From positions 1-34,355 of the forward strand of contig NZ_JAWLPU010000006.1 of NCBI RefSeq assembly GCF_036997485.1: a DNA stretch of 34,355 nucleotides. Reading direction: 5' to 3'. Shown in pieces: positions 1 to 34,355 of this stretch. Made by a program: the position numbers and the translations under genes. This DNA comes from Brachyspira pilosicoli. GTDB taxonomy: Bacteria; Spirochaetota; Brachyspiria; Brachyspirales; Brachyspiraceae. Below the pieces are notes generated by a model that saw nothing but the letters and a program-made list of their open reading frames with translations, searched no databases and had not been told where the DNA came from. Position 1 is the first letter of the stretch; the number at the start of each line of letters is the position of its first letter.

Positions 1-103
1 CGATGATTACACCAGAGATCAGCATGCATTTATGCATTTTGATTTAAGCAAACTTCATATATTTGATAAAAATACTGAAAAAAATATTTTAGTAGAACAA
101 TAA
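1..103 (+). CDS. C-terminal end of an ABC transporter ATP-binding protein (MalK/MsmK/UgpC type), partial
   Basis: The frame that opens at base 2 is uninterrupted to a TAA at 101-103 and gives 33 residues. The stretch HFDLSKLHIFDKNTEKNI resembles the extreme C-terminus (TOBE region) of sugar-importer ATPases such as MsmK/MalK, which typically end with a line like 'D..K.HLFD..TE..I'. Walker motifs would lie upstream of the window, so the family call rests only on this short tail. A strong hairpin terminator follows within 10 bases, which supports a real gene end. Confidence 0.55.
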   Translation, partial: DDYTRDQHAFMHFDLSKLHIFDKNTEKNILVEQ

Positions 104-110
104 TTAATAA

Positions 111-150
111 AAATAAGACTGGAATAATTAATATTCTAGTCTTATTTTTT
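111..150 (+). terminator. Rho-independent terminator of the ABC ATPase gene
   Basis: AAATAAGACT (111-120) pairs with AGTCTTATTT, and an inner GAATA/TATTC stem extends the hairpin. It ends in a run of T. It starts 8 bases after the stop codon at 101-103. Confidence 0.85.
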
Positions 151-328
151 ATCTAATTTCATATTCATTATTTTAATTATTTCTAAAAAGATGTAAAATA
201 GTTCTGTAACTAAATTTTTTATAAAAATAAATTATAATGCCATTATTTATTTTATAATACATTTGATTTCTTTTCAATTTCAGTTTATATCAATACATAT
301 TTTCTAACAAAATATACTTAAAAAACAA

Positions 329-357
329 TTGCAATAAAAATATTTTTATTATATAAT
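329..357 (+). promoter_or_regulatory. Promoter of guaB
   Basis: TTGCAA (329-334), a 17-base spacer and TATAAT (352-357) form a sigma70-like promoter. Transcription would start near base 364, leaving a leader of about 27 bases before the ATG at 391. That is too short for a purine riboswitch, and none is visible. Confidence 0.7.
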
Positions 358-390
358 TATTTATTGATTTTTTATTTAAGGATTTCTATT

Positions 391-1512
391 ATGCCAGCTA
401 ACTTAAAAGAAGCTCTAACCTTTGATGATGTATTATTAATACCGCAAGAATCTGATATACTTCCAAAAGATGTGTCTTTAGAGAGAAAATTAACCAAAAA
501 AATTACACTAAAAACTCCATTAATAAGCTCCCCTATGGATACTGTAACAGAATCTCAAATGGCAATAGCAATGGCTTTATGCGGAGGTTTGGGTGTTATA
601 CATAAAAACATGCCTTTAGAACAGCAGGCTAAAGAAGTAGAAATTGTAAAAAGTTTTAATAATATACAAGACAAACAAAAAGCAAGCATCAATGAAAAAG
701 GTTCTTTAATTGCTGCTGCTGCCATAGGAATATCAGAAGATAGATATGAAAGAACAGAAAAGTTGATAGAAGCCGGCGTAGACATAATAGTAATAGATAC
801 AGCACATGGACATTCAAAAAATGTATTAAATGCCATAGCAGATATTAAAAAGAAATATTCTCAAGTGGAGGTTATAGCTGGAAATATTGCCACAAAAGAA
901 GGGGCTAAAGCTTTAATTGATGCGGGAGTTGATGCTATAAAGATTGGTATTGGTGCTGGTTCTATATGTACTACAAGAATTATTGCAGGTGTTGGAGTGC
1001 CGCAGCTTACCGCTATAGAAGATGCTTCCGAGGTAGCTAAACAAAACAATGTTGGAGCTATTGCTGATGGAGGTATAAAATATTCTGGAGATATAGTAAA
1101 AGCTTTTGCTATAGGAGCTGACGCTGTTATGGCAGGGGGGCTTTTCTCTTCTACTTATGAGGCTCCAGGTGATGTTATTATAATAGACGGCAAAAAATAT
1201 AAACCTTATAGGGGAATGGGTTCTGTGGGAGCTATGCTTCACGGAAGTAAAGACAGATATTTTCAAAGCGAGGTTGTAAATAAATCTAAGTTTGTGCCTG
1301 AAGGCATAGAGGGTGTTACCGAATATAAGGGACATGTTGCTGATGTTGTTTATCAGATTACTGGCGGTATACGTGCTGGTATGGGCTATATTGGTGCTAA
1401 AACTATAGAAGAATTACAGAAAAAAGCAATATTTCTTAAAATTACAAATCAAGGGCTTGCTGAAAGCCATGTACATGATGTAAAAATTACTTCTAAAGCT
1501 CCTAATTATTAA
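391..1512 (+). CDS. guaB: IMP dehydrogenase lacking CBS domains
   Basis: Oxidises IMP to XMP with NAD+, the first committed step of GTP synthesis, in the cytoplasm. The catalytic loop reads GIGAGSICTTR, with the nucleophilic Cys at residue 193. The mobile flap keeps the Arg-Tyr dyad in SKDRYFQ. The glycine-rich GGIRAGMGYIGA and the C-terminal ESHVHDV are also present. The product is 373 aa against about 485 for standard enzymes: the two CBS domains normally inserted near residues 90-210 are replaced by a linker of about 16 residues (89-104). Such CBS-less enzymes are known in Borrelia and Cryptosporidium. Residue 189 is Ala where most enzymes have Pro in GxGPGSICTTR. I chose the ATG at 391 because AAGG (378-381) sits ahead of it and the predicted transcription start (about 364) excludes the upstream TTG codon at 364. 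Confidence 0.95.
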   Translation: MPANLKEALTFDDVLLIPQESDILPKDVSLERKLTKKITLKTPLISSPMDTVTESQMAIAMALCGGLGVIHKNMPLEQQAKEVEIVKSFNNIQDKQKASINEKGSLIAAAAIGISEDRYERTEKLIEAGVDIIVIDTAHGHSKNVLNAIADIKKKYSQVEVIAGNIATKEGAKALIDAGVDAIKIGIGAGSICTTRIIAGVGVPQLTAIEDASEVAKQNNVGAIADGGIKYSGDIVKAFAIGADAVMAGGLFSSTYEAPGDVIIIDGKKYKPYRGMGSVGAMLHGSKDRYFQSEVVNKSKFVPEGIEGVTEYKGHVADVVYQITGGIRAGMGYIGAKTIEELQKKAIFLKITNQGLAESHVHDVKITSKAPNY

Positions 1513-1590
1513 AAGTTTATAAATTTACTTTATATTATACTAAAATTTCTACATAGAAAAGAAGCTATTTAATTTATATTATAGACATAA

Positions 1591-1619
1591 AAAAGAGGCT
1601 TATATAAAAGCCTCTTTTA
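1591..1619. terminator. Bidirectional terminator between guaB and tsf
   Basis: AAAAGAGGCTT pairs with AAGCCTCTTTT around a loop of about 6 bases. A and T runs on both sides let it end the + strand guaB transcript and the - strand rpsB-tsf transcript. Confidence 0.85.
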
Positions 1620-1638
1620 TTATTTGTTTTAATTAAAA

Positions 1639-2493
1639 TCAAACACCAAGTGAAATTATAGCAAAATTTTTGATAGAAGCAGCAGCACCAGCCTCTTTAG
1701 ATATTTCATCTATTAAACTTTTGATAGATATTTTATTGTCTGTAAATAATTTTTGGTCTATAAGAACACTTTCAGAATACCAAGAGTTCATTTTACCTTC
1801 AACTATTTTTGCTACCATATTTTCTGGTTTGCCGGCATCTCTTACCTGTTTTTCAAATATTTCTTTTTGCTCATTAACAGCATTAGGGTCAATTCCTTCT
1901 CTGTTTAAAGCTAAAGGTTTTTCACTAGCAACATGCATAGCTATTTGATTTGCTATCTCTAAACATTTTCCTTTAGGCTTAACATCAAACTCAACGATAG
2001 TAACAAGTTTATTATTGAAATGGACATAGCTTCCAAAGAAACCATCTGTCTTCATAACTTTTACTTCTGCAAGTACTGTTTTCTCTCCCCATTTTTGCAT
2101 ACCTTCGTTTATCATAGCTTGAATAGTTTCGCCATTCTCACCTTTAGTATTTAGAAGAGTATCAACAGTAGCATTATCAACTGTCATAGCAGTTTTAGCA
2201 ATGCTTTTAGCTAAATTAACAAACAATTCATTTTTAGCAACGAAGTCAGTTTCGCATTGAAGCTCTATACAAGCAATTTGAGTTTTATCATCATTAACAC
2301 AAAAACCTATAGAACCTTCTTTAACTGTACGTTCGCTTTTTTTAGCAGCAACAGCTGTACCTTTTTCTTTTAATAGGCGAATAGCCTTATCCATATCACC
2401 ATCAGCTTCTTGAAGAGCTTTTTTACATTCCATAATACCTATACCAGTACGCTCTCTAAGCTCTTTAATAGTATCCATACTAATATTTGCCAT
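1639..2493 (-). CDS. tsf: Elongation factor Ts
   Basis: Guanine-nucleotide exchange factor that regenerates EF-Tu-GTP during translation. The N-terminus has the diagnostic UBA-like helices, with RERTGIGIMECKKAL and AxGDMDKAIRLLKEKG, followed by the core with TDFVAKN and the dimerisation domain containing MHVASEKPLAL. Length (284 aa) is normal for the bacterial family. AAAGGA lies ahead of the ATG. It is 31 bases downstream of rpsB, the usual bacterial order rpsB-tsf, and the two are probably co-transcribed. Confidence 0.97.
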   Translation of the reverse strand: MANISMDTIKELRERTGIGIMECKKALQEADGDMDKAIRLLKEKGTAVAAKKSERTVKEGSIGFCVNDDKTQIACIELQCETDFVAKNELFVNLAKSIAKTAMTVDNATVDTLLNTKGENGETIQAMINEGMQKWGEKTVLAEVKVMKTDGFFGSYVHFNNKLVTIVEFDVKPKGKCLEIANQIAMHVASEKPLALNREGIDPNAVNEQKEIFEKQVRDAGKPENMVAKIVEGKMNSWYSESVLIDQKLFTDNKISIKSLIDEISKEAGAAASIKNFAIISLGV

Positions 2494-2524
2494 TTTTTTA
2501 TCCTTTATTTAATTTTTTTATTTT

Positions 2525-3340
2525 TTAGTCTTGGTCGTCTTGGTCAGAAACACCATACTGTTCAGCGATAGCTTCAGCAGCTTCAGTAGCACTATTATCA
2601 TAAACCTCTTCAGCAATCTCGCCAGTAGATTCATGTTTAGCTAAAGTTTCTTTTCCAGCTTCATTTTGTCCGTCTATAATAGCAGAAGATATAACACCTG
2701 CAAATAAACTTATAGCTCTAATAGCATCATCGTTTCCAGGTATAGGATAATCTATAAGTTCTGGGTTACAGTTAGTATCTACTACAGCAACTACAGGTAT
2801 TCCTAATTTTCTTGCTTCACTTACAGCAATATGTTCTTGCATAGGGTCTATTACAAATATCATATCTGGTAAGTTTTCCATATCTTTAATGCCTGCAAAG
2901 TTCTTTTCTAATTTATCTTTTTCTTTAAGAAGGAGTATTACTTCTTTTTTAGGCAATTTATCAAAAGTACCATCAACCTCTTCTTTTTCTATTCTTTTAA
3001 GTCTAGCAATACTTTTTTTGATAGTAGCGAAGTTAGTAAGCATACCGCCCAACCAACGATTATTAACATAATACATATCGCATTTTTCAGCAGCTTCTTT
3101 TATACTTTGTGAAGCTTGTTTTTTAGTACCTACAAAAAGTATATTTCCGCCGTTTCTTGACATTTCTTTAACAGCATCATAAGCTTTTTTTACATAAGTT
3201 AAAGTTTTCATTAGGTCAATGATGTGTATATCATTTCTCTCCTGAAAAATAAAAGGTTTCATTTTAGGGTTCCATTTTCTAGTTTGATGTCCGAAATGAA
3301 CTCCTGCCTCTAAGAGGTCTTTCATAGCTGGTAATGACAT
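2525..3340 (-). CDS. rpsB: 30S ribosomal protein S2
   Basis: Structural protein of the small ribosomal subunit. Conserved family blocks are visible: [22 protein letters not shown], then [20 protein letters not shown], [26 protein letters not shown] and [11 protein letters not shown]. The C-terminus carries an acidic tail of about 30 residues ending DQDDQD. Two in-frame ATGs lie close together at 3346 and 3340. AAAGGA leaves only 1-2 bases before the first but about 7 before the second, so I chose 3340 (271 aa, starting [10 protein letters not shown]). A structured leader of about 200 nt precedes it. Confidence 0.96.
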
Positions 3341-3548
3341 AAGCATATCCTTTAAAATAAAATAGAGTACCGATTAAGGCACCCTATATCCATAAATTTC
3401 TAAACTATTACTATATTAAAAAAATCATAATGCTTTGATTACTAATATTTAAGTAACAATGTCTTTTTATTTAAGATAATTTATAAAAAAATATCTTTAA
3501 AGAACATTTTGCTATTATGGAAAAGTTTACCAATTAAATCGGCTTTTC
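3341..3548 (-). promoter_or_regulatory. Structured 5' leader of rpsB, possible S2 autoregulatory element
   Basis: The predicted transcript begins at or next to a hairpin at 3520-3548, where GAAAAG pairs with CTTTTC and CC with GG inside. A second hairpin at 3363-3386 (9 bp with two G-U pairs, loop GATTAA on the + strand) ends about 17 bases before the Shine-Dalgarno sequence. Seven bases of the first hairpin (GCCGATT on the - strand) can pair with AATCGGT of the second, so the two folds could exclude each other. Autoregulatory leaders ahead of rpsB are known in other bacteria. The match here is by position only. Confidence 0.4.
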
Positions 3549-3551
3549 AAT

Positions 3552-3580
3552 ATCATAACATTATTACACAAAAAAGTCAA
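3552..3580 (-). promoter_or_regulatory. Promoter of rpsB-tsf
   Basis: On the - strand TTGACT (3575-3580), a 17-base spacer and TATGAT (3552-3557). The start would fall near 3546, at the first base pairs of the leader hairpin. Confidence 0.6.
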
Positions 3581-3776
3581 TTATCAAAAAATATTTATTT
3601 ATAACAATGAATATGTTTAATACTATTGTAATTTTATTAAGATATCAAAACGTTAAAATTATAAGCAGTTTTAATAATTCTGACAAAACACAAAATAAAA
3701 TTGTCATAGGCTTGAAAAAAAAAATCTTATATTATAAACTACTATATAATTTAAAATGAGAGAGCGGATATAAAAT

Positions 3777-4862
3777 ATGAAAAAAATTATTACAGCACTA
3801 CTATTTATTTTAAGTATTAATGCATTTGCAATTGATGATATGTTAGATAAAGATAATATGCACAACCTTATAGATGGGGTAAACTCTACAAGAGCAGGTA
3901 GTGATAGAGTAAGCACAATTTATAATTTTTCACCGCTTATGAATCATAATACGCCTTTTAAACTTGGTGTTTCTATATTAGATTTAAGATATATGTTTGA
4001 CAACACAATCACAAACTCTCAAGGAGAGCAAAACTTTGCAATAGCTCCTAAAGGTTTTATTGGTTTAAGTTATGGTATATTCGGTATAGGATATCAATTT
4101 AATTTATACAATAATTTAAATGAAAAAAATGCCCCTATAATATCCACCCACTCAGCATCTTTTGGCTTAGCAACGGATAAATACAGATTATCACTCCCTG
4201 TATCTTTTGGTGTTGCTGATGGAAGCCGTTACGGCGCCAAATTAGCCATAAGCACAACTCCTAAATTCACATTTCTTTTTAGAGGCGGATTATTAGATGA
4301 GTTTACTATATCATTACATTATGGAATACAATTATCTTCAATTACAAATAATATAACAGATACCTCAGTTGCTCCTATGGTGATAGGAGGAAGTTTATAC
4401 GGTACTGTCATGCTTTCAAGATTTGACAGTGCTCCTGTACAGATAAGTTTGCCTATAAAACTTGCTTTCTATTATGGTATAAAGAGCAGATGGGCTACTA
4501 TTGATGCTGCTTATGCTGAAGATATGTTATTCAATTATTTATACAATGAAGACGGAGAGCGTGCTACAGACAGTATGCGTTTTTATGTAATGCTTCCTGC
4601 TAAATTTGAATCTAAACTCGGAGCTTTATATTATTATATTATGCCAAGACTTATGTTTGAAGGAAATATTTATAAAACTACTGGTTTATATAAACTTTAT
4701 TATGGTATAGAGGGAGAATTGCAAGTTACATTAATAGAGAACCTTACATTCGGTCTTACTGCTTATGCTGATGGTCAGGGTTTAATGCGTAAAGACAAAG
4801 ATTTTGAAATTAATAATGCCTTTGGTGCTGGAATAGATATTTGGGGTATATGGAGATACTAA
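3777..4862 (+). CDS. Putative outer-membrane beta-barrel protein
   Basis: I do not recognise a named family. The N-terminus is a clear signal peptide (MKKIITALLFILSINAFA, probable cleavage after AFA at residue 18). The rest of the 361 aa alternates polar and aromatic or hydrophobic residues with many Gly and Tyr (for example LSYGIFGIGYQFNLYN), as in transmembrane beta-strands. The chain ends in WGIWRY, an aromatic terminus typical of outer-membrane barrels. No plug domain or catalytic motif is visible. The Shine-Dalgarno sequence is weak (AGAGAGCGGA about 10 bases upstream). It stands alone between rpsB and a flavoprotein gene. A role in porin-like transport or surface exposure is inference only. 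Confidence 0.65.
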   Translation: MKKIITALLFILSINAFAIDDMLDKDNMHNLIDGVNSTRAGSDRVSTIYNFSPLMNHNTPFKLGVSILDLRYMFDNTITNSQGEQNFAIAPKGFIGLSYGIFGIGYQFNLYNNLNEKNAPIISTHSASFGLATDKYRLSLPVSFGVADGSRYGAKLAISTTPKFTFLFRGGLLDEFTISLHYGIQLSSITNNITDTSVAPMVIGGSLYGTVMLSRFDSAPVQISLPIKLAFYYGIKSRWATIDAAYAEDMLFNYLYNEDGERATDSMRFYVMLPAKFESKLGALYYYIMPRLMFEGNIYKTTGLYKLYYGIEGELQVTLIENLTFGLTAYADGQGLMRKDKDFEINNAFGAGIDIWGIWRY

Positions 4863-4864
4863 TA

Positions 4865-4892
4865 TTGTAATTTTCATTTAATAAAATATAAT
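4865..4892 (+). promoter_or_regulatory. Promoter of the flavoprotein gene
   Basis: TTGTAA (4865-4870), a 16-base spacer and TATAAT (4887-4892). The -10 element overlaps the left arm of an inverted repeat (4890-4899 with 4924-4933) whose right arm contains the Shine-Dalgarno AGGGAG. Confidence 0.5.
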
Positions 4893-4937
4893 ACTCTCTA
4901 ATATAAGAATAAAAAGAAAAAATAGGGAGTATTATAA

Positions 4938-6290
4938 GTGAATATTTTAGTTATAAATGGAAGCCCCAAAGGAAACGGCAGCATTACTTTACAAACATTG
5001 CTTTTTTTAGAGAAAGCTTTTACAAATCATAATTTCTCTTTTTTAAATGCCGCTCAAAAAATAAGATACTACGAAAAAAACTTTGATGAAGTAGAAAAAG
5101 AAATAAATAAAGCAGATATAATAATATTTGCCTACCCTGTTTATACTTTTTTAGTGCCATATCAACTGCATAGATTTATAGAATTATTAAAAGAAAAGAA
5201 TATTGACTTATCTCAAAAATATGCCACACAAGTATCAACATCAAAACACTTTTATGATACAACAGCTCATAAGTTTGTAGAAGAAAATTGTTTAGATTTG
5301 AATCTTAAATACCTCAAAGGGTTTTCTGCTGATATGGACGACTTGCTTACAAAGAAAGGTCAGAAAGAAGCTATAGAGTTTTTTAATTATTTAATATTTT
5401 CTGCCAAAAACAATATATACATAAACTCTAATAATAATAAAGAAAAAAATAATATTAATATTTATAAAAAACAAGTTGAAACTACATCTATTAAAGATGA
5501 GAATAAAGATGTTGTTATAGTTACAAACTGTGCTAAAGATGACACTAATTTAAGAAATATGATAGAAGATTTTAAGGCTATGTTTAATTACAACACAAGA
5601 GAGATAAACATTAGAGAGTATAAATTTCATGGCGGATGTATGGGTTGTTTCGGATGTGCTATTACGGGTAAATGTGTTTATAAAGATGGATTTGATGAGT
5701 TTCTAAGAAGAGAGATACAAAAGGCTAATGCTATTATTTATGCTTTTACTATAGAAAATCATTATACGCATTCAAGTTTTAAGATTTATGAAGATAGACA
5801 ATTTTGCAATGGTCATAGAATGGTTACAGAGGGTATGCCTGTTGGTTACATTGTAGCGGGTGATTATGAAAAAGAATATAATTTACAAACGCTCATTGAA
5901 GCTCGATGTGAAGTTGGAGGGAATTTTTTAACTTATGTTGCAAACGATAATAAAAACAACACTTTAGAAGAATTAAAAAAACTCTCTCACACTATGAATT
6001 ATGCTATAATAAACAAATGCTCACGTCCAAAAAATTTTTACGGCATAGGCGGAATGAAAATATTTAGAGATTTAATATATATTATGCAAGGAATAATGAA
6101 AGCTGATCATAAATATTATAAAAAACATAATATATATGATTTTCCTCAAAAACAAAGAGGAAGAATGCTTCAGATGAAATTAGCAGGATATTTAATGTCT
6201 ATTCCAAGCGTACAAAAGAAGATGAGAGGCAAAATGAATCAATATATATTAATGCCGTATAAAAAAGTAATAGACAAAACTTACAAATAA
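4938..6290 (+). CDS. Two-domain NAD(P)H-dependent flavoprotein with an iron-sulfur cysteine motif
   Basis: Probable redox enzyme of the flavodoxin-like/NADPH-dependent FMN reductase superfamily. Residues 1-165 form one flavodoxin-like domain, opening with the FMN phosphate loop NGSPKGNGS. After a low-complexity Asn/Lys linker (about 155-185), a second flavodoxin-like domain starts at VVIVTNCAKDD. It carries C-x2-C-x2-C-x5-C (Cys 234, 237, 240, 246), matching the compact [4Fe-4S] motif of iron-sulfur flavoproteins (Isf). A basic C-terminal extension of about 100 residues follows. The second domain's phosphate loop is atypical, so only the first may bind FMN strongly. At 450 aa it is about twice the usual single-domain length. 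The start is GTG, set by AGGGAG 8 bases upstream. The electron partner is unknown. Confidence 0.75.
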   Translation: MNILVINGSPKGNGSITLQTLLFLEKAFTNHNFSFLNAAQKIRYYEKNFDEVEKEINKADIIIFAYPVYTFLVPYQLHRFIELLKEKNIDLSQKYATQVSTSKHFYDTTAHKFVEENCLDLNLKYLKGFSADMDDLLTKKGQKEAIEFFNYLIFSAKNNIYINSNNNKEKNNINIYKKQVETTSIKDENKDVVIVTNCAKDDTNLRNMIEDFKAMFNYNTREINIREYKFHGGCMGCFGCAITGKCVYKDGFDEFLRREIQKANAIIYAFTIENHYTHSSFKIYEDRQFCNGHRMVTEGMPVGYIVAGDYEKEYNLQTLIEARCEVGGNFLTYVANDNKNNTLEELKKLSHTMNYAIINKCSRPKNFYGIGGMKIFRDLIYIMQGIMKADHKYYKKHNIYDFPQKQRGRMLQMKLAGYLMSIPSVQKKMRGKMNQYILMPYKKVIDKTYK

Positions 6291-6349
6291 TGAGTAATAT
6301 ACAGAGTTATTTTAAAATCTTATATTTTAGATATTTTTGGTGTACTTAC

Positions 6350-6431
6350 CCCACCGCTGTGAATATTTCATCAAAAAATAAAATTATTTTCTAAAGCATC
6401 TCATTAAGAGTAAAAAACTTTTCACGGTGGG
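6350..6431. repeat. Imperfect GC-rich inverted repeat in an AT-rich gap
   Basis: CCCACCG-ctg-TGAA (6350-6363) is matched by TTCACGGTGGG (6421-6431), with about 57 bases between the arms. The arms are far richer in G+C than their surroundings. It lies between the flavoprotein gene and the convergent phoU terminator. Function is unknown: it could be part of a 3' UTR, a small RNA, or the remnant of a mobile element end. Confidence 0.45.
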
Positions 6432-6460
6432 TGAAATTTTAATATATATATTAAAAAAAC

Positions 6461-6490
6461 AAAAAGGTATATCTAGCATATACCTTTTTT
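6461..6490. terminator. Bidirectional terminator between the flavoprotein gene and phoU
   Basis: AAAAAGGTATA pairs with TATACCTTTTT around a loop of 7 bases, with A and T tracts on both sides. It serves the convergent flavoprotein (+) and pst-phoU (-) transcripts. Confidence 0.85.
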
Positions 6491-6518
6491 CTCAACTATC
6501 ACTTAAAATATAATTATA

Positions 6519-7163
6519 TTACTTAACTCTGTCTCCTGTGCTGTAATAATAAACCCACTTAGCTATATTTTCAGCGTGGTCTCCCATCTTCTCAAAATAC
6601 TTAGCTATCATCATCAAATATATAGCCTGATCTGCATTCTCAGTGCCGCTCTTTATTAAATTAACCATAGCATCACGCATCTTGTAGAATAATTTATCCA
6701 CATAATCATCTCTCTCTATAACACTCTTAGATAATTCTCCATTTTTCTCTTTAAATGCCTTAAGACAATTATTAATCATCTCATCAATAATATTAGACAT
6801 CTCTATTATAGTTTCAATATTATTTTTATATACATTTCCTTCTAATAAAAATCTAAGTAAATCGCATATATCTTTAGCCTGGTCCCCTATTCTCTCTAAA
6901 TCCGTAGCTATTTTTAATGCTGATGAAACTATTCTTAAATCTGTTGCCACTGGGTGCTCTAATAATAGCATTTTTAATGATGAGCTTTCTATTCTGTAAG
7001 ATATTCTATTTATATTTCTGTCATTTTCTATAACTTGATTTGCTAATTCAATATCACCATTTGTTAAAGCTTTTGTAGAGTTTCTTAAAGCCTCTATTAT
7101 CATATCTCCTGCTTCAACAACATATTCTGTTAATTTATTTAATTCTTCTTCAAATTTTTTCAT
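6519..7163 (-). CDS. phoU: Phosphate transport regulator PhoU
   Basis: Cytoplasmic helical-bundle protein that couples Pst transporter activity to phosphate signalling. The two three-helix PhoU repeats are visible. The first has ELNKLTEYVVEAGDMI and the metal-binding-like DLERIGDQAKDI; the second has VDKLFYKMRDAM and FEKMGDHAENIAKWVYY. The 214 aa length is normal. I start at the ATG at 7163 because GGAG lies 8-9 bases upstream; a longer open frame reaches 7214 but would overlap pstB and has no ribosome site. It is the last gene of the pst operon. No PhoR/PhoB pair is in the window. Confidence 0.95.
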   Translation of the reverse strand: MKKFEEELNKLTEYVVEAGDMIIEALRNSTKALTNGDIELANQVIENDRNINRISYRIESSSLKMLLLEHPVATDLRIVSSALKIATDLERIGDQAKDICDLLRFLLEGNVYKNNIETIIEMSNIIDEMINNCLKAFKEKNGELSKSVIERDDYVDKLFYKMRDAMVNLIKSGTENADQAIYLMMIAKYFEKMGDHAENIAKWVYYYSTGDRVK

Positions 7164-7206
7164 TTTTTTAACTCCGTTTTTTATTAAAAATAATAAACAA
7201 TAAAAA

Positions 7207-8004
7207 TCAACCAAATCTTCCAGTGATGTATCTCTCTGTTCTTTGGTCTTGTGGTTTAGAAAATATATCTTCAGTATCTCTATATTCTATAATCTCACCA
7301 AACAAAAAGAAAGCCGTTTTATCAGAAACCCTCATAGCCTGCTGCATATTATGAGTAACTATTACTATAGTGTATTCATTTTTAAGCTCATCAACAAGGT
7401 CTTCAATTTTACCAGTGCTTATTGGGTCTAATGCACTTGTAGGCTCGTCCATGAGAAGTATTTTAGGATTAACCGATAAAGCCCTCGCAATGCATAATCT
7501 CTGCTGCTGACCTCCAGAAAGCCCTAAAGCATTTTTATTAAGTCTGTCTTTTATGTCGTCCCAAACAGCTGCCTTTGTTAAACTATATTCAACTATCTCA
7601 TCTAACTCAGATTTCTTTTTTATTCCAAAAGTCCTTGGTCCATAAGCAATATTGTCATAAACACTCATAGCAAAAAGATTAGATTTCTGAAAAACCATTC
7701 CTACATTTTTTCTCAAATATGATACATTAACATTTTTATTATATATATTAACTCCAGCTATTTCTATATCCCCTTCTATTTTGCAGTTTGGAATTAAATC
7801 ATTCATTCTATTAAATGTTTTTAAAAGAGTAGATTTTCCGCAGCCAGAAGGACCTATAAAAGCTGTTACGCTGTTTTTGTTTATATCAATATTTATCTTT
7901 TTTAAAGCCTGAAAAGATTCATAATATAAATCTAAATCTCTAACTTTAATAGCTATATCAGTATCAAAATTGAAGGTTAGTGTATTATTTAATTCATTAG
8001 CCAT
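7207..8004 (-). CDS. pstB: Phosphate ABC transporter ATP-binding protein PstB
   Basis: ATPase that powers high-affinity phosphate import. It contains Walker A (GPSGCGKST), the Q-loop region (VGMVFQKSN), the ABC signature (LSGGQQQR), Walker B ([12 protein letters not shown]) and the switch His in VTHNMQQA. The 265 aa length is typical. An N-terminal extension of about 15 residues ([14 protein letters not shown]) precedes the core. AGAGGA lies about 10 bases ahead of the ATG. The gene is 23 bases downstream of the fused permease gene and is followed by phoU. Confidence 0.97.
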
Positions 8005-8027
8005 ATATATTTAATCCTCTTAGAAAT

Positions 8028-9818
8028 TTAATAATCTTTTTTTAATTTTGTATTCACTAAAAATAATGAAGCATTAAGAAGTATAACCATTATAAGCAAA
8101 ATGCTTGCGGTAGCGAACGTTTGATTAATGTAAAGCCCCTCGCTTGAAAACATCCACATCATAACAGAAAAAGAACTTCCCGCACTAAAATAACCCTTAG
8201 GCATATACCTAACCGCACCTGCAGTATATATTAAAGCAGCACTCTCTCCAACTATCCTACCAATACTTAAAATAACAGAAGTCATTATTCCAGAGAAACC
8301 GCAAGGCAAAACTATCTTAAATATTGTTCTCACCTTTGAAGCCCCTAATGCTAAACTACCCTCTCTTAAACTTGGTGGAATTGATAGCAATGTTTCTTCT
8401 GTTTGTCTTATTATAGAAGGAAGTATTATTAACACTAATGTGAGAGAACCCGCTAATATGCTTCTTCCCATGCCAAACAAATTAGCAAATACCAACATAC
8501 CAAAAAGCCCAAACACTATTGAAGGTATTCCTGATAAACTGTCTGTAAATATTCTTATTATAGATATTAACTGACTCTTTGCTTTTGAATATTCTGTTAA
8601 ATAAATAGCAGCAAATACTCCTAATGGAATAGCTATTATTAAAGACATAAAAAGCATCATAGAAGTAGAAACTATTGCAGGCAAAAGCGTCATTTGTGAA
8701 TTGTTGCTTTCTCCAAAAAGTAAATTTAATGTTATATGAGGAAGTCCTCTAATAAGTATAAATAATACTATAAAAACTAAAAGCAGTGTAGATACAATAG
8801 AAGCAAACACAGAAATATATTCTAAAATATTAGCTTTTATAGTACTCATTTTCATGTCAAACTTCTTAAAAGAAAAATCATTTATATTTGTTTTAAGCTC
8901 TTTATTTTTTCTAAAAAGATTAGAAAAAGAAAATGAAAAATACAAATTATTTCTTTTTAGAATAGAAAGCACTATATTGATTATAAGTATAAATATTAGC
9001 AGCACAAAAGCAGTTGCAATTAATGCTGACCTGTGATTGCCTGTTGCATATCCCATCTCTAATGCTATATTAATAGTCATAGTTCTAAAATATGAGAATA
9101 AATCTTTAGGTATAAAAGGAGCATTACCTGCCACCATCATAACAGCCATAGTTTCCCCAATAGCCCTACCCATACCAAGTACTATAGCAGAAAATATACC
9201 CGACTTTGCAGCCTTTACTATAACACCAAAAATAGCTTGTGAATGAGTATTTCCCAAAGCCCTTGCACCATCATAATAATACTTATAAACAGCCTCTAAA
9301 TTGTATCTTGTAATTGATGTTATAGTAGGAAGTATCATTATAGCAAGTATTATAGAACTCGCTAACACTCCATCACCTACATTGTTTGGAGAGAAGTTTT
9401 TTAAGAAAGGCACTAATACCACCATTCCAAAAAATCCGTAAACAATAGATGGAATACCAGCAAGCAAATCTATTACCTGAGATAATATTGTTCTTATATT
9501 CTTTGGAGCAAACATTGATATATAAACTGCTGTAAAAAAACCAAATCCTCCTCCAAGAAATACAGAAAGAATTGTGATATATAAAGAGCCTACAATCATA
9601 GGCAATATTCCAAAATCCTTTGTTGAAGGCGACCAATTCATTCCAAAAACAAATTTAAAAAATCCAACCTCTTTAAATATTGGCACACTATAGATAAATA
9701 TAAAAATACATATTGAAAATACAACTATAACTGAAAATATAGAACATATAAAAAATATATATCTCATTATATTATCTATTATTTCATTAAACTTATATTT
9801 ATTAATATTCTTACTCAA
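8028..9818 (-). CDS. Fused phosphate permease PstC-PstA
   Basis: Both inner-membrane subunits of the phosphate importer lie on one 596-aa polypeptide. Residues 1 to about 292 correspond to PstC: about six membrane segments, a LLAGIPSIVYGFFG signature and an EAA loop with DGARALG near 184-208. Residues 293-330 are a polar Lys/Asn/Phe-rich linker. Residues 331-596 correspond to PstA, with its own SLSGIPSIVFGLFG and an EAA loop REGSLALGASK near 485-510. Each half has the coupling loop needed to contact PstB, so one chain could replace the usual PstC/PstA heterodimer. No internal stop or frameshift is visible. It sits between pstS and pstB. Confidence 0.92.
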   Translation of the reverse strand: MSKNINKYKFNEIIDNIMRYIFFICSIFSVIVVFSICIFIFIYSVPIFKEVGFFKFVFGMNWSPSTKDFGILPMIVGSLYITILSVFLGGGFGFFTAVYISMFAPKNIRTILSQVIDLLAGIPSIVYGFFGMVVLVPFLKNFSPNNVGDGVLASSIILAIMILPTITSITRYNLEAVYKYYYDGARALGNTHSQAIFGVIVKAAKSGIFSAIVLGMGRAIGETMAVMMVAGNAPFIPKDLFSYFRTMTINIALEMGYATGNHRSALIATAFVLLIFILIINIVLSILKRNNLYFSFSFSNLFRKNKELKTNINDFSFKKFDMKMSTIKANILEYISVFASIVSTLLLVFIVLFILIRGLPHITLNLLFGESNNSQMTLLPAIVSTSMMLFMSLIIAIPLGVFAAIYLTEYSKAKSQLISIIRIFTDSLSGIPSIVFGLFGMLVFANLFGMGRSILAGSLTLVLIILPSIIRQTEETLLSIPPSLREGSLALGASKVRTIFKIVLPCGFSGIMTSVILSIGRIVGESAALIYTAGAVRYMPKGYFSAGSSFSVMMWMFSSEGLYINQTFATASILLIMVILLNASLFLVNTKLKKDY

Positions 9819-9853
9819 AATAAATGTCCTTAAAAATTACTTAGAAATAAAAA

Positions 9854-9887
9854 AAGCCGATATACAAAAAATATTGTACATCGACTT
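9854..9887 (-). terminator. Terminator between pstS and the permease gene
   Basis: A 14-bp stem (two G-U pairs on the - strand) with a short A/T loop is followed on the - strand by seven or more T. It lies right after pstS and within the operon. Partial termination here would give more PstS than membrane subunits, as is common for binding proteins. Confidence 0.7.
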
Positions 9888-9899
9888 ATTCATTTCAAA

Positions 9900-10706
9900 T
9901 TAGTTAGCTACATAGCCATTTTCATTTATGACCGCTTTCCCTGCTTCACTATTAATGAAGTCTAAGAACGCCTTAGTTCCTTCATCAAGTTCTACACCCT
10001 TTTTAGTGAATATATAGAAAGGACGGTATAGCTTGTAAGCATCACTTTTAATATTTTCTACTGATGCTTGAACGTATTCATTTTGTCCTTTTGCTTTATA
10101 TGCTAAAGGCTTTATTGTATCATCAATAGAACCCAAAGAAATATATCCAATCTTTGAAGCATCACTCATTACTGATGTCTTTACCTTTCCTGTTCCATCT
10201 AATATTTCAACAGTTGCAGGTAATGGATTTTCTTTGCCGATAGAAGTTAAGTCTGTAAAAGCACTTCTTGTACCAGAACCGTCTTCTCTTGAAATAGATT
10301 TAGTTACACTTCCTATAGCAGTATTGTTCATGTAAAGGTTGTATAATTCTTCTTCGCTTATCTGAGCAATGTCAGCATCTTTATTAGCGATGATTACTAT
10401 ACCATCTTGACACAATAAATAAGCATCTAAACTTGGTAACTCATCTTCTTTCAAATTTCTTGAAGCCATACCTATATTGTTGTTGCCGTTTATAGTGTCC
10501 TGAACTCCAATAGTTGAATCTGATGTTTCTACTGTTACAGTATAGTTAGAATTAACTTCTTCAAATTTTTCAGCTAATTTGAACATTAGAGGGGAAACTG
10601 AAGAAGAACCTGTTATAACGATATCAGTAGAACTAGAGGCGCCGCCGCCGCAAGAAGTAAGCATGATCATGCTCACGAGACTTAAGAAAATCAAAATCTT
10701 TTTCAT
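9900..10706 (-). CDS. pstS: Phosphate-binding lipoprotein PstS
   Basis: Periplasmic phosphate receptor of the Pst importer. A lipoprotein signal peptide ends in the lipobox LTSC with Cys at residue 19, followed by a GGGASSS spacer. Phosphate-binding loops typical of PstS are visible: the N-terminal GSSSVSP and the later SREDGSGTRSAF, in which Arg, Asp, Ser and Thr contact phosphate. The 268 aa length fits the shorter PstS class. AGGAG precedes the ATG. It is the first gene of the operon, behind a strong promoter. Confidence 0.94.
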   Translation of the reverse strand: MKKILIFLSLVSMIMLTSCGGGASSSTDIVITGSSSVSPLMFKLAEKFEEVNSNYTVTVETSDSTIGVQDTINGNNNIGMASRNLKEDELPSLDAYLLCQDGIVIIANKDADIAQISEEELYNLYMNNTAIGSVTKSISREDGSGTRSAFTDLTSIGKENPLPATVEILDGTGKVKTSVMSDASKIGYISLGSIDDTIKPLAYKAKGQNEYVQASVENIKSDAYKLYRPFYIFTKKGVELDEGTKAFLDFINSEAGKAVINENGYVAN

Positions 10707-10776
10707 AATATTGATTTACTCCTAAATAGTTTTAATTGCCAAATTCAAAAAGAACAGCTCTTGAATTGACACAAGT

Positions 10777-10805
10777 CTTATATAGTAAAATAACAATTAT
10801 GTCAA
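10777..10805 (-). promoter_or_regulatory. Promoter of the pst operon
   Basis: On the - strand TTGACA (10800-10805), 17 bases, then TATAAG (10777-10782). The start would be near 10770, giving a leader of about 65 bases. The rest of the gap up to the galactosidase terminator (10806-11048) is very AT-rich and I see nothing else in it. No clear Pho box can be assigned. Confidence 0.65.
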
Positions 10806-11048
10806 TACAAAAAAATAAATTTATTATTATTTTTCAAATTTTATTTTTTAAAATTTTTAATAATATAAATGAAGAGTTTCATTAATTATGAGGTTTTATT
10901 TTACAATAATAGCTTTTTTATAAAAAATTTTTATTGATAATTTTATTCACGAATTTTTAAAAAATATTGAAATATAATTTTTTATCAAACAGTATTTGTT
11001 AAAAAAATTTTTTATCTTGCAATAAATCAAAAAAATATAAACAAAAAA

Positions 11049-11103
11049 AATAGTATCAAGCATTATTATGTTAATTATATTATGTTAATTGCTTGATACT
11101 ATT
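11049..11103 (-). terminator. Terminator of the alpha-galactosidase gene
   Basis: A perfect 14-bp stem (AATAGTATCAAGCA with TGCTTGATACTATT) has a 27-base AT-rich loop containing two copies of TATGTTAATT. A run of T follows it on the - strand. Confidence 0.75.
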
Positions 11104-11120
11104 ATTTTTGTCAATAAAAA

Positions 11121-13313
11121 TTAATCAATCTTTTTTATTATCCATTGAATAGCTATAGCATCTTCCACTATCTCTCCAAGCACAAGACCAATATTCATTA
11201 ACTCTTCTCCAGTGTATATTTTATCAGAGTCATTTACTTTATATTTAGCTTTAGAGTCTAATGCCTGTAAACGCAAACGCTTTGTTAATAAATTAGGAAT
11301 TACATTTATTTGAACATAATTTACAACTATAGTTTTTTCATCAATGCTCTTATGAAGCCAAGCATATTCATTTCCAGCATCTAAACCTTTTAATCTGTAA
11401 AGACTTCCAAACTGAACAGTGCTTCTTATGCTTTTATAAACTTCTAATTTTTCTGATATAATTTTTCTGTCTTCTTCACTTATTTTATTTAAGTTTAATT
11501 CTAATCCCAAATTACCCCACATAGCAACATTTGCTCTTGTTTCTATTCTTTCTTTTCTATGTGTTTGATGATTAGGTATATCAGAAATATGACAAGCTAA
11601 AGATATTGAAGGATAAATTAAAGAAGCTCCATATTGTATAGCAAGTCTTTCTATAGCATCAGTATCATCACTTGTCCAAACCTGAGGCATATAATAAAGC
11701 ATACCCGCATCGCATCTTCCGCCGCCGCCTGCACAACTTTCAAATAATACATTAGGAAATGCATTGACTACTTTTTCTAATACACCATAAAGACCTAACA
11801 TATATCTATGAGCCTGTTCTTTTTGTTTTTCAGGTTTTAGATAAGATGAACCTAAATTTGTAATATTTCTATTCATATCCCATTTAACATAAGAAATATT
11901 ATTTTTAGATAAAATGTCAGTCATAAAGTTTATTATATAATCGCATACTTCAGGATTGCTTAAATCTAATACATACTGATATCTTGAAGTCTCTATTTTT
12001 CTGCCTTTAACTTGAATAGCCCACTCTGGGTGTTTTCTAAATAAATCACTATCAGGAGATATCATTTCAGGTTCAAACCATAATCCAAAACTTAATCCGC
12101 TTTTGTTTATGTCATCTATCAAAGAAGATAAACTTCCACCAAGTTTTTTTTCATTAGGTATCCAATCGCCCAAAGAACTTTTATCATCATCTCTTTTTCC
12201 AAACCAACCATCATCTAATACAAATAATTCAGCTCCTATATTTTTAGCCTCTTTAGCCAATTTTAAAAGACTCTCTTTATTAAAATCAAAATAGTTAGAT
12301 TCCCAACTGTTTATCAAAATAGGACGCTCTTTATAAGCATATTTTTTTGACATTAAACAATCCTGATAAAGTTTGTGGAAAGTTCTTGACATATCTCCTA
12401 AACCTTTGTTTGTATACACAAGCACAGCTTCAGGAGTTTGGAACTCTTCATTAGGCATTAATGTCCAGCCGAAATCAAAATCATTTATACCTATTTGAAA
12501 TCTGGTATTTAAATGCATATCTACTTCAGCACTTGCTTTGAAATTTCCGCTGTATACGAAATTCATAGCATATACTTCTCCATTATTTTCATCAGTATTA
12601 GGAGATATTAAAGCAGCAAACGGATTTTGACCATGTCCTGATGCCCCTCTCGCACTTCCTATAGACTGCATTCCCTGCTCTAATCTTCTTCTTTTAATAT
12701 GGCATTCTCTTCCCCAAGAACCAGCTAAATGAAGCAATTCAAAATTTGATTCCTGAAGGTCTATATTTGCTGACATTATTTTTTCTATGTATAAAGAATC
12801 TGTTTCATTTTTATTTATTACTTTTACTGATTTTGTTATAGCGTTATATTTTTCAAATACAGCTAAAGTAATTATTACTTCAATTTTTTTTAATTCATCA
12901 AATAAAACTAATTCTAATACTTCACTATGCTCATCTGATAATACTGTTGGAAGTCCTTCTAATTTCTTTTTAGTTTTATATATGTTATGTGATTTATAAC
13001 GCAAGTCTGTTATTCTTGAACCATCTTTATGCACAAAATGGAATGCTGGTTCTTTTAAATCTGTATAGCCGTAAGAAGGATATATTTGAGGTATTACTTC
13101 AAGTTGGAATTTTTTTCTGTTGTCAGTATCTGCCATATAATTAGCTTCAGTTATTCCATCAATAATATAATCTATGCTGCTTGCCTCTATTTTTGCTCCC
13201 CAATATGGCATAAATACATAATTATCCTCATGCACCATTAATACCAAAGATGACGAGATGGTGTTTAAAAAGAATAATTTTCTTTTCTTATCATTTTCAA
13301 TAATGCTAATCAT
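11121..13313 (-). CDS. Alpha-galactosidase, glycoside hydrolase family 36
   Basis: Hydrolyses terminal alpha-1,6-galactose from oligosaccharides such as melibiose and raffinose. The 730-aa size fits the large bacterial GH36 enzymes. Visible motifs are LFVLDDGWFGKRDDD, the nucleophile motif YVKWDMN (Asp479), the SCAGGGGRCD block, and the acid/base motif WTSDDTD (Asp549). These positions lie within a residue of those I recall for the Geobacillus enzyme AgaA. An N-terminal beta-supersandwich domain (about 1-320) precedes the barrel. There is no signal peptide, so it is probably cytoplasmic. AGGAG lies about 9-10 bases before the ATG. It is a single-gene unit with its own promoter and terminator, and no sugar transporter adjoins it here. 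Confidence 0.95.
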   Translation of the reverse strand: MISIIENDKKRKLFFLNTISSSLVLMVHEDNYVFMPYWGAKIEASSIDYIIDGITEANYMADTDNRKKFQLEVIPQIYPSYGYTDLKEPAFHFVHKDGSRITDLRYKSHNIYKTKKKLEGLPTVLSDEHSEVLELVLFDELKKIEVIITLAVFEKYNAITKSVKVINKNETDSLYIEKIMSANIDLQESNFELLHLAGSWGRECHIKRRRLEQGMQSIGSARGASGHGQNPFAALISPNTDENNGEVYAMNFVYSGNFKASAEVDMHLNTRFQIGINDFDFGWTLMPNEEFQTPEAVLVYTNKGLGDMSRTFHKLYQDCLMSKKYAYKERPILINSWESNYFDFNKESLLKLAKEAKNIGAELFVLDDGWFGKRDDDKSSLGDWIPNEKKLGGSLSSLIDDINKSGLSFGLWFEPEMISPDSDLFRKHPEWAIQVKGRKIETSRYQYVLDLSNPEVCDYIINFMTDILSKNNISYVKWDMNRNITNLGSSYLKPEKQKEQAHRYMLGLYGVLEKVVNAFPNVLFESCAGGGGRCDAGMLYYMPQVWTSDDTDAIERLAIQYGASLIYPSISLACHISDIPNHQTHRKERIETRANVAMWGNLGLELNLNKISEEDRKIISEKLEVYKSIRSTVQFGSLYRLKGLDAGNEYAWLHKSIDEKTIVVNYVQINVIPNLLTKRLRLQALDSKAKYKVNDSDKIYTGEELMNIGLVLGEIVEDAIAIQWIIKKID

Positions 13314-13378
13314 TTTACATAACTCCTAAAATAAATTTATATAAATAAAATCATAATATTTGTTAATATAATTATATA

Positions 13379-13407
13379 AATATATAAAACTGCTTTCATT
13401 CTGTCAA
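13379..13407 (-). promoter_or_regulatory. Promoter of the alpha-galactosidase gene
   Basis: On the - strand TTGACA (13402-13407), 17 bases, TATATT (13379-13384). No cre-like or other operator is evident nearby. Confidence 0.6.
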
Positions 13408-13535
13408 CTTATTATTGTTGTTTTTATACAAAAAAAACTTATAAAACTTAAATAAAATACTTGGTAAATATTAAAAAAAATAATCGAAACACAAAATCTA
13501 TCTTTAATAGGAATATTAATCATATTATAAAAAAT

Positions 13536-13566
13536 AATAGCCAACCGAAAAAATCGATTGACTATT
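13536..13566 (-). terminator. Terminator of the catalase gene
   Basis: A 13-bp stem with two G-U pairs on the - strand (AATAGTCAATCGA with TCGGTTGGCTATT), a loop of 5 T, and TTATTTTTT after it on the - strand. Confidence 0.8.
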
Positions 13567-13600
13567 ATCGTATTATTTATGGAGATTGTTATTTAGTTGT

Positions 13601-15052
13601 TTATTTTATATCATTCTCATTAAAACCTAATGCTTTAGCAACTCCAAGTCCATAAGCTTTATCAACATTCATACAGTTTTTAATATGCCTTAATTGTACT
13701 TCTTTAGTAACACCATTCATATCTCTTGCTGTATTTTCAAACAACACTTGTTTTTGTGCATCTGTCATAAGATTAAATAAAGCTCTTGCATCAGTGTAAT
13801 AATCATCATCATCTTCTCTATGGTCATATCTATAAGCATCGCCGTAAATCTTCAAAGGCGGTTCAGCATATTCTCTTTGCTCTTTCCATTCGCCTTGTGA
13901 GTTTGGCTCATATTCAACTTTAGAACCATTAGACTCTACTCTCATATATCCATCTCTGTGATAAGTGTTAGGTTTAAACTTAGGAGCATTTACTGGTATG
14001 CTTGCATAATTAACACCTAATCTATATCTTTGAGTGTCAGTGTATGAGAATAATCTTCCTTGAAGCATTCTGTCTGGTGAGAATCCAATGCCCGGAACTA
14101 TTGTAGAAGGACTAAATGCTGATTGCTCTACTTCTGCAAAATAGTTTTCAGGGTTTCTATTTAATTCTAAAACACCAACATCAATTAAAGGATATTCTTT
14201 TTGTGACCAAGTTTTTGTTAAGTCAAACGGGTTTCTTTTGCTTGCATTTGCTTGTTCTTCAGTCATTATTTGAATTTTCATGTTCCATTTAGGGAAGTCG
14301 CCTCTCTCTATAGCTTCAAACAAATCTTTTTGAGAGCTTTCTCTGTCTTTTGCTATTATTGCTGCAGCTTCTTCATCTGTAAGGTTTTTAATTCCTTGCT
14401 GAGTTTTAAAATGGAATTTTACCCAATATCTTTTACCTTCTTTGTTTATAAAGCTATAAGCATGACTGCTAAATCCATGCATATGCCTATAACTATAAGG
14501 TATACCTCTATCGCTCATATCTATAGTTATTTGGTGAATAGCTTCAGGAAGTGAAGTTAAAAAATCCCATTTATTTTGAGCACTTCTCATATTAGTTTTT
14601 GGATCTCTTTTTACAGCATGGTTCAAGTCTGGGAATTTCAAAGGGTCTCTAAAATAAAATACAGGAGTATTGTTTCCTACCAAGTCCCAGTTTCCTTCTT
14701 CAGTGTAGAACTTAATAGCAAATCCTCTTATATCTCTCTCAGCATCAGCAGCCCCTCTCTCTCCAGCAACAGTAGAAAATCTTACAAATAAATCTGTTTT
14801 CTTTCCAACTTCAGAGAATATTTTTGCTTTAGTATATTTTGTTATATCATGAGTAACCGTAAATGTACCATAAGCCCCAGAACCTTTAGCGTGCATTCTT
14901 CTTTCTGGTATAACTTCTCTATCAAAATGTGCCATCTTTTCCATAAACCATACATCTTGAAGCAGCATAGGTCCTCTTGCACCTGCTGTCATAGAATGTT
15001 GATTGTTTTCTACTGGGGCACCGAATTCTGTTGTTAATTTTTTATCTGACAT
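13601..15052 (-). CDS. katA: Haem catalase, small-subunit clade
   Basis: Converts hydrogen peroxide to water and oxygen. It contains the distal His54 in [10 protein letters not shown], Asn127 in [12 protein letters not shown], and the proximal haem ligand Tyr337 in [14 protein letters not shown]. The 483-aa length and the sequence style fit clade-3 monofunctional catalases. There is no signal peptide, so it is cytoplasmic. AAGGAG lies 8 bases before the ATG. It is a single-gene unit. A perfect 7-1-7 palindrome lies just downstream of its promoter, suggesting control by a Fur-family repressor such as PerR. In an anaerobe it would serve oxygen tolerance in the oxygenated zone near the gut mucosa (inference). 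Confidence 0.97.
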
Positions 15053-15071
15053 CTTAATTACTCCTTATTAG

Positions 15072-15086
15072 TATTAATTATTAATA
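15072..15086 (-). promoter_or_regulatory. 7-1-7 palindrome, possible PerR/Fur-family operator
   Basis: TATTAAT-T-ATTAATA is a perfect 15-base inverted repeat between the catalase -10 element and its start codon, at about the transcription start. Its arms match the PerR consensus half-site (TTATAAT) at 5 of 7 positions. AT-rich DNA makes chance palindromes common, so this is tentative. Confidence 0.35.
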
Positions 15087-15091
15087 AATAT

Positions 15092-15120
15092 AATATACTA
15101 CATAAATATAGTTATTGCAA
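15092..15120 (-). promoter_or_regulatory. Promoter of the catalase gene
   Basis: On the - strand TTGCAA (15115-15120), 17 bases, TATATT (15092-15097). The predicted start near 15085 falls inside the palindrome at 15072-15086. Confidence 0.6.
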
Positions 15121-15281
15121 GACTAAAACCACATATTTTTCATGAAAAATGCAATATTTTTTATTTTTTTTATAAACAAAAGATAAATACACAATAAGAT
15201 TATGATAATTAATAAAAATATTTATTAAAAATGCATAGTAATTTTAAAAAATTTATTTTTTAATTTCATTTATAAAATTAC

Positions 15282-15309
15282 TTGATATAAAAACATAATA
15301 ATTTATAAT
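15282..15309 (+). promoter_or_regulatory. Promoter of the first lipoprotein group
   Basis: TTGATA (15282-15287), a 16-base spacer and TATAAT (15304-15309). The same elements with the same spacing recur before the two cobalamin riboswitches, preceded by the same TTTATAAAATT stretch, so all three are copies of one module. Confidence 0.75.
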
Positions 15310-15335
15310 ATTTTTATAAAAATATATTTTTAATG

Positions 15336-15467
15336 AATAAATGAATGAGGATAAAAAAACTCTTTCGTTATAAAACAATATTAAAGGTTAATTCATATAA
15401 AAAATTAACGCAATCAGATAGTATTTCATACAGATGAGTGCACTATCTAAAAATTGCACTCTTTTAT
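15336..15467 (+). promoter_or_regulatory. Degenerate cobalamin-riboswitch-like leader with terminator
   Basis: It aligns along its length with the two intact cobalamin riboswitches downstream: GAATGA at the 5' side, a GTTAATT/AATTAAC helix in the middle, and GAGTGCACTATC followed by TGCACTCTTTTATT (stem 15436-15442 with 15455-15461). The key conserved parts have changed. GGTGA is altered, the box GCTGGCACGCAACCGTAA reads GTTATAAAACAATATTAA, and GTCGGATACC reads ATCAGATAGT. It is therefore either a decayed riboswitch that leaves only the terminator or a variant with altered ligand use. Confidence 0.6.
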
Positions 15468-15511
15468 TAAACAGCTTTTAAAAATTAAAATAAACAAAAG
15501 GAGCATTATTT

Positions 15512-16051
15512 ATGCAAAAAAGAATTAAAATTTTATTAACGTTATTACTAATGATATTAACCTTAGCAATATCATGTTCAAGCCCTAATGACCCAACAGA
15601 AAATCCAAATATCCCACCAGATAACGAATGGGTAAATAATCCTAATTTTACTACATTAAAACAAAAGTGGCAAGATAATGACACAAGTTTTGGAATTACT
15701 CAATATATTATTACAGATAATAAATTTGATAATTTATATGATAATACAGTAAGCTATTCTTTTGATATAAAATATATTTCTTGGGTTAGTGAAACTGCGG
15801 GTATAATATATGGACAATACACAGTTAATGATGATAATTCAGTAATTGGAAAATGGTATGCTGTTTCATTTAAAGATTTAACTGCAACAACTATAAAAAT
15901 TTGCGGAGCAAGTAAGCAAATAGGAACTGACCCTAATACGGAGTGGGGAATTTATGATTTTTCTGCTGAAAATTTAAAAGAAGCTATTTCAAAATTCACT
16001 GAAGCAAATGGTTATTTTAGTTATTACTCTGATTGTACTTCTGTAAAATAA
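15512..16051 (+). CDS. Putative B12-regulon lipoprotein, family A, copy 1
   Basis: No known family is recognised. The 179-aa product has a lipoprotein signal peptide (MQKRIKILLTLLLMILTLAISC, lipid Cys at 22), then an Asn/Pro-rich tether (SSPNDPTENPNIPPDN). The domain shows family A landmarks shared with three other genes here: a Trp near the start (KQKW), WVSETAGIIYGQYT and KWYAVSFKDLTATTI. Two Cys (in KICGAS and SDCTS) are not shared by the family. AAAGGAG lies about 8 bases before the ATG. It is the first gene after the degenerate riboswitch leader and 23 bases ahead of a family B gene. Probably anchored in an outer or inner membrane leaflet; a corrinoid-related role is inferred from its neighbours. 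Confidence 0.75.
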   Translation: MQKRIKILLTLLLMILTLAISCSSPNDPTENPNIPPDNEWVNNPNFTTLKQKWQDNDTSFGITQYIITDNKFDNLYDNTVSYSFDIKYISWVSETAGIIYGQYTVNDDNSVIGKWYAVSFKDLTATTIKICGASKQIGTDPNTEWGIYDFSAENLKEAISKFTEANGYFSYYSDCTSVK

Positions 16052-16074
16052 ATTAGACTTTTTAGAGGTTTATT

Positions 16075-16617
16075 ATGACAGTAAAAAAATCATATTTATT
16101 AATTATAATATTTTTATTAATAATATCATGTTCTAATCCTTCTACAAATCCTGATAATAATAATACATCATCAATAAAAGCTATAACTTCAGGAGTACAT
16201 ACTATACAATATGGCAGTAAAACTTCTGAAATTGATGTAACTGATAAGGCTAAACTAAAAAATTTATGGATTGGTTTAGCGGGGGGACAAACTGTTTATA
16301 AAGCAAATAATTATAATGTTATAACAGGGAAGTTTGACAATAATGCTAATTACTATGACAGCACTGACGAAGTAAATATCAGAACTAAATTTATAGAATG
16401 TGCAGTATATGAGTATAATAATAAAAAATATCTTGCGGCAATATATTGGGATAATAAAAATCCTGGTATGCCTAGTTCATTCCGTCTAATAATCTTTGAT
16501 GATAAAGGCACTGAAGATGGGTGGTATGGCGGCGGAAACGATGAAGCTGTTATACCAAATGAAAATACTCAATGGATTAAATATAGTTTTGCTTTAGGAT
16601 ATATACAAAACTATTAA
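16075..16617 (+). CDS. Putative B12-regulon lipoprotein, family B, copy 1
   Basis: Function unknown, 180 aa. The lipoprotein signal ends LLIISC (Cys 19), followed by a Ser/Asn/Pro tether. Family B landmarks shared with two other genes here are LWxxL..QTVYKA, a VITGKF..NANYYD block, R-T-KF, AAIYWDN, the RLIIFDDKG strand, WYGGGNDEAVIP and a C-terminal W-KYSFALGYI. The many aromatic residues (WYGGG, NYY, GYI) suggest a compact beta-rich ligand-binding domain. GAGG lies 7 bases before the ATG. It follows the family A gene directly, and an intrinsic terminator closes this two-gene group. Confidence 0.75.
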   Translation: MTVKKSYLLIIIFLLIISCSNPSTNPDNNNTSSIKAITSGVHTIQYGSKTSEIDVTDKAKLKNLWIGLAGGQTVYKANNYNVITGKFDNNANYYDSTDEVNIRTKFIECAVYEYNNKKYLAAIYWDNKNPGMPSSFRLIIFDDKGTEDGWYGGGNDEAVIPNENTQWIKYSFALGYIQNY

Positions 16618-16625
16618 AATACATA

Positions 16626-16653
16626 AAAGGGCGGTTAAGAACCGTCCTTTTTT
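16626..16653 (+). terminator. Terminator of the first lipoprotein pair
   Basis: AAAGGGCGGTT pairs with AACCGTCCTTT (one G-U) around AAG, followed by a T run. It ends the copy-1 A/B gene pair. Confidence 0.85.
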
Positions 16654-16853
16654 ATAGGCAACAATATTATTAAACACAAAAAACTGCAATTTTTATCTAC
16701 AAATAAAAATATTATTTATAAAAGCACCTACAGTAGTTTTTATATTATTTTTAATTTATATATATAAACAACTATTATGTTACCATTTTTTATGCAAAAA
16801 TAATAATTTTTTTAAATTATGTAATATTTTTTTATTTTATTTATAAAATTTAA

Positions 16854-16881
16854 TTGATATAAAAAATATATTATATATAAT
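16854..16881 (+). promoter_or_regulatory. Promoter of the second lipoprotein group
   Basis: TTGATA (16854-16859), 16 bases, TATAAT (16876-16881). It is nearly identical to the promoters at 15282 and 18302. Confidence 0.8.
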
Positions 16882-16893
16882 TATCACATGTAA

Positions 16894-17017
16894 AAATGGG
16901 AATGAAGGTGAGATTCCTTCGCTGGCACGCAACCGTAAAGTTTAATTTTTATAAAATTAACGAAGTCGGATACCATTCAAACAGGCGAGTGCACTATCAA
17001 CCATGCACTCCTTTATT
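16894..17017 (+). promoter_or_regulatory. Cobalamin riboswitch with intrinsic terminator (copy 2)
   Basis: Core bases of the AdoCbl riboswitch are present in order: ATGGGAA, GGTGA, ATTCC, GCTGGCACGCAACCGTAA, a TTTAATT/AATTAA arm, then GTCGGATACC. A terminator follows, with GAGTGCA (16987-16993) pairing with TGCACTC (17004-17010) before CTTTATT. Known riboswitches of this class usually shut off transport genes when cobalamin is plentiful. The terminator starts soon after the aptamer, so termination control is likely. Confidence 0.9.
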
Positions 17018-17059
17018 AAATTGCTATTAATTTTTAATTTAAATAAAGGAGCATTATTT

Positions 17060-17617
17060 ATGCAAAAACAAATCAAAATCTTATTAACTCTATTAATGTC
17101 TTTAGCCTTGGCAGTATCATGTGCTAGCCCAACTGATCCAACTGACCAAAATAATCAACAAATAGTGATAAGCCCAGGTGTTGGAAGTCGCGGATATAGA
17201 TTTGTAGCAGATGAAGCTATTTTAAATTTAGACTGGACAAATCAAAATAAAGCAGACTATTTTAAAACTAATTGGATGAACACTTTTACAAATCAAACTA
17301 TATATAAAGAAGCTGCTCTTACAACAATTACAGGATATACTGATGCTGAAGCTAATTATTATGACAAAGCTAATTATCCTGATACAGTTAGAACGAGATT
17401 TAAATTCGTTACAAATGTTACAGACAATGGAAAAGAATATATAGGTGCTGTTTATTACGATGAAGGTTCTTATTTTGGAAATTTATGGCGTTTAATTTAT
17501 ATAACTGAGAATGGAGAAGAGCAAGCATTTTGGGGAAATGGCAATAACGATCCTAATACTGTACCTACATCTTGGAGTAAATATAATTTTTTCTTTGGAT
17601 ATATAAAAATAAATTAA
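17060..17617 (+). CDS. Putative B12-regulon lipoprotein, family B, copy 2
   Basis: Function unknown, 185 aa. The signal peptide MQKQIKILLTLLMSLALAVSC places the lipid Cys at 21. The first residues match the signal peptides of the genes at 15512 and 18506 even though those are family A, which shows that the leader-plus-signal segment was copied as a unit. Family B landmarks are NQTIYKEA, TITGYTDAEANYYD, VRTRFKF, IGAVYYDEG, WRLIYITENGEEQAFWGNGN and the C-terminal W-KYNFFFGYI. A longer frame opens at 17003, but AAAGGAG 8 bases before the ATG at 17060 and the terminator overlapping the upstream region favour 17060. It is directly controlled by the riboswitch and followed by its own terminator. 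Confidence 0.8.
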   Translation: MQKQIKILLTLLMSLALAVSCASPTDPTDQNNQQIVISPGVGSRGYRFVADEAILNLDWTNQNKADYFKTNWMNTFTNQTIYKEAALTTITGYTDAEANYYDKANYPDTVRTRFKFVTNVTDNGKEYIGAVYYDEGSYFGNLWRLIYITENGEEQAFWGNGNNDPNTVPTSWSKYNFFFGYIKIN

Positions 17618-17641
17618 TCTAATTAAATACTAAATATATAT

Positions 17642-17671
17642 AAAGGAGCGGTTAATAGCCGTTCCTTTTAC
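17642..17671 (+). terminator. Terminator after family B copy 2
   Basis: AAAGGAGCGG pairs with CCGTTCCTTT (one G-U) around TTAATAG, followed by TTTTA. The family A gene at 17738 lies beyond it, so that gene needs read-through or its own promoter. Confidence 0.75.
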
Positions 17672-17737
17672 TGTTAAATTATAAAAATTATAATAAAAGT
17701 TTTATATAATAAATGTTTAGTATATAGGAAGCTTATT

Positions 17738-18262
17738 ATGAAAAAACAATTTTTATCAATATTAGCAATTCTATTATTTATTTCATGTACAAATCCAAAT
17801 AATCCAGATAATGAGAATAAGCAAATTATCATGGATACAACAAATTGGAAAGAAAAAGCAAATTATAAATTATTACAACAAGTATGGAAAACAGAAGCAG
17901 CAGCAACAATGTCAAAGGTATTCAAATATGCAGATGCTAATAATACAGCGGCTCTTAATTCATATAATACATATCCAAATGTAAATGGTATGAATTATAA
18001 TATGGTTATAGAGGCAATAGGATGGATATCTGATACTGAAGGCATTATGTACGGCAAATATAAATACATCTCTGATTATACTTTACTTAACAAATATTAT
18101 GCAATAGCATTCAAAAATTTAACTGAAAGCAGTGTAGATTTTTCTGAAGCTTCATTAGCTGATAAAAAATACACAGAAACTTTAGAAGAAGCAACTAATA
18201 CTTTTAGAATAGAAAGCAATGCATTTAAAACTTACAATAGTTATACAGTGTATATTCAATAA
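17738..18262 (+). CDS. Putative lipoprotein, family A, copy 2
   Basis: Function unknown, 174 aa. The lipobox is LLFISC (Cys 17), followed by TNPNNPDN. Family A landmarks are NYKLLQQVW, AIGWISDTEGIMYGKY, KYYAIAFKNLTESSV and EASLADKKYTE. It is much closer to the gene at 19074 than to the other copies (shared MDxTNWK, SEASLADKKYTE and EATNTF), so these two are recent duplicates. AGGA lies about 8-9 bases before the ATG. No riboswitch sits directly ahead of it. A TATAAT at 17705-17710 lacks a convincing -35, so read-through of the terminator at 17642 is possible. Confidence 0.75.
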   Translation: MKKQFLSILAILLFISCTNPNNPDNENKQIIMDTTNWKEKANYKLLQQVWKTEAAATMSKVFKYADANNTAALNSYNTYPNVNGMNYNMVIEAIGWISDTEGIMYGKYKYISDYTLLNKYYAIAFKNLTESSVDFSEASLADKKYTETLEEATNTFRIESNAFKTYNSYTVYIQ

Positions 18263-18301
18263 AATATAAAATACCATTTTTAAGTTTATTTATAAAATTG
18301 A

Positions 18302-18329
18302 TTGATATAAAAAATATATTATATATAAT
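18302..18329 (+). promoter_or_regulatory. Promoter of the third lipoprotein group and receptor
   Basis: TTGATA (18302-18307), 16 bases, TATAAT (18324-18329), in the same sequence context as the promoters at 15282 and 16854. Confidence 0.8.
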
Positions 18330-18334
18330 TATTA

Positions 18335-18461
18335 AAAATGGGAATGAAGGTGAAAATCCTTCGCTGGCACGCAACCGTAAAGCTTAATTCATATAAGAAT
18401 TAGCAAAGTCGGATACCATTAAAATTAGTCGAGTGCACTATCAATCATGCACTCCTTTATT
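18335..18461 (+). promoter_or_regulatory. Cobalamin riboswitch with intrinsic terminator (copy 3)
   Basis: Nearly the same sequence as copy 2: ATGGGAATGAAGGTGA, ATCC, GCTGGCACGCAACCGTAA, a CTTAATT/AATTAG arm and GTCGGATACC. The terminator pairs GAGTGCA (18431-18437) with TGCACTC (18448-18454) before CTTTATTATT. It controls three lipoproteins and the TonB-dependent receptor. Confidence 0.9.
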
Positions 18462-18505
18462 ATTAAATAGCTTTTTATTTTTTATTTATATAAAGGAGCA
18501 TTGTT

Positions 18506-19057
18506 ATGCAAAAGCAAATCAAAATTTTACTAACACTTTTAACTGTATTAATATTGTCAATATCCTGTGCTAATAATAATCCAAATAACCCGAATGAACA
18601 AAACAATAATAATCAAATAGTAACTCCTTCTTGGAAAGAAAATCTTAACTTCAAAACTTTAGCTAATATATGGCAGGGTACAGATGTGGCTTGGACTGGT
18701 GAAATTTATGAAATAAAAGATAATGGAGATAAAGGAGTAGAATTTTTTACATACGGCGGAGGTTATGGTATAGTTTCATATTCTATGACTGTAGAAGAAA
18801 TAGTATGGACTTCAGACACAGAAGGTATGATGTATGGACAGTATACAAAAAGTTGGGACCCGAGTTCTGTAGGAAAATATTATGCGGTTGCTTTTAAAAA
18901 TTTAACTGCTTCAACAATATCTATATCAGGAGCAGCTGATTATGTAAATAATATTTGGGTTGCAGATTCATTAGAACAGGCAAAAGAAATATTCACCACA
19001 GAAAAAGGCTCATTTTCAGAATATACAGCTTGTGTTCCATATACTGGAAATAAATAA
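18506..19057 (+). CDS. Putative B12-regulon lipoprotein, family A, copy 3
   Basis: Function unknown, 183 aa. The signal peptide MQKQIKILLTLLTVLILSISC has its lipid Cys at 21 and is followed by an Asn-rich tether (ANNNPNNPNEQNNNN). Family A landmarks are NFKTLANIWQG, VEEIVWTSDTEGMMYGQYT, GKYYAVAFKNLTASTISISGA and, near the end, FSEYTAC. It resembles copy 1 (15512) most closely in the GKxYAVxFKxLTAxTI segment. AAAGGAG lies about 7 bases before the ATG. First gene after riboswitch copy 3; the next gene starts 16 bases after its stop. Confidence 0.8.
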   Translation: MQKQIKILLTLLTVLILSISCANNNPNNPNEQNNNNQIVTPSWKENLNFKTLANIWQGTDVAWTGEIYEIKDNGDKGVEFFTYGGGYGIVSYSMTVEEIVWTSDTEGMMYGQYTKSWDPSSVGKYYAVAFKNLTASTISISGAADYVNNIWVADSLEQAKEIFTTEKGSFSEYTACVPYTGNK

Positions 19058-19073
19058 AATATAGGAATTTCTT

Positions 19074-19598
19074 ATGAGAAAAAATTTTTTATATATATTA
19101 GCAGTAGTAATGCTATTATCATCTATTTCATGCACAAACCCAAATAATCCAGATAATCAAAATAAAGATGTTGTTATGGATATGACAAATTGGAAAGATA
19201 AAACTAATTACAAATTGCTGCAAAAAATATGGCAAGGAACGTCAGGAATATTTCAATATAAAGATGCTGAAAATGTTTATCAAGGAAGTCTTATTTTATA
19301 CGGCAGTGTATATGGCGGAGATATGAAATACACTATGGCTATAGAAGCAATAGGCTGGATATCTGAAACTGAAGGCATTCTGTACGGCAGATATACATTT
19401 AATATGTTAGATTTCAGTTTAGCAGGAAAGTATTATGCAATAGCATTTAAAAATTTAACAGAAAACAGTGTAGAACTTTCTGAAGCTTCATTAGCTGATA
19501 AAAAATATACTGAGAATTTAGACGAAGCAACAAATACTTTTACAATAGGAAGCGGAGCATTTGCTTCTTATAATAATTATACAGTATACAATAAATAA
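19074..19598 (+). CDS. Putative B12-regulon lipoprotein, family A, copy 4
   Basis: Function unknown, 174 aa. The signal peptide ends LSSISC (Cys 20), then TNPNNPDN. Landmarks are NYKLLQKIWQG, AIGWISETEGILYGRYT, KYYAIAFKNLTENSVELSEASLADKKYTE and EATNTF. It is a close duplicate of the gene at 17738. It differs by a rebuilt central loop (residues 65-80), which suggests that this loop is the variable, perhaps ligand-facing, part. It lies between family A copy 3 and family B copy 3 with gaps of 12-16 bases, so all three are co-transcribed. Confidence 0.78.
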   Translation: MRKNFLYILAVVMLLSSISCTNPNNPDNQNKDVVMDMTNWKDKTNYKLLQKIWQGTSGIFQYKDAENVYQGSLILYGSVYGGDMKYTMAIEAIGWISETEGILYGRYTFNMLDFSLAGKYYAIAFKNLTENSVELSEASLADKKYTENLDEATNTFTIGSGAFASYNNYTVYNK

Positions 19599-19610
19599 AA
19601 AGGAATTAGT

Positions 19611-20192
19611 ATGAAAAATATAATCAAACCTTTAATTACTATATTAATAATATTGGCAGTATCCATTTCATGTACTGAGAAATCAGCAACAGACCCAAGA
19701 CAAGAAACAACAGAAACTATAGACAAAGAAAACGTATCAGGTGTAGAAATAGGGAATGGATATAATGGAACTGTTTATTATGGCAATCAATCTTTTACAG
19801 GAGAAATAACTCAGCAAAAAATTGAAGAACTATGGAAGAACATGGTTAAAAATAAAACCATATATGCAACTTCTACATATACTACAATAACAGGCGAATT
19901 TAAAGATGATGCGAACTATTATGAAACAAAATGGGATAATGGCGCAAGTGCCAGAACAGTTTTTAAAAGATGTATAGTATGCAAATATAGCGGAAAAAAC
20001 TATATAGCTGGAATATATTGGGATAATAAAACAGGTGTCGGCATGTTAATACGTTACAGACTTATTATAATAGATGAAGAAGGTGTTGAACAGGCTTGGT
20101 ATGGCGGAGGAAGTGATGCTAATGTAATACCAGATGAAAAAACTAGCGATTGGGTTAAATATTGGTGGCCTTTTGGTTATATAAAACTCTAA
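19611..20192 (+). CDS. Putative B12-regulon lipoprotein, family B, copy 3
   Basis: Function unknown, 193 aa. The lipobox VSISC has its Cys at 21. The tether is Thr/Glu-rich rather than Asn/Pro-rich. Landmarks are LWKNMVKNKTIYAT, TITGEFKDDANYYE, RTVFKRC, IAGIYWDNK, YRLIIIDEEGVEQAWYGGGSD, VIP and the C-terminal WVKYWWPFGYIKL. The WYGGG-[SN]D-x(3)-IP block is nearly identical to that at 16075. AAAAGGA lies about 7 bases before the ATG. The TonB-dependent receptor gene follows after 41 bases, and no terminator is visible in between. Confidence 0.78.
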   Translation: MKNIIKPLITILIILAVSISCTEKSATDPRQETTETIDKENVSGVEIGNGYNGTVYYGNQSFTGEITQQKIEELWKNMVKNKTIYATSTYTTITGEFKDDANYYETKWDNGASARTVFKRCIVCKYSGKNYIAGIYWDNKTGVGMLIRYRLIIIDEEGVEQAWYGGGSDANVIPDEKTSDWVKYWWPFGYIKL

Positions 20193-20233
20193 AAAGCAAA
20201 ATACATAAATAAAAATTTAGAAGAATTAGTAGT

Positions 20234-22180
20234 ATGAAAAAATATATCTTGACATTATTTATATTTACAAATTTTTTATATACACAAACTTACCTTATAA
20301 GAGAGCTTAAAGGCGGTATTTGGGTTACTTCTCAAGTAGAGATAACAAACAACACTCAAACAAATCAAAATAAACAAACATCTCTTCCTAAAACTCCTAT
20401 CAAATCAAACAGCCGTATCATAACTTCCGAAGAAATAGATAGAATGGGGTATAAAAATGCTCAAGAGGTACTTGCCAATCAGCCCGGCTTCGTTAATAAG
20501 GGTACTTATATGGGTAATGAGGTAGTTGACCCTGCGGGAGCTAATGGGGATAATATAAAGATATATGTTAATGGTGTACTTATGAACACTGCTAAAGGAA
20601 ATGCTGATGCTGGTGTTGATTTAAGAAGAATACCATCAAATTTAATAGAATCTATAGAAATAATAGGAAATTCTATATATATAACTACAAAAACTCCTGC
20701 TCAAGATATACTTTTGGTTTCATTAGGCTATGGTGCGTATAATACTGTAAGGCCTTCTATACTATTCTCTAGAAATATTGATGAACATCAAATTTTTACT
20801 TTTACTGCAGATTCATATTATAGCGACGGTAATTATTATTATGATTTTACTAATCTATCAGGAAATAGAGTACAAGGGAATTTTAGAGATAATAGACAGT
20901 TTATTGCCAATTCATCTGCCAATTATAAATATACATTTAATAATAAAAACTTTATAAATGTATTTGCTAATGTATCATATTCAAGCTCTGCAGCACAATA
21001 TGAAATCCCGCCTGTTAATAAAACAGACTCTTGGTTTACTTTTACTACCCTTACATCTTCAGTATCATATAATGGATTTTCTGATATTTTAGATTATAAT
21101 ATTATTTTATCATATTTATTTGATTCATTTGTAGACAGACCATATTTTCAAGACGGTAAATTTGTATCAGATTATAAATCACATGCCGTAGCTTTAACTA
21201 CTTCTCTATCAAGGATGGATGAATTTATACCTAACACTATTACAATGTATAATAAATTAACCCCAGAATACAGATATGATATATTAACAGAAGATACAAA
21301 TGCAATAGAAACCAATTTTTATTATTATCCGCAAAGACATTCAGTTTCTTTGAAATATGAAATGCAGCTTTCTTTCGGATATTGGGATAATGGAACACCT
21401 ATATTCACACTACTGCCAAGCATAAAATATGAATATCAAAATGAAATATTTACAAATCAAAAAAATAAAAATTATTTGGCATATAATGCCGGATTTAATT
21501 TAAATTTTTATAAAGGATATGCATTATATTTTGGTTATATGAGTGATTATACAGCTCCTACTTTTAATGATCTTTATTATGGAGTATTTAGTAATCCTCA
21601 ATTGCTTCCAGAAAGCTATAATCAATTGCTAACTAAATTAACAATAGAACCTGTAACCAACCTTAAAATAGAAGCTTCTTACGCATACACCATTTACACA
21701 AACAAAATAATTTGGCTCAGTAATGTGCCTGAAAATGTGGATACAGCAACTTCGCATATAGTTAGTTCAAGCATAGGTTATGACATACCTTTTGCTGAGT
21801 ACCATAAAATAAAAACAAAAGTAGGCTATTCTTATCAGCTTGCCTATATGGGTGAAGATAAACTGCCTAAAATAGGTCTACCAGAACATGTTGTAACAAC
21901 ATTATTAGGATATGATTTTATACCAAGAAACAAAATATTAAGCTCATTATCATTAAATATTTATTATACCTACTCTGCTCCAAGACCTTTATCAGATTAT
22001 AGACCTATACGGTATTCTGAAGTATTCCACGATTTTAATATATCATTTTATTCTATATGGTTTGAACATTTGATATTTTCTATGCATTTTAAAAACATAT
22101 TTAACAAAACTCCTATACTTTCAACATACTCTGTTGCTAAGCCTTTTACTTGGGAATTTGAAATAGGATATAATTTTTAA
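20234..22180 (+). CDS. TonB-dependent outer-membrane receptor, probably for corrinoids (BtuB-like role)
   Basis: A 648-aa outer-membrane transporter. A signal peptide covers about residues 1-18 and a short segment before the plug (GGIWVTSQVEI) may hold the TonB box. The plug domain spans about 50-155, with ITSEEIDRMGYKNAQEVLANQPGF, IKIYVNGVLMNTAKG and LRRIPSNLIESIEII. A barrel of many aromatic-rich strands follows and ends in the outer-membrane signal WEFEIGYNF. The plug is compressed: the usual 'GPxSxxYGxxAxGGVINI' stretch is reduced to IIGNSIYITTK. Being last in the operon under riboswitch copy 3 argues for cobalamin or another corrinoid as substrate. The fold is certain, the substrate inferred. 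The ribosome site is weak (AGAAGAA). No BtuFCD or TonB gene is in the window. Confidence 0.88.
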   Translation: MKKYILTLFIFTNFLYTQTYLIRELKGGIWVTSQVEITNNTQTNQNKQTSLPKTPIKSNSRIITSEEIDRMGYKNAQEVLANQPGFVNKGTYMGNEVVDPAGANGDNIKIYVNGVLMNTAKGNADAGVDLRRIPSNLIESIEIIGNSIYITTKTPAQDILLVSLGYGAYNTVRPSILFSRNIDEHQIFTFTADSYYSDGNYYYDFTNLSGNRVQGNFRDNRQFIANSSANYKYTFNNKNFINVFANVSYSSSAAQYEIPPVNKTDSWFTFTTLTSSVSYNGFSDILDYNIILSYLFDSFVDRPYFQDGKFVSDYKSHAVALTTSLSRMDEFIPNTITMYNKLTPEYRYDILTEDTNAIETNFYYYPQRHSVSLKYEMQLSFGYWDNGTPIFTLLPSIKYEYQNEIFTNQKNKNYLAYNAGFNLNFYKGYALYFGYMSDYTAPTFNDLYYGVFSNPQLLPESYNQLLTKLTIEPVTNLKIEASYAYTIYTNKIIWLSNVPENVDTATSHIVSSSIGYDIPFAEYHKIKTKVGYSYQLAYMGEDKLPKIGLPEHVVTTLLGYDFIPRNKILSSLSLNIYYTYSAPRPLSDYRPIRYSEVFHDFNISFYSIWFEHLIFSMHFKNIFNKTPILSTYSVAKPFTWEFEIGYNF

Positions 22181-22440
22181 TAAAATAATTGTTCGTATAA
22201 GTTTATTTTTTAAAAAATTAAGTTTTAAGTCCTGTATATATTATTACTGCATATATACATATTTAAGCGTATTAGTAATTAAAAACATGTAATTAACAAA
22301 GAGTTTTTATTGTCAACTTAATTTTTTATAAGAATGTATGTAAAGCCATATATAACTAAAGAAATATATATATTTCAACTTTTTATATTAAAAAATTATA
22401 AAAATAATCACTACTAAACAAATATTTTTGCAAAAAAATA

Positions 22441-22468
22441 TTGACATATAAATATATGTATATATAAT
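22441..22468 (+). promoter_or_regulatory. Promoter of eutA-eutG
   Basis: TTGACA (22441-22446), 16 bases, TATAAT (22463-22468): a near-consensus promoter. The start would be about 15 bases before the ATG at 22490, so there is no room for a riboswitch. The rest of the gap (22181-22440) is AT-rich and I see nothing else in it. Confidence 0.75.
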
Positions 22469-22489
22469 TTTACTATAGAGGTATTATAT

Positions 22490-23926
22490 ATGGATAATAT
22501 AATAAGTGTTGGAATAGATGTAGGTACAACAACAACAAATATCATATTCAGTAAATTAACAATTCAAAACTTATCAGGTATATCAAGAGCCCCTATAATA
22601 AAAGTTATAGATAAAACTATCATATATAGAAGTGAAGTCTTTTTTACCCCTCTATTATCATCAAGTGATATAGATGTATCATCGCTTATGAATATAATAG
22701 AAAAAGTTTATAAAGATGCTAAAATAGATAAAAAATCTGTTCAAACTGGTGCAGTTATAATTACAGGTGAAACTGCTAGGAAAAAAAATGCAGATAAAAT
22801 ATTACAAGAATTATCTTCATTTGCTGGTGATTTTGTAGTTGCCATAGCTGGAAGTGATTTAGAAAGTATAATAGCTGCTAAAGGTTCTGGTTCTTCAGCT
22901 TTATCTAAAGCCAAATTAGCTAATATTATTAATTTAGATATAGGCGGAGGTACTACTAATTTAGCATTCTTTAGCAATGGAGTCGCTCTAAATACTACTT
23001 GTTTGGATATAGGCGGTAGAATGATAGAGGTAAAAGATGGTAATATCTACAAAATGACAGATAAATCAAAAAAAATAATAGATGATTACAAATTAAATAT
23101 AAAAATAGGTGAAAAGGCTATTATAACTGAAATATTAAAATTCTGTGAAATAATGGAAAAAGCTATATGTGAAATATTATTCTTGTCACCTAAAACTTCT
23201 CTTTCTCAATATTTTATCACCAACCATGATTGGGATATAGATAAATTTGATTATTTAACTTTTTCAGGAGGAGTGGCTGATTTTATATATAATGCCCCTA
23301 CTGCAATACCAAATGACCCATTTAAATATGGAGACATAGGTCCTATACTTGGATATGCTATATATAAATCTCAATTAATACCTAAATCTTCATTTTTAAA
23401 AGTATTAGAAACTCAACAAGCTACTGTAGTGGGTGCTGGTGCTTATAGTGTAGATTTAAGCGGAAGTACTATACATTATATAAAAGAATTGTTACCATTA
23501 AAAAATATTCCTATAATAAAATTAAGCAAAAAAGAAGAAGAAGATTTATTATTAGGACATTTAGAAGGCATAAAAAATAAAATAAATTGGTATGATGATG
23601 ATGAAATTATAGCATTGTCATTTATAGGAAATACAAGACTTACTTTTGACCAATTGAATAAATTAGCCGATAATATAATAGAGTCTTTTGATTCTATTAT
23701 AAAAAATAATAAACCTATTATAATAGTAATAGAAATAGATATGGCCAAATCTTTGGGAATAACTTTAAAATCTAAATTAAAGGATAAGTACCCTATTATT
23801 TGCGTTGATAATGTTGTTGTGGAAAATGGAGATTATATAGATATAGGACTGCCTATAGGAGATGAAGGAATGGTTGTTCCTATTATGATAAAAACTTTAA
23901 TATTTAATGAAAAAAATAATTCATAG
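22490..23926 (+). CDS. eutA: Ethanolamine ammonia-lyase reactivating factor EutA
   Basis: Releases damaged cobalamin from ethanolamine ammonia-lyase so that fresh AdoCbl can bind. The 478-aa chain shows the actin-like ATPase fold of EutA: phosphate loop 1 in GIDVGTTTTNIIFSKL (residues 8-23), a second glycine-rich loop NLDIGGGTTNLAFF near 150, CLDIGGRMIEV and FSGGVADFIY. The length is close to enteric EutA (about 467). AGAGG lies about 8 bases before the ATG. It is read with eutG from its own promoter and is convergent with the main eut operon. Its target enzyme EutBC is not in the window. Confidence 0.92.
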   Translation: MDNIISVGIDVGTTTTNIIFSKLTIQNLSGISRAPIIKVIDKTIIYRSEVFFTPLLSSSDIDVSSLMNIIEKVYKDAKIDKKSVQTGAVIITGETARKKNADKILQELSSFAGDFVVAIAGSDLESIIAAKGSGSSALSKAKLANIINLDIGGGTTNLAFFSNGVALNTTCLDIGGRMIEVKDGNIYKMTDKSKKIIDDYKLNIKIGEKAIITEILKFCEIMEKAICEILFLSPKTSLSQYFITNHDWDIDKFDYLTFSGGVADFIYNAPTAIPNDPFKYGDIGPILGYAIYKSQLIPKSSFLKVLETQQATVVGAGAYSVDLSGSTIHYIKELLPLKNIPIIKLSKKEEEDLLLGHLEGIKNKINWYDDDEIIALSFIGNTRLTFDQLNKLADNIIESFDSIIKNNKPIIIVIEIDMAKSLGITLKSKLKDKYPIICVDNVVVENGDYIDIGLPIGDEGMVVPIMIKTLIFNEKNNS

Positions 23927-23936
23927 AGGTCTTATT

Positions 23937-25067
23937 ATGGAATTCATGTTAAACACTAAAATAATATCTGGAAACAACTCTTTATTAAATTTAGATTTAT
24001 CAAAATCTAAGCGTGTTTCTATATTTACAGATAATAATATGTTAAAAATAGGCTCATGTAATTCTACGATAGAATTAATGAAAAGAAATAATATTGATTA
24101 TGAAATTTTTTCTGATATAGAACCTGACCCTAGTTTTGAAATAGTTATTAAATGTTTAAATAAAATTTTAACATTTAATTCTGATACTATAATAGCTATA
24201 GGCGGAGGTTCTGTAATAGATACGGCTAAAGCTGTAATATATTTTGCTTTAGAAATTAATAAAAGAATATCAAATTCTGCAAATAAGCCTTTATTCATAG
24301 TAATACCTACAACAAGCGGAACTGGTTCTGAAGTTACTTCATATTCTATTATAACAGATAAAGAAACTCATAGGAAAGTCCCTATCGTTTCTAATGAAAT
24401 GTTGCCTGATATAGCTTTGTTGGATTCTCAATTCACTTTAACTGTGCCTCCTAGGATTACTGCAGAAACTGGTATGGATGTTATGGCGCATGCTTTTGAA
24501 TCTTATGTATCTATTAATGCCAATGCTTTTACAGTGCCTTATAGTGAATATGCTATAATTGGAGTTTTCAACAATATTGCTAAAGCTGTTAATAACGGAA
24601 GTGATGTAAATGCACGTATAGCTATGCATGAAGTTTCTTGTATAGCGGGAATTGCCTTCAATAATGCTGGTTTAGGCCTAATACATGCTATGGCACATGC
24701 CCTTGGAGGCAGATTTAGACAGCCGCATGGCAGAGCTAATGCTATACTAATGCCTCATGTTATAGAATACAACGCTAAAAAATCTAAAGAAGCTGCTAAA
24801 AAATATGCTAAAGTTGTAACATTATTAGATATAAATAATATCAGCAATGATCTTCAAGCTTGTAATGTATTGAAATCTATTATCTTGGAATTGAATAAAT
24901 CTATAGGAATTAATCAAAAAATTACAGATTATGGTGTAGATAAAAACGAATTTGAAAATGCTATATCAGAAATGGCTTCAAATGCTTTAAAAGATGTTTG
25001 TTTGTTAACTAACCCAGTTAAACCTACTCTTGAAGATGTAAAAAATATATATAGGAACCTTATATAA
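23937..25067 (+). CDS. eutG: Iron-dependent alcohol dehydrogenase EutG (group III)
   Basis: Reduces acetaldehyde to ethanol and so recycles NADH to NAD+ inside the microcompartment. NAD-binding and metal-site motifs are visible: AIGGGSVIDTAKA, PTTSGTGSEVTSY, PDIALLD, MDVMAHAFESY, LGLIHAMAHALGG and PHGRANAILMPHV. These supply the Asp and three His metal ligands. Length is 376 aa. A longer frame opens at 23907 inside eutA, but AGAGG about 8 bases ahead of the ATG at 23937 fixes the start, 10 bases after the eutA stop. A PduQ-type role is the main alternative; the Eut genes around it favour EutG. A strong terminator follows. Confidence 0.9.
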   Translation: MEFMLNTKIISGNNSLLNLDLSKSKRVSIFTDNNMLKIGSCNSTIELMKRNNIDYEIFSDIEPDPSFEIVIKCLNKILTFNSDTIIAIGGGSVIDTAKAVIYFALEINKRISNSANKPLFIVIPTTSGTGSEVTSYSIITDKETHRKVPIVSNEMLPDIALLDSQFTLTVPPRITAETGMDVMAHAFESYVSINANAFTVPYSEYAIIGVFNNIAKAVNNGSDVNARIAMHEVSCIAGIAFNNAGLGLIHAMAHALGGRFRQPHGRANAILMPHVIEYNAKKSKEAAKKYAKVVTLLDINNISNDLQACNVLKSIILELNKSIGINQKITDYGVDKNEFENAISEMASNALKDVCLLTNPVKPTLEDVKNIYRNLI

Positions 25068-25182
25068 TAACCTATTACAAAAAGAGTTTTTATTATAATA
25101 AATCTTATATATAATAGATTAAAAATTACATATTAATTTACTTTGATAAATAGTTTTTTATGTAAGTAAATTTTAGTTTATT

Positions 25183-25223
25183 AAAATACTATATTTTTTA
25201 ATAAAAAATATAGTATTTTTTTT
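25183..25223 (+). terminator. Terminator of eutA-eutG
   Basis: A perfect inverted repeat (AAAATACTATATTTTTTA with its complement) is followed by eight T. The stretch 25225-25370 between this and the next terminator holds nothing I can identify. Confidence 0.8.
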
Positions 25224-25374
25224 GCTTAAAAATAAATAATATGAGTATTATTATATTTAATAATCATAAAAATCTTTCTAATACATTAAAGTTAGTTTTT
25301 TTAATAAAGCAAAGCGCTAAACTGTTTTATATAAAATAAGATATTTTCAAAAAAGCGTCATTTTTCAATAAAAA

Positions 25375-25411
25375 GTTCCATAGATAAGATATTTTATCTT
25401 TTCTATGGAAC
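25375..25411 (-). terminator. Terminator of the main eut operon
   Basis: GTTCCATAGA pairs with TCTATGGAAC, with an additional inner AAGAT/ATCTT stem. On the - strand it ends in TTTTTA. It lies about 27 bases after the eutQ stop. Confidence 0.85.
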
Positions 25412-25437
25412 CTTATTTTATTTATTAGCAATGTAAA

Positions 25438-25902
25438 CTATTGACTTTGCCAGTCAGCAGGATAAACTATATACAAAAATTTTGTATAAAAAGGAGTACT
25501 AAAAACTATAGAAGAACCTTTTGGAATAAAAATTACTTCTCCTTGTTTAGCTTCAACAGTACTTCCATCAGGATTTTTGATAACAAGAGTACCCTCAAGA
25601 ACCACATCCATCTCATCATAATTAAGTGTCCAAGGGAAATCGGTATTATCTAGTTCCATCAAACCGCAGCCTAACCTAGGACTCTCTTCAACAGTAAACA
25701 TATCAGTTATATAAACATTATTATTAATATCAGACTTAAGTTTATTAGCATCAGTATCAGCTACCGATCTTTTTAACACCCTTAATCCACCTGTTTGAGA
25801 AGATGCAGCTGATGCATTAGTAGTTTGCCCAGATGCTGTTCCAGTTTTCATAAAATCACTAATAACTTTTACTATAACAGATTGAATATCTTTTTCTTCC
25901 AT
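25438..25902 (-). CDS. eutQ: EutQ-like cupin protein
   Basis: EutQ is a cupin-fold protein of ethanolamine microcompartments, reported to have acetate kinase activity and to matter for shell assembly. At 154 aa this is shorter than enteric EutQ (about 230). The cupin core is intact from about residue 55: GLMELDNTDFPWTLNYDEMDVVLEGTL, then EVIFIPKGSSIVFST and YIVYPADW. The N-terminus is an amphipathic helix (IQSVIVKVISDFMKT) joined by an Ala/Ser/Thr/Gln linker (about 22-38), the layout of an encapsulation peptide. AGGAGA precedes the ATG. It is the last gene of the operon. Confidence 0.85.
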   Translation of the reverse strand: MEEKDIQSVIVKVISDFMKTGTASGQTTNASAASSQTGGLRVLKRSVADTDANKLKSDINNNVYITDMFTVEESPRLGCGLMELDNTDFPWTLNYDEMDVVLEGTLVIKNPDGSTVEAKQGEVIFIPKGSSIVFSTPFYTKFLYIVYPADWQSQ

Positions 25903-25923
25903 AAAAAGAGCTCTCCTTATAAA

Positions 25924-27225
<1,302 letters not shown>

Positions 27226-27243
27226 ATTAAAGGTACTCCATTA

Positions 27244-28377
27244 TTAAGATTCTTTTTCATCTTTTGTCAAAGCAATATTACTTATTAATATAGCAACTAT
27301 AATTGCAGTAATACCTCCAACAAGTTTAGCAACTATCATAGGGAAAATCATATTACGGTACATTCCTTCAGCGTATCCAGCAGTAAATCCTAAGTGGTCT
27401 CCAAAAGTAAAAGCAGCACTAACAGCAAAAGCTACGTTGATTATTTTACCTTTATTATTCATGTCTTTCATAATTTGGAACATAGGAATATTATTAGCTA
27501 AAGTAGCAACAAGTCCAGCTGCACCTATATCATTCATTCCTAATTTTTTACCTATAGCTTCTAATGGTTTCTTAGCAACTTTTGTAAACACATATACCAA
27601 AGGAAAAGCACCAGCTAATACTATAGCTATAGCACCTATAGTAGCAATACCATCAGATATAGGAGCCATAGTAACTTCTTTTCCATCCATAGTAAATTTA
27701 ATTATTTGAACGCCAACTAAAGACTCAACAATAGCTATAGCCAAAGCTATTGTAATAACAGCAACCAAAATTTTAGAGAAAATATTAAATGCTTTTATTA
27801 AAATATCTCTTATGAAGATTAATCCTAATACTAACAATATAGCAAATATAACTATAGGTATAAGATTCTTAATAATGAAAATTAAACTATATCCAGCAAC
27901 TATACCGCCAAAAAAAGCACCTATTGGTATAGTAATAATACCTGCCATAACACCTAAAGCTAAATATTTATGATCTGATTTGTCTATTATACCTAAAGCT
28001 ACTGGTATAGAAAATACGATAGTAGGTCCCATCATAGCACCAACTATAAATGCTGCAAACTGTCCTGCATTAGCATCTTGAGCTAATTCCAAAGCAAGAG
28101 GCGCTCCGCCCATATCATTAGCAAGAATAGTTGTAGCAAACATTGCAGGGTCTGCACCTAAAGCAGTATAAATAGGAACTATTATAGGACGAAGCAAAGC
28201 AGCTAATACAGGTGCTAAAGATATAACACCAACCATAGCTAATGCTAAAGATCCTAATGCATTAAACCCCTCTTCAAACTGAGCTCCCAAACCAAATTTG
28301 TTACCAAGTACTCTGTCTATAGCACCCAATACCATAAATACAACCATAATATAAACTATGATTTCATTAATACTCAT
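27244..28377 (-). CDS. eutH: Ethanolamine permease EutH
   Basis: Inner-membrane transporter for ethanolamine. The 377 aa are almost wholly hydrophobic, with about ten membrane segments. Family landmarks include the N-terminal MVVFMVLGAIDRVLGN, GLGAQFEEGFNALGSLALAMVG, LANDMGGAPLALELA and AATFGDH-type AAFTFGDHLGFTAG near the C-terminus. It is slightly shorter than enteric EutH (about 408). AAGGAG lies before the ATG. It lies between a BMC-H shell gene and the phosphatase lipoprotein gene, fitting an uptake step that feeds the compartment. Confidence 0.95.
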   Translation of the reverse strand: MSINEIIVYIMVVFMVLGAIDRVLGNKFGLGAQFEEGFNALGSLALAMVGVISLAPVLAALLRPIIVPIYTALGADPAMFATTILANDMGGAPLALELAQDANAGQFAAFIVGAMMGPTIVFSIPVALGIIDKSDHKYLALGVMAGIITIPIGAFFGGIVAGYSLIFIIKNLIPIVIFAILLVLGLIFIRDILIKAFNIFSKILVAVITIALAIAIVESLVGVQIIKFTMDGKEVTMAPISDGIATIGAIAIVLAGAFPLVYVFTKVAKKPLEAIGKKLGMNDIGAAGLVATLANNIPMFQIMKDMNNKGKIINVAFAVSAAFTFGDHLGFTAGYAEGMYRNMIFPMIVAKLVGGITAIIVAILISNIALTKDEKES

Positions 28378-28405
28378 ATAAACTCCTTGTTTAATTTATT
28401 TTTAT

Positions 28406-28681
28406 TTAAGGTATAATATTCCATATATCATTATGCGGATTAGCAATTATAGTGTATCTATATTTATGTTTTAATTTCTCTATAGAACACTTAGCACTAT
28501 TTATAGCTTCTTTAACATTAGAAATATCTCCTGCTATTATAATAACAACAATACCTGCTCCTATTAATTCTTTATCTATTACTTCTACATCAGCTGTTTT
28601 CAAAAGAGTATCTAAAGCATTAATTGTAGCAACATATCCTGTAGTTTCAATTATTCCTACAGATAAATTTAAGTTTTCCAT
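28406..28681 (-). CDS. Bacterial microcompartment shell protein, single BMC domain (BMC-H)
   Basis: Forms hexameric tiles of the microcompartment shell. The 91-aa product is one BMC domain: SVGIIETTGYVATINALDTLLKTADVEV, then LIGAGIVVIIIAGDISNVKEAIN and a final strand ending IIANPHNDI. The usual pore motif K-I-G-S-G-L is K-E-L-I-G-A-G-I, so the pore loop is one residue longer and more hydrophobic than in EutM/PduA. The charged segment CSIEKLKHKYRY replaces the usual Ala-rich helix. It is less conserved than the shell gene at the right edge, so it is probably a minor tile. The Shine-Dalgarno match is weak and distant. Confidence 0.88.
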   Translation of the reverse strand: MENLNLSVGIIETTGYVATINALDTLLKTADVEVIDKELIGAGIVVIIIAGDISNVKEAINSAKCSIEKLKHKYRYTIIANPHNDIWNIIP

Positions 28682-28689
28682 TAAAGCAA

Positions 28690-29004
28690 TTACTTAATCC
28701 TATTTAACACTTCTATTATTACATTTTTTATAACTTTTTCATCTGTTATATTAAACTTATTTATTAAAATTTTTGTTATACTCTTTATTATATCATCATC
28801 ATTATAAACATTATTGGAAACATTATCTTTGCTGCAACATGATGTAATATCATTTTTATAAACGATGCTAATACCGTTAGCCCTCATTACATCCATAGCA
28901 CTTGATGTAAATATTACATTAGAATCTACTTCTACAACTCCTGATTTATTTTTTATAAATTCAGAAATGTTTTGAGTACTATAAAGTATTTTACCTTTAG
29001 ACAT
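28690..29004 (-). CDS. Small microcompartment-associated protein of unknown function
   Basis: A 104-aa protein I do not recognise. Residues 30-50 (VIFTSSAMDVM...GISIVYK) match in pattern a segment of EutT (27-47) and the C-terminus of the 210-aa protein encoded at 31245. A linker with SCCSK (possible metal or redox site) follows. The C-terminal 35 residues (from DDIIKSITKIL to VIIEVLNRIK) form amphipathic helices like encapsulation peptides. AGGAG lies about 10 bases before the ATG. It lies between pduT and a shell gene in the operon, 18 bases from pduT. Likely a lumen or scaffold component; PduM or a EutQ/EutT fragment are the nearest ideas, none secure. Confidence 0.6.
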   Translation of the reverse strand: MSKGKILYSTQNISEFIKNKSGVVEVDSNVIFTSSAMDVMRANGISIVYKNDITSCCSKDNVSNNVYNDDDIIKSITKILINKFNITDEKVIKNVIIEVLNRIK

Positions 29005-29021
29005 AATATATGGCTCCTAAA

Positions 29022-29567
29022 TTATAAAATAGAATTATACAAATCATCTATAGGAGAAGGTATAACAGAAAAATTAACCACAAGTCCATTTTTTTCAGCT
29101 TTTCTAATTCCTGCCCTAACCGCTTCTTCCACCGCACTAACTTCCCCTGTAAATGTAACGTAAGACTTTCCTCCTATAGCGAAACCCAATCTAACGTTCA
29201 CAAGTGATATATCACTAGCTTTAACAGCATCATCAGCACCTTCTACTGCTGAAGCTATAGAAAAATACTCTATAACTCCTATAGCAGCTCGAGGAAAATC
29301 TCCAACTGTTCCGTTAATAGCCTGTATTACGCTATCGTGTATATTAGCTATTACAAAAGAATTAATTACAGAAGGTCCTCCCATTTCTATTCCCACATTC
29401 TTTGACTCTTCTACAGCACCTACTTCTCCACTAAATATCACAATATATTTTCCAGGACATATAGAATGTGCTCTTAATATATTAACATTAGCTGTCTTTC
29501 CTATATAATCTGTAACTAATATACCTTTAGCTATACTGTTCAATTCTAACATTCCTATAGACTTCAT
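29022..29567 (-). CDS. pduT: Tandem-BMC shell protein PduT with iron-sulfur cysteine
   Basis: A trimeric shell protein with two BMC domains (about 1-88 and 91-181), thought to pass electrons across the shell through a [4Fe-4S] cluster at its three-fold axis. The cluster ligand Cys37 is present in the PduT hallmark ICPGKY. Other family blocks are GMLELNSIAKGI, ANVNILR, INSFVIANIHDSVIQAI, AIGVIEYFSIASAVEGADDAVKAS, GFAIGGKSYVTFTGEVSAVEEAV and VIPSP. The 181 aa match the family length (about 184). Its ATG overlaps the pduS stop (ATGA), indicating translational coupling to its redox partner. Confidence 0.93.
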   Translation of the reverse strand: MKSIGMLELNSIAKGILVTDYIGKTANVNILRAHSICPGKYIVIFSGEVGAVEESKNVGIEMGGPSVINSFVIANIHDSVIQAINGTVGDFPRAAIGVIEYFSIASAVEGADDAVKASDISLVNVRLGFAIGGKSYVTFTGEVSAVEEAVRAGIRKAEKNGLVVNFSVIPSPIDDLYNSIL

Positions 29568-30934
29568 TTAATATTCTCCCCATTTATAACTATTTTTTCA
29601 CTATCAACAGTTTCTACAATACCATCTATGCTTGAATGAATATTTGCACCAACCTTATCCATTGGTACTGTAGCTATAAGCTGTCCTTTAGTAACAGAAT
29701 CACCAACATTTACAGTTGGAGATGCTGGCATTCCTATATGTTGACTTAATCCTATAGATACTTTAGGAAAATTTATTTCTATTGGATTGTCTATATCTAC
29801 ATCAACATGATAATATTTATCCAAACATAATAAACTTACCAATCTATCTGTTGAAACTCTTCTATAATTTATAGCAGGATTTACTCCACTATTTTTGAAA
29901 TTCCTATCAGGTTTTATATTAGCTTTTCTCAAAAGAGATTTAACATATATATTCATATTAGATGGGTTTATTCCCATAGGGCATGAATAAAGTTCACATA
30001 TTCCGCATTCACAACAGAAATGTGCTTCCTTTAACACATCTAAAGTATTTTCATTATTATTCTCTATATTATCCAAATCAGCAAAAGCAACAGAACGCAT
30101 AACTAAATGCGGATTTATTTTATGACCCAATAAATTTCTTGGACATAATTCAGAACAAAAAGAACATTGTATACAAGAACACTTTGCTAAAGCTTTCATT
30201 TTTGCATAGTTTATATTCTTCTTTTTTACTAAATAATGGTCTTCATCAATAACTATTAATGCACCAGTAGTTTTCTTAACAAAAAGTTCTTTCGTTTTTT
30301 CTATAGGGTAATATTTTCCCATCATAGGACCGCCAACTATTACATATTTATTACTATCTGATACACCAACTTTATATAAAATATCTCTTAAATTTGCCCC
30401 TATAGGAACATTTATAATACAAGGGTTATTAACTTCACCTAAAATAGATATATATTTTGAAGTAACAGGAATATCATTCAAACTATCATAAATATTACAT
30501 AATGTAGCAACATTAAATACTACACAACCAACTTCTAAAGGTATTCCTCCAGCTTTAATTACTCTATTAGTAATATTATATACCAAAGTTTGTTCATCGC
30601 CTAAAGGATAGAAACTATCAAAAGTTCTTATTTCTATAGGAGCATTTTCTTCTTTAATAACTTTATTTAAAGCTTCTATTTGCTTTATATATTTTTTCTT
30701 TGTTCCTATAATTATATATTTAGCAGATATTTCTTTTCCTATTATAGACAATGCTTTCACTATCTTTTCTGCATATTTCAACATTAAAAACTGATCTGTC
30801 TTTAATAGAGGCTCACACTCAGCCGCATTAGCTATTAAATATTCTACTTTTTCAGGCAATTTTATATGTGATGGGAAACCTGCTCCACCAGCTCCAACAA
30901 TACCAGCATTATATATTTTTTCTTTTAAACTCAT
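29564..30934 (-). CDS. pduS: Corrinoid reductase PduS (RnfC-like iron-sulfur flavoprotein)
   Basis: Reduces cob(III)alamin towards the state used by the adenosyltransferase, with FMN and two [4Fe-4S] clusters. The N-terminus has the glycine motif VGAGGAGFPSHIKL and ANAAECEPLL. Ferredoxin-like clusters are CSCIQCSFCSELCP and CCECGICELYSCP in the second half, followed by a biotinyl-like domain (HIGMPASPTVNVGDSV). Length is 456 aa. The frame opens at 30952, but AAGGG lies about 6 bases before the ATG at 30934, so I start there. It is coupled to pduT and lies in the same operon as eutT, so reduction and adenosylation of B12 are encoded together. Confidence 0.93.
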   Translation of the reverse strand: MSLKEKIYNAGIVGAGGAGFPSHIKLPEKVEYLIANAAECEPLLKTDQFLMLKYAEKIVKALSIIGKEISAKYIIIGTKKKYIKQIEALNKVIKEENAPIEIRTFDSFYPLGDEQTLVYNITNRVIKAGGIPLEVGCVVFNVATLCNIYDSLNDIPVTSKYISILGEVNNPCIINVPIGANLRDILYKVGVSDSNKYVIVGGPMMGKYYPIEKTKELFVKKTTGALIVIDEDHYLVKKKNINYAKMKALAKCSCIQCSFCSELCPRNLLGHKINPHLVMRSVAFADLDNIENNNENTLDVLKEAHFCCECGICELYSCPMGINPSNMNIYVKSLLRKANIKPDRNFKNSGVNPAINYRRVSTDRLVSLLCLDKYYHVDVDIDNPIEINFPKVSIGLSQHIGMPASPTVNVGDSVTKGQLIATVPMDKVGANIHSSIDGIVETVDSEKIVINGENIK

Positions 30935-30961
30935 AGATAACCCTTCATTCATTTATATTAT

Positions 30962-31231
30962 TTATTGTAAATCTACCTGATCTACAATACCTACTATAAC
31001 TGCATCTATAGGAAGCATATCTTTATCACCCTGTGCTTTTCTCGCTCCGCTGCCAGAAGTAATAATAACTACGTCTCCAATACCTGCACCTATATAATCG
31101 CAAGCTATAACAATACCCAACTCTTTTTGAGTATCCGGCTCAAAAACTCTAGTAATTAAAAGTTTATTTCCAGACAAACTTTCTTCTTTTTTAGTAGCCC
31201 ATACACTTCCTATTACTTTTGCTAATACCAT
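30962..31231 (-). CDS. eutN: Microcompartment vertex protein EutN/CcmL family (BMC-P)
   Basis: Pentameric protein that caps the vertices of the polyhedral shell. The 89-aa chain is a single EutN/CcmL barrel: MVLAKVIGSVWATKK, LLITRVF, IACDYIGAGIGDVVIITSGSGAR and a final VDAVIVGIVD-like strand (IDAVIVGIVDQVDL). Length is typical. AAAGGA precedes the ATG. It lies between pduS and the unknown 210-aa protein gene. Confidence 0.95.
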   Translation of the reverse strand: MVLAKVIGSVWATKKEESLSGNKLLITRVFEPDTQKELGIVIACDYIGAGIGDVVIITSGSGARKAQGDKDMLPIDAVIVGIVDQVDLQ

Positions 31232-31244
31232 TTAATAATTCCTT

Positions 31245-31877
31245 TTATTTATATAAAATATTTATTTTCTTTTCTTTAATATAGTCAATAACAAGAGGAG
31301 TGATAATTGCCTTATTACTAACTATAATATTAGAACAATTATTAATAACATCTGCAATATCAGATTTAGTAATAATTTTTTTATCTGTAAGATCAACAGT
31401 ACTTTCTTTATTTACAACTACATTTTTATCATAAAAATATTGCAAAAATGTATTATTATCATGAATTAACAAACCATAAGATTTCGCTATATTTTCTAAT
31501 TCTGTCAATTTAGAAAGCAATGCATTAGAAGCAGTATTATTATAATTATTAAATCTTTTTATATCTTTCAAAGCTATAACTTTTTTACCAGACAATAAAG
31601 CATTAAGAATAAAAGAAATATTATCATCTTTATACAAAAGATTAGATATGCAAGATAACATTTCTACAGATAAATCATCTACTACAATTATATTATAATT
31701 ATCTATATTTGCATTGTTTACATTTGATGCTATATCTAACTTGTATCCAATAGATTCTAATTCATCTTTAAATAAAAAAGTATCATTATTTGATAAAACA
31801 AACATAGAGTTAGCTAATTTACCATTTATCTGTTCAATAACAGTCAATACAATTTTTCTAATTAATGCATCATCCAT
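31245..31877 (-). CDS. Ethanolamine-utilisation-associated protein of unknown function
   Basis: A 210-aa protein of no proven function. It recalls a poorly described family of similar length from eut loci (I think TIGR02536, from memory). The N-terminus (DDALIRKIVLTVIEQINGK) is an amphipathic helix like an encapsulation peptide. The middle alternates beta and alpha (YNIIVVDDLS, KKVIALKDI), like a Rossmann or flavodoxin fold without a visible nucleotide motif. The C-terminus (190-210, AIITPL...INILYK) repeats the pattern found in EutT and the 104-aa protein. AGAGG lies before the ATG. It starts one base after the eutJ stop. Probably a lumen protein. Confidence 0.65.
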   Translation of the reverse strand: MDDALIRKIVLTVIEQINGKLANSMFVLSNNDTFLFKDELESIGYKLDIASNVNNANIDNYNIIVVDDLSVEMLSCISNLLYKDDNISFILNALLSGKKVIALKDIKRFNNYNNTASNALLSKLTELENIAKSYGLLIHDNNTFLQYFYDKNVVVNKESTVDLTDKKIITKSDIADVINNCSNIIVSNKAIITPLVIDYIKEKKINILYK

Positions 31878-31878
31878 A

Positions 31879-32724
31879 TTAAACCTCTATAACTTTATTA
31901 GCTATTAAGCTTACTGCTATTCCTAAAGGAGTTACTAAAAAAGGATTTTTCGGCTTTATAGTTTTAATTTTAGTTTCTTTTTCTATAATGCTTTCAAATC
32001 CATCTAAACATACAGTACCTCCAACTAAACAAATAACATCAACATTATAATTAGCTATATGTTTTTTAATAATACTTCCAACTTTTTCAATAACAGGAAC
32101 TACTATTCTAAATATTTCTTTTGAGTTATTTTTATCTTTCTTTTTTTCTTCAGCTTCAGTAAAAGAAATACCATAATTACCAGCTATTGTAAGCGTTAAG
32201 TGCGTACCGCCTGTAGCTTCATCAGCTGTATAAACCATTTTACCATTTTCAAATATAGCTACTCCTGTAGTACCGCCTCCAACATCAACTACAACACCAT
32301 TGTCTATATTTAGTACATAATTTGCCGCTTCAGGTTCTTCTACTATATTTAAAACTTCAAAACCCGCACTTTCAACTACATATTTATGTGTAGAAACAGA
32401 TTTAGAATGCACACCAGGAGGCATAGCAATAGCAGCATTTACTAATTCTACACCAAGTCTATTCTCAAGCTTATGTTTCAATTCTTTAACAATTTCACAT
32501 GCTTTTGAATAGTTAACTACTAATCCATCTCTAACAACCTCTGCATATTGTAATTCAGTTGCTATAGGATTGCCTTTTGAATCTAAAACAACCAAAACTA
32601 TATATGCCGTTCCCAAATCTACACCAACATACAATTTTTCTTTTGGATCAAAGCTATTAGTTTGTTTTATAGTACTATCTGTTCTATCAATAAGTTCATC
32701 AACATGCTGAAACGAAAAACTCAT
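31879..32724 (-). CDS. eutJ: Hsp70-like chaperone EutJ
   Basis: A DnaK-like ATPase thought to assist enzymes of the ethanolamine microcompartment. At 281 aa it is only the nucleotide-binding domain, as is usual for EutJ. Visible sites are phosphate 1 VGVDLGTAYIVLVVLD, the AIAMPPGVH strand, EEPEAANYVLN, phosphate 2 VVDVGGGTTGVAIFENG, the ATGGTHLT loop and LVGGTVCLDGFESII. I start at the ATG at 32724 because GGAG precedes it and it overlaps the pduL stop as ATGA. A longer frame to 32763 would run further into pduL without a ribosome site. Confidence 0.93.
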   Translation of the reverse strand: MSFSFQHVDELIDRTDSTIKQTNSFDPKEKLYVGVDLGTAYIVLVVLDSKGNPIATELQYAEVVRDGLVVNYSKACEIVKELKHKLENRLGVELVNAAIAMPPGVHSKSVSTHKYVVESAGFEVLNIVEEPEAANYVLNIDNGVVVDVGGGTTGVAIFENGKMVYTADEATGGTHLTLTIAGNYGISFTEAEEKKKDKNNSKEIFRIVVPVIEKVGSIIKKHIANYNVDVICLVGGTVCLDGFESIIEKETKIKTIKPKNPFLVTPLGIAVSLIANKVIEV

Positions 32725-33356
32725 AAAATAATTTCTCCATATCCTTGAGACAACAAACCGCAAGCATTAGCCTCATCAAAATCTATATGCATAGCTGGCA
32801 TAAATTTATTACTAACTCTTACAACTACCTCATCAAATATTAAAGATCTAATACCATAAATTTTAACTTTAACTATTTGGCCATTTTTTAAATTCCATGC
32901 ATTAGCATCTTCTTCACGTAAATGAACATGCCTTTTAGCAATTATAACAGAATTTTTCGCTTCTATACTGCCATTTTTAGTAGCTATAGTTATAGTTCCA
33001 GCTCCTTGTAAATAGCCAGATTCATTTATAGTTATATCTTTTACACCTAATTGTCTAGCGTCTGATAAAGATAATTCAACTTGAGTGTCTTTTCTTGCCG
33101 GACCAAGTATTGCTACATTATCCATTTTTGATTTTGGACCTATAAGACTAACTCTTTCTTCACTTAAATATTGTCCAGGCTGAGAAAGGTCTCTTTTAGG
33201 GGTTAAAGAATAGTTATTACCAAAAAGGACATTTAAATCTTTTTCAGACAAATGAACATGTCTAGCAGAAATTTCCACTTTGATAATCTTTCTATTTTTA
33301 ATCTCATTTCTAATTGAATTAGAAAGCATATTAAGAAGAATTGGTTCCTCAAGCAT
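32721..33356 (-). CDS. pduL: Phosphate acyltransferase PduL (EutD-like role)
   Basis: Converts acetyl-CoA and phosphate to acetyl-phosphate and CoA inside the compartment. The two PduL beta-barrel domains carry the zinc-binding His motifs: EISARHVHLSEKDL, then AKRHVHLREEDA and MHIDFDEANACG. Length (211 aa) is typical. The first 20 residues (MLEEPILLNMLSNSIRNEIK) form an amphipathic helix that may be an encapsulation peptide. AAGGA precedes the ATG, which overlaps the end of eutT by 8 bases. Together with EutG it handles acetyl-CoA and acetaldehyde from ethanolamine. Confidence 0.94.
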   Translation of the reverse strand: MLEEPILLNMLSNSIRNEIKNRKIIKVEISARHVHLSEKDLNVLFGNNYSLTPKRDLSQPGQYLSEERVSLIGPKSKMDNVAILGPARKDTQVELSLSDARQLGVKDITINESGYLQGAGTITIATKNGSIEAKNSVIIAKRHVHLREEDANAWNLKNGQIVKVKIYGIRSLIFDEVVVRVSNKFMPAMHIDFDEANACGLLSQGYGEIIL

Positions 33357-34110
33357 TTAACACATCCTTACCAGTGTATGCCATTAACATTAATATATAA
33401 ATAGCACTACTCATACGATTTAATAATTTAATAAGGTCATCTCTGTCATTTTTCAAAGCATTGTAAGCAGCTAATTCTACTTCACGCACTGAAGTTCTTA
33501 TTAGATTAAGCTTTATAACTGTAAAAGGCATCTCATCATTAACAAATATATGGTCGCAGCCAAAATATTCTTTCGGGTGATGAGATATATTTCTAATATC
33601 ATCTGGGCTTAAGCCAAATATACTATCAAATTCCAAATTCTTTTCTGTGGCCTCAGAATATAATATTGTATGTACAATTTTTTGATATTTCTTAAGATAA
33701 TCCAACAATTTATCTTCATGTCTCTCTCTAAATTGATGTTCTATATCTATAATTAAAGAAAGCAAACTGTCTAATTTACCTCTAAGAACTATTCTTGGAT
33801 GGCTTTTTTCAACTAATACATTATTATATAAATGAGTATAATTTTCAGGTTTAACATCTAACTGTTTTTTTGTTTCATAATCTATATAATACTTAATATT
33901 ATCTATTTCTCTTATACCATAAGATTTTGGATTTGATGTAGAACTTCCTGTACTATGAGCATTATTAGACTTTATTTTAAGTTCTATTTTTCGAGAAGCT
34001 AAATATTCTTTAGCAGAAGGAGTTACGAAAACCCCTTCTGATATAAAATATTCTGAAACATTTTTATTGAAAATTTCACTTCTCAACATTTCTTCTGTTA
34101 AAACTTTCAT
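33349..34110 (-). CDS. eutT: Corrinoid adenosyltransferase EutT without the CCxxC metal motif
   Basis: Makes adenosylcobalamin for ethanolamine ammonia-lyase. The 253-aa sequence follows enteric EutT closely: the N-terminal VTPSAKEYLASRKIELKI, then YTHLYNNVLVEKSHPRIVLRGKLDSL, the GLSPDDIRNISHHPKEYFGCDHI block, LNLIRTSVREVELAA and LLNRMSSAIYILMLM. Where the Salmonella-type enzyme has the Fe(II)-binding CCELC, 14 residues or so before 'THL', this one reads YYIDY, so all three cysteines are Tyr. A metal-independent EutT class lacking this motif is known in Listeria. AGGG lies about 7 bases before the ATG. Second gene visible in the operon. Confidence 0.92.
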   Translation of the reverse strand: MKVLTEEMLRSEIFNKNVSEYFISEGVFVTPSAKEYLASRKIELKIKSNNAHSTGSSTSNPKSYGIREIDNIKYYIDYETKKQLDVKPENYTHLYNNVLVEKSHPRIVLRGKLDSLLSLIIDIEHQFRERHEDKLLDYLKKYQKIVHTILYSEATEKNLEFDSIFGLSPDDIRNISHHPKEYFGCDHIFVNDEMPFTVIKLNLIRTSVREVELAAYNALKNDRDDLIKLLNRMSSAIYILMLMAYTGKDVLNA

Positions 34111-34140
34111 AGATAACCCTATTATATTACATTTAGTTTA

Positions 34141-34355
34141 TTATTCTTTACTATTTACTGTAGAATTAGGAAGCACAGTTTCAACTTCTTCATGAGGTCT
34201 AGGTATAACATGTACGCTTATTAATTCTCCAACTTTAGCTGCTGCTGCTGCTCCTGCATCTGTTGCTGCTTTTACAGCACCTACATCACCTCTAACCATA
34301 ACAGTAACTAAACCGCCGCCAACTAATGTTTTACCTACTAAGTTTACATTAGCTG
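34141..34355 (-). CDS. eutM: Major BMC-H shell protein, EutM/PduA type, 5' end beyond the window
   Basis: The last 71 codons of a single-BMC-domain shell protein. It contains ANVNLVGK, the pore loop [23 protein letters not shown], an Ala-rich helix, and [22 protein letters not shown], followed by a short polar tail ending NSKE. This closely follows EutM/PduA, the main hexameric tile. The pore loop has GGG in place of GSG. The gene is cut by the window edge. eutT begins about 30 bases after its stop. Confidence 0.93.

Follow-up and report, generated by a model that had tools for sequence, protein, structure and literature searches.

Uptake of vitamin B12 with the help of lipoproteins has so far been described mainly in Bacteroides. 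There, BtuG acts as a lid on the receptor BtuB, and tight B12 binding is known for BtuH and BtuJ (PMC10404256, PMC8941943, PMC12751083). Cobalamin binding was not seen for BtuL and BtuK2 (PMC12751083). The Bacteroides genes (BtuB-BtuG together with BtuH, BtuJ and BtuK) lie in clusters under riboswitch control that combine several kinds of small lipoprotein with one TonB-dependent receptor (TBDR), and a cluster of the same kind is found in Brachyspira, like Bacteroides a gut scavenger. The window analysed here is a whole contig of 34,355 bases from a 2.7 Mb Brachyspira genome, and 15512-22180 on its plus strand holds seven lipoprotein ORFs and a TBDR gene. The features of the cluster are as follows:

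15282-15309 (+), promoter-like site of module copy 1, TTGATA-16-TATAAT
15334-15428 (+), decayed cobalamin riboswitch of module copy 1, 15.4 bits, without the aptamer core but still with the 3' hairpin GAGTGCA/TGCACTC
15512-16051 (+), lipoprotein of family A, alpha subfamily, 179 aa
16075-16617 (+), lipoprotein of family B, alpha subfamily, 180 aa
16854-16881 (+), promoter-like site of module copy 2, TTGATA-16-TATAAT
16889-16980 (+), compact cobalamin riboswitch aptamer, RF00174 23.6 bits (below gathering), genus model 105 bits
16984-17055 (+), expression platform, GAGTGCA/TGCACTC hairpin and anti-Shine-Dalgarno helix CTCCTTTATT/AATAAAGGAG
17060-17617 (+), lipoprotein of subfamily B2, 185 aa, the form that stands alone beside the TBDR in minimal loci
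17738-18262 (+), lipoprotein of family A, gamma subfamily, 174 aa
18302-18329 (+), promoter-like site of module copy 3, TTGATA-16-TATAAT
18331-18423 (+), compact cobalamin riboswitch aptamer, RF01689 31.9 bits (gathering 36.5), genus model 101.6 bits
18430-18500 (+), expression platform with anti-Shine-Dalgarno helix
18506-19057 (+), lipoprotein of family A, lone branch near the beta subfamily, 183 aa, AlphaFold model lipocalin-like, pLDDT 93.7
19074-19598 (+), lipoprotein of family A, gamma subfamily, 174 aa
19611-20192 (+), lipoprotein of family B, beta subfamily, 193 aa, AlphaFold pLDDT 92.6, no clear PDB match
20234-22180 (+), TonB-dependent receptor, proposed BtuB, the sole Plug-domain protein found in the genome

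The initial annotation had described seven lipoproteins of two families, three copies of a promoter-leader module with two clear cobalamin riboswitches among them, and a TBDR on the last transcript, and each of these elements was recovered. All seven lipoprotein ORFs are present and each carries a lipobox. Family A comprises 15512, 17738, 18506 and 19074 (internal identity 34-47%) and family B comprises 16075, 17060 and 19611 (35-42%), and the motifs that had been named for each are seen. The ORF of 17060 is open from 17003, but the ribosome-binding site fits a start at 17060. Module copies 1, 2 and 3, each a promoter and a leader, sit ahead of 15512, 17060 and 18506, respectively, with 65-nt promoter repeats at 15245, 16817 and 18265 that all contain TTGATA-16-TATAAT. 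The riboswitches at 16889-16980 and 18331-18423 are intact, and the remaining leader (15334-15428) is a decayed copy. The receptor gene, which ends the third transcript, matches the Plug domain (PF07715, 5.7e-12) and, weakly, the barrel domain (PF00593, 26.6 bits against a cut-off of 27). Downstream of the cluster, the window encodes eutA, an iron alcohol dehydrogenase, eutQ, eutH and BMC genes.

Domain fusions occur in both Bacteroides and Brachyspira (BtuG1 with a BtuH domain in the former, a single chain of A and B at L066:7172-8101 in one species of the latter), and so does an internal second riboswitch-promoter in one cluster. Unlike Bacteroides with its several BtuB proteins, Brachyspira has a single TBDR per genome, and no sequence homology was found between the two systems. 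BtuJ has the augmented beta-jellyroll of DUF4465; by contrast, A is modelled as a lipocalin-like barrel, and for B there is no clear match. Lipoprotein-assisted B12 uptake is already known, and the cluster does not represent a new category of system. With BtuB-BtuFCD of E. coli it shares the combination of one TBDR and a FecCD-type ABC transporter, joined in a single operon at two Brachyspira loci (L107 and L079), although the similarity of E. coli BtuB to the receptor at 20234 is weak. E. coli is not known to have surface lipoproteins of the A or B kind. The neisserial TbpB-TbpA pair is alike in that a surface lipoprotein with a beta-barrel domain serves a TBDR, but its ligand and sequence are unrelated and the structural match is weak only. 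Among the papers accessible to the search, none relevant to B12 lipoproteins or TBDRs of Brachyspira was found.

The second leader aligns over its full length to RF00174 (Cobalamin) with 23.6 bits, and the third to RF01689 (AdoCbl-II) with 31.9 bits. Neither reaches the Rfam gathering score (31.5 and 36.5, respectively), a shortfall that fits a divergent, AT-rich compact variant. We scored leaders with a model (R1) built from 18 leaders of the genus, the two clear ones of the window included. The second and third leaders, as members of the training set, scored 105 and 101.6 bits, and loci outside this set (e.g. L103-L110) scored 80-99 bits. The first leader scored 15.4 bits; its position and orientation are right, and it is a decayed copy of the riboswitch. 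A near-invariant core is common to the 18 leaders: GGGAAUG..GGUG..UCC..CGCUGGC.CGCA.CCGUAAAG..AAGUCGGA. In most leaders, an anti-Shine-Dalgarno helix (CTCCTTTATT/AATAAAGGAG) could form 3' of the aptamer, beside or in competition with the GAGTGCA/TGCACTC hairpin, and this predicted helix suggests translational off-control. Rfam cobalamin matches at E up to 0.1 were found in 24 of the 26 Brachyspira genomes of our comparison set, many of them ahead of the lipoprotein cluster. The loss of the aptamer ahead of the first transcript (15512-16075) counts against reading the cluster as part of a B12 scavenging system.

Convincing A, B or B2 proteins occur in 23 of the 26 genomes. In all 23, the locus carries the TBDR and an R1 riboswitch, the aptamer lying ahead of the cluster lipoproteins. 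In the genome G003 (L107), the R1 aptamer is followed by TBDR-btuF-btuC-btuD, with a TBDR 75% identical to that of the window. Here TBDR and riboswitch are present and A and B are absent, so uptake does not depend on the lipoproteins. The genome G001 (L079) has a riboswitch-driven operon A-B-B-like-TBDR-btuFCD, and at both loci the TBDR is thus linked to a cobalamin riboswitch and to btuFCD. In one genome (L108), the R1 aptamer precedes metE, identified by TIGR01371 over its cut-off. In the window's own genome (L084), a cobalamin riboswitch that exceeds the Rfam cut-off comes after btuFCD, and eutB, eutC and BMC genes come next, so EutBC is encoded there. The ABC transporter that stands beside the cluster in many species was considered as BtuFCD and rejected, being of the unrelated ABC_sub_bind / BPD_transp_2 type. 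CbiC was found in none of the 26 genomes, so de novo B12 synthesis is unlikely, and this gut spirochaete seems unable to make B12 (an apparent auxotrophy). The MetH reactivation domain is present in 24 of the 26. B12 regulation and a place in cobalamin acquisition, as initially claimed for the cluster, are backed by this comparative evidence (riboswitches, metE and btuFCD linkage), and we regard it as very probable that the cluster belongs to a B12 acquisition system.

The receptor at 20234 is the one Plug-domain protein found in its genome. Exactly one Plug-domain TBDR is present in 24 of the 26 genomes; it sits at the cluster locus except in G003, where it sits with btuFCD. The two genomes without a TBDR, G019 and G023 (the latter only about 85% complete), are also without the MetH B12 domain. 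Among NCBIfam models, only those of B12 receptors match the receptor, and weakly; its 37 bits with TIGR01779 fall short of the equivalog cut-off of 599.7. ExbD is present in the window's genome, but TonB (PF03544) was not found there; this and the low TIGR01779 score count against a B12 scavenging role. We propose that this receptor is the BtuB of Brachyspira, with corrinoid transport as its predicted role.

A common origin of families A and B was rejected: hhalign profile comparison aligns the lipobox region only. A and B adjoin in most loci. In the trees, family A has an alpha group with 15512, a gamma group with 17738 and 19074, and a branch near the beta group with 18506; family B has an alpha group with 16075, a beta group with 19611, and B2, a distinct old subfamily with 17060. 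Recent tandem expansion was rejected as well, because the paralogues of the window lie in separate old subfamilies common to other species. For both families, Pfam, NCBIfam (single members scanned) and profile searches of PDB chains gave chance or lipobox matches only, and no sequence relative with a solved structure, BtuG and BtuH included, was found. No member (27 of A, 22 of B) matched DUF4465, the BtuJ family, at E up to 1, and none of the 27 A members matched a Pfam lipocalin family. A match of 15512 to PF22057 (BACOVA_00961-like, E 0.015) was set aside, since it was not repeated in other members, and the other weak Pfam matches of the cluster lipoproteins were likewise not repeated. Family B had no convincing member beyond Brachyspira in 393 genomes of the phylum, nor did a pattern scan across 84,980 species genomes yield one. 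Two candidate distant members were rejected, one (G372) falling in an unrelated esterase-like lipoprotein and the other (G065) matching the profile only in its N-terminal stretch, where the signal peptide lies. Both families were thus found only in Brachyspira, where the profile search for A was made within the genus and its wider absence rests on Pfam, NCBIfam and PDB. It may be noted separately that the lipoproteins have no homology to any known corrinoid-binding protein, which counts against a capture role. The initial annotation had seen no obvious resemblance to the Bacteroides families, and this holds at the sequence level. Its idea of an independent spirochaete solution stands as to sequence independence from Bacteroides, but "spirochaete" has to be narrowed to Brachyspira, given the range of family B.

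Structure prediction and structure searches, which had been suggested as a check, placed A among lipocalin-like proteins and left B without a clear match. The AlphaFold models are confident for both families, with a mean pLDDT of 93.7 for A (18506) and 92.6 for B (19611). For the A model, VIA matched Treponema pallidum Tp0751 best (Z 10.9, rmsd 3.1 A over 108 residues, identity 10%), followed by 4iab (Z 9.0), 4gzv (Z 9.0) and 4i95 (Z 8.5). The identities in these matches are only 9-14%, and the entry titles show no B12 link. Foldseek gave E of about 0.005-0.01 for the best matches and a weak one to TbpB (E 0.15). Family A is thus modelled as a lipocalin-like barrel, a fold common to Bacteroides lipocalin-like proteins and heme-binding nitrophorins. 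For the B model, Foldseek E was above 1, and the best VIA matches were Tp0751 (Z 5.2) and PhiA (4.3), with ZinT and lipocalins below 4, so the model has no clearly recognised fold. Bacteroides Btu proteins, BtuG and BtuH included, are absent from the listed Foldseek and VIA matches, an absence that excludes nothing.

We suggest that the cluster supplies the outer-membrane components of a system for scavenging cobalamin (corrinoid). Under B12 scarcity, both riboswitches would leave the Shine-Dalgarno sequence free, and A and B lipoproteins and the receptor would be made. When B12 is bound, the anti-Shine-Dalgarno helix would stop translation, the direction of this switch being our inference. 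The lipid-anchored A and B proteins, most likely on the outer surface, would catch corrinoid and hand it to BtuB (20234), as BtuG, BtuH and BtuJ do in Bacteroides. The receptor would then pass it to BtuFCD, encoded elsewhere in the genome beside eutBC. Computation supports this reading through the gene content, the riboswitches, the links with btuFCD and metE, the presence of one TBDR only, the apparent auxotrophy and the restriction to the genus. By analogy, we consider it probable, if far from certain, that A and B are surface corrinoid-capture lipoproteins feeding the Brachyspira BtuB, counterparts of BtuG, BtuH and BtuJ without sequence homology to them.

The lipoproteins might instead be part of the B12 regulon and of the receptor complex without binding corrinoid, as lids, assembly factors or vesicle-promoting proteins similar to BtuL. 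B. thetaiotaomicron BtuL and BtuK2 are encoded in such operons without cobalamin binding (PMC12751083), and minimal loci consist of B2 and the TBDR only (L081, L082, L083, L085 and L086), which also speaks for this reading. However, most tested lipoproteins of the Bacteroides system do bind, and in many families a lipocalin-like barrel serves to bind small molecules. The presence of several diverged copies of A and B in one genome would also be easier to understand if they were binders with different corrinoid preferences. We therefore regard non-binding lipoproteins as unlikely, while giving them some weight. A periplasmic location, with the lipoproteins carrying corrinoid from BtuB to BtuF, appears improbable. 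Lipoprotein sorting in Brachyspira is too poorly known for placement from sequence, and btuFCD is linked to the cluster in L079; nevertheless, BtuF already has the periplasmic role. The lipoproteins are under purifying selection, yet evolve faster than the receptor (dN/dS 0.13-0.49 versus 0.06-0.08), and this difference and the multiple diverged copies suit exposed proteins better. It is very improbable that family A consists of adhesins, lipocalins that bind the host as Tp0751 does, and lies in a B12-regulated cluster by chance: Tp0751 is its best structural match, but at 10% identity and in a fold found also in Bacteroides lipocalin-like proteins and nitrophorins, while the regulon and the link to the receptor argue for uptake of a nutrient and A is present only where the B12 receptor is. 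Equally improbable is that something other than corrinoid, e.g. heme or a chelated metal, is imported in a B12-dependent manner of control. The TIGR01779 score is far under its cut-off, and models of heme and siderophore binding proteins match the btuF-like proteins as well, but the receptor is the sole TBDR of a genus that uses B12 and has no CbiC, and the same aptamer controls metE and TBDR-btuFCD.

Surface capture of corrinoid thus remains the reading that we prefer. Its strongest form, in which two unrelated, genus-restricted families are high-affinity surface corrinoid binders for the sole TBDR and lipoprotein-assisted B12 uptake arose here separately from Bacteroides, we hold to have about an even chance of being right. 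If it is true, there would be two new corrinoid-binding folds to study. Genus-specific lipoproteins gain a probable function in a genus with animal pathogens, and the sole TBDR of the genus gains a directly testable substrate. If Brachyspira did evolve its own lipoproteins for this purpose, surface capture of B12 would be a solution to gut competition that has arisen more than once.

Each Brachyspira genome appears to carry at most one TonB-dependent receptor, which in the genome of the window is the proposed BtuB at window:20234-22180. A search of that genome with PF03544 recognised no TonB; ExbD is present. Frameshifts interrupt the receptor-adjoining B2 gene (B2 is a distinct old subfamily of lipoprotein family B) in four species; they lie at differing sites and leave the remaining frame intact. 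The corresponding B2 gene of a fifth species has an in-frame deletion. These lesions may represent recent decay or phase variation.

Altered B2 genes adjoining the receptor (frameshift or in-frame deletion; L, Brachyspira locus)
L066:10136-10699
L067:9592-9978
L074:8000-8380
L075:7790-8227
L080:8995-9393

The lipoprotein encoded at L066:7172-8101 is a fusion of a family A domain with a family B domain.

The ethanolamine utilisation and microcompartment (BMC) genes of the window are divided between the strands, and eutBC lies on a different contig, placed behind btuFCD and a cobalamin riboswitch of its own.

Genes within window:22490-34110
plus strand: eutA, iron alcohol dehydrogenase
minus strand: eutQ, HAD-family lipoprotein, eutH, BMC shell genes, RnfC-like, EutN

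Six genomes carry orphan cobalamin riboswitches, with no ORF immediately downstream, which scored 83-99 bits with R1, a model built from 18 Brachyspira cobalamin riboswitch leaders.

Orphan cobalamin riboswitch loci
L103:3088-3183 and 3288-3307
L104:3541
L105:7106-7200, minus strand
L106:1454-1547, minus strand
L109:5094
L110:3566

The exact 20-mer ACATAAATAAACCAAATATC occurs about 200 nt past the aptamer start at all six loci, followed at five by a strong terminator-like hairpin, GGCAGGAG...TTCCTGCC. Opposite-strand genes converge on the element at L103 and L105, the two loci checked. The element is possibly a B12-controlled small RNA.
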